Shown: piece by piece, positions 1 through 32,506 of the stretch
How the letters are laid out: each line of letters begins with the position of its first letter
Numbering within the stretch: position 1 is the stretch's first letter
From: Nocardiopsis sp.
GTDB taxonomy: Bacteria > Actinomycetota > Actinomycetes > Streptosporangiales > Streptosporangiaceae
Reading direction: 5' to 3'
DNA length: 32,506 nucleotides
Assembly (NCBI GenBank): GCA_021154785.1
Contig: JAJKHX010000277.1
Location: 1 to 32,506, forward strand
Program-made: the position numbers and the translations under genes
Notes under the pieces: model-generated
Databases searched by the model: none
Told to the model about the DNA's origin: nothing
The model's input: only the letters and a program-made list of their open reading frames with translations

Positions 1-141
1 CTGACCGACATGTCGCAGTTCGGCGCGATGAACGAGGCGTACCGCAGGCACTTCGCCGAGCCCTACCCGGCCCGCACCGCGATCGGCGTGGCCGCCCTGC
101 CGCTGGGCGCGGCGGTCGAGATGGATGTGGTGGTGGGCTGA
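1..141 (+). CDS. RidA family protein, C-terminal part (partial)
   Basis: The frame is open from base 1 to a TGA at 139-141 and gives 46 residues; the N-terminal part lies outside the window. The sequence matches the end of the RidA/YjgF/UK114 family: a phenylalanine/glycine-rich helix, then the PAR-T-x-I-x-V-x-x-LP strand and a VEMDVVV end. In characterised RidA proteins the arginine of the PAR segment and a glutamate in the last strand line the pocket that hydrolyses reactive enamine/imine intermediates, and both are present here. RidA proteins are small cytoplasmic trimers. The specific substrate cannot be told, and the family contains non-catalytic subgroups. Confidence 0.8.
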   Translation: MTDMSQFGAMNEAYRRHFAEPYPARTAIGVAALPLGAAVEMDVVVG

Positions 142-479
142 GGTCAGCGCCGGCGGGACGCGTAGCTCAGGCACGGTCATATTCGCGATGAGAGCGCGCC
201 ATCCGGCCAGAAGGCCGCACAGAACTGGAGCGTCTGCGTGCAGGACCCGTGCTGTAACCCTCGTGCGGCAGCCGGACATAGTCGGGGAGCCGGACATAGT
301 CGGCAGGCGGGGATCTGCACTGGTGGCGGCGGCCGGATATGTCGCGTTGCGTGATGGCCTGCCGGTTGGCTGGACACTGATGCCTGTCGCTCGGGATAGC
401 GAGTTCCGGTCAGGTAACCAGCGATCGGTGGCTGGCACGTGCGTGGTCGGGTCGTCGGCGGTCCGCAGGGCCGGTGGAG
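142..479. other. Gene-free stretch with a short direct repeat
   Basis: I see no convincing gene in these 338 bases. The open frames crossing them are rich in arginine, alanine and glycine with no recognisable family. A 16-base direct repeat is present at 270-285 and 288-303. Some bases near 150-190 faintly resemble a tRNA D-arm, but no T-loop or acceptor stem follows. The stretch separates the RidA gene from the decayed integrase, so it may be the scarred edge of an old integrated element. Confidence 0.5.
270..303. repeat. 16-bp direct repeat, two copies
   Basis: AGCCGGACATAGTCGG occurs at 270-285 and again at 288-303, separated by two bases. It lies in non-coding sequence about 180 bases from the 3' end of the integrase remnant. 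It could be a recombinase or regulator binding site or a simple duplication; the sequence alone does not decide. Confidence 0.7.
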
Positions 480-1293
480 TCAGGTTGCTGTGAAGAGCTG
501 GTCCATGATCTGGGCGCCGGTGGTGATGACAGGTCGTAGTTCGCGGCGGTAGACGATCTCGGTGGTGCGGGTGGAGGCGTGGCCGGCCAGGCGGGCGATC
601 TCCTCGATGGCGACGCCGTGGTGGCTCATCAGGCTGACGAAGGTAGTGCGCAGCTCACGTGGGGTCCATCCGTCGCCAGTGCCGGCTTCGGTGCAGATGC
701 GCTTGAACATCTTCCGGACGTTGCCCGCGTCCAGCGCGGTGCCCAGGTGGCTGGTGAACACCAGGCCGGTCTCCTGCCAGTCGTCCCCGGCGGCGAGCCG
801 CTCGCCGGCCTGGCAGTCCTGCCAGGCACGCAGCGCCTGGACCGCCGCGGAGGGGAGGGCGAGGGTGCGGCGGGATCGTTCGGTCTTGGTGTCGCCGTGG
901 GCGCGGACCGACCTCCAGACGGCGATGTGCGGCGGGCCGGCGGACGTCTTTGAGGCCGGGCCGTAGTTCCATCACCGGCAGGGTCGCCGCGGCGGTCATG
1001 ACCGCGATGGCCTGGGCCGCCATCGCCGCCAGCCGCGCCAGGACGTTCTGGTTCTTGGTGACCGTTTTGGGGGAGCGGCCGTCGAGCCCGTGGGCGAGCC
1101 AGTCACTAGCGGCCTGCCGGACGGTGTAGTGGGCGTAGCCCGCTTTGGGGGTGACGCCCTTGTCGAGCTGGGCGTGCAGGTCGCGGAGCTTGTCCACCAC
1201 GGCGGCCTTGGACTTGCTGCTGACCTTGCGCCGCTGGCGCTTGCCGTCGCCGGTGTAGCCGAGCGTGAGCTCGCCGCGCCACAGCTCACAGGC
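480..1293 (-). pseudogene. Tyrosine recombinase (phage-type integrase) remnant
   Basis: Read from 1293 down, one frame gives an arm-type DNA-binding segment (CELWRGELTLGYTGDGKR) and the start of a core-binding domain (YTVRQAASDWLAHGLDGRSP). Sense then passes to another frame, starting near 935, which runs to 480. That frame holds the C-terminal catalytic domain with TPRELRTTF (second catalytic Arg), LAGHAS (His) and VYRRE (nucleophilic Tyr). The part that should carry the first catalytic Arg (TGxRxxE) is missing in every frame, as is most of the core-binding domain. The beginning is cut by an in-frame TGA at 1294-1296. The gene therefore has lost its N-terminus and at least one internal block and has shifted frame. 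It should be inactive and marks an old mobile element. Confidence 0.85.
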
Positions 1294-1326
1294 TCAGCAG
1301 GCTTCGCCCACCCCACAGGGGCGGCA

Positions 1327-2193
1327 TCAGTGGTCGGGATCGGCGAAGGTGGGCTCGCGGTCTTCGTTGAACGCGCCGATGCCTTCGACGCGATCGGGAT
1401 GGACGGCCGAGCGCCAGTGTGCCTCCATCATGATCGCGATGGCTTGCTCGATCGGCTCGCCCTGACCCATCCGGACCGCCTGCTTGACGGCCTGTACTGC
1501 GGTGGGTGAGTTGCTCGCGATCTTCCCCGCGATCCGGCGCGCGGCGTCGATGAGCTCATCTTGAGCGTAGAGTTCGTTGACCATGCCCAGCCGGTGCGCC
1601 TCCTGCGCGCTGATCGGATCGCCGGTCATCAGCATCTGCATGGCCTTGCCCGGCGGGAGCACGCGGGGGAGCAGCGCTGGCGAGCCGCCCCCGGCCGCGA
1701 GGCCGAGCATCGTCTCGGGCTGGCCGAAGGTGGCGTTGTCGGATGCGATGATGAAATCGGTGCTCTGGGCGAGTTCGCAGCCGCCGCCGTAGGCGATGCC
1801 GTTGACGGCAGTGAAGATCGGCTTCCGCAGCTGGCGCACCGTGTAGAGGGTGCGGTCGAAGTCCTGGCGCTGCCGCAGCCAGTCCTCCTTGGTCATGTTC
1901 TTGCGCTGGCGGAGGTCGCTGCCGACGGAGAAGGCCCGGCGGCCGGCTCCGGTGAGGATGACGGCGCGGACTGCGGGACGAACCGCGATCGTCTCCAGGA
2001 TCTCGGTCAGGCGCGCCCCCATCGCCGTGGTGATCGCGTTGTCCGCGTGCGGCCGGTTCAGCGTGATGACCGCCACCTTCTCGTCCTGCGTGTACTCGAC
2101 GAGCACGGGCAGGTCGGGTTCGTCGGCAGCTGACGACGGCGGGCCGAAGTCGAGTGCCTTCCAGCGGTCGGTGCGTGCTGGGCTTGTTGCCAT
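1327..2193 (-). CDS. Enoyl-CoA hydratase/isomerase family protein
   Basis: A 288-residue crotonase-fold protein, close to the usual family length. The oxyanion-hole region (TGAGRRAFSVGSDL, about 81-94) and both glutamates used by enoyl-CoA hydratases are present: E140 in GGGCELA and E160 in FGQPE. It could therefore hydrate a 2-enoyl-CoA, although the superfamily also includes isomerases, dehalogenases and C-C lyases. The first 30 residues are a non-conserved extension. The start has a clear AGGAAGGAG ribosome site. It begins 18 bases after the DyP peroxidase stop and is the last gene of a five-gene minus-strand operon, so it may act on an acyl-CoA made by that pathway. The substrate is not deducible. 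Confidence 0.9.
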   Translation of the reverse strand: MATSPARTDRWKALDFGPPSSAADEPDLPVLVEYTQDEKVAVITLNRPHADNAITTAMGARLTEILETIAVRPAVRAVILTGAGRRAFSVGSDLRQRKNMTKEDWLRQRQDFDRTLYTVRQLRKPIFTAVNGIAYGGGCELAQSTDFIIASDNATFGQPETMLGLAAGGGSPALLPRVLPPGKAMQMLMTGDPISAQEAHRLGMVNELYAQDELIDAARRIAGKIASNSPTAVQAVKQAVRMGQGEPIEQAIAIMMEAHWRSAVHPDRVEGIGAFNEDREPTFADPDH

Positions 2194-2211
2194 GTTCTCC
2201 TTCCTTCCTGT

Positions 2212-3594
2212 TCAGCCGGTCTGGGTGTCCAGCTCCGCCAGCCAGCGCAGCGCCCGCAGGCCCGGCGCGAAGCAGTACTCCCCGCCGCGGGTGATGACGA
2301 ACGGCGGCAGGCTCTGCAGCCGGCGGCGGATCGGCCGCTGAGGGATGGTGAAGCTGCCCGTTCCGTCGTTCGCTCCGGCGAGCGGGTCTTTCTCGGCGGG
2401 CGCGCCGATGAAGATGCCGTCGTTCAGCCATTGTGTCTTGACGAACTCGAACTGGCGCTTGGGGTGAGCTCCGGCGAAGACGAAGATGATGCCGCGGTCC
2501 GCGCCGTCGTCCTCGACGACGCCTTCGGGAAGCATCGGGCCGTAGCTCGTGCCGAGCCGGAGCATGCGGTGGAGGCGGACGTCGACGCTCATCTCGTGAT
2601 CGAGCGCGTCCCGGGGGTTCGCACGCCGGGCATGCGCGCCGGCCGGGCATTTGAAGCCGCGCAGATCATCGGTGTAGCCAAAGCGGTTGTTGCGGCCTGG
2701 GTCCGCGCCGAGATCGGCATCGTCTTGCTCGGGGGACAGCGCGAGCGGCGCGCCGCTCTGCCAGCGGCCGACCATCTTCGCGCCGAGCAGCGCCTCCTGT
2801 TCGCGGCTCGCCGCTTTGGCGTGAAGGTATTGCCGGTATGCGGCCACCCGGGTGTGGAGTTTCCGGAAGACCAGGTAGGTGCCGTTGCGGCCGAGGATCT
2901 CGGGAGCCGGCATCGGCCCCACGCTTCCGGTCTCGTCCGGATATCCGAGGATGAACTCGCCCGCTTTGATCGGCCGCTCGTCCGGGTTGGAGCCGGGGAT
3001 TCCGCTTCCTTCCACCGCAGGCTGGCCGATTCCGTCCTTGAAGCCGAAGGAGGTGCGCCCGGTCGGGAGCTGGTAGCAGTCCTGGTGCCAGATGACCTCG
3101 ACACCGGCTAGCTGCTCGTGCGCGCGGCGGGCCCGCTCGGCCAGGCTCTCCAGCCGCGCGGCGTCGGGCGATAGCACCGACACCGCGACGTGGGCCTCCG
3201 GGCTTCCCAGCGGCTTCTCCCAGTTCTCCGGGCTGCTGTCGCCGACATCGCCCAGCTCCGCCGCCCGGGCCGCCATGCCCTGCCGGAATTCCGGCGCGAA
3301 GCTGTCGAGCGAGTCCTGGGGCACGCCCAGCGCCTTCAGCCCCTGGTAGGTGAATGCCACCGAGACCCATGCGTTCCGGGTCGGATCAGATGAGGACCGG
3401 GCGGACTCGATCACCGGGAGCAGCCGCTGGACCAGCTTCCGTCCCGCCTCGCGGTTGTCGATGCGAAGCAGGAGGTAGGTGCCGACGTAGGAGGCCGGCC
3501 GCTGGTGAAGCATTCCGGACTGAATGTCATCGAGCTCCAGAGCCGTGCTCGCCGCGGTCGTCACGGGGTCCGCGGACGTTCGTTCACTGCACAT
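2212..3594 (-). CDS. DyP-type heme peroxidase
   Basis: A 460-residue dye-decolorising peroxidase. The signature GFKDGIGQP places the catalytic distal aspartate at D187. CPAGAHARRANPRD gives the proximal heme ligand H321, and the HRMLRLGTSYG segment supplies the conserved distal arginine (about R346). The length and inserts fit the longer DyP classes. There is no Tat or Sec signal, so it is probably cytoplasmic. The family uses H2O2 to oxidise dyes, phenolics or unknown metabolites. Its ATG lies inside the 3' end of the DUF4331 gene (11-base overlap) behind GGAGG, indicating translational coupling. I see no encapsulin gene nearby. Confidence 0.93.
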   Translation of the reverse strand: MCSERTSADPVTTAASTALELDDIQSGMLHQRPASYVGTYLLLRIDNREAGRKLVQRLLPVIESARSSSDPTRNAWVSVAFTYQGLKALGVPQDSLDSFAPEFRQGMAARAAELGDVGDSSPENWEKPLGSPEAHVAVSVLSPDAARLESLAERARRAHEQLAGVEVIWHQDCYQLPTGRTSFGFKDGIGQPAVEGSGIPGSNPDERPIKAGEFILGYPDETGSVGPMPAPEILGRNGTYLVFRKLHTRVAAYRQYLHAKAASREQEALLGAKMVGRWQSGAPLALSPEQDDADLGADPGRNNRFGYTDDLRGFKCPAGAHARRANPRDALDHEMSVDVRLHRMLRLGTSYGPMLPEGVVEDDGADRGIIFVFAGAHPKRQFEFVKTQWLNDGIFIGAPAEKDPLAGANDGTGSFTIPQRPIRRRLQSLPPFVITRGGEYCFAPGLRALRWLAELDTQTG

Positions 3595-4723
3595 GACGGG
3601 GAGCCTCCGGGGGGTCGGGATTCGGGGGCGCCAGGTAGGGGAACGCGCGCGAGGCGGCCCTTGTCGCCTGGTCGATGCCGTCGCGGATGACGGGCCCGTT
3701 CCCCGCGTTCACGAGCAGCGTGAAGATCGTGTCCATCACATCGTCGTTGAGCGCCCGGCCACCGCAGGTCTGGTGAGCTTCCCCGCGCCTGGCGGCGAGC
3801 TCGATCTCCAGGAACGACCCCTGCTCCGTGTACGGCTTGGTGACGTCAAGGATGAGGAAGTCGGCGAGGATGAGTTCGGTCAGCGGGTGCGCGCCATCCT
3901 CGCCAGGTGGCCAGTCGGTCTTACCGTCCAGGCCGTCCCAGAACGCCAGGTTCGCGTTCAGCCTGGCCCGGTACGCGCTCTGGTAGGCGTGGCTGAGGTC
4001 GAACGCGTCGTCCATGTTGTAAAGGTCGCGGATCTCGAGATCGCGGTTCACCGGGTCGAACTGCCTGGGCGCCAGCATCAGGTTGGGCACCTCGGGCCGC
4101 CCGGCGCGCTCGAGGCGGACGTTGAGGCCGCCGCGCGTCAGGGTCTCCGCGACCACGCCGACCAGCTCGGCACCGCCGGGCAGCACGGCGCGGTCTACCT
4201 CGACCACCAGGCTGAGAACGTTCTTGCCGTCGAGGTAGATCGCGCCCGGGTCGGTGAACGCGAGCTCGCCCGTGGCGATCGTCTTCAGTGTGGCCGGCGC
4301 ATCCATGATGAACGGATCCCACCGCGGCCCGGCGAACACGCGAACGCCGTCGGCCTGGCCTCCGCACTCGTCGGCCACCCGGATCGAGACCGCCCCGCCG
4401 GCCGGCACCGAGCACGTGCCTTCTTGCTCCGGGCGGTTCGCGCCGTGTCCGCCTGCGGGGGCCGAGAACACGCAGTCGATCGCGATCTCTTCGCCGCCCG
4501 CAGCGAATGGCGCCCCCTGCTGCTGGTTATTCGCAGTGAGCGGCCGCAGCCGGAAACGGTAGATGAGCCCGTCGGAGAAGACCGCCGACGGCGGCGCGAA
4601 CGGCAGCGTGTTCAGCACCAGGACGAGCCGGCCTGGGTGCTCGGGACTCGGGAACGCGTACAGGTCAGTGATGTCCGCGATCGGCTCGGCCATGGCCCGC
4701 GGCCCGGAGATGTGATGTGACAT
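3584..4723 (-). CDS. DUF4331 domain-containing protein
   Basis: 379 residues starting MSHHISGPRAMAEP, the typical opening of DUF4331 proteins, followed by DITDLYAFPSPEHPGR and a run of beta strands. It has no signal peptide or membrane segment, unlike some family members that are exported. It is probably a mostly beta protein, and no reaction is established for the family. GGAAGG precedes the ATG. The stop overlaps the DyP peroxidase start by 11 bases, so the two are likely made in fixed ratio and may act together. A direct physical partnership is inference. Confidence 0.88.
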   Translation of the reverse strand: MSHHISGPRAMAEPIADITDLYAFPSPEHPGRLVLVLNTLPFAPPSAVFSDGLIYRFRLRPLTANNQQQGAPFAAGGEEIAIDCVFSAPAGGHGANRPEQEGTCSVPAGGAVSIRVADECGGQADGVRVFAGPRWDPFIMDAPATLKTIATGELAFTDPGAIYLDGKNVLSLVVEVDRAVLPGGAELVGVVAETLTRGGLNVRLERAGRPEVPNLMLAPRQFDPVNRDLEIRDLYNMDDAFDLSHAYQSAYRARLNANLAFWDGLDGKTDWPPGEDGAHPLTELILADFLILDVTKPYTEQGSFLEIELAARRGEAHQTCGGRALNDDVMDTIFTLLVNAGNGPVIRDGIDQATRAASRAFPYLAPPNPDPPEAPRHVQ

Positions 4724-4769
4724 CGCCCGCCTTCCGTTGGGTTCCCCGGTTCGTCCGCGGCGCTCCGGC

Positions 4770-5315
4770 TTAGGCGTCTGCGGCCTCGTTGAGCAGTGGT
4801 TTCAGGGCGGGGTGCCGCAGCGCGTCCGCGGCGCCAGGATCGTCGAGGACCTGCTGGAAGGCCTCGTTCACCCGCAGCGCCTTGCGGATCTCCTTTACCG
4901 TGCCGGGATAATTCCGGGAGTAGCCTTGGGCGGTAACCTGCGCGCTCAAGATGAAATCCTTCACCGCGGTAAGGTCCGGGAGGCCCTCGTAGCCCTCGAC
5001 GTGCCGGAAGATCGAGTCGAAGAGCTGCAGCGGCTTGGACGCGAAGTCCTGCATGTAGGCGTCCCACGGGCCATCGAAGCTCGTCGCGAAGAGCAGCCGG
5101 GTGTCACCGTCGAACAGCACGAACCTGGCTTCGTGAATGGACGCGATCGGCACCTCGTAGTCTCCCGGCCGGTAGCCGGGACTGTCCTGCAGCGCCTGGA
5201 CCGCTTCCCGCAGGTCATCCCCGTGACCTGGCCTGACGCGGAAGAACAAGCTGAATTCGCTCGTGGAGCCGACCTGGACGCCCGGCCGGGGCGTTCCTGC
5301 TGAAGGGGTTGCCAA
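4770..5315 (-). CDS. Uncharacterised protein in the DyP/DUF4331 operon
   Basis: 181 residues, apparently soluble. The first half reads like one or two ferredoxin-like alpha/beta units: EFSLFFRVRPGHGDDLREAV, then an IHEARFVLFDGDTRLLFATSFDG stretch with D/W/Y residues and a helix. I have the impression that similar segments accompany heme peroxidases, but I cannot name a family. The start is a TTG at 5313-5315 with a good AGGAG eight bases upstream; no ATG in this frame does better. It lies 58 bases after the FAD oxidoreductase and 46 before DUF4331, so it is clearly part of the operon. It may be a small partner or substrate-handling protein of the peroxidase. Confidence 0.75.
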   Translation of the reverse strand: MATPSAGTPRPGVQVGSTSEFSLFFRVRPGHGDDLREAVQALQDSPGYRPGDYEVPIASIHEARFVLFDGDTRLLFATSFDGPWDAYMQDFASKPLQLFDSIFRHVEGYEGLPDLTAVKDFILSAQVTAQGYSRNYPGTVKEIRKALRVNEAFQQVLDDPGAADALRHPALKPLLNEAADA

Positions 5316-5373
5316 GATCTTTCTCCTATTTGTTCAGGGCGTGGTCCTGATATCGCCTGCGCCCGCAGCGAGC

Positions 5374-6828
5374 TCAGGCAACGCCGGCCTCCACTGCGGT
5401 TTCGAGATGATCGACGGCCCACATTCCGGTGTGATCGAGTTCGACCGCGGCGAGGATCGCCGCGCGGCCCAGGGCGTTGGCGTAGGTGGGAAACGAGAAC
5501 GGGACCAGTGCCAGTTCCTCGACGGGCATCTTCGCGGCCATCGCTGTCGCGGCCAGTTGCGCGAGCTCGACCGCCCGCTCCCCCACGACGTGGCAGCCCA
5601 GGATGGTATGGAGTTCGCGGTCCACGACCAGCTTGCAGAACCCTGTCTGGCGGCCATCGATGATCGGTCGCGGGAGCGAGTCGAAGCGCACCGTCGCCAC
5701 GACCACCTCGCGGTTCTCCCGGGCGGCCGCCTCGGTCAGCCCGGCCGAGGCATACTCGGGGTCCGTGAAGCTGCCGATCGGGCTCACCTGGGGAGACAAG
5801 ACCCTGGTCGCTCCCAGGACGGCATTGGTCGCGGCCACTAGCCCCTGGCGGACCGCCTCGTGCACGACCAGCGCGCGCCCGGTGACGTCGCCGGCGGCGA
5901 AGACGTGCGGCACGGTCGTGCGCAACTGCGCGTCGACCTGGACGTATCCGCGCCGATCGGTCTGCACCCCGGCCCGGTCGAGGCCCAGCCCGGCGGTGGC
6001 CGCGACCCATCCGGCCGCCACCACGGCCAGCGTGGCGTCGATGCTGTGCTGCCCGTCGCTGGCCGAATGGATGAGCCGCACGCCGGTCGCACAGCGCTCG
6101 AAGCGGTTGATCGTCCCGGCGTCCGCGACCACCTGGACGCCGGCCGCCGACATGGCGGCACTGACCGCTTCGGAGACCTCTTGGTCCTCGCTCATCAAGA
6201 CGCGGGGAGCGATCTCAATGAGATGGACCCGTGAGCCGAACGCGTTGAAGATCGATGCGACCTGCACGCCGGTCGCGCCAGCGCCGATCACGACCAGCGA
6301 CGGCGGCACCGAGGGAAGGCGCCACGCGTCGCTGTGTGTCGCGGTCAGGTCGAAGCCGGGAACCGCCAGCGGCCGTGAAGTTCCTCCCGTGCAGAGGATG
6401 ACCTTGCCGGCCTGAAGCCGCGGCGCATTGTCGCTTTCGATCGTGTGGGCGTCGGCGAAGCGCGCGGTGCCGGCCTGCTCGTAGATGCTCACCCCGGCGC
6501 GGTCCAGATCGTCGCGCAGCAGCGTGTGCTGGCGTGCGTCCGCGGTCACGTCGCGGACGCGGGCTAGCAGCCGGGCGTAGTCGAGCGAGGGTTCGCCCCC
6601 CGCGATCCCGTAGAGCGGGAGTTGCCTGGCCTCGCGGATCAGCCGTGCCGCCTGGGCCAGCGTGCGCACCGGAACGGGTCCGTCGTTCGCGGCCATTCCC
6701 CCGAACTGATCGCGGGTGATCAGCGCCGTGCTGGCTCCCAGACGGGCCGCACGGAGCGCCGCGACGACTCCCGCGGGTCCTGCTCCGACGACCACGACGT
6801 CGAACAGCTGACGTGGTGATGAGGCCAT
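5374..6828 (-). CDS. FAD-dependent NAD(P) oxidoreductase, disulfide-reductase fold without redox cysteines
   Basis: 484 residues with the layout of lipoamide dehydrogenase and mercuric reductase: FAD-binding GAGPAG at 15-20, a second Rossmann motif (VVIGAGATGVQVA), the FAD-contacting HVFAAGDVTG and a C-terminal dimerisation domain. The active-site CxxxxC that should follow GG at about 43-44 is replaced by GGMAANDGPVP. The C-terminal catalytic His is also absent (PFSFPTYANALG). It cannot use the standard dithiol mechanism and more likely passes electrons directly from flavin to an acceptor. The start chosen is the ATG at 6828 (MASSPRQLFD); a longer frame upstream is poor in content. It is first in the operon ending at 1327 and diverges from glucose dehydrogenase. 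Confidence 0.88.
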   Translation of the reverse strand: MASSPRQLFDVVVVGAGPAGVVAALRAARLGASTALITRDQFGGMAANDGPVPVRTLAQAARLIREARQLPLYGIAGGEPSLDYARLLARVRDVTADARQHTLLRDDLDRAGVSIYEQAGTARFADAHTIESDNAPRLQAGKVILCTGGTSRPLAVPGFDLTATHSDAWRLPSVPPSLVVIGAGATGVQVASIFNAFGSRVHLIEIAPRVLMSEDQEVSEAVSAAMSAAGVQVVADAGTINRFERCATGVRLIHSASDGQHSIDATLAVVAAGWVAATAGLGLDRAGVQTDRRGYVQVDAQLRTTVPHVFAAGDVTGRALVVHEAVRQGLVAATNAVLGATRVLSPQVSPIGSFTDPEYASAGLTEAAARENREVVVATVRFDSLPRPIIDGRQTGFCKLVVDRELHTILGCHVVGERAVELAQLAATAMAAKMPVEELALVPFSFPTYANALGRAAILAAVELDHTGMWAVDHLETAVEAGVA

Positions 6829-6913
6829 GACTCGATCATCCGGATCCCGGCCCGGCCCGTCATCATCCCTGCCGGGTGAGGCGGACGCGACAGTCGGCCG
6901 CGACGATGCGTAT

Positions 6914-7960
6914 GTGCGCGCGATGACAGTAGTGCCAGGCCAGAAGGGGACCGCTGGCATTGAGGAGGTCCCGGACCCGGATATGCGGGACGGCACCCTG
7001 CTGGTGCGGGGCATGGCGGTCGGGATCTGCGGCACCGACCGGGAGATCGCGGAAGGCGCCTACGGCACGCCACCACCCGGTGAAGCCAGGCTGATCATCG
7101 GCCACGAAAGTCTCGGCGAGGTGCTCAAGGCTCCAGTGGGATCAGGCTTCACACCCGGTGATCTGGTCGTCGGAATCGTACGCCGGCCCGATCCGGTGCC
7201 CTGCCCCGCGTGTGCCGCCGGAGAGTGGGACATGTGCCGGACCGACAGCTTCGGCGAGCGCGGCATCGCCCGCCTGCACGGGTACGGAAGCGAACATTGG
7301 CGGGTGGAACCGGACTTCGCCGTGCCCATCCTCCCCAGGCTAGGCGAGCTCGGCGTCCTGCTGGAACCGGCGTCCGTCCTGGCCAAGGCGTGGGACCAAG
7401 TGGACCAGATCTCGCGGCGTGCATTCTTCCTGCGCGGCCGGGCACTGGTCACCGGCGCCGGGCCGATCGGGCTGATGGCATGCCTGCTCGGTGCACAGCG
7501 CGGCTACGAGATGCACGTCGTCGACCTCGCGCAAGCCGGCCCGAAACGCGATCTCGTGGAGGACCTCGGCGCCCGGTACCATTCCGGTGACGCCGCCGAC
7601 ATCGACGTCGACGTCGATGTCGTCATCGAGTGCACCGGGCTCGGCGCGGTCGGCCGCTCCGCCGGCCGCAGGCTAGCCAGCGGCGGGATCATGTGCCTGA
7701 CCGGGATCATGAACCTAGACCCGGCCCTTGACGTGGACGCCACCGCCCTGAACCGCAACATGGTCCTGCATAACCAAGTTCTGGTCGGCACCGTGAACGC
7801 CGGCCGACGCCACTGGGAACAAGCTGCCAAAGCGCTCGCAACCGCCTACCCTGGCTGGCTGGGCAGGCTGATCACACGCCGGGTGCCGCTCACGTCCTGG
7901 ACCGAGGCGCTCGACCGGCAGCCGGAAGACATCAAGGTCGTGGTGGACCTCACCGTATGA
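6914..7960 (+). CDS. Glucose 1-dehydrogenase, zinc MDR type
   Basis: 348 residues when started at GTG 6914 (VRAMTVVPG, matching the usual family N-terminus); ATG 6923 and ATG 6827 are alternatives. It is a medium-chain alcohol-dehydrogenase-like enzyme. Catalytic zinc ligands C39, H64 and E65 (GICGTDRE, IIGHES) are present, as are structural-zinc cysteines in CPACAAGEWDMC and a nucleotide-binding GAGPIGLM. The C-terminus agrees with the glucose-dehydrogenase subgroup, which oxidises aldose sugars to lactones with NAD(P)+. The downstream gene, overlapping by ATGA, is a broken gluconolactonase-like gene that would have hydrolysed the lactone. A palindrome lies inside the gene at 7597-7622. Confidence 0.9.
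   Translation: MRAMTVVPGQKGTAGIEEVPDPDMRDGTLLVRGMAVGICGTDREIAEGAYGTPPPGEARLIIGHESLGEVLKAPVGSGFTPGDLVVGIVRRPDPVPCPACAAGEWDMCRTDSFGERGIARLHGYGSEHWRVEPDFAVPILPRLGELGVLLEPASVLAKAWDQVDQISRRAFFLRGRALVTGAGPIGLMACLLGAQRGYEMHVVDLAQAGPKRDLVEDLGARYHSGDAADIDVDVDVVIECTGLGAVGRSAGRRLASGGIMCLTGIMNLDPALDVDATALNRNMVLHNQVLVGTVNAGRRHWEQAAKALATAYPGWLGRLITRRVPLTSWTEALDRQPEDIKVVVDLTV
7597..7622. repeat. 26-bp perfect palindrome inside the glucose dehydrogenase gene
   Basis: The half-sequence CGACATCGACGTC is followed at once by its exact reverse complement, with no spacer. It encodes an alternating Asp-Ile-Asp-Val-Asp-Val-Asp-Val stretch, so the symmetry may simply follow from repeated GAC/GTC codons. It could also form a cruciform or bind a dimeric regulator. 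Confidence 0.85.
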
Positions 7961-8550
7961 GCGCCCACGAAGTGACAGTGTGGTCGGTAACCCCAGGGCT
8001 GCTGAGCGCCGGCCGCCGGTGGCGGGTACGCGCTCGCTGCGAGCACGGGGTTCCTGTTCGTCGACGACGCCGGCTCGATCCAGGAGCTTGCGCAGCCCGA
8101 CGGCGACCGCGCGGACGTGCGGATGAACGACGGGGCCTGCGACCAGCAAGGACGCTTCTGGGCCGGGACGATGGCCTACGACGAGTCGCCGGGCGCCGGG
8201 ACCCTTTATCGCCTCGAACTCGACGGCAGCTGCACCACAGTGCTCACCGGCCTGACCATCTCCAACGGCATCGGCTGGAGTCCTGACGCCAGCACGATGT
8301 ACCTCAACGACAGCGGCACCGTATGCGTCGACGCGTTCCGGTTCGACGGCCCGAGCGGGGCGATCAGCGACCGCCGCACCCTGGTGCACATCGACCAGCC
8401 AGGCGTGGCGCCAGACGGGCTCACGGTCGACGACGAGGGCGGAATCTGGGTCGCCCTGTGGAACGGTACGCGGGCAAGGTGTTCGCGATCGACGGACTCG
8501 GCGCCCGCGGCCTCCCCTGCCTGCCCTACCGCGGCACCACGGTCGTTTGA
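7957..8550 (+). pseudogene. SMP-30/gluconolactonase-like gene, broken
   Basis: An ATG at 7957 overlaps the glucose dehydrogenase stop, but its frame soon loses meaning. From about 8023 another frame gives a good SMP-30 core: GGYALAASTGFLFVDDAG, RMNDGACDQQGRFWAGTM, TISNGIGWSPDASTMYLNDS, and DGLTVDDEGGIWVALWNG ending near 8465. These include the Asn and Asp metal-ligand regions of the beta-propeller. The N-terminal 60 or more residues carrying the first Glu ligand are missing. After WNG the sequence shifts into an unrelated tail ending at TGA 8550. The family hydrolyses sugar lactones, so this probably was the partner of the upstream dehydrogenase. It should now be inactive. Confidence 0.8.
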
Positions 8551-8650
8551 GCAGTGCCCCTTCCTCATCACCCGGCGTGATGCTGCAATGACCCGGCCGG
8601 CCCGGGCCGGGGTGATGACGTGGCGGGGTGGTGCCGGGCAGGCTGGGGCG

Positions 8651-9673
8651 ATGAGGTTGGGTGGGCTGAGCGGCCTGGTGGGCCGGGTCGTCGGGTGGGC
8701 GGACCGGCTGCAGCGCGGGCATGGCGTGCTGGGGTTCCCTTACGCGGTGGTGAAGAAGTACGGCGATGATGAGGGCGGGCGGCAGGCGGCGCTGATCACC
8801 TATTACGGGTTCTTGAGCATCTTCCCGCTGCTGCTGCTGGGGGTGGCGGTCCTGTCCCGGGTGCTGGCCGGCCATCCGGAGCTGCGCGGCCGGCTGATCG
8901 CCGAGATCGTGCCGCGGGCGCTGCGGTCCTCGGTCGAGCATTCGCTGGCCACCATGCCGGCGTCGACCGTCCCGTTCGTGGCCGGCCTGGCCGGCTTGCT
9001 GCTGTCCGGGACTGGGGTGGTGTTCTCGGCTTACCAGACGCTGAATCACGTCGCGGTGGTCCGGCACCGGTTCCGGGCCGGTTTCGTCGCGCGGTATGTG
9101 CGGGTGTTCGCGGTGCTGGCGATGCTGATGCTCGGGGCGCTGGCGGCCGGTGCGCTCACGGTGGTGGCCACCGCGCTGCCGGGCCAGCCCGCGGTGCAGC
9201 GGGCGGCCGCGGTGCTCGGGTCGGCGCTGGTCGTCTTCGCGGTGCTGCTGGTGGGCGCCAGGTTGCTGCTGGTGCGGCCCGCGCCGGTCCGGGCGCTGTG
9301 GCCGGGAGCGGTCCTGGGCGCGGCGGCGGTGACGGTCGTGCTCAACGCCGGGGCGCCGTTGCTGGCCCGGCTGGTGGCCAGGGCCGGGCCTGTGTACGGC
9401 AGCTTCGCCACCGTGGCGGGCATGTTCGCCCTGCTGTACCTGGTCGGCCAGGCGCTGGTGTACGCGGCCGAGGTCGCGGCTGTCCGCTACGCCCGGCTGT
9501 GGCCGCGCGCCCTGGACGTGAACCACCCCACCGCGGCCGATGCCCGCGCGCTGGCCCTGCGGGCCCGCGAGGAAGAACGCATCCCCGCCGCCCGCATCGA
9601 TTTCCACCTCGCAGCGCCGGGCTCCCCGCCGGCACCAGGCGGTTCCCCGCCAGCCAATGATGACCCCGGGTAA
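8651..9673 (+). CDS. YihY/BrkB family membrane protein
   Basis: 340 residues. After a short basic N-terminus comes the family hallmark: a re-entrant region around DDEGGRQAALITYYGFLSIFPLLLL, then about six hydrophobic segments, with the conserved TLNHVAVVRHR between the third and fourth. The cytoplasmic tail is charged and ends in a proline-rich stretch. The family is widespread; earlier names as virulence factor or RNase BN are not supported, and a transporter role is only suspected. The ATG at 8651 was chosen from the family N-terminus, but its ribosome site is weak and ATG 8612 or 8588 are possible. It follows the broken SMP-30 gene by about 100 bases. Confidence 0.85.
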   Translation: MRLGGLSGLVGRVVGWADRLQRGHGVLGFPYAVVKKYGDDEGGRQAALITYYGFLSIFPLLLLGVAVLSRVLAGHPELRGRLIAEIVPRALRSSVEHSLATMPASTVPFVAGLAGLLLSGTGVVFSAYQTLNHVAVVRHRFRAGFVARYVRVFAVLAMLMLGALAAGALTVVATALPGQPAVQRAAAVLGSALVVFAVLLVGARLLLVRPAPVRALWPGAVLGAAAVTVVLNAGAPLLARLVARAGPVYGSFATVAGMFALLYLVGQALVYAAEVAAVRYARLWPRALDVNHPTAADARALALRAREEERIPAARIDFHLAAPGSPPAPGGSPPANDDPG

Positions 9674-9850
9674 CGCGACCGCCCCAGCCGCGAGCCGGCC
9701 AGCATCATTGCCGAAGCGCCGGACGAGACCAGCCCCAACGGATTCCACCCTGTCTCGCTCGAAAACAGTGAATGCCAGCACACACGCCGGTATCCGTAGC
9801 CGCTGGTGAAGGTCAGGGCACAAAGTCCGGCTCAGATAGGTGGCTGGTGC

Positions 9851-10606
9851 CTAACGTTCGCCTGCGGGTTCCTGCCCCGGCCCGGCACCTGGCGGGGGGC
9901 ACCCGAGCAGGTCGAGGTCGCGCACGCAGAAGCGGTGGTGCGCCCACTCCTCGCCCAGCACCACGCGCACGCACTCGAGCACCGGCTTGCCCCTGGCGTA
10001 CGGCGGCCAGCCCGGGCCCGCTGGCACTGGCGCGGGCGCCGACAGCTCATCGGCCGTAACGGCCGACAGCCAGCGCTCCAGCTCGGCGCCCTGCTCGCCG
10101 CGCGCGGCCAGCACCTCGTCGAGGCCCGGGGCCGCCGCCCGGTCCAGGCCCTGCTCCTCTTGGCCGGGGACGAACCCGGACGCCAGGCCGATCGCGGTGA
10201 ACGGCCCGGCCGACCCCAGGCAGCAGCGGCGGAACCACGAGTCGTGCACGAACACCAGATGGCGCAGAGTCTCCACCGTCGACCACTCGCCGCCGACCCG
10301 CTGGTTCTCCGAACCCGCGGGCATCCCCCGGAGCCGCCCGAGCGTCGCAGCCCAGTCCGCCCGAAGCTGCCGGAAGGCTTCCCGCAGGCCGGCCGGATCG
10401 GCCGAGCGGATCAGCAGCCGCACTGGATGTCGCCGGTCAAGCTCGGCCTCCACGTACGACGTCACCTCGACTCCGTTAACCACCAGGTTCCTGACCAGCC
10501 CGTCGATCACGGCGTCCTGCATCACCACCCCGATCAGGCGGGCGCGGGTCAAGTCGCACTCACGAAATTCGGCATCGGTCAGGTCCTGGTCCTCAAATCT
10601 CGCCAT
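9851..10606 (-). CDS. DinB-like protein with N-terminal pentapeptide repeats
   Basis: 251 residues starting at MARFEDQDL. Residues 8-38 read as successive pentapeptides (DLTDA, EFREC, DLTRA, RLIGV). The rest is a DinB/mycothiol-transferase-type four-helix bundle, with GEWSTVETLRHLVFVHDSW supplying H116 and H121 and EEWAHHR supplying H223/H224 as likely metal ligands. In actinomycetes such proteins often transfer mycothiol or bacillithiol, but the role of this one is unknown. It converges with the BrkB gene; the 177 bases between them hold no clear terminator. The longer frame upstream of this ATG has no family support. Confidence 0.8.
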   Translation of the reverse strand: MARFEDQDLTDAEFRECDLTRARLIGVVMQDAVIDGLVRNLVVNGVEVTSYVEAELDRRHPVRLLIRSADPAGLREAFRQLRADWAATLGRLRGMPAGSENQRVGGEWSTVETLRHLVFVHDSWFRRCCLGSAGPFTAIGLASGFVPGQEEQGLDRAAAPGLDEVLAARGEQGAELERWLSAVTADELSAPAPVPAGPGWPPYARGKPVLECVRVVLGEEWAHHRFCVRDLDLLGCPPPGAGPGQEPAGER

Positions 10607-10710
10607 GCCCGGCAGTATCCACCGCAGTACTGACATCCCGTGCCAGGACGGCGGGGTCGCGGATCCCTGTCCTGCCCGCCGTCGATCCGCTAGCCGCACG
10701 CCCTGGCCAG

Positions 10711-10900
10711 CTAGCCGGTGAGGGCTACCTGAAAGATCTCCCAGTGCCTGAACTTGAGGTCCAGCTGGTCTTCAAAGATCTGGATTTCCTCTTTATGTTT
10801 ATGCAGGATCTCGATGCAGCCGATTCCGTGTACGCGGATCCGCTGCCCGTCGCGGATGAGGCGAGTGGCGTGCGCCACCGCCACGACGGCCGGCCCGCAA
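10711..10900 (-). pseudogene. C-terminal fragment of a PEP-utilising enzyme (swivelling domain)
   Basis: The last about 60 codons before the TAG at 10711-10713 read GPAVVAVAHATRLIRDGQ followed by RIRVHGIGCIEIL and a charged tail. This is the end of the phosphohistidine swivelling domain of PEP synthase or pyruvate phosphate dikinase-like proteins. The phosphorylated-His segment and everything before it are absent: upstream codons in this frame (to 11127) are arginine/serine-rich with no family match. The fragment is AT-richer than its surroundings. It appears to be a leftover of a lost gene, although a small expressed protein cannot be excluded. Confidence 0.6.
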
Positions 10901-10967
10901 GCGCGCCAGCACCGAGAAGGCGGTAGCCAAGCGCGCCACGAAACACTGGCCCAGTACGACGGCACGC

Positions 10968-11010
10968 GCCTGCCTCGTTCGGTCAAATCCTTGGTCCGAA
11001 CGAGGCAGGC
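10968..11010. terminator. 15-bp inverted repeat, possible terminator hairpin
   Basis: GCCTGCCTCGTTCGG at 10968-10982 is exactly complementary to 10996-11010, with a 13-base loop. On the plus strand CTTTGCC follows. There is no long T-run, as is common for actinomycete terminators. It lies downstream of the transaldolase stop on the minus strand and could end the HAD-tkt-tal transcript. An alternative is one end or the core of a small mobile element. Confidence 0.55.
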
Positions 11011-11129
11011 CTTTGCCATGACCAGCCCGTCGAGCGAACGCGGGGTTGACGCTGCCGGCGAACACGGTCGTGCATCATGGCGGGGCGGCTGCGAGTATGG
11101 AAGCTGGCCAGAGCGTTGCAATGCCACGC

Positions 11130-12230
11130 TTATTTCTTGTCTTCGAGTTCCGAGCGGACTGACTCGGTGAGCTCGTCCCAGGAGCCGGCGAACTTCTGGA
11201 TGCCCTCATCCTCGAGGACTCGGAAGACATCGTCGAGGTCGACGCCGGCATCGGCCACGGCCCTCATGACCTGCGCCGCCTCGTCGTAGGTCTTCTGGAT
11301 GGGCTTGCCGGGGCGGCCGTGATCGGCGTAGGACTTCAAGGTCTTCTCCGGCATGGTGTTCACCGTGTCCGGCGCGATGAGGTCGCTGACGTAGAGGGTG
11401 TCGGGGTAGTCCTGGTTCTTCACGCCGGTCGAGGCCCACAGCGGGCGCTGCGTCTTGGCGCCCTTCGCCTCTAGCGCGCGCCACCGGCCGGAGGAGAAGA
11501 CTTCCTCGTATGCCTGGTAGGCGAGCTGTGCGTTCGCCAGCGCGGCCTTGCCCTTGAGGGAGGGGTCCGCGCCGGCTTCTTCCAGGCGCCGGTCGATTTC
11601 GGTGTCCACGCGGGAGACGAAGAAGGACGCCACCGACTCGATCCCTGTCAGTGATCCGCCATCGCGCCCGCGCTGCTCCAGTCCGGACAGGTAGGCGTCC
11701 ATGACCTCCCGGTACCGCCCGGGACTGAAGATGAGGGTGACGTTGACGCTGATGCCCCGGGCAATGGAGGTAGTGATGGCAGCCAGCCCTTCCTGCGTCG
11801 CCGGGATCTTGATGAACAGGTTGGGCCGGTCGACCAGCCACCACAGGTGTGCCGCCTCCGCCGCGGTGGCGTCGGTGTCGTGCGCCAGCGCGGGAGCCAC
11901 CTCCAGCGATACCCGGCCGTCGCGGCCGGTGCGCTGCGCCACCGGGGTGAGCAGGTCGCAGGCGTCGCGGACATCAGCGGCAGTGATGGTCCGCAGCGCC
12001 TCCCCGACGCTGACCTTGCGGACGGCCATCGCATGTACCTGGTCGTCGTAGGAGCCGGAGGCGCTGATCGCAGTGGCGAAAATGGTCGGGTTGGTGGTGA
12101 TGCCCACGACGGAGTAGTCGTCGACCAGCGCCTGCAGATCGCCGCTGCGGATCCGGTCGCGGGAGAGGTCGTCGAGCCAGACGGCGACCCCGGCTTCCGA
12201 CAACTCGGCCAGCTTCTTGTTCGGTGCCAT
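11130..12230 (-). CDS. tal: Transaldolase
   Basis: 366 residues, the long actinobacterial/cyanobacterial type. GITTNPTIFATAI (43-55) opens the barrel. The Schiff-base lysine is K141 in LFIKIPATQEG, and SVNVTLIFS, FFVSRVDTEID and LWASTGVKN are all conserved. It transfers dihydroxyacetone units between sedoheptulose-7-phosphate and glyceraldehyde-3-phosphate in the non-oxidative pentose phosphate pathway. The start ATG at 12230 has GGAAGG upstream. It lies 44 bases after transketolase and is almost certainly cotranscribed with it. Confidence 0.97.
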   Translation of the reverse strand: MAPNKKLAELSEAGVAVWLDDLSRDRIRSGDLQALVDDYSVVGITTNPTIFATAISASGSYDDQVHAMAVRKVSVGEALRTITAADVRDACDLLTPVAQRTGRDGRVSLEVAPALAHDTDATAAEAAHLWWLVDRPNLFIKIPATQEGLAAITTSIARGISVNVTLIFSPGRYREVMDAYLSGLEQRGRDGGSLTGIESVASFFVSRVDTEIDRRLEEAGADPSLKGKAALANAQLAYQAYEEVFSSGRWRALEAKGAKTQRPLWASTGVKNQDYPDTLYVSDLIAPDTVNTMPEKTLKSYADHGRPGKPIQKTYDEAAQVMRAVADAGVDLDDVFRVLEDEGIQKFAGSWDELTESVRSELEDKK

Positions 12231-12274
12231 GACGGTGCCTTCCGGGCTCGGGGACGGGAAAGTGGGGCGGCGGG

Positions 12275-14512
12275 TCAGCGATCGCCGGTGGGGGTGTGCA
12301 GGACGCCGGCGCTGTGCGGACCGGACGGGGCGGCCGGCGGTGCCCCGGCGGCGGCCAGGCTCTCTCGCGCCGCACTGACGACCGCGTCGGCGGTGAGGCC
12401 GAACTGCTCGTACAGCACGGTGTAGGCAGCGCTGGCGCCGAAGTGGTCCAGGCCGATAACCCGGCCGGCGTCGCCGACGAACTCCCGCCAGCCCATGGGC
12501 ACACCGGCCTCGACGCTCACCCGGGCGCGCACCGCGGGCGGCAGCACCTGCTCGCGGTAGGCCCGGTCCTGGGCCGCGAACCACTCCCAGCACGGCAGCG
12601 ACACGACCCTAGTCGGGACGCCCCCGGCCTCCAGTACCTCCCGGGCGGCGACGGCGATCTGCACCTCGGAGCCGGTGCCCATCAAGATGACCTCGGGGAG
12701 ACCGCCGGAGGCCTCAGCCAGCACGTACCCGCCCTTGGCGACGCCCTCGGCTGACGCGAACTTCGTGCGGTCGAAGACGGGCAGGTTCTGCCGGGACAGC
12801 GCGAGCCCGGCCGGGCGGTCGCTGTGCTCGAGGATGGTGCGCCACGCCACCGCGGTCTCGTTGGCGTCGGCCGGGCGGACGAAGTCCAGGCCGGGGATGG
12901 CGCGCAGCGCCGCATAGTGCTCGATCGGCTGGTGGGTGGGGCCGTCCTCGCCCAGCCCGATGGAGTCGTGCGTCCACACGTACGTGACCGGAAGCTGCAT
13001 GATCGCGGCCAGCCGGACCGCGCCGCGCATGTAGTCGGAGAAGGTCAGGAACGTGCCGCCGTACACGCGGGTCCCGCCGTGCAGCGCGATGCCGTTCATG
13101 ATCGCGCCCATGGCGTGCTCGCGGACGCCGAAGTGGAGCGTGCGACCGTACGGGCCGCCCGACCACATCTTGGTCTGCCGGTCCGCGGGCAGGAAGGAGG
13201 CCGCCCCCTTGACCGCGGTGTTGTTGCTCTCCGCCAGGTCGGCCGAACCGCCCCACAGCTCCGGCAGGACCGGGTACAGGGCGGCGAGGACCTCACCGGA
13301 GGCCTTCCGGGTGGCCACGCCCTTCGGATCGGCGTCCCAGGCCGGCAGGCGGCCGGCCCAGCCCTCCGGCAGCGTGCGGATGGACAGCCGGTCCAGCAGC
13401 GCGCCGCCCTCGGGGTTGCCGGCCCGCCACGCATCGAAGCGCTGCTGCCATCGGGCGTGCGCCTGCTCGCCCCGGACGGCGACCTGGCGGGCGTGCTCGA
13501 GCACCTCCGGGGCGACCTCGAAGGTCTTGCCGGGGTCGAAGCCGAGGATGTCCTTGGTCGCCCGGACCTCGTCCTCGCCCAGCGCCGACCCGTGGGCGGC
13601 GCCGGTGTTCTGCTTGTTCGGCGCGGGCCAGCCGATGATCGTCCGCAGCACGATCAGCGACGGGCGGCTGGTCTCGGCCTGGGCGGCGGCCAGCGCGCGG
13701 TCGACCGCCGCCAGGTCTTCGCCGTCGTCGACGTGCTGCACGTGCCAGCCGTAGGCCTCATACCGCGTGCCGACGTCCTCGGTGAACGCGATAGCGGTGT
13801 TGTCCTCGATCGAGATCCGGTTGGCGTCGTAGACCAAGACAAGATTCCCCAGCTCCTGGGTACCGGCCAGCGACGACGCCTCGCCGCTGACACCCTCCTC
13901 CAGGTCGCCGTCCGAGGCGAACGCCCAGACCGTGTGGTCGAACACGCTCTTGCCCGCGGGGGCATCGGGGTCCAGCAAGCCGCGCTCGCGGCGGGCGGCC
14001 ATCGCCATGCCAACGGCGTTGCCGACACCCTGGCCCAGCGGCCCGGTGGTCGTTTCCACGCCCGGTGTGTGGTTGACCTCGGGATGGCCCGGCGTCCGGG
14101 ACCCCCAGGTGCGCAGCGCCGCCAGATCGGAGAGCTCCAGGCCGTAGCCGGAGAGGAAAAGCTGGATGTACAGGGTGAGGCTCGAGTGCCCCATCGACAG
14201 GACGAAACGGTCACGGCCGGCCCAGTGCGGATCGCCCGGGTCGTGACCCAGCCACTTCTGGAACAGCAGATAGGCCGTGGGACCCACGCTCATCGCGGTG
14301 CCCGGATGGCCGTTGCCGGCCTTCTGCACAGCGTCCATGGCCAGCACGCGCACGGTGTCGATCGCACGGCGATCAAGCTCGCCCATCCCCTCGGGCAGGG
14401 TGGGGCGCGGCTGGGAAGGATTGCCGGTGGGCGCATCGCTCGCGGCCTCGGCCGGCGCCTCGGGACGGGTGCTCCTCGTCCCCGTAGCCGGGTCTTTCTC
14501 GTTGACGGTCAT
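12275..14512 (-). CDS. tkt: Transketolase
   Basis: 745 residues. After a 40-residue Ala/Pro-rich extension the enzyme begins (ELDRRAIDTVRVLAMDAVQKAGNGHPG, with the substrate-binding His at 69). The thiamine-diphosphate motif is SDGDLEEGVSGEASSLAG with NRISIEDN. The pyrimidine domain shows FGVREHAMG with the catalytic Glu and THDSIGLGEDGPTHQP. It exchanges two-carbon units between ketoses and aldoses in the pentose phosphate pathway. GGGAG lies upstream of the ATG. Transaldolase follows closely and a HAD phosphatase precedes it by 84 bases. Confidence 0.97.
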   Translation of the reverse strand: MTVNEKDPATGTRSTRPEAPAEAASDAPTGNPSQPRPTLPEGMGELDRRAIDTVRVLAMDAVQKAGNGHPGTAMSVGPTAYLLFQKWLGHDPGDPHWAGRDRFVLSMGHSSLTLYIQLFLSGYGLELSDLAALRTWGSRTPGHPEVNHTPGVETTTGPLGQGVGNAVGMAMAARRERGLLDPDAPAGKSVFDHTVWAFASDGDLEEGVSGEASSLAGTQELGNLVLVYDANRISIEDNTAIAFTEDVGTRYEAYGWHVQHVDDGEDLAAVDRALAAAQAETSRPSLIVLRTIIGWPAPNKQNTGAAHGSALGEDEVRATKDILGFDPGKTFEVAPEVLEHARQVAVRGEQAHARWQQRFDAWRAGNPEGGALLDRLSIRTLPEGWAGRLPAWDADPKGVATRKASGEVLAALYPVLPELWGGSADLAESNNTAVKGAASFLPADRQTKMWSGGPYGRTLHFGVREHAMGAIMNGIALHGGTRVYGGTFLTFSDYMRGAVRLAAIMQLPVTYVWTHDSIGLGEDGPTHQPIEHYAALRAIPGLDFVRPADANETAVAWRTILEHSDRPAGLALSRQNLPVFDRTKFASAEGVAKGGYVLAEASGGLPEVILMGTGSEVQIAVAAREVLEAGGVPTRVVSLPCWEWFAAQDRAYREQVLPPAVRARVSVEAGVPMGWREFVGDAGRVIGLDHFGASAAYTVLYEQFGLTADAVVSAARESLAAAGAPPAAPSGPHSAGVLHTPTGDR

Positions 14513-14596
14513 CGGTTGCGGTGCTCCCTTGGGTATGGCCGTGAACGCTTCAGCCGATCGCGCGGATCCGGCCGAGGGCCCGGCGGTGCGGTGGCG

Positions 14597-15262
14597 TCAG
14601 GCGAGAGGGGTGTCGTCCAGTGCCTTGGCGAGGTCGCCGGGGGTGTCATAGATGGCGATAGCGCCGGCCTTGCGGAGTTCGTCGTCCCCGAAGCCGCCGG
14701 AGCGGACGACGATCGCCGGCATCCCGGCTTTTTTCGCCGCCTCGACGTCCCATACCGAGTCGCCGACCATCACGCTCGATGCGTCTGGCGGCGCACCCAG
14801 CTTCTTCAGCGCCACCTGCAGCAGGTCCGGGGCCGGCTTGGACGCCTCGACGTCGGCGCTGCTCGTCCAGTCGTCGGCGATGCCGCGGGCGTCCAGCTTG
14901 TCCAGGAAGACATCCACGTGCCGCTGCTGACCCGAGCTGGCCAGCACGAGCCGGTGACCGCGTTCCTTGATGGCTACGAGCAGGTCGCGGGCACCGGGCA
15001 ATGGCGCCATCTCCTCGAGCAGCGCGTCGACCTCCTTGCCCTGCTGTTCCCGGGCCTGATCGCCTACCCGGCGCTCCAGGTCCTCACCTCCGACAGCCGT
15101 GGGCACCTGGTCCCCGCCCATGCCGATCAGCCGGTGCAGCCGCCACACCGGAAAGGTTTTACCTGCCGAGCGCAGGGCCCGGTACCAGGCGAGCGCGTGC
15201 TGGTAGTTGGAATCGATGAGCGTCCCGTCGATGTCGAGGACGGCAATGGTGGGGTCTGTCAC
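14597..15262 (-). CDS. HAD-superfamily phosphatase
   Basis: 221 residues with all four HAD motifs: nucleophile D10 and acid/base D12 in LDIDGTL, the ASS motif II at 108-110, K142 in EASKPAPD, and D168/D172 in MVGDSVWDVEAA. The helical cap between residues 18 and 85 makes it a phosphoglycolate-phosphatase/beta-phosphoglucomutase-like type, cytoplasmic and Mg-dependent. The substrate is unknown. Being first in line before transketolase and transaldolase suggests a sugar phosphate, possibly a side product of the pathway. Confidence 0.88.
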   Translation of the reverse strand: MTDPTIAVLDIDGTLIDSNYQHALAWYRALRSAGKTFPVWRLHRLIGMGGDQVPTAVGGEDLERRVGDQAREQQGKEVDALLEEMAPLPGARDLLVAIKERGHRLVLASSGQQRHVDVFLDKLDARGIADDWTSSADVEASKPAPDLLQVALKKLGAPPDASSVMVGDSVWDVEAAKKAGMPAIVVRSGGFGDDELRKAGAIAIYDTPGDLAKALDDTPLA

Positions 15263-15410
15263 GCCCGGCCGCTACCCCGCGTCCCCGTGCCTAACCGCGC
15301 TGTTTCATCCCGGCGCTCTTGAGCATCCGCCAGACCATCGACGTACAGCCTCCCGGGAATCGGGTGTTAGGGCCGAGGCGCGGCCCTGCTTCCGGCCGCT
15401 GGCGGCTTTG

Positions 15411-16658
15411 TCAGCTGGGCAGGCGGCTGAGTGCCTCGGTAACGGGCGTGGTGCCGTCCTCGTCGGCGATCCGGGCAGCGAGGTCACGTGCCCGGTTCAG
15501 GTAGGACGGGCGGGTAGTGGCGTCGCGAAGTGCGACGGCGAGGGCGGGAACGGTGAGCCGCCGAAAAGGGATCGGCCGGGGCCCGATCCCGAGGGCGGCG
15601 ACCCGCGCGGCCCAGAATGGCTGATCACCGATCATCGGCACGCTGATGGCGGGAACGCCGGCGCGCAGTCCTGCCGCCGTGGTGCCAGCGCCAGCGTGGT
15701 GAACGATGGCGGCCATTCTCGGGAAGAGCCAGTCATGCGGCGTGTCACCGATCAGGATTGACCGGCCCGGCGGTTCATCGGGGCGCGTCAGGCCGGCCCA
15801 GCCTGCCTGGATCACGACCCTGGTCCCGGCCTGCCTGGCGGCCTCGGCGATCAGGCCGCTGAGCCGGGCGGCGTTCTCGGGGGCCATGCTGCCCAGGCCG
15901 GCGAAGACTGGTGGCGGTCCGGCGGCCAGGAAATCCGCTAGCTCCGGGGACGGCGTCCACGGCTGCGGGCTGTCCGGCCACCAGTAACCGGTCACCTCGA
16001 GCCCAGGCGGCCAGTCCGCCGGACGCGGGACGACCGACGGGCTGAAGCCGTGGAAGACCGGCCAGCGCTCGGCGTTCATGAGCCCCATGATCGCCTGTCG
16101 GCTGCTGACACGTGATAGGCCCAGCTCAGCACGGAGTTCCTTGACTGGCCGCGCCAGGGCCGACACGCCCAGGCCGGTCAGGATCTGGCCAGCGGCCAGG
16201 TTGCCGATCCGGCCCAGGTCACGGGCGGTCAGGACCGAAGGCGAAAAGTTCCTGGTCGGGTAGACCGGCTGCAGGACCAGGCCGATGCTAGGCAGGCCGA
16301 GCGCGGTCCCGATGTGAAACCCGCCCGCGTAGCTGATCCCGGAGAGCAGCAGCACGTCAGCGTCCTGCCGCGCGGCCGCCAGGATCCCGGCGTGAAGCTC
16401 CCTCATGTGATCAGCGACCAGCCGGATCAGCCGGGCCCCGCCGACCGGGCTTCTGCGCTGCCGCCAGCGAGCCGCGTTCAGCAGTCTGGGGTCACCGGGA
16501 AGCGGCCGGAATCCCAGCCCAGAGGCGGTCACCAGGCCGCCGAACATCGCATAGCCCGCAATCGTCACATCGTGACCGGCGTTCCGCAGCGCGCTGCCTA
16601 GCCCGGTGAACGGCGCGACGTCCCCCCGTGATCCAGGGGCGACGATCAGCACCCGCAC
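15411..16658 (-). CDS. GT1-type glycosyltransferase (MGT/UGT-like)
   Basis: 415 residues with a GT-B fold. The N-terminal domain starts RVLIVAPGSRGDVAPFTGL, the opening typical of macrolide, sterol and glycopeptide glycosyltransferases. The C-terminal nucleotide-sugar site is VHHAGAGTTAAGLRAGVP with DQPFWA at 319-350. The start is GTG 16658, decided by a strong GGGAGGAGGA seven bases upstream; the frame extends further up but has no family match there. It probably glycosylates a lipid or small hydrophobic molecule using a UDP- or dTDP-sugar. The acyl-CoA synthetase ends 104 bases upstream, so a glycolipid role is possible but unproven. Confidence 0.9.
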   Translation of the reverse strand: MRVLIVAPGSRGDVAPFTGLGSALRNAGHDVTIAGYAMFGGLVTASGLGFRPLPGDPRLLNAARWRQRRSPVGGARLIRLVADHMRELHAGILAAARQDADVLLLSGISYAGGFHIGTALGLPSIGLVLQPVYPTRNFSPSVLTARDLGRIGNLAAGQILTGLGVSALARPVKELRAELGLSRVSSRQAIMGLMNAERWPVFHGFSPSVVPRPADWPPGLEVTGYWWPDSPQPWTPSPELADFLAAGPPPVFAGLGSMAPENAARLSGLIAEAARQAGTRVVIQAGWAGLTRPDEPPGRSILIGDTPHDWLFPRMAAIVHHAGAGTTAAGLRAGVPAISVPMIGDQPFWAARVAALGIGPRPIPFRRLTVPALAVALRDATTRPSYLNRARDLAARIADEDGTTPVTEALSRLPS

Positions 16659-16665
16659 TTCGCGA

Positions 16666-16675
16666 TCCTCCTCCC
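16666..16675 (-). promoter_or_regulatory. Ribosome binding site deciding a GTG start
   Basis: On the minus strand GGGAGGAGGA ends seven bases before GTG 16658. It fixes the start of the glycosyltransferase, whose open frame continues about 107 codons further upstream. Confidence 0.8.
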
Positions 16676-16762
16676 TTGAGCCCGGAACGGCTCGCCGCCG
16701 GCAATCCCACCCGATACCGCATTTGCCGGTTACCGGGCAACTTGCCGTCCTGCGGAAGGGCA

Positions 16763-18418
16763 TTACGCGTACTGGGATGCCGCGATATCGGCGAGCCCCA
16801 GCGTCTGGACGGCGGCCTTCCGCATGTCGACCTTGCGGACCTTGCCGCTTGCCGTCATCGGGAAGTCCTCGACGATCTGCACGTAGCGCGGGATCTTGTA
16901 GCGGGCCAGCTTGCCGTCGGCGTATGCCCGGACGTCGGCTGCGGTCATCGGCCGTGCGCCGGGCCGCAGCCGGATCCACGCCATGATCTCTTCGCCGAGT
17001 CGTGCGTCTGGCACTCCGATGACGTGGACGTCTCGAACATCCGGGTGGGTGTGCAGATACTCCTCGATCTCGCGCGGCGAGACGTTCTCCCCGCCCCGGA
17101 TGACCATGTCCTTGAGCCGGCCGGTGATGTTGATGTAGCCGTCCGCGTCCATGGTCGCCAGGTCACCGGTGTGCATCCAGCGCCCGGTATCGATCGCCTC
17201 GGCGGTCTTGCCGGGTTCCTGCCAGTAGCCGAGCATCACTGAGTACCCGCGCGTGCACAGCTCACCGGGAACGCCGCGTGGCACGGTGACACCGGTTTTC
17301 GGATCGACGATCTTGATCTCGACGTGCGGATGTACCCGCCCGACCGTGGATACCCTGCGGTCCAGCGTGTCGTCGGCCCGAGTCTGCGCGGATACCGGCG
17401 AGGTTTCCGTCATTCCGTAGGCGATGGTTACCTCGGTCATGCCCATTCGGTCCACGACCTGCTTCATGACTTCGACCGGGCAGGGCGAACCGGCCAGGAT
17501 TCCGGTGCGCAGCGAGCTCAGGTCGTAGGCGTCAAAACCGGGCGCGGCCAGGATGGCGATGAGCATCGCGGGCACGCCGTACAGCGACGTACAGCGCTCC
17601 TCCGCCACCGCCGCCAGTGTCGCCGCCGGGTCGAAGGCCGGTGCCGGATAGACCAGGCAGGCACCGTGCGTGGTGGCCCCGAGGTTGCCGATCACCATGC
17701 CGAACGTGTGAAACAGCGGGACGGGCACGCAGATACGGTCGAGCTCGGTGTATCCCAGGACCTGACCGACCAGGTGAGCGTTGTTGAGGATGTTGTGGTG
17801 TGACAGTGTCGCGCCCTTGGGGTGCCCGGTGGTTCCGGACGTGTACTGGATGTTGATCGGGTCGTCCGGCGAAAGCAGCACCTGCCGGGCGGCGAGCGCA
17901 CGTGGGTCGGCTGCGCGGTCGGGCAGGGCGTGCCAGTCGGTGCTGCCGAGCAGGACGACCCGTCGCAGGTCGGGGCAGTCCGGCCGGGCGTCCTCGATCA
18001 TTGCCGCGTAGTCGGACGTTCGGAAGGACGGGGCGGCCACCAGCAGGCGGATGCCCGCCTGGTTGACGACGTACGCGAGTTCGTCGGTGCGGTACGCCGG
18101 GTTGATCGGGACCAAGATCGCGCCGATCTCGGCGGTGGCGTACTGCAGGATCGTCCACTCGGGACAGGTGGGCGCCCAGATGCCTACCCGGTCGCCCTTG
18201 TCGATGCCTAGCCGGAGCAGCCCCTGTGCGAGGGCCAGCACGTCGTGGTGCAGCTCCGCATAGGTCCAGCGCCGTCCGCTGGACCGGTCAGCCAGGGCCT
18301 CACGGCCAGCATGGGCCGTCGCTATCCGATTGAAATTCTCGCCGATCGTCTCGCCGAGCAGTGGCCGGTCACTTGCGCCGTGGTCGTACGACGGCAGGAT
18401 GACGGAAGTCGTGGTCAT
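16763..18418 (-). CDS. Fatty acyl-CoA synthetase (AMP-forming)
   Basis: 551 residues, a full-length ANL-superfamily ligase. The P-loop YTSGTTGHPKG lies at about 192-202, the adenine-binding YGMTETSP at 334-341, the hinge GRLKDMVIRGGENVSPREIE at 433-452, and the catalytic lysine K526 in TASGKVRK. It activates a carboxylic acid, probably a fatty acid, to an acyl-AMP and then a CoA thioester. It resembles mycobacterial FadD-type proteins, but the chain length preferred cannot be read. The ATG overlaps the stop of a 59-codon gene by ATGA, so translation is coupled. The glycosyltransferase follows. Confidence 0.93.
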   Translation of the reverse strand: MTTTSVILPSYDHGASDRPLLGETIGENFNRIATAHAGREALADRSSGRRWTYAELHHDVLALAQGLLRLGIDKGDRVGIWAPTCPEWTILQYATAEIGAILVPINPAYRTDELAYVVNQAGIRLLVAAPSFRTSDYAAMIEDARPDCPDLRRVVLLGSTDWHALPDRAADPRALAARQVLLSPDDPINIQYTSGTTGHPKGATLSHHNILNNAHLVGQVLGYTELDRICVPVPLFHTFGMVIGNLGATTHGACLVYPAPAFDPAATLAAVAEERCTSLYGVPAMLIAILAAPGFDAYDLSSLRTGILAGSPCPVEVMKQVVDRMGMTEVTIAYGMTETSPVSAQTRADDTLDRRVSTVGRVHPHVEIKIVDPKTGVTVPRGVPGELCTRGYSVMLGYWQEPGKTAEAIDTGRWMHTGDLATMDADGYINITGRLKDMVIRGGENVSPREIEEYLHTHPDVRDVHVIGVPDARLGEEIMAWIRLRPGARPMTAADVRAYADGKLARYKIPRYVQIVEDFPMTASGKVRKVDMRKAAVQTLGLADIAASQYA

Positions 18419-18594
18419 GGGTGGTTCCTCTGTTTGGGGTGGACGGAATTGGCCGTGCAGCGGGCGTGCCGCACGTCATCGACGTGTGCACGCGTCCAGG
18501 TCAGGTGGCGCAGGTAGGCGATCGACATGATCGGCACGGTGCCGAATCCTGCGTAGCGGGCCGCTACGGCGGTTTCGTTATCGGTTACTGACAT
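18415..18594 (-). CDS. Small protein coupled to the acyl-CoA synthetase
   Basis: 59 residues starting MSVTDNETAVAARYAG, with AAGGA upstream of ATG 18594. The stop shares ATGA with the acyl-CoA synthetase start. The middle is moderately hydrophobic (FGTVPIMSIAYLRHLTW), followed by a His/Arg-rich tail with one cysteine. I do not recognise a family. It may be a genuine small partner of the synthetase or a leader whose translation sets synthetase expression. The open frame extends upstream to 18750 but without a good start. Confidence 0.55.
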   Translation of the reverse strand: MSVTDNETAVAARYAGFGTVPIMSIAYLRHLTWTRAHVDDVRHARCTANSVHPKQRNHP

Positions 18595-18669
18595 GACGCT
18601 GTGTCCTTCGCGGTAAGTGGTCGTGAAGGGCACGACACGGCCAGGGCGAACGTTCACGCCGCGCCAGGA

Positions 18670-18708
18670 TTGCTCCAGATCACTCTGTGCGGGAGGGCTT
18701 GCTCCAGA
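18670..18708. promoter_or_regulatory. 10-bp direct repeat upstream of the acyl-CoA synthetase operon
   Basis: TTGCTCCAGA occurs at 18670-18679 and 18699-18708, 29 bases apart (about three helical turns), 75-115 bases upstream of the small gene start. The spacing is suitable for two regulator dimers on one face of DNA. No promoter hexamers stand out. Confidence 0.4.
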
Positions 18709-18852
18709 GTTCCGCGGCAATGAGGGCACCGGCGGAGCCCCTTGACACAAAAGAGGCTCTTCGTTCTGTATCGGCTAGCGGCAGCCGCAGGATCGAGGAG
18801 GAGCCGGGTGTCGGTCGGTGTTCGGCCGCCCCGCGGCGTGGATGAGCTGGCC

Positions 18853-19590
18853 TCACTGGAGCCGGTTCTCGCTGGATGTCCTCGACCCGGTGCTGGGCAC
18901 GCCGACGATCAGGTTCAGTACGCTCCCGATCAAGATGCCCAGACCGGCCCCCGCGACGACGTCCAATGGAAAGTGCGCACCGAGGTACACGCGTGACAGG
19001 CAGACCGCGGCGGCCAGTGCCCAGGGCAGGACCTTCGGCCATCTTTGCAGGTAGGGGACTACCAGAGCGGTTATCGTGAAGATCACCATGGCGTGACCTG
19101 AGGGAAAGCTCAGCCCATGAGCAGCGGAGTTGCCACGCAGGATCACGTCCGATACTGTCTCCGCGGGCCGGCTGCGCTGCACGAACATCTTCGCCACCGC
19201 CTCCAGCGATACCTTCAGCAGCACCGCCGCCGCCAGGGCAGCGGCCAGGCGGAATCTCCTCAGCAGCGCGGCCGCGGCTGCCAGCAGGGGAAGCGCCCCG
19301 ATCACTCCCGACAGCTGGACGACCCACATCGGCGGATCTAGCCACCCTGGCCAGTGATTGATCCGGTGGAACAGCGCCACGTCTGGACCCGCGACGAGCC
19401 GGTTCGCCACGAGCACCCCGCACACGATCACCACGCCGAGCCCGGCGGCAGCCGCGAGTACGTCGGCCCGTCTGCGCTGGTACACCCGGCCATCCGGGGT
19501 CCGGAACCACCACCGGGTCAGCCACCTGCCCGGTTTCCGCGCCCGGCCGACCGTGCCCGCGCCTGCCGGAGGAGCTGCTTCCCTGCTCAT
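18853..19590 (-). CDS. PAP2-family membrane phosphatase (module A)
   Basis: 245 residues with about five or six hydrophobic segments after a basic N-terminus. All three catalytic motifs of the PAP2 superfamily are intact: KMFVQRSRP (K134 to P142), FPSGH (162-166) and SRVYLGAHFPLD (S199, R200, H206, D210). Such proteins dephosphorylate lipid phosphates such as undecaprenyl diphosphate or phosphatidic acid, with the active site facing outside. Its ATG overlaps the stop of the PAP2-like/kinase fusion by ATGA. It is the last gene of module A. It is not closely similar to the PAP2 protein of module B, so the two were probably recruited separately or have diverged strongly. Confidence 0.92.
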   Translation of the reverse strand: MSREAAPPAGAGTVGRARKPGRWLTRWWFRTPDGRVYQRRRADVLAAAAGLGVVIVCGVLVANRLVAGPDVALFHRINHWPGWLDPPMWVVQLSGVIGALPLLAAAAALLRRFRLAAALAAAVLLKVSLEAVAKMFVQRSRPAETVSDVILRGNSAAHGLSFPSGHAMVIFTITALVVPYLQRWPKVLPWALAAAVCLSRVYLGAHFPLDVVAGAGLGILIGSVLNLIVGVPSTGSRTSSENRLQ

Positions 19591-21776
19591 CCCGGGCACA
19601 CGGCGCCGCGCCCGCACAGCGCAAGGTCTTCGGTGCGCCGGACGAAATCGACCAGCGTCGGCCGCGGCTGGAATCCGAGTGCGCTGCCGGCGGCATCGCC
19701 GAGCACCGGGGATGCGCCGGGCGTGAAGCTGAACCGGTAGGTGACGCAGCCGCCCGGGAAGGTGTAGAAGCGGAGGCTGGCGAACTGCGGCGCCAGGCTC
19801 AGCGGATGCTCGAACCGCCGCGCGCCGGGCTGGTCGGAGGGGATCTCCTGAGCGCCTGTGGTGTCGCAGGCCGCGGTCAGGGTGGCGGTGATCGCGCGGG
19901 ACCCGGCCCGATCGGAGTCCAGCCAGAAGCTGGCCTTCCCGCTGGAGATGTCCGCGCCGCCGATGCTCCAGCCGGACGGGAGCGCGGCGACGCAGGGCAG
20001 CAGGGCCGCGGACGGGACGGCCTGGGCGCTGAGGATCGTCGAGTGGCCGGTGCCGCAGGCGGGAGCGTAGACGCCCAGGTTCCTGGCCGCCGGGAAGAAG
20101 GCGTCCCCGGTCTCGAGCACGGCCGCCGTAATGACGGCGAGCATCGCGGCCGCCAGGGCGACCCGCTTGATGCTCCAGCGTTGCAGCACGATCGGCGGCC
20201 GGGCCGGGGCGAGGGCGCGGAATTCGCCGAGCAGGTCGCGCGGGTCCCGCTTCATGAAGGCGCGCAGCTGAGTCGGGCTGGCGACCCCGCGGGTGGCGGC
20301 GAATGCTTCGGCGAGCTCGTCTTCGGTGAAGTAGGTCAGGGCCCGCTGGTAGACCTGCTGCGGGTCGCTGCGGACCGCCAGGACCAGCATCATGTTGCCC
20401 AGGTCGACCGCTTGGCGCCACGGTGACGGGCGGACCTGGACGAAGGCCACGTCGATCAGCAGCAGCTCCCCGGAGCGGACCATCAGGTTGCCCGGCTTGA
20501 TGTCGCGGTGGGCGATCCCGGCGTCCCACATCATGCGGATCAGCAGCAGTCCCTGGTCGATCACGGCGTCGTCGACGTCGGCCTCGCCGATTTCGACGGC
20601 ACCGGCATGGAACTCGGTGACCAGCATGTACTCGCGCTCGGGGGTGATCTCCACGATGCCGTACGGCCGGGCCGTGCGGACCCCGATGTCCTGCAGCAGG
20701 CGCAGGGCATAGTCCTCGTAGGTGACCAGGCGCCGCACCGTCTTGAAGGAAGACTCGTCCTCCAGGGAGCCGTACAAGATGGTCCGCCACAGCTTGTACC
20801 AGCGGTCGGCGCGGACGTGGCCCTTGGTGTAGAGCTTGGCGAACAGGAACTCATCCGGGGCGCCCTCGACCCGCAGCCGCAGCGGCGTCGAGCCGGCGGA
20901 CGACTCCAGCCCGACCGGCTTGATCTCGGTCACCGTGAGCCCGAGCTGATCGCGCACGGCCTCCCGGATCGCCTCCCCTCGCCGGCCGGTCACGTCCACG
21001 TGCGCGGTGCGGCCGCGCCGGTACGCGACGGGAAAGACCTCGTTCGGGGTGAAGAACCGGAAGGCGGTGACCGCGATCGCCACGGCGAACGCCACGCCGA
21101 GCAGCACGTCGCCGGGGTGATCGACGCCCAGGTACAGGCGGGCCAGGCCGAACACGGCGACCACGGCGGCCACCGCGGCCTTGGCGTAGGAGCGGACGCG
21201 GCCCGGCACGGCCAGGCAGTAGACGGCGCCCATCAAGAAGATCGTGGCGACCGCCACCGGGGGCGACACTCCCGAGTATCCGGCCCAGCGGCCGATGATC
21301 GGCACGCCGTACGGGCGCGGCCGGGACAGCCCGAAGTAGATCGACTTCCCGGCAATCTCCAGGAACAACAAGCTGCCCAGGAACACCAGCAAGTGCCGCC
21401 AGCGCCGGAACACCATCAACAGCGCGACCACCGACAAGCCGACCGCGGTCGCCCCCCAGCCAGAACCCGCCTCGTTGATCCCGTTGGCCACATCGGTCAG
21501 CCACGGCGTTCGTATCCGTGCCAGCTGCAGCAGCGCCCAGGTGCTGGCCTGATCGTCGATCCGGAGCCACGGCGTGTGCTGCGCGGCCAGGAACGCGCCG
21601 GCCAGGGCCATGGCCATGAGGACCAGCCACGCCGTCGTGGTGATGGTGACCGGGTGCGGCAGCGGCGGCGGCGCGCCGGTCGGGCGGCGCTGACGGCGGC
21701 CTGTGTGGACCGCCGGGCCCGGCGGCACCATGGCCCGGCCATTCCCGGCGGCCGCGCGGCCGGTGTGCTCGCTCAA
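19587..21776 (-). CDS. PAP2-like / protein-kinase-like membrane fusion (module A)
   Basis: 729 residues. Residues 45-240 form a PAP2-like membrane domain in which the catalytic motifs are altered: the Lys-to-RP spacing is off, PSGH is replaced by SPPVAVAT (171-178), and the motif-3 His position is D219. Residues 280-530 are a kinase-like domain with K314 (LFAKLYTK), intact HRDIKPGN (423-430) and IDVAF at 441-445 in place of DFG. One membrane helix (about 538-555) follows, then an extracytoplasmic domain with six or seven cysteines. The start is a TTG overlapping the upstream stop (TTGA); it aligns with the ATG of the module B paralog (both MSE-T-R). It probably couples phosphorylation inside the cell to a membrane or external signal. 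The substrate is unknown. Confidence 0.85.
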   Translation of the reverse strand: MSEHTGRAAAGNGRAMVPPGPAVHTGRRQRRPTGAPPPLPHPVTITTTAWLVLMAMALAGAFLAAQHTPWLRIDDQASTWALLQLARIRTPWLTDVANGINEAGSGWGATAVGLSVVALLMVFRRWRHLLVFLGSLLFLEIAGKSIYFGLSRPRPYGVPIIGRWAGYSGVSPPVAVATIFLMGAVYCLAVPGRVRSYAKAAVAAVVAVFGLARLYLGVDHPGDVLLGVAFAVAIAVTAFRFFTPNEVFPVAYRRGRTAHVDVTGRRGEAIREAVRDQLGLTVTEIKPVGLESSAGSTPLRLRVEGAPDEFLFAKLYTKGHVRADRWYKLWRTILYGSLEDESSFKTVRRLVTYEDYALRLLQDIGVRTARPYGIVEITPEREYMLVTEFHAGAVEIGEADVDDAVIDQGLLLIRMMWDAGIAHRDIKPGNLMVRSGELLLIDVAFVQVRPSPWRQAVDLGNMMLVLAVRSDPQQVYQRALTYFTEDELAEAFAATRGVASPTQLRAFMKRDPRDLLGEFRALAPARPPIVLQRWSIKRVALAAAMLAVITAAVLETGDAFFPAARNLGVYAPACGTGHSTILSAQAVPSAALLPCVAALPSGWSIGGADISSGKASFWLDSDRAGSRAITATLTAACDTTGAQEIPSDQPGARRFEHPLSLAPQFASLRFYTFPGGCVTYRFSFTPGASPVLGDAAGSALGFQPRPTLVDFVRRTEDLALCGRGAVCPG

Positions 21777-22729
21777 TGCGCAACGCCCCTTTCCGGGATC
21801 AGCCCGTGTGCGCGCAGCCAGGCCCTGGCCACCGAACGAGGTTCGTGCCCGTCCAGCTCTACCTGCGCGTCGAGGGCGCGCAGGGTGCCGGTGTCCAGCA
21901 GAGCCGAGATCCTGTTGAGCAGTGCGACCAGGTTGGGGCCGTAGCGCACGATGACGTCCCTGCGCACCAGGGGAGTGATGTTCTCGGCCGGCTGCAGCCC
22001 GCGGTCGTCAGCCAGGATGACCAGGTGATGTGCCGGGATGCCCGGGTCGGTGGTGAACAGCAGCGCGACGCCGACGTTCCCCGCCTCCAGGGCCTGCAGG
22101 GTCAACGGGCCTCCGGCGTCGAGCGGGATGAATGCCTTGAACCGCAGCCCGTAGGCCCGCTGCAGGCCGGGCAGGCAGTAGGCCCGTTCCGGGCATTCGG
22201 GCGGGCCGCCGAAGACCAGCCGTGGTGCCGCCCTGGCCAGGTCAGCGATCGACCGCAGCCCGTAGCGGGCGGCAGTCGCGGCGGTGACCACGATCGCGTT
22301 GGCGTCCCGCGCCGGGGCCGGGTGCGCCGCCACCAGCCCGCGGCCCGCCGCCGACCCGGTCAGTGCCCTGTTGGCCGCCTCGGCATCGGACGGGGCGGAC
22401 AGCCGTCCCAGGCTGATGAATTCCAGCGCCGACCCGGCGTACTCCGGCACCAGCTGGACCAGGCCGTCCATCAGCGCGGGATCGACCAGCTCGCGCGGGC
22501 CCAGATTCGGCAGGATCCGTACCGGGAAGTTGCCTGCGGCGAGCGCCTGCCCGTAGATCTGGGCGAGCAGGACGCTCTCGGGGAAATCGAACGACCCGAC
22601 CGTGATGACCGTGCCGGGCCGCCCGGCTGGGCCGGCGGCGGACGAGACGTGACCGCTTGAGGACGTACAGGCTGACAGCGTGACCACCAGCCCGGTGCAG
22701 GCCGCCGTCAGCACCGCGCGGGGTGTCAT
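21773..22729 (-). CDS. Glycine-betaine-type ABC substrate-binding lipoprotein, without permease
   Basis: 318 residues. A lipoprotein signal peptide ends LSAC with the lipidated cysteine at 21. The rest matches osmoprotectant-binding proteins of the OpuC/ProX class: VGSFDFPESVLLAQIYGQAL, NLGPRELVDPAL and LVQLVPEYAGSALEF in lobe one, and a hinge followed by PPECPERAYC (probable disulfide) in lobe two. Such proteins bind choline, glycine betaine or similar quaternary amines outside the membrane. No ATPase or permease gene accompanies it. Its ATG shares ATGA with the flippase fusion stop, and its own stop overlaps the TTG of the next gene, so it is firmly part of module A. Confidence 0.9.
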   Translation of the reverse strand: MTPRAVLTAACTGLVVTLSACTSSSGHVSSAAGPAGRPGTVITVGSFDFPESVLLAQIYGQALAAGNFPVRILPNLGPRELVDPALMDGLVQLVPEYAGSALEFISLGRLSAPSDAEAANRALTGSAAGRGLVAAHPAPARDANAIVVTAATAARYGLRSIADLARAAPRLVFGGPPECPERAYCLPGLQRAYGLRFKAFIPLDAGGPLTLQALEAGNVGVALLFTTDPGIPAHHLVILADDRGLQPAENITPLVRRDVIVRYGPNLVALLNRISALLDTGTLRALDAQVELDGHEPRSVARAWLRAHGLIPERGVAH

Positions 22730-25143
22730 ACGTAGCCCCGCCGTAGCAGGGCGCGCCAGGCCAGCCAGCCCGGCGCCACGGGCAGCCAGTAGGTGGCCAG
22801 CCGGTACAGCAGCACGGCCGAAACGGCGGGTCCGGCCTGCATGCCGACGCCGGTCAGGCCGGCGATCAGGGCCGCCTCGATCGCGCCCAGGCCGCCGGGG
22901 CTGGGGGCGGCGGCCGCGATCGCCGCGGCACCCATGTACACCGCGCCGATGAGGATGACGCCCGGCCCCCCGCCGAATGCCTGGACGGAAGCGGCGAGCG
23001 CGCCGACGTACGCCAGCGTGATCAGCGCCGACCCCCCGAACAGCATGATCATCTTGACCGGGTTCCGCGCCACCCGCCGGAGGCTGACAGCGGCCGACTT
23101 CAGGCCGGGGATCAGCTTGCCCGTGGCGAGGCGGCGGCCTGGACGGGTCGCCAGCACGATGCCGATGATGGCCGCGATGATGGCCAGTATCAGCAGCAGC
23201 TTGCTGCTCGAGGGCAGCTTGAAGGCGTTGGCGAGCCCGTGGCCGGACCAGGCGACGAAGGCGACCAGCAAAACCAGGTGCACGATGGCGCCGGCCAGGC
23301 TGTTGACTCCGACCGCGGCGACGCCGGCGCTGGTCTCCACCCCGGATCGTTGCAGGTACCGGGCGTTCAGCGCCATGCCGCCGACGTTGGCCGGGGAGAC
23401 GCGGTTCACGAACGAGGAAGCCGCCTGGGCCAGCACGGTGGGCCAGAACCGGATCCGCTGCGGCACCGCACCGATAAGCCCGGCCGCGCTGGCCAGGTAG
23501 GTCGCGGCCGATAGGGCGATGACCAGGGGCAGCCATGCCCAGTCAGCCGACTGGACGGCCCGCCAGCTGCCGCCTACCTGGGCTAGCTGGGGGAGCAGGT
23601 AGTAGAACGCGCCCGCGGCCGCAGCGATCGCCAGCAGGGTCCTGGGGCGGACGCGCTGGATGCGGGCCAGTTCGGTGTCTTCCCGGCCGGCCGCGGCGGC
23701 GGCCGCCGCCCGGGTCTTCGTCAGCAGGCCGTCCTGGCGGCCGACCGCGCGGCGGGTGCCAGCCGACAGAGCAAGCGGCTGCAGCAACGGCACCGCCGCC
23801 GCCACGCCGTCGGAGCCGATGACCGCGGCTGCGGTGGCGACCGCTCGGTCGGCCCCGATGATGGCAGCCAGGGAGGCCAGCAGCTCGGCGACGTCGAGCG
23901 CCATCTGGCGCTGCGTGGCGCCCAGCTCCGAGAAGCTGAAGTCGACAACCCAGGGCCGCCCGGTACCGTCGGCCACGATATTGGCTGACCGCAGCGAGCG
24001 ATGCGCGATCCGCGCCCGGTGCAGCCCGTTCACCTGCTCCCACAGCTTCCGCAGCATCGTGTCGCTCAGGCGCTGCACGGGGATCAGGTCCAGGGAGCTG
24101 CCATCGACGCGGTCCATCACCAGCAGCGCCGACCCATCGGAGGTCTTGATCACCTGGCGGACGGCGGGCACCGCCACCCCGGCCCGCTCCGCCATGACAG
24201 CGGCGAGCGCCTGATGCTCGACCGCCTGGATGAGCGAGGCGGCGGGCCGGGCATCGCCGACGTCGCGCAGCCGGATGAACCGGTAGGCGCGGTACAGCAG
24301 GTCGGCGTCCCGCTGATCCGAGCCGAGCACCTTGATGAACAACGGCTTCCCGTCCCCGGCGGCCGCGACGAACGGCCGCGAGCCCTTCGCCTCGGCCCTG
24401 GCCGGCTCGACGCTGGTCACCGGCAGCCCCGCCGAGCCCAGCGCTGTCGCGATCTCCTGCGGGCCGAGGCGCCGGTCGGGCACTCCGAATAGGACGAGCA
24501 CACCGGCCCCGGCCGTTACCCCGGCGGCGAACGCCACGACCGTTTCCGCCGGCGAGACCGTGCCGGTAACCAGCCACGCGATGGCGGCCAGCCACAAGGT
24601 GACCCAGGCGACGCGCCGCCACGGGCGGCCCAGCCACGGCGCGGCGGCGACCGTGACCGCGACGGCGGCGGCCAGCAGCGCGGGACCGGCCAGCGACCCG
24701 CCGGCCAGCCACGGCCACTGGCCGGCTCCGGCCGCCAGCTCGCGGGGCCGCTGTCCGCCCGCGAGCTCGATGACCCCGGTCACCACCGCGCTCGCCAAGA
24801 CGGCGGCACCGGCCAGGCCGGCCAGCAGCCGGAACCGGCGGTAACGCAACGTTACGGCCACTGTGGCGGCGGCCGCGGTGACGAGGACCGCCAGGACCCC
24901 CCCGGCCAGCACCCGGCCCGCCAGGGCGGCAGGCGCCAGCGCAGTCACCGCAGCAGCGCTGGCTCCGGCATAGGTGGCGTGGGTGATGATGGTAACCGCC
25001 AGCGCTCCGGCCAGCACCAGCCCGGCGGCGCCCAGGCGGATTACATCGCCTGGATGCCGGTAGCGAGTCGGCGGCAGAAGCCGGGCCCGGTTTTTCGCGG
25101 TCTCCGCACGGGGCCTGGCCCGGGTTCCGGGTGATGTTGTCAT
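22726..25143 (-). CDS. Kinase-like / LPG-synthase-type flippase fusion (module A)
   Basis: 805 residues. The N-terminal part (35-225) has about six hydrophobic segments. Residues 225-480 form a kinase-like domain with K271 (FIKVLGSDQRDADLLYRAYR), H381-R382-S383 with N388 (HRSLRSAN) and D401 (VVDFSF). The HRD aspartate is replaced by serine. Residues 500-805 are the YbhN/LPG_synthase_TM membrane domain (FVNRVSPANVGGMALNARYLQRSG; AAPSPGGLGAIEAAL), as in the flippase half of MprF but without the aminoacyl-transferase half. It probably moves a lipid across the membrane under control of the pseudokinase. TGGAG precedes the ATG. It is the first gene of module A and has a paralog at 30865. Confidence 0.88.
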   Translation of the reverse strand: MTTSPGTRARPRAETAKNRARLLPPTRYRHPGDVIRLGAAGLVLAGALAVTIITHATYAGASAAAVTALAPAALAGRVLAGGVLAVLVTAAAATVAVTLRYRRFRLLAGLAGAAVLASAVVTGVIELAGGQRPRELAAGAGQWPWLAGGSLAGPALLAAAVAVTVAAAPWLGRPWRRVAWVTLWLAAIAWLVTGTVSPAETVVAFAAGVTAGAGVLVLFGVPDRRLGPQEIATALGSAGLPVTSVEPARAEAKGSRPFVAAAGDGKPLFIKVLGSDQRDADLLYRAYRFIRLRDVGDARPAASLIQAVEHQALAAVMAERAGVAVPAVRQVIKTSDGSALLVMDRVDGSSLDLIPVQRLSDTMLRKLWEQVNGLHRARIAHRSLRSANIVADGTGRPWVVDFSFSELGATQRQMALDVAELLASLAAIIGADRAVATAAAVIGSDGVAAAVPLLQPLALSAGTRRAVGRQDGLLTKTRAAAAAAAGREDTELARIQRVRPRTLLAIAAAAGAFYYLLPQLAQVGGSWRAVQSADWAWLPLVIALSAATYLASAAGLIGAVPQRIRFWPTVLAQAASSFVNRVSPANVGGMALNARYLQRSGVETSAGVAAVGVNSLAGAIVHLVLLVAFVAWSGHGLANAFKLPSSSKLLLILAIIAAIIGIVLATRPGRRLATGKLIPGLKSAAVSLRRVARNPVKMIMLFGGSALITLAYVGALAASVQAFGGGPGVILIGAVYMGAAAIAAAAPSPGGLGAIEAALIAGLTGVGMQAGPAVSAVLLYRLATYWLPVAPGWLAWRALLRRGYV

Positions 25144-25314
25144 GATTTCTCCAGCGGCCTCACAGCAGTTCCGGCGGCCAGCACGGCCCGAACCAGGGTG
25201 GTCACGGCGCCCGGAGGCATCCGCGGGGGAACGCCCCGGCCGTCATGGAGGCGTCAGGCCAGACATGGTGTGCGTGCCTGCGCTGGGTGGTGCTCGTTGC
25301 GGCCACGGGGTTCT

Positions 25315-26055
25315 TCAAGTGACCGGTGCGGCCGGAGCCGGTGCCCAGGCGCCCGATGCGGGTGCGAGGTCATCGGGTGCGGGGGCGGGCAGGCCGGTTT
25401 CGCCCTGGTCCAGGCGGAACGGCGGGTAGGCGTCGGTCATCAGGGCGGCGTAGGCGATGACCCGCAGCACCCAGCGGTTCATGCCGACGACGAAATCGTG
25501 CAGTCCGCGCGGGTAGCGGCCCGCGAACAGCAGCGCGATCGCGGCGAAGAACACCAGCAGCCCGATCAGCCCGCCGTAGAACGCATCAGCTTGCCACGTG
25601 TTGTGCCCCGAGGCCCCGGTCGCGGTGTAGGCGGCGCCGCCGGCGAACACGGTGACGATGGCGTACTGCGGGATCGCCAGCAGCCACCACTTGACCAGGA
25701 CCAGGCCGCGGGAGAGCCGTCCGGGGTAGGCGATGTCCAGCGTGGCGGGGTAGTCCGGCTCCTGGCCCAGGCTGAACGGCGGGTAGCGGTCGGTCCCCAG
25801 GGCACTGTAGGTGTAGTAGCCGACCCGCCAGGACCAGCGCAGCACCCCCAGATTGAAGCTGAACAGCGGCCGGGGGTAGCGGCCGGTGAGCAAGATCGCG
25901 AAGAACGCGATGACGGTGACGACGGCGAACGCGACCCACAAGAAGAACAGCACGATGTAGTGCGGGATCGCCAGCAGCCACTTGACCAGCCACAGCCAGC
26001 GGCTCAGCGGCTCGTCGAGATGGGCTCGGACCTGCACGGGGTAGCCCTGGTCCAT
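25315..26055 (-). CDS. DUF4389 membrane protein
   Basis: 246 residues made of two similar DUF4389 units. Unit one runs from [32 protein letters not shown] to GTDRYPPF; unit two runs from [30 protein letters not shown] to MTDAYPPF. Each has a pair of membrane helices and a GRYPR motif. A Pro/Ala tail follows. The function is unknown for the family. ATG 26055 is decided by AAGGAGGAG just upstream. It lies 171 bases before the flippase fusion on the same strand, so it may be transcribed with module A, and a LysR-type dyad sits about 210 bases upstream of its start. Confidence 0.88.
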
Positions 26056-26263
26056 GGTCTCCTCCTTGTCGGCGCCTGCGGATGCCACGTCCATGTCACG
26101 GCACGTGATGCGCGCGCCAGGGGCGGATCATCCGGGCCTGAAGTCCCCATCCCCGGCCTGTCTAGGTGATTCCGGAGAGGGAAGCAGCGTCGTGGTGCAG
26201 AGCTCTCTGGTTGTCAGCAGACGGCACTGCGCTGTCGGGGGAAAGGGCCAATCGGAGCATGTC

Positions 26264-26288
26264 TTATCAGCGCAGCTGATGACAGCGG
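26264..26288. promoter_or_regulatory. Candidate LysR-type operator, copy 1
   Basis: ATCAGC-GCA-GCTGAT at 26266-26280 is a perfect 6+6 dyad and fits the T-N11-A pattern of LysR boxes. A related sequence (about 19 of 25 bases the same) lies on the other side of the lysR gene at 27325. This copy is upstream of the DUF4389 gene. Confidence 0.5.
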
Positions 26289-26302
26289 CAGGAAGACCGC
26301 TC

Positions 26303-27217
26303 TCACCCGGCCGCCTGGCCGGATGTTTCTAGCCAGCCCAGCTCCCGTGACAGCTGGCGGGCGCAGGACACCATGGCACGGACCGGCCCGGAGTGGTCTT
26401 CGGCCCGCCACAGCACCGACCACGGATAATAGGACACCGGCTCGGTCAGGGGCCGCCACACCATCCCGGGATGGGCGGGCACGCACGAGGCTGGCGCGCA
26501 CAGCACCGTGCGGCCCTGCGCGACCAGGTCGACGGCCGCCCGGATGCTTTCCACGGTCCCGCGGTACACCGCGGGCAGGAAGCCGGCGGACCGGCACAAC
26601 TCGATCACGAACTGGTTGAACTCCGGCGCCCGCGCCTCCTCGGCGAGCAGCAGCGGTTCGCCGGCCAGGGTCGCCACCGGGACGCCCGGCGACCGGGCGA
26701 AGCGGTGCCCCTGGCGGACCAGGACGCCCAGCGGGTCAAGCCGGAGCAGCTCGGAGGCCACCTCGGCCGGGGCCAGCGACGCCCGCCCGATCCCGATGTC
26801 CAGCCGCCCGCTGGCCAGCAGCAGGTACTGCTCGGGCACCCCCGCCTCTACCTGGTGAACCTCGAGGTCCGGGAAGCGGGCCTGGACCCGGCGCAAGATC
26901 GCCGGCATCGAGTCATAGCTCGCATCGACCGTTCCCACCCGCAGCGCAGGCGCCGACCGGGCCGCCCGCTGCGCGGCCGCGGCGGCCCGGTCGACGTGCG
27001 CCAGAATCTGCCGCGCCTCCGGCAGGAACACGGTCCCAGCTGCGGTCAGCCGCACGTGATGGGTGGTGCGCTCCAGCAGCGGAGCCCCGAGTTCTCGTTC
27101 CAGCCGCTGCACCTGCTGGCTCAACGCGGACTGCACGATATGCTCACGGGCCGCCGCCCGCCCGAAGTGCAGCTCCTCGGCCAGGGTGACGAAATAGCGC
27201 AGCTGGCGAAGCTCCAC
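26303..27217 (-). CDS. LysR-family transcriptional regulator
   Basis: 304 residues from GTG 27217 (VELRQLRYFVTLAEELHFGRAA), the usual family opening, with GGGGGTGG upstream; ATG 27232 and ATG 27259 are alternatives. The winged helix-turn-helix covers about 18-60 (SALSQQVQRLERELGAPLLER). Residues 90-290 are the effector-binding domain (LRVGTVDASYDSMPAILRRVQARFPDLEVH). It resembles regulators of aromatic-acid or stress genes, but the ligand is unknown. It is divergent from the zinc-finger gene and upstream of DUF4389 and module A on the same strand. Matching dyads on both sides suggest autoregulation and control of DUF4389. Confidence 0.9.
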   Translation of the reverse strand: MELRQLRYFVTLAEELHFGRAAAREHIVQSALSQQVQRLERELGAPLLERTTHHVRLTAAGTVFLPEARQILAHVDRAAAAAQRAARSAPALRVGTVDASYDSMPAILRRVQARFPDLEVHQVEAGVPEQYLLLASGRLDIGIGRASLAPAEVASELLRLDPLGVLVRQGHRFARSPGVPVATLAGEPLLLAEEARAPEFNQFVIELCRSAGFLPAVYRGTVESIRAAVDLVAQGRTVLCAPASCVPAHPGMVWRPLTEPVSYYPWSVLWRAEDHSGPVRAMVSCARQLSRELGWLETSGQAAG

Positions 27218-27324
27218 GCCGACCACCCCCATCCGCTGTACCGCTCCGCCGTCGCTCATCCCAGCAGAGCACCTCGGCGTCCACACCGCAAGACCAGCGC
27301 CCGCAGCCGGGAACCAGCACGTGT

Positions 27325-27349
27325 TATCACGCCAGCAGATGACCGCTGC
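27325..27349. promoter_or_regulatory. Candidate LysR-type operator, copy 2
   Basis: TTATCA followed by CAGCAGATGAC matches the copy at 26264 in about 19 of 25 positions, though its dyad is imperfect. It lies in the divergent gap, 65-110 bases upstream of the possible lysR starts and 40-64 upstream of the zinc-finger gene, where a LysR protein usually binds. Confidence 0.5.
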
Positions 27350-27376
27350 TCGCGTTGGCCGTTTCCGAGCAGGCGC

Positions 27377-27382
27377 AGGAGG
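27377..27382 (+). promoter_or_regulatory. Consensus ribosome binding site deciding an ATG start
   Basis: AGGAGG stands six bases before ATG 27389 and identifies the start of the small zinc-finger gene within a much longer open frame that shadows lysR. Confidence 0.8.
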
Positions 27383-27388
27383 CGTTGC

Positions 27389-27724
27389 ATGGGACATGGC
27401 CACCTCGCCGCCGTGGCCAGATCCGAGGCTCCGATGCCAGCACGTAAAGACCAGGGCGACGGTGCCCGCCCGGGCCCATGCCAGCACGCCGCCGCCATCC
27501 ACCCGGTAACGCCGCCCGCAGGCGGCTGCCAGCCCTGCCTGGATCGCGGGGGCACCTGGGCCCGGCTCTGCCTGTGCCAATCCTGCGGATGGGTCGCGTG
27601 CTCCGACGACTCACCCGGCCAGCACGCCAAAGCACACTACGAAGAAACCGACCACCCCGTCGTCATCCTGCTCCAGCACCCGCACCCGGCGGCATGGTGC
27701 TATGCCCACCAGCGCACCGTCTGA
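27389..27724 (+). CDS. Small UBP-type zinc-finger protein
   Basis: 111 residues. The second half has the spacing of a ZnF-UBP domain: C31-x-H33, C47-x2-C50, C63-x2-C66, C71, H79, H83, H89 and a WCY..H end (104-107). The line WARLCLCQSCGWVACSDDSPGQHAKAHYEETDHPV is typical of bacterial members. In eukaryotes this domain binds free ubiquitin C-termini; the bacterial role is unknown, and here it stands alone with no protease domain. It is divergent from lysR. The open frame continues far upstream antisense to lysR and that part is not real coding sequence. Confidence 0.83.
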   Translation: MGHGHLAAVARSEAPMPARKDQGDGARPGPCQHAAAIHPVTPPAGGCQPCLDRGGTWARLCLCQSCGWVACSDDSPGQHAKAHYEETDHPVVILLQHPHPAAWCYAHQRTV

Positions 27725-27983
27725 TGAAGCGGCTTTCGCAAAGGCACCGGGGCCTTGATGGAACGAGAAGCGGACCGCGGCCAGATGAATACCGCATGGC
27801 GAAATCTCCATGCCGTCTGCACATGCCCACCATCCCGTCTACACACACCCGTTGGCCTGCTGCTGAGCGGAGACCGGGCGTGCGGACAGCTGGACCACAA
27901 ACCTAGCCGAAGCGGGCCGGCGAGCGCATGATGGGAAGATTCCGCAGCACACGGGATAGCTCGTCCTGGGGGAGGCGTGCGCG
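27725..27983. other. Intergenic region before module B
   Basis: 259 bases between the zinc-finger gene and the first gene of module B. It is less GC-rich than its flanks and contains short A/C-rich runs (for example around 27838-27850) but no clear -35/-10 pair or hairpin. It presumably holds the module B promoter. Confidence 0.4.
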
Positions 27984-30161
27984 ATGAGCGAGAACACCGA
28001 GCGCACCGTAGCGCCGGCCGCCCCGCCGGGCAGCGTCCCGGCGCAGCGGACTGCCCGCCAGCGGCGTCCCACCGGCGCGCCGCCGCCGCTGCCGCATCCG
28101 GTCAGGCTCAGCACCACGGCCTGGCTGGTGCTGGCGGTCGTGATCGTGGCCTGCGCGTTCCTGTTCTCGGCCGAGACACCCTGGCTCCGGGTCGACGACC
28201 GGGCCAACACCTGGATCCTGCGCCTGCTGGCGCAGGCGCGGACGCCGTGGCTGACCGATGTCGCCGGCGGGATCAAGGCAGCCGGCTCGGGCTGGGGAGT
28301 CACCGTGCTCGGCCTGTCGGTGGTAGCGCTGACCATGATCTTCCGCCGCTGGCGGCATCTGCTTGTCTTCCTGGGAAGCCTGTTCTTCCTGGAGATCGCC
28401 GGGCAGTTGATTTATTTCGGCTTGTCCCGCCCGCGCCCGTACGGCATCTCGATCATCAGCGGCTGGGGCGGGTACTCGGCGCCATCTCCGCCGGTCGCCG
28501 TGCTGACCGTCTTCCTGATGGGCGCGGTGTACTGCCTGGTGGTGCCGGGCCGGCCGCGCGCGTGGGCCAAGGCCGTGGTGGCCGCCGTGGTGGCCCTGTT
28601 CTGCCTGGCCCGGCTGTACTTGGCCGTCGATCATCCCGACGACGTGCTGTTCGCCGTGGCGCTCGGAGTCGCGATACCGGTCACGGCCTTTCGCTGGTTC
28701 ACCCCGAACGAGGTGTTCCCGGTCGTCTACCGCCGGGGCCGGACCGCTCATGTCGACGTCGGCGGCCGCCGCGGCGACGCGATCCGGCTGGCTATCCGCG
28801 ACCAGCTCGGGCTGGCCGTCCTCGAGATCAAGCCATTCGGCCTGGAGTCGTCGGCAGGCTCGACGCCGCTGCGGCTGCGCGTCGAAGGGGGACCGGACGA
28901 GTACGTCTTCGCGAAGCTGTACACCAAGGGTCACGTGCGCGCCGATCGCTGGTACAAGCTGTCGCGGACCATCCTCTACGGCTACCTGGAAGACGAGCAT
29001 CCCTTCCAGACCGTGCGGCGGCTGGCCGAGTACGAGGATTACACGCTGCGCCTGCTGCGCGACGCCGGGATCCACACGGCCCAGCCGTACGGGATCGTGG
29101 AGATCACGCCCGAGCGTGAGTACATGATCGTCACCGAGTTCTTCGACGGCGCCGTCGAGATCGGCCACGCCGACGTCGGCGACGAGGTGATCGACCAGGG
29201 GCTGCGGCTGATCCGCAAGCTCTGGGACGCGGGCATCGCGCACCGGGACATCAAGCCCGGCAACCTCATGATCCGCGACGGCGAGCTGCTGCTGATCGAC
29301 GTGGCTTTCGTCCAGGTGCGGCCGTCGCCGTGGCGGCAGGCGGTCGACCTCGGCAACATGATGCTGGTGCTGGCCGTCCGCAGCGACCCGGACCGGGTCT
29401 ACCAGCGGGCGCTGCGCTACTTCACCCCGGCCGAACTCAGCGAGGCCTTCGCCGCGACTCGCGGGGTAGCCAGCCCGGGCCAGCTACGCGCGTTCATGAA
29501 AAAGGACCCGCGCGACTTGCTGGGCACGTTCCGCGCCCTGGCCCCGCCGCGGGAGCCGATCGTGCTGCAGCGCTGGGGCCTGCGGCGTATCGCCCTGGCC
29601 CTGGCTGTCCCGGCCAGCCTCCTGCTCACCTGGATGGTGGCCGGCGACGCGTTCTTCCCGGCCGAGAACATCGGCGCGCATCCGCCGCTGTGCGGCACTG
29701 GCCATGCCATGATCCTGGTCGCGCAGGCGGTCCCGTCCGCGGCCCAGCTGCCCTGCGTGTCCGACCTCCCGTCCGGCTGGCGGGTCGGCGGCGCCGACAT
29801 CGCCAGCGGCCGCTCGGTGTTCTGGCTGGATTCGGACCAGGCCGGCCCCCGGGCCGTGACCGTCACCCTGTCCGCGGCCTGCGACGTTTCCAGCATCCAG
29901 GCAGAGCCCTCCGACCAGCCGGGCACGCGACGATTCGACGGGCCGCCCACCGTGGGCACCCGGCTCACCGGGCTGCGCATCTATACCTTCCCCGGCGGAT
30001 GTGCGAGCTACCGGCTCGACTTCGCGCCCGGCGCATCGTCGCTCCTCATTCCCGCGCTGGACGGCATGGTGACTTTCGTGCCGCGGGCCAGGCTGGTGAA
30101 TTACGTCAGGGCCAGGGAGGGCCTGACGCTGTGCGGACGGGGTGCGCCATGCCCCCGGTAG
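27984..30161 (+). CDS. PAP2-like / protein-kinase-like membrane fusion (module B)
   Basis: 725 residues, a close paralog of the protein at 19587-21776 along its whole length. The PAP2-like domain (45-240) again lacks the catalytic pattern: the motif-1 Lys is Q141, SPPVAVLT replaces PSGH and D216 takes the place of the motif-3 His. The kinase-like domain keeps K311 (FAKLYTK), HRDIKPGN (420-427) and D439 (IDVAF). A single helix near 535-550 precedes an extracytoplasmic cysteine-containing domain ending CGRGAPCPR. GGGGGAGG precedes the ATG. Its stop lies 13 bases inside the next PAP2 gene. Two copies with the same pattern of lost and kept residues argue for conserved function rather than decay. 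Confidence 0.86.
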   Translation: MSENTERTVAPAAPPGSVPAQRTARQRRPTGAPPPLPHPVRLSTTAWLVLAVVIVACAFLFSAETPWLRVDDRANTWILRLLAQARTPWLTDVAGGIKAAGSGWGVTVLGLSVVALTMIFRRWRHLLVFLGSLFFLEIAGQLIYFGLSRPRPYGISIISGWGGYSAPSPPVAVLTVFLMGAVYCLVVPGRPRAWAKAVVAAVVALFCLARLYLAVDHPDDVLFAVALGVAIPVTAFRWFTPNEVFPVVYRRGRTAHVDVGGRRGDAIRLAIRDQLGLAVLEIKPFGLESSAGSTPLRLRVEGGPDEYVFAKLYTKGHVRADRWYKLSRTILYGYLEDEHPFQTVRRLAEYEDYTLRLLRDAGIHTAQPYGIVEITPEREYMIVTEFFDGAVEIGHADVGDEVIDQGLRLIRKLWDAGIAHRDIKPGNLMIRDGELLLIDVAFVQVRPSPWRQAVDLGNMMLVLAVRSDPDRVYQRALRYFTPAELSEAFAATRGVASPGQLRAFMKKDPRDLLGTFRALAPPREPIVLQRWGLRRIALALAVPASLLLTWMVAGDAFFPAENIGAHPPLCGTGHAMILVAQAVPSAAQLPCVSDLPSGWRVGGADIASGRSVFWLDSDQAGPRAVTVTLSAACDVSSIQAEPSDQPGTRRFDGPPTVGTRLTGLRIYTFPGGCASYRLDFAPGASSLLIPALDGMVTFVPRARLVNYVRAREGLTLCGRGAPCPR

Positions 30162-30868
30162 CGGAAGATCAGGTGCTGGCCGCCCGTCGCCGGGACGCGG
30201 TCGTCACCGCGGTGGTGCTGGCGCTCACCGCGGCGGCGTTCGCCGCGGTCGCCGACCACGGCGTCCTGTCTCACCTGCAGCGGGCCGACGACGCGTGGCT
30301 GCGGCTCATGATCTCCGGCCGTTCGGCGCCGGTCACGGCGGTGGCCAAGGTCTTCAACTGGCTTGGGCTGGTCTACGTCACACTTCCGGTCCGGATCGGC
30401 ATTGCCGGCTTCCTCGCGCTGCGCCGCCGGTGGTGGCACCTGGCCGCGTTCGCCGCCGCCATCGTGCTGTCCGAGGTCCTGATCGGCACGCTGAAGGGGA
30501 TATACGACCGGGCCCGGCCGCCCGGATCGCTGGTGGCCACCAGCGGTGCCTCGTTTCCTTCCGGGCATTCGATCGCCGCCACCGTGACCGTGATCGCCGC
30601 GGTCATCGCGCTGGTACCGCCCGGCCGTGCGCGGGTGGCGTGGGGCGCGGCCGCGACGGTCTTCTCGGTCCTGATGGCGCTGTCCCGCGCCTACCTCGGG
30701 GCGCACTGGCTGTCCGATGCGCTGGCCGGGGTCCTCCTCGGCGCCTCGTGCGCGCTGCTGGCCGCCTTCGCGGTGGGGGAACTCCAGGGCCGCCGGACCG
30801 CGCACCGGGCCGCCCGTTCGGCCCATCCGCCCATCCCGGGCGCCGCCCGTCCGGCTGACCGGCGATGA
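30149..30868 (+). CDS. PAP2-family membrane phosphatase (module B)
   Basis: 239 residues, about six membrane segments. The motifs are complete: KGIYDRARP (K116 to P124), FPSGHS (136-141) and SRAYLGAHWLSD (S179, R180, H186, D190). It should dephosphorylate a lipid phosphate or diphosphate at the outer face of the membrane. It overlaps the stop of the preceding fusion gene by 13 bases and shares ATGA with the flippase fusion that follows. It aligns poorly with the module A PAP2 outside the motifs. Confidence 0.92.
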   Translation: MPPVAEDQVLAARRRDAVVTAVVLALTAAAFAAVADHGVLSHLQRADDAWLRLMISGRSAPVTAVAKVFNWLGLVYVTLPVRIGIAGFLALRRRWWHLAAFAAAIVLSEVLIGTLKGIYDRARPPGSLVATSGASFPSGHSIAATVTVIAAVIALVPPGRARVAWGAAATVFSVLMALSRAYLGAHWLSDALAGVLLGASCALLAAFAVGELQGRRTAHRAARSAHPPIPGAARPADRR

Positions 30869-32506
30869 GCAGTTCTCCGGTCTCGGTCCCGGCGGGTCCC
30901 CAGCCACCTCCCCGGCCCCCTTCGCTGCCGTCCTCCCGCTACCGTCACCCGGGAGACGTGATCCGGCTGATATCGGCGGCCCTGCTGCTGGCCGGCGCGT
31001 TCGCCGCCTCGGCGGCCGCGTTCCGGTGGCTCCTCGGCCCGGCCGCACCCGTACCCGGCGGTCTCGGGGCAGCCGGCCGGGTCATCACCGGCCTGGTGCA
31101 GGTGGCCTACCTGGCCGCGGCGGTCGTGGTGGTCGCGGCCACGCTCCGCCGGCGCCGGTTCCGGCTGCTGGCCGGGCTGGCCGCCGGGGCGGTGGCCGCG
31201 GCTGGCCTTACGGCCGGGATCTTCGCCCTGCTCAGTGCCGTACTAGGGGCCGAGCGCCCGGCCGCGCTCACCGCCCATCAGGCCCGCGGCTCCTGGCTGG
31301 CCAGTGGCGCGTTCCCCGCCCCGGCGCTGCTCGCCGCCGCGGCCGCCGTGGTCGTGGCGGCCGCGCCCTGGCTGAGCCGGCCGTGGCGCCGGGCGGCGTG
31401 GCTCGCGCTGCTGCTGGCCGCCGCGGCGCGGCTGCTGGTCGGGGCGGTCCTGCCGGCGGAGGTGATCCTGGCCCTGGCCGCCGGTGTCACGGCGGGAGCC
31501 GCGGTGCTGGTGACGATGGGGGTCCCGGACCGGCGGATCGGACCGGCCGGGATCACGGCCGCGCTGCGGCACGCGGGCCTGCCGGTGGAGTCGGTCCGCC
31601 CGGCCGAGGTCGAGGCTAGGGGCTCGCGGCCGTTCGCGGCGGTCACGGCGGACGGCCGGCGGCTGTTCGTCAAGGCCCTGGGCTCGGACCAGCGCGACGC
31701 CGACCTGCTGTACCGGGGGTACCGGGCGATGCGGCTGCGAAATGTCGGCGACACCCGGCCCGCCGCCTCGCTCCTGCACGCGGTCGAACATCAGGCCCTG
31801 GTCGGGTTGATGGCCGAACGGGCCGGGGTCTCCGCACCCGGAGTCGACCGGGTCGTCCGGGCCGGGGACACCGTGCTGCTCGTCATGCCCTGGACCAGCG
31901 GCTGCTCGCTGGACCGGCTGCCGGCCGGCCAGATCGGCGACGGCCTGCTCACGCGGCTATGGGCGGAGGTGGGCAACCTGCACCGGGCCGGCATCGCGCA
32001 CCGGTCGCTGCGGGCCGCCAACGTGATGGCCGGCCCGGCCGGACAGCTGACAATCGTCGACTTCAGTTTCTCCGAGCTCGATGCCACGTCGCGGCAGATG
32101 GACCTGGACGTGGCCGAACTGCTGGCCTCGCTGGCCGTACTGGCCGGCGAAGACCGGGTCGTCTCCGCCGCGGCCGATGTCCTCGGCGCTGGGCGGCTGG
32201 CCCGGGCGGTGCCGCTGCTGCAGCCGCTGGCCCTGTCCGCCGCCACCCGCAAGGCGGTCGCGCGGCACGACGGCCTGCTCACCCGGACCCGGGCCGCGGC
32301 CGCCGCCGCCAGCGGCCAGGAGCCGCCTGAACTGGCCCGCGTGCAGCGGGTGCGACCGCGGACCCTGCTCGCTATCGCCGCGCTGACCGGAGCGTTCTAC
32401 TACCTGCTGCCCAAGCTGGCTCAGGTCGGCAGCAGCTGGCACGCCCTGCAGTCGGCGCACTGGATCTGGCTCCCCGTGGTCATCGCCTTCTCGGCGCTGA
32501 CCTATC
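30865..32506 (+). CDS. Kinase-like / flippase fusion (module B), cut by window end
   Basis: 547 codons are visible. The protein is paralogous to the one at 22726-25143: a proline-rich N-terminus, then RYRHPGDVIRL as in module A, about six membrane segments, and a kinase-like domain with FVKALGSDQRDADLLYRGYR (Lys), HRSLRAAN and IVDFSFSE. The HRD aspartate is again serine. The flippase membrane domain begins just before the end (RTLLAIAALTGAFYYLLP). The remaining about 260 residues lie outside. The ATG overlaps the PAP2 stop by ATGA. A gene for a binding lipoprotein may follow outside the window, as in module A. Confidence 0.87.
   Translation, partial: MSSSPVSVPAGPQPPPRPPSLPSSRYRHPGDVIRLISAALLLAGAFAASAAAFRWLLGPAAPVPGGLGAAGRVITGLVQVAYLAAAVVVVAATLRRRRFRLLAGLAAGAVAAAGLTAGIFALLSAVLGAERPAALTAHQARGSWLASGAFPAPALLAAAAAVVVAAAPWLSRPWRRAAWLALLLAAAARLLVGAVLPAEVILALAAGVTAGAAVLVTMGVPDRRIGPAGITAALRHAGLPVESVRPAEVEARGSRPFAAVTADGRRLFVKALGSDQRDADLLYRGYRAMRLRNVGDTRPAASLLHAVEHQALVGLMAERAGVSAPGVDRVVRAGDTVLLVMPWTSGCSLDRLPAGQIGDGLLTRLWAEVGNLHRAGIAHRSLRAANVMAGPAGQLTIVDFSFSELDATSRQMDLDVAELLASLAVLAGEDRVVSAAADVLGAGRLARAVPLLQPLALSAATRKAVARHDGLLTRTRAAAAAASGQEPPELARVQRVRPRTLLAIAALTGAFYYLLPKLAQVGSSWHALQSAHWIWLPVVIAFSALTY

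What the first reader, a model, noticed from the sequence alone, without database searches (positions are those of the whole stretch)
1327..6828. Five-gene operon built around a DyP peroxidase and DUF4331
FAD oxidoreductase, unknown protein, DUF4331, DyP peroxidase and enoyl-CoA hydratase lie in one direction with gaps of 58, 46, -11 and 18 bases. Known: DyP enzymes are H2O2-dependent. Inferred: the flavoenzyme could supply electrons or H2O2 and the hydratase could process an acyl-CoA product, so this may be an undescribed oxidative pathway.
Basis: partly seen in the sequence, partly recalled or inferred. Interest (0 to 1): 0.6.

Follow-up and report, generated by a model that had tools for sequence, protein, structure and literature searches.

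The report
Conserved peroxidase and sulfite-oxidase gene cassette
Four of the five genes are most of a conserved, apparently undescribed bacterial gene cassette that pairs a dye-decolorizing peroxidase with an unknown protein (DUF4331), an enoyl-CoA hydratase and usually a molybdenum sulfite-oxidase-like enzyme, which makes the role of one poorly understood peroxidase testable.

Summary
In detail: five co-directional genes with gaps 58, 46, -11 and 18. A search of named genomes with only the 181-aa unknown protein gave 36 loci. In 32 of 36 the order is ABM-fold protein, DUF4331, DyP, enoyl-CoA hydratase (ECH) and then a gene outside the finding: a heme-less sulfite-oxidase-type molybdoenzyme (SUOX). 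The window lacks SUOX; a broken integrase lies there. Its genome holds a SUOX on another contig behind a decayed second ECH tail. Close SUOX and close ECH occur in the same 3 of 396 phylum genomes. The flavoprotein is upstream of ABM in none of the 28 cassettes with 2 kb or more of upstream DNA. Yet its close orthologues (4 intact, 1 broken, all one genus) lie near other ABM–DyP genes, and DyP-linked versions lack the redox disulfide. Best explanation: an oxidase–peroxidase module in which SUOX, or the Cys-less flavoprotein, makes H2O2, DyP uses it, and ECH handles a CoA-linked substrate. The cassette is shown; the chemistry is inferred (0.4). No paper in the searched library mentions DUF4331 or PF14224.

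The parts
5374..6828 (-). Pyridine-nucleotide disulfide-reductase-like FAD protein without the CxxxxC disulfide (GGMAANDGPVPVRT) and without the C-terminal His-Glu dyad
   Evidence: orthologues near ABM and DyP genes in relatives
4770..5315 (-). 181-aa protein, no Pfam family over cut-off; predicted ABM/SchA-like ferredoxin-type alpha+beta domain plus C-terminal helices
3584..4723 (-). DUF4331 protein (PF14224), 379 aa
   Evidence: low-confidence model
2212..3594 (-). DyP-type peroxidase, 460 aa; Asp187 of GxxDG, His321 and Arg343 invariant in 20 of 20 aligned
1327..2193 (-). Enoyl-CoA hydratase/crotonase, 288 aa; Glu140 and Glu160 invariant in 16 of 16 aligned
480..761 (-). C-terminal piece of a phage-type integrase (PF00589), where relatives carry the SUOX gene; ORFs 655-1200 and 996-1316 beside it gave no Pfam hit and may be further broken pieces
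   Evidence: absence of SUOX in the window

Best explanation
The window carries a variant of a conserved cassette, ABM-fold protein - DUF4331 - DyP - ECH - SUOX. I propose a soluble oxidase-peroxidase module. A heme-less sulfite-oxidase-type Mo enzyme (canonical form), or a Cys-less NAD(P)H-dependent flavoprotein (window and some relatives), passes electrons to O2 and yields H2O2. The DyP uses that H2O2 to oxidise a small organic substrate, helped by the ABM-fold and DUF4331 proteins. The crotonase then hydrates or splits a CoA thioester derived from it. Shown: composition, order, co-occurrence, retained catalytic residues, loss of the disulfide. Inferred: H2O2 coupling, substrate, roles of ABM and DUF4331, cytosolic location, and that the SUOX on contig C473 serves the window's cassette. 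That the cassette is a real unit is near certain (about 0.95); the confidence given is for the H2O2-coupling mechanism.
For: 32 of 36 loci found with P0002 alone have ABM-DUF4331-DyP-ECH-SUOX in one order and strand. Median gaps are 26, 2, 25 and 40 bases where both genes passed the script's intactness rule (n = 30, 21, 22, 29). At the clustering used, no family outside the cassette is in more than 6 of the 36 loci plus window, antisense ORFs over the cassette aside. Close SUOX and close ECH fall in the same 3 of 396 phylum genomes and lie in the order DyP-ECH-SUOX in the two others, G493 and G575. Own genome: a SUOX 74% identical to the Leifsonia one at C473 behind an ECH relic. Residues: DyP 20 of 20, ECH 16 of 16, SUOX Cys87, Arg92, Arg44, Tyr181 16 of 16, aligned with chicken sulfite oxidase. 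No heme domain in the SUOX representative. Plant sulfite oxidase uses O2 and yields H2O2, and mouse or human enzyme reacts with O2 once its heme domain is removed (PMC10574614, passages). 8 of 8 DyP-linked flavoproteins lack CxxxxC while 12 of 12 distant homologues keep it.
Against: No biochemical data and no substrate. SUOX might use another acceptor than O2. It scores below the SorA, SoxC and SorT cut-offs (177, 169, 150 against 600, 420, 570); near its C-terminus an Arg that is nearly invariant in the cassette SUOX (position 343) is His in the window genome's copy. Two Streptomyces loci (L097, L099) have ABM-DyP-DUF4331 with no ECH or SUOX hit. Other relatives pair ABM and DyP with a different protein X. 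The 27 loci with distant DUF4331 proteins (L038-L064) showed no other cassette protein in their short flanks, so DUF4331 in general is not a DyP partner. The FAD evidence rests on one genus. The cassette is rare (3 of 396).
Confidence: 0.4

Rival explanations
1. A sulfite/peroxide stress bundle: SUOX removes sulfite, DyP removes H2O2, ABM and DUF4331 are protective helpers, and the crotonase recycles a damaged CoA thioester. There is no shared substrate; the genes are selected together because one stress calls for all.
For: SUOX retains sulfite-site residues; plant sulfite oxidase works together with peroxide handling (PMC10574614 passages). The cassette is rare and patchy, as accessory stress genes often are.
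Against: No further family recurs beside it in more than 6 of 36 loci plus window, so no shared regulator or exporter is seen. A crotonase with both Glu intact in 16 of 16 is not a usual detoxification gene.
Confidence: 0.25
2. A short catabolic pathway for an organosulfur or aromatic acid: DyP and ABM oxidise the substrate, the crotonase acts on its CoA ester, sulfite is released and SUOX oxidises it; H2O2 comes from general metabolism.
For: Crotonase and SUOX are the last two genes, median gap 40 bases; isolate names and bin titles suggest soil and plant habitats for many carriers (habitat inferred from names).
Against: No CoA ligase, thiolase or transporter family recurs beside the cassette, so a whole pathway would need dispersed genes.
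Confidence: 0.2
3. Part of a natural-product pathway: the ABM/SchA-like fold and the peroxidase tailor a polyketide-like molecule.
For: Best fold match of the ABM protein is the WhiE-ORFI ABM/SchA-like protein (9lmn_B, Z 10.0, rmsd 3.4, 113 aligned).
Against: Flanks of the loci are scrambled and no further family recurs widely; identified window neighbours are transaldolase, transketolase, an AMP-binding enzyme and others; a shared fold shows no function.
Confidence: 0.1

Closest known systems
DyP-type peroxidase, class V (former C/D)
   Same: Superfamily HMM over cut-off; GxxDG Asp and conserved His and Arg; best solved relatives 8re3/8re2 over residues 19-455, then ancestral D-type and fungal DyPs. 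The class is my reading of these hits.
   Different: DyP operons in the review passages I saw are efeUOB/fepABC, besides encapsulin cargo (PMC8197335); none with DUF4331, crotonase or a molybdoenzyme.
Heme-less (plant-type) sulfite oxidase
   Same: PF00174 + PF03404 over cut-off, no heme domain listed; Mo-Cys and anion-site residues.
   Different: Bacterial, in one gene row with a peroxidase and a crotonase; under SorA/SorT/SoxC cut-offs; substrate and acceptor untested.
Flavoprotein disulfide reductases (lipoamide dehydrogenase, mercuric reductase)
   Same: Both Pfam domains; best HMMs lipoamide_DH and MerA.
   Different: CxxxxC and His-Glu dyad absent; below the cut-off of each of the 25 NCBIfam models shown.
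Short-chain enoyl-CoA hydratase (crotonase)
   Same: PF00378; Glu140 and Glu160 aligned with the two catalytic Glu, 16 of 16.
   Different: Below the cut-off of each of the 25 NCBIfam models shown; N-terminal stretch of about 30 residues outside the aligned domain; close orthologues found in 3 of 396 genomes, beside DyP in each.
ABM/SchA-like ferredoxin-type barrels
   Same: Predicted fold.
   Different: No ABM family in the Pfam scan; extra C-terminal helices; Glu20, Arg64, Asp85, Tyr87, Asp90 invariant in 30 of 30, role unknown.

Membership tests
DyP-type peroxidase | Family HMM over curated cut-off | tested here: met
   TIGR01413 107 bits, cut-off 100.5; PF21105 36.6, cut-off 27.5
DyP-type peroxidase | GxxDG Asp, distal Arg, proximal His | tested here: met
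   D187, R343, H321 invariant in 20 of 20; role of Asp and Arg from PMC8197335 passages; which Arg and His are the catalytic ones is by recalled position
DyP-type peroxidase | Heme binding and H2O2-dependent oxidation | not testable with these tools
   needs protein
EfeUOB-type DyP operon | EfeB-type DyP with iron-permease and EfeO neighbours | tested here: not met
   EfeB-type model TIGR01412 27 bits, cut-off 428; scanned window neighbours are other families. The 36 loci were not scanned for EfeU/EfeO.
Encapsulin cargo system | Encapsulin shell gene beside DyP | not tested
   no encapsulin search was run
Heme-less sulfite oxidase type | Mo-binding and dimerisation domains, no heme domain | tested here: met
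   L081 representative only: PF00174 166 bits, PF03404 40.7 bits, both over cut-off; no heme domain listed
Heme-less sulfite oxidase type | Mo-ligand Cys and sulfite-site Arg/Tyr | tested here: met
   C87, R92, R44, Y181 invariant in 16 of 16 and aligned to the chicken enzyme; roles of the chicken residues recalled; the C-terminal Arg is offset by one in the alignment and is His in the window genome's copy
Heme-less sulfite oxidase type | O2 as acceptor, H2O2 formed | not testable with these tools
   inference from PMC10574614
SorA / SorT / SoxC sulfite dehydrogenases | NCBIfam equivalog cut-off | tested here: not met
   177/600, 150/570, 169/420 bits
Flavoprotein disulfide reductase (enzyme function) | Redox-active CxxxxC and His-Glu dyad | tested here: not met
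   CxxxxC absent in 8 of 8 DyP-linked proteins, dyad absent in the 7 covering it; both present in 12 of 12 distant homologues
Enoyl-CoA hydratase/crotonase | Family HMM and two catalytic Glu | tested here: met
   PF00378 200.6 bits, cut-off 27; E140, E160 (positions of the catalytic Glu recalled)
DUF4331 (PF14224) | Pfam gathering score | tested here: met
   93.6 bits, cut-off 27
Antibiotic biosynthesis monooxygenase (ABM) | Sequence family match | tested here: not met
   no ABM family in the Pfam scan
Antibiotic biosynthesis monooxygenase (ABM) | Ferredoxin-type alpha+beta barrel fold | tested here: inconclusive
   predicted model only; Z 10.0 to 9lmn_B and about 6-8 to many ABM chains; Foldseek TM-score to 9lmn_B 0.46 by query

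The most novel reading that the evidence does not exclude
A previously unrecognised enzyme system in which a bacterial molybdenum sulfite oxidase, or in variants a Cys-less flavoprotein, is the dedicated H2O2 source for a DyP peroxidase. This DUF4331 subfamily and the ABM-like protein would form part of the catalytic complex, and a crotonase would complete a new CoA-linked oxidative transformation.
Probability: 0.3. Interest if true: 0.8.

Novelty: new variant of a known kind. Interest (0 to 1): 0.58.

Why it matters
The physiological roles of DyP peroxidases remain unclear (PMC8197335 passage), and no paper in the searched library names DUF4331 or PF14224. A compact, co-occurring cassette with intact active sites ties one DyP group to a candidate oxidase and a CoA enzyme. 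It gives this DUF4331 subfamily a functional context and turns 'what is this DyP for' into a gene-deletion and reconstitution experiment in cultured soil actinomycetes.

Tried and rejected
DUF4331 fold: the model is poor (pLDDT 63). Foldseek gave no match at E 0.001 or better, and VIA-align only immunoglobulin-like sandwiches under Z 8; not used.

PDB sequence searches with the ABM and DUF4331 profiles gave nothing usable.

Protein X (between ABM and DyP in relatives) as a diverged DUF4331: not supported, hhalign probability 0.7%.

SUOX hidden in the window: none by tblastn at 1e-6.

The C473 ECH relic as a cut-off part of the window's own ECH: rejected. The window ECH is complete and the relic differs from it (85.6% DNA identity over 139 bases).

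Papers. DUF4331 with peroxidase 0, DUF4331 0, PF14224 0, DyP with ECH, sulfite oxidase and operon 0, dye-decolorizing peroxidase with gene neighborhood 0. Any two of six terms: 3,472 papers, 30 listed, none opened. DyP, sulfite oxidase and molybd: 2; PMC4531530 seen by passages, where the terms stand in separate contexts and a Frankia DyP lies in a possible iron-transport operon, PMC12403002 by listing only. Plant sulfite oxidase: 6 listed, PMC10574614 seen by passages. ABM with DyP: 1, PMC4835899 by passages. DyP-type peroxidase, operon, Actinobacteria: 12 of 28 listed, PMC8197335 by passages, 12 of 23 places.

Mirror-tree: Spearman 0.65-0.83 over 20 sets (the window's SUOX there is the C473 one). 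It does not correct for species relatedness and carries little weight.

Rows dropped before counts. Sequences had to be intact and cover over 85% of the query to be aligned: ABM 34, DUF4331 31, DyP 25, ECH 31 and SUOX 30 passed out of 36 loci, and I aligned only a chosen part of them. The genome searches scored only the best first-look candidates (5 or 6 a genome), so absences there are 'not found'. The window's genome is about 74% complete.
Full report
1. The observation. The five genes, strand and gaps are as reported. Pfam and NCBIfam name a Pyr_redox flavoprotein, DUF4331 (PF14224), a DyP peroxidase and an enoyl-CoA hydratase; the 181-aa protein has no family over its cut-off.

2. Conservation. 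I searched one-genome-per-species contigs with the 181-aa protein alone, so that no neighbour could bias the sample. 36 named loci came back. Mapping the five window proteins, plus a sixth found by clustering neighbour ORFs, gave 32 of 36 loci with ABM-DUF4331-DyP-ECH-SUOX in the same order and strand; a recount agrees. In L068 and L088 the DUF4331 match is in two pieces, and in L068 the contig ends inside SUOX. The four others are L065 (contig ends inside DUF4331), L098 (Rhodococcus, pieces rearranged, no ECH or SUOX hit), and L097 and L099 (Streptomyces: ABM-DyP-DUF4331, then a TPR-like ORF and a flavoprotein; no ECH or SUOX hit). By record title the 32 include Terrabacter, Kribbella, Nocardioides, Occultella, Streptomyces, Leifsonia, Arthrobacter, Paractinoplanes, Jiangella, Actinomycetospora, Microbacterium, Oerskovia, Solirubrobacter (class Thermoleophilia) and metagenome bins labelled Nocardioidaceae, Actinobacteria or Chloroflexi, labels that may be wrong. 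Several are close relatives, so these are not 32 independent events. With clusters at 35% identity, no family outside the cassette recurs in more than 6 of the 36 loci plus window, leaving aside two clusters of antisense ORFs over the cassette itself. Median intergenic gaps are 26, 2, 25 and 40 bases (n = 30, 21, 22, 29), with outliers at L097 and at mis-started genes.

3. The missing fifth gene. After ECH the 32 loci have a molybdoenzyme of sulfite-oxidase type (PF00174 + PF03404 in the L081 representative). The window has none; an integrase fragment (PF00589, 480-761) lies there. The window's genome has a SUOX 74% identical to the Leifsonia one at C473:19584-20648. Just before it is the tail of a second ECH: residues 244-288 at 82% identity, with one further short piece and 85.6% DNA identity to the window ECH over 139 bases. 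Only SUOX of that second set was seen whole; the genome's other DyP and DUF4331 matches (C248, 44-45%; C385, 27%) are distant. In 396 genomes of the phylum the close SUOX (E <= 1e-100) and the close ECH (E <= 1e-90) are found in the same three: the window's own and two more, where DyP, ECH and SUOX follow each other. If the two placements outside the own genome were independent, the chance that they coincide would be about 1.3e-5. DUF4331 close to the window's (67-72%) was found in 2 of 295 other genomes of the class, both next to ABM and DyP. The more distant DUF4331 proteins of that search (27 loci, L038-L064) showed no other cassette protein in their short flanks, so the link holds for this subfamily only.

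4. The flavoprotein. It is not upstream of ABM in any of the 36 loci; four of the 32 canonical ones hold under 700 bases upstream and cannot tell, 28 hold 2 kb or more. Weak homologues (29-34%) lie more than 5 kb away in L082 and L096, and after DUF4331 in L097 and L099. Among 200 genomes of the window's order four intact orthologues at 60-61% identity exist, all in one genus. All four lie near an ABM-like gene (about 26-30%) and a DyP gene (about 60%). In G091, G123 and G138 the flavoprotein is directly upstream of ABM. In G147 about 1.7 kb lie between (coordinates), and no ABM shows in its flavoprotein flank. For G138 the ABM match was too weak for the tblastn and was seen. A broken copy lies at the same place in G140. 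Of 24 other genomes with an ABM match, 4 showed a flavoprotein in the short flank. These sets lack DUF4331, ECH and SUOX matches. A 338-aa protein X, unrelated to DUF4331, was read between ABM and DyP in five loci (L102, L104, L110, L111, L113). In 8 of 8 DyP-linked flavoproteins, the two distant Streptomyces ones included, the CxxxxC disulfide is gone; the His-Glu dyad is gone in the 7 that cover that part. 12 of 12 distant homologues (32-34%) keep both. The window protein therefore cannot act as a normal disulfide reductase; NAD(P)H oxidase, transhydrogenase or another electron transfer is left (inference).

5. Enzymes look intact. DyP: D187, H321, R343 invariant in 20 of 20. ECH: E140 and E160 in 16 of 16. 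SUOX: C87, R92, R44, Y181 in 16 of 16, aligned with the chicken enzyme; near the C-terminus an Arg (343) present in the other rows is His in the window genome's copy. Residue roles in the reference enzymes are recalled, except the GXXDG Asp and the distal Arg (PMC8197335 passages). The DyP alignment holds the window, 13 canonical and 6 non-canonical loci; the ECH and SUOX ones hold 15 loci each besides the first row.

6. The two unknowns. The ABM-like protein is predicted with pLDDT 83 as a ferredoxin-type domain, best WhiE-ORFI 9lmn_B (Z 10.0, rmsd 3.4, 113 aligned). The same superfamily holds DyP itself and heme-handling proteins (PMC4835899, passages), so a heme or substrate role beside DyP is natural but untested. 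DUF4331 could not be modelled well.

7. Mechanism. Plant sulfite oxidase, which has no heme, passes electrons to O2 and gives H2O2, first as superoxide (PMC10574614, passages). A heme-less SUOX in one gene row with an H2O2-dependent peroxidase therefore suggests an oxidase-peroxidase couple. The Cys-less flavoprotein may take that place in other DyP sets. I give this 0.4. Rivals (stress bundle, organosulfur or aromatic catabolism, natural-product tailoring) are listed with their refutations.

8. Novelty. Searches for DUF4331, PF14224, DyP with gene neighborhood, DyP with sulfite oxidase, mixed terms, DyP with ABM and DyP operons in Actinobacteria showed no description in what I saw, which was listings and passages. 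The library lacks most subscription papers, so this is weak evidence of absence. All enzyme parts belong to known families; the combination is new to me. I therefore call it a new variant of a known kind (an operonic DyP system).

Upstream coverage, the single genus behind the flavoprotein evidence, the distant DUF4331 controls and the dropped rows are now stated.

Noticed in passing
window 480-1316: Broken phage-type integrase (PF00589 in 480-761) where relatives have the SUOX gene; possible agent of the loss or of transfer of the cassette.
   Followed up: partly
L121 7317-8655 (G000 C473): Decayed ECH tail followed by a whole sulfite-oxidase-like gene: remains of a second cassette in the same genome.
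   Followed up: yes
L101-L104, L109-L113: Second arrangement: (flavoprotein)-ABM-X-DyP. X, a conserved 338-aa protein with no Pfam match, was read in L102, L104, L110, L111 and L113. A gene like the SBF/bile-acid-symporter of L102 follows DyP in 7 of the 9 by eye from the ORF starts; only L102's was scanned.
   Followed up: partly
L105 4003-9368: Third arrangement: weakly catalase-like 400-aa protein (PF00199 E 0.0015, below cut-off), DyP, two tandem ABM-like genes, then an ORF with BTAD/ATPase regulator matches.
   Followed up: no
L031 (G000 C248) 360-2304: The window's genome has another ABM (39%) and DyP (44-45%) pair, the DyP match in two pieces with the middle not matched, beside an ORF that looks like the end of a LuxR-type regulator (by eye).
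   Followed up: no
L098 4133-6814: Rhodococcus sp. ARC_M6: cassette genes split and partly inverted, as after rearrangement or misassembly.
   Followed up: no
window 8117-9673: One open frame matches a gluconolactonase (SGL) and then BrkB; perhaps two genes merged by a frame or assembly event, near a glucose-dehydrogenase-like gene (6827-7960).
   Followed up: no

Follow-up and report, generated by a model that had tools for sequence, protein, structure and literature searches.

What does a membrane protein do when it carries a lipid phosphatase domain with a broken active site, joined in a single chain to a kinase domain whose catalytic loop is intact? This question is raised by a 32,506-nucleotide stretch of a Nocardiopsis sp. 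contig (referred to here as the window), for which a sequence-only reading had proposed a fusion of a degenerate PAP2 domain with an intact kinase domain in two copies. We found both copies as described, one at 19587-21776 on the minus strand (P0001, 729 aa, TTG start) and the other at 27984-30161 on the plus strand (P0006, 725 aa, ATG start). The two proteins share the same architecture and are 72% identical over their full length, and a third copy, with 48% identity, is found on a different contig of this genome.

The fusion proteins of the window

P0001 consists of a cytosolic tail with RRPTG..PPPLP, a six-TM pseudo-PAP2 domain, a kinase domain, one TM helix and a secreted domain, in this order. 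In P0006, the corresponding parts are the pseudo-PAP2 domain at residues 40-243, the kinase at approximately 261-520, the TM helix at 533-557 and the secreted domain at approximately 560-725. In an AlphaFold2 model of P0006 (37 homologues; mean pLDDT 85, pTM 0.73), residues 1-38 are predicted to be a disordered tail, 40-239 a helical membrane domain and 588-712 a terminal domain rich in beta structure. The long open frames, the operon overlaps and dN/dS values below 0.6 in all domains rule out that the fusions are pseudogenes.

A PAP2 homologue without its nucleophile

Both window fusions match PF01569 with E-values of 5e-5 to 1e-4, at scores of 22.1 and 23.4 bits, which fall under the gathering cut-off of 27.2, and the third genomic copy reaches 32.0 bits, above this cut-off. 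Alignment of the fusion-family profile with the intact partner PAP2s by hhalign gave a probability of 99.7% and an E-value of 7e-26, and the best PDB relative of the domain is B. subtilis PgpB/YodM (5jki, E 3e-13). Judged from these profile comparisons, the membrane domain of the fusion is a genuine PAP2 homologue.

We took the residue equivalences from the hhalign profile alignment. In motif 1, the lysine is replaced by Tyr144 and the Arg/Pro pair is retained as R151 and P152; PSGH is replaced by P167-S168-P169-P170, where P0001 reads VSPP; in motif 3, the serine has become Ala209 and the nucleophile histidine Asp216, with the arginine and the relay aspartate retained as R210 and D220. This mapping bears out, for both copies, the earlier readings of SPPVA and of a His to Asp exchange. 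The broader statement that the PAP2 motifs are broken holds for one part of the active site only. Across 36 homologues, the nucleophile histidine and the lysine are absent (0/36 each) and the acid histidine is left in a single protein (1/36), but the remaining residues are still present, R151 in 35/36, S168 in 34/36, R210 in 29/36 and D220 in 35/36. The nucleophile position is occupied by Asp in 31 of the 36, and N, A or F also occur at 216. The fusions in this set therefore lack the signature of an active PAP2 (KX6RP, PSGH and SRX5HX3D with the nucleophile histidine). As a control, 17 adjoining stand-alone PAP2s were put through the same alignment procedure and retain the catalytic motif residues, which rules out an alignment artefact as the source of the motif loss. 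The pseudo-PAP2 region shows dN/dS values of 0.11-0.37 in five pairs; the domain is therefore under purifying selection, constrained rather than decaying.

A useful reference point is the E. coli PgpB mutant H207A, which has no detectable activity (PMC7413402). Its melting point rises by 14-17 C with phosphate or pyrophosphate (by 17 C with phosphate), a stabilisation that the authors ascribe to R104, S161 and R201 holding the phosphate while TM3 moves (PMC7413402). R151, S168 and R210 of the fusion occupy the positions of these three residues, and by this analogy the fusion looks like a natural counterpart of the binding-only H207A state. Because the fusions carry Asp rather than Ala at the nucleophile position, binding may require a cation or an amino head group to balance the charge.

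A single ancestral loss

The sequence-only reading had taken the identical breakage of the two copies as parallel loss. This does not hold: the window copies are paralogues, and the motifs are lost throughout the clade to which both belong. A tree of 72 PAP2 domains places the 30 fusion domains on a single branch (SH-aLRT 97) with no active member, nearest the PAP2b-type partners (support 85). Since all homologues found, from several Actinomycetota families, share this state and form one clade, the motif loss is on phylogenetic grounds ancestral, a single event inherited by both window copies.

The fusion occurs in 21 of 296 sampled Actinomycetota genomes. Carriers of the pseudo-PAP2-kinase protein are uncultured soil actinobacteria, and the named relatives are metagenome-assembled genomes, including peat-bog Acidimicrobiaceae and Streptosporangiaceae. 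It was absent from 150 sampled order-mates, leaving the window's genome as the sole carrier among 151 of its order, and is common in another order (13/27 genomes), so that horizontal gain is likely and offers the simplest account. A contig foreign to the genome was ruled out: the transketolase encoded in the window has about 61-70% identity to those of the genome's own class and no more than 57% to those from the rest of the phylum, so that the contig is in keeping with the actinobacterial genome.

The kinase domain and the cytosolic tail

On the kinase side, the sequence-only reading of an intact HRDIKPGN was confirmed, and this loop is invariant across homologues. The same reading had noted DVAF in place of DFG; the letters are right, but they mark no defect, as the metal-binding Asp is invariant and the residues following it vary in the family. 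K311 (K314 in P0001), E351, D422, K424, N427 and D439 show no variation among the homologues covering them, and the family carries the signature RPSPWRQAVDL. A Foldseek search with the kinase model returned 542 PDB matches at E<=0.001 (best E 4e-7), which include protein kinases and RIO/Bud32 kinases, with RioK1 (4otp) at a TM-score (target) of 0.57. The beta3 Lys, the alphaC Glu, the HRD Asp, the Asn, the metal Asp and the fold are thus all of the protein-kinase-like type, and the domain, predicted to have a protein-kinase fold, keeps all catalytic residues.

Curated families are less informative about the substrate. The domain scores 19-21 bits against Pkinase (PF00069, cut-off 31.7) and 12-13 bits against PknB_PASTA_kin (cut-off 450), all scores for the Bud32, RIO and Kdo-WaaP families lie under their cut-offs, and no DAG-kinase catalytic domain was matched at E<=1 in the domain-family searches. 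Because the kinase falls under every curated family cut-off, family membership gives no substrate. The cytosolic tail carries a near-invariant motif, RRP[T/S]GxxPPLP (28056-28094 on the plus strand, P0006 residues 25-37), in which position 30 is Thr or Ser in 35 of 36 homologues. We regard it as a candidate autophosphorylation or docking site.

Membrane topology and the exported domain

The C-terminal domain of the first copy (19590-20096, minus strand) is homologous to stand-alone lipoproteins elsewhere. At eight loci, the terminal domain is encoded as a separate downstream gene, and these detached domains are preceded by lipoprotein-type signal peptides that end in a lipobox-like Cys (for example LLASC, ALGAGAC and GLAGC). 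Because the stand-alone versions carry such signal peptides, the C-terminal domain is placed outside; one TM helix separates it from the kinase, which is therefore placed inside, and the six TM helices ahead of the kinase in turn put the tail inside and the PAP2 pocket outside. An outward pocket agrees with the layout of active PAP2s, and the Arg-rich inner-side loops FRRWRH and GRPRAWAK, read from the sequence, fit this topology. By this sequence evidence, the PAP2 pocket and the exported domain are outside and the kinase is inside. This arrangement disfavours the earlier suggestion that the membrane domain presents a lipid to its own kinase for phosphorylation, because pocket and kinase lie on opposite faces of the membrane. 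For the exported domain itself, the best PDB matches (BT_1490, LpqN and PsbP-like proteins; E >= 0.005, TM-score <0.4) serve as a lead only.

Overlapping genes for a phosphatase, a flippase-like protein and a lipoprotein

The first fusion gene is embedded in an operon with a 4-nt overlap at each junction, in the order PAP2*-kinase*-LPG_TM (asterisks mark decayed domains), OpuAC-type lipoprotein, fusion and intact PAP2. The leading gene (22726-25143, minus strand) encodes a flippase-like LPG_synthase_TM protein with an N-terminal decayed PAP2 and a decayed kinase (HRS). It is followed by the OpuAC-type solute-binding lipoprotein (21773-22729, minus strand), which overlaps the gene upstream (ATGA) and the fusion (TTGA), and the operon ends with the intact stand-alone PAP2 P0010 (18853-19590, minus strand; KX6RP, PSGH, SRX5HX3D), whose start overlaps the fusion stop by 4 nt (ATGA). 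Around the second copy, the order is fusion, PAP2 and PAP2*-kinase*-LPG_TM, and no OpuAC gene is present. Here the intact stand-alone PAP2 of another subtype, P0011 (30149-30868, plus strand), starts at an in-frame ATG at 30149 within the 3' end of the fusion (13-nt overlap) and in turn overlaps by 4 nt the second PAP2*-kinase*-LPG_TM gene (30865-32506, plus strand), which is cut by the window end. A DUF4389 protein is encoded upstream of the first operon (25315-26094, minus strand), and an open frame (26393-27724, plus strand) that ends in a zf-UBP domain lies opposite a LysR regulator (26303-27580, minus strand).

We counted partners within 3 kb of the 19 fusions that have at least 2.5 kb of sequence on both sides. 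An intact PAP2 is present near 14, an LPG_TM protein near 12 and an OpuAC protein near 10; all three accompany 8 fusions and at least one accompanies 15. The chance expectation for PAP2 is about 0.02 per locus (17 PAP2 matches in 6.7 Mb). Fusion, intact PAP2, flippase-like LPG_TM protein and orphan OpuAC lipoprotein form a conserved overlapping operon, described here as new. Five of the 19 fusions lack an intact PAP2 within this distance, and near four of these five the LPG_TM and OpuAC genes are missing as well; the fusion therefore does not require its partners in cis. P0010 is of the distant PAP2a type and only 23% identical to P0011, and the two window copies hence have different PAP2 subtypes; it seems to be less important which PAP2 stands beside the fusion than that PAP2 activity is available there.

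The OpuAC-type lipoprotein matches PF04069 with 148.6 bits and ProX (1sw1) with an E-value of 1e-24. Several positions that we take to be the ligand-cage Tyr of ProX read Asn, Phe or Glu, and its ligand may therefore differ from glycine betaine. Among the recurrent neighbour clusters with examined examples, for which annotation is partial, no ABC permease or ATPase was found beside it. A lipid flippase function is attributed to the LPG_TM (UPF0104) domain (PMC5898192).

A second lineage of PAP2-kinase proteins

The LPG_TM proteins start with PAP2 and kinase domains of their own. Our survey of them covered the two window proteins (22726-25143, minus; 30865-32506, plus) and the loci L074, L075, L078, L079 and L080-L099. 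In L074, L075, L078 and L079, PAP2 and kinase are both intact (PSGH, HRD, DFG), while both are broken in the window proteins (HRS) and both are degenerate in the large genomes of the same class. Annotated as 'lysylphosphatidylglycerol synthase domain-containing protein', these proteins resemble the fusion in having a PAP2 followed by a Bud32/Kdo-like kinase, and copies stand in the same operons; they differ in the extra LPG_TM flippase-like domain and in that some keep both active sites. Their PAP2 domains also sit in a different part of the tree from those of the fusion, so that either the architecture has two or more origins or domains were exchanged. A further protein (L061:11439-13805, plus strand), adjoining a pseudo-PAP2-kinase gene, joins an intact PAP2 (VSGH) to an intact Bud32-like kinase (HGDL..DFG). 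Because the LPG_TM proteins and L061 also combine the two domains, PAP2-kinase fusion is a recurrent event, after which one active site or both can decay. PAP2-kinase-LPG_TM proteins were found in other Actinomycetota, including named Mycolicibacterium plasmids; to the fusion itself, the plasmids gave only distant kinase-region matches. Two tandem PAP2 domains occur in single open frames at L104 and L103 (G000:C135, G000:C296).

Proposed function and alternatives

We tentatively propose, with a confidence a little short of even, that the fusion is a transmembrane receptor kinase with a pseudophosphatase sensor for a phosphorylated envelope lipid. The earlier proposal of a membrane domain for sensing or holding a lipid gains support, as an inference, from the retained phosphate-holding residues R151, S168 and R210 (PMC7413402). 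The outward pocket would bind a phosphorylated lipid without cleaving it; polyprenyl and glycerolipid phosphates are the most likely candidates, and the active PAP2 neighbour and the flippase-like protein would set the level of this lipid. The exported domain and the lipoprotein might modulate this binding, and binding would change the TM bundle and switch the cytosolic kinase. The kinase would then phosphorylate itself, perhaps at the tail Thr/Ser of RRP[T/S]G, and also a protein that acts on envelope lipids, which could be the phosphatase or the flippase encoded next to it. The purifying selection on the pseudo-PAP2 domain, the invariant kinase residues, the frequency of partner genes above chance, the 4-nt overlaps of the first operon and the signal peptides of the detached C-terminal domains also speak for this reading. 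Several points weigh against the sensor: R210 is missing in 7 of 36 homologues, some fusions have no partner genes nearby, the kinase belongs to no curated family that would suggest a substrate, and the Asp carboxylate would repel phosphate if no cation or amino head group offset its charge, which makes a ligand other than a bare lipid phosphate conceivable.

The main rival, which we hold to be unlikely though worth serious weight, is a lipid or glycolipid kinase cycle, in which an inner-leaflet lipid or lipid-linked sugar is phosphorylated, LPG_TM flips it and the intact PAP2 dephosphorylates it outside, with the pseudo-PAP2 as a lipid-docking anchor. The operon supplies exactly the kinase, flippase-like protein and phosphatase that such a cycle needs, in L074, L075, L078 and L079 a single polypeptide carries an LPG_TM domain together with PAP2 and kinase domains that are both intact, and the weak kinase matches include Kdo/WaaP and RfaY lipopolysaccharide kinases. 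However, HRDIKPxN is a catalytic loop of the Ser/Thr protein kinase type and Pkinase is the top kinase match in Pfam, the pseudo-PAP2 pocket faces away from the kinase side, and pure catalysis leaves the conserved exported domain and the orphan binding lipoprotein unexplained. We consider it improbable that the fusion instead controls the active PAP2 beside it by heterodimerisation, the kinase phosphorylating phosphatase or flippase directly and the pseudo-PAP2 sensing no lipid. The grouping of the fusion PAP2 nearest the PAP2b partner clade is in line with this, as are the overlapping fusion and PAP2 genes, which favour co-translational assembly; yet such control would not need conservation of the Arg/Ser/Arg pocket, and the partner of the first copy is of the distant PAP2a type, so that a specific interface is not kept. 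Asp-based phosphatases are known in other folds, and R151, S168, R210 and D220 are retained, but it is very hard to credit that the domain has kept phosphatase activity through a remodelled active site in which Asp216 replaces His: a nucleophile would not tolerate the change to N, A or F seen at this position, and PgpB H207A is without detectable activity (PMC7413402).

If the sensor reading is true, the fusion is a direct candidate gauge of lipid carrier pools, whose measurement by bacteria is poorly understood. The wider claim is doubtful at present, namely that these proteins form a new class of bacterial receptor kinases in which nucleophile loss made a lipid phosphatase into a sensor, and that the phosphorylated envelope lipid sensed, which may be the polyprenyl carrier, is handled by the phosphatase and flippase encoded alongside. 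Related PAP2-kinase-LPG_TM proteins lie on Mycolicibacterium plasmids, and the principle may extend to well-studied genera.

Comparison with known systems

PASTA-type receptor Ser/Thr kinases such as PknB and Stk1 combine a cytosolic HRDxKPxN kinase, TM segment(s) and an exported C-terminal domain, all of which the fusion shares. Unlike them, the fusion lies outside the Pkinase and PknB cut-offs, has a six-TM pseudo-PAP2 before the kinase, and no PASTA domain was found in it. PAP2/diacylglycerol-kinase fusions, a name used in NCBI annotation, likewise place a phosphatase and a kinase in one membrane protein; in contrast to these, our searches found no DAG-kinase domain in the fusion, whose kinase has a predicted protein-kinase fold. 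A literature search on bacterial PAP2-kinase fusions, covering mainly openly available papers, found no description of the fusion protein. With PgpB and YodM (PF01569), the fusion has in common the fold, the TM layout, the motif positions, the Arg/Ser/Arg set and the relay Asp, whereas the nucleophile His, the acid His and the Lys are lost family-wide and a kinase and an exported domain are added. The human protein PLPP7/NET39 is eukaryotic, with no kinase and no operon, and is likened here by description and not by sequence; like the fusion, it has a PAP2 fold without catalytic residues, kept for another role (PMC7564803).
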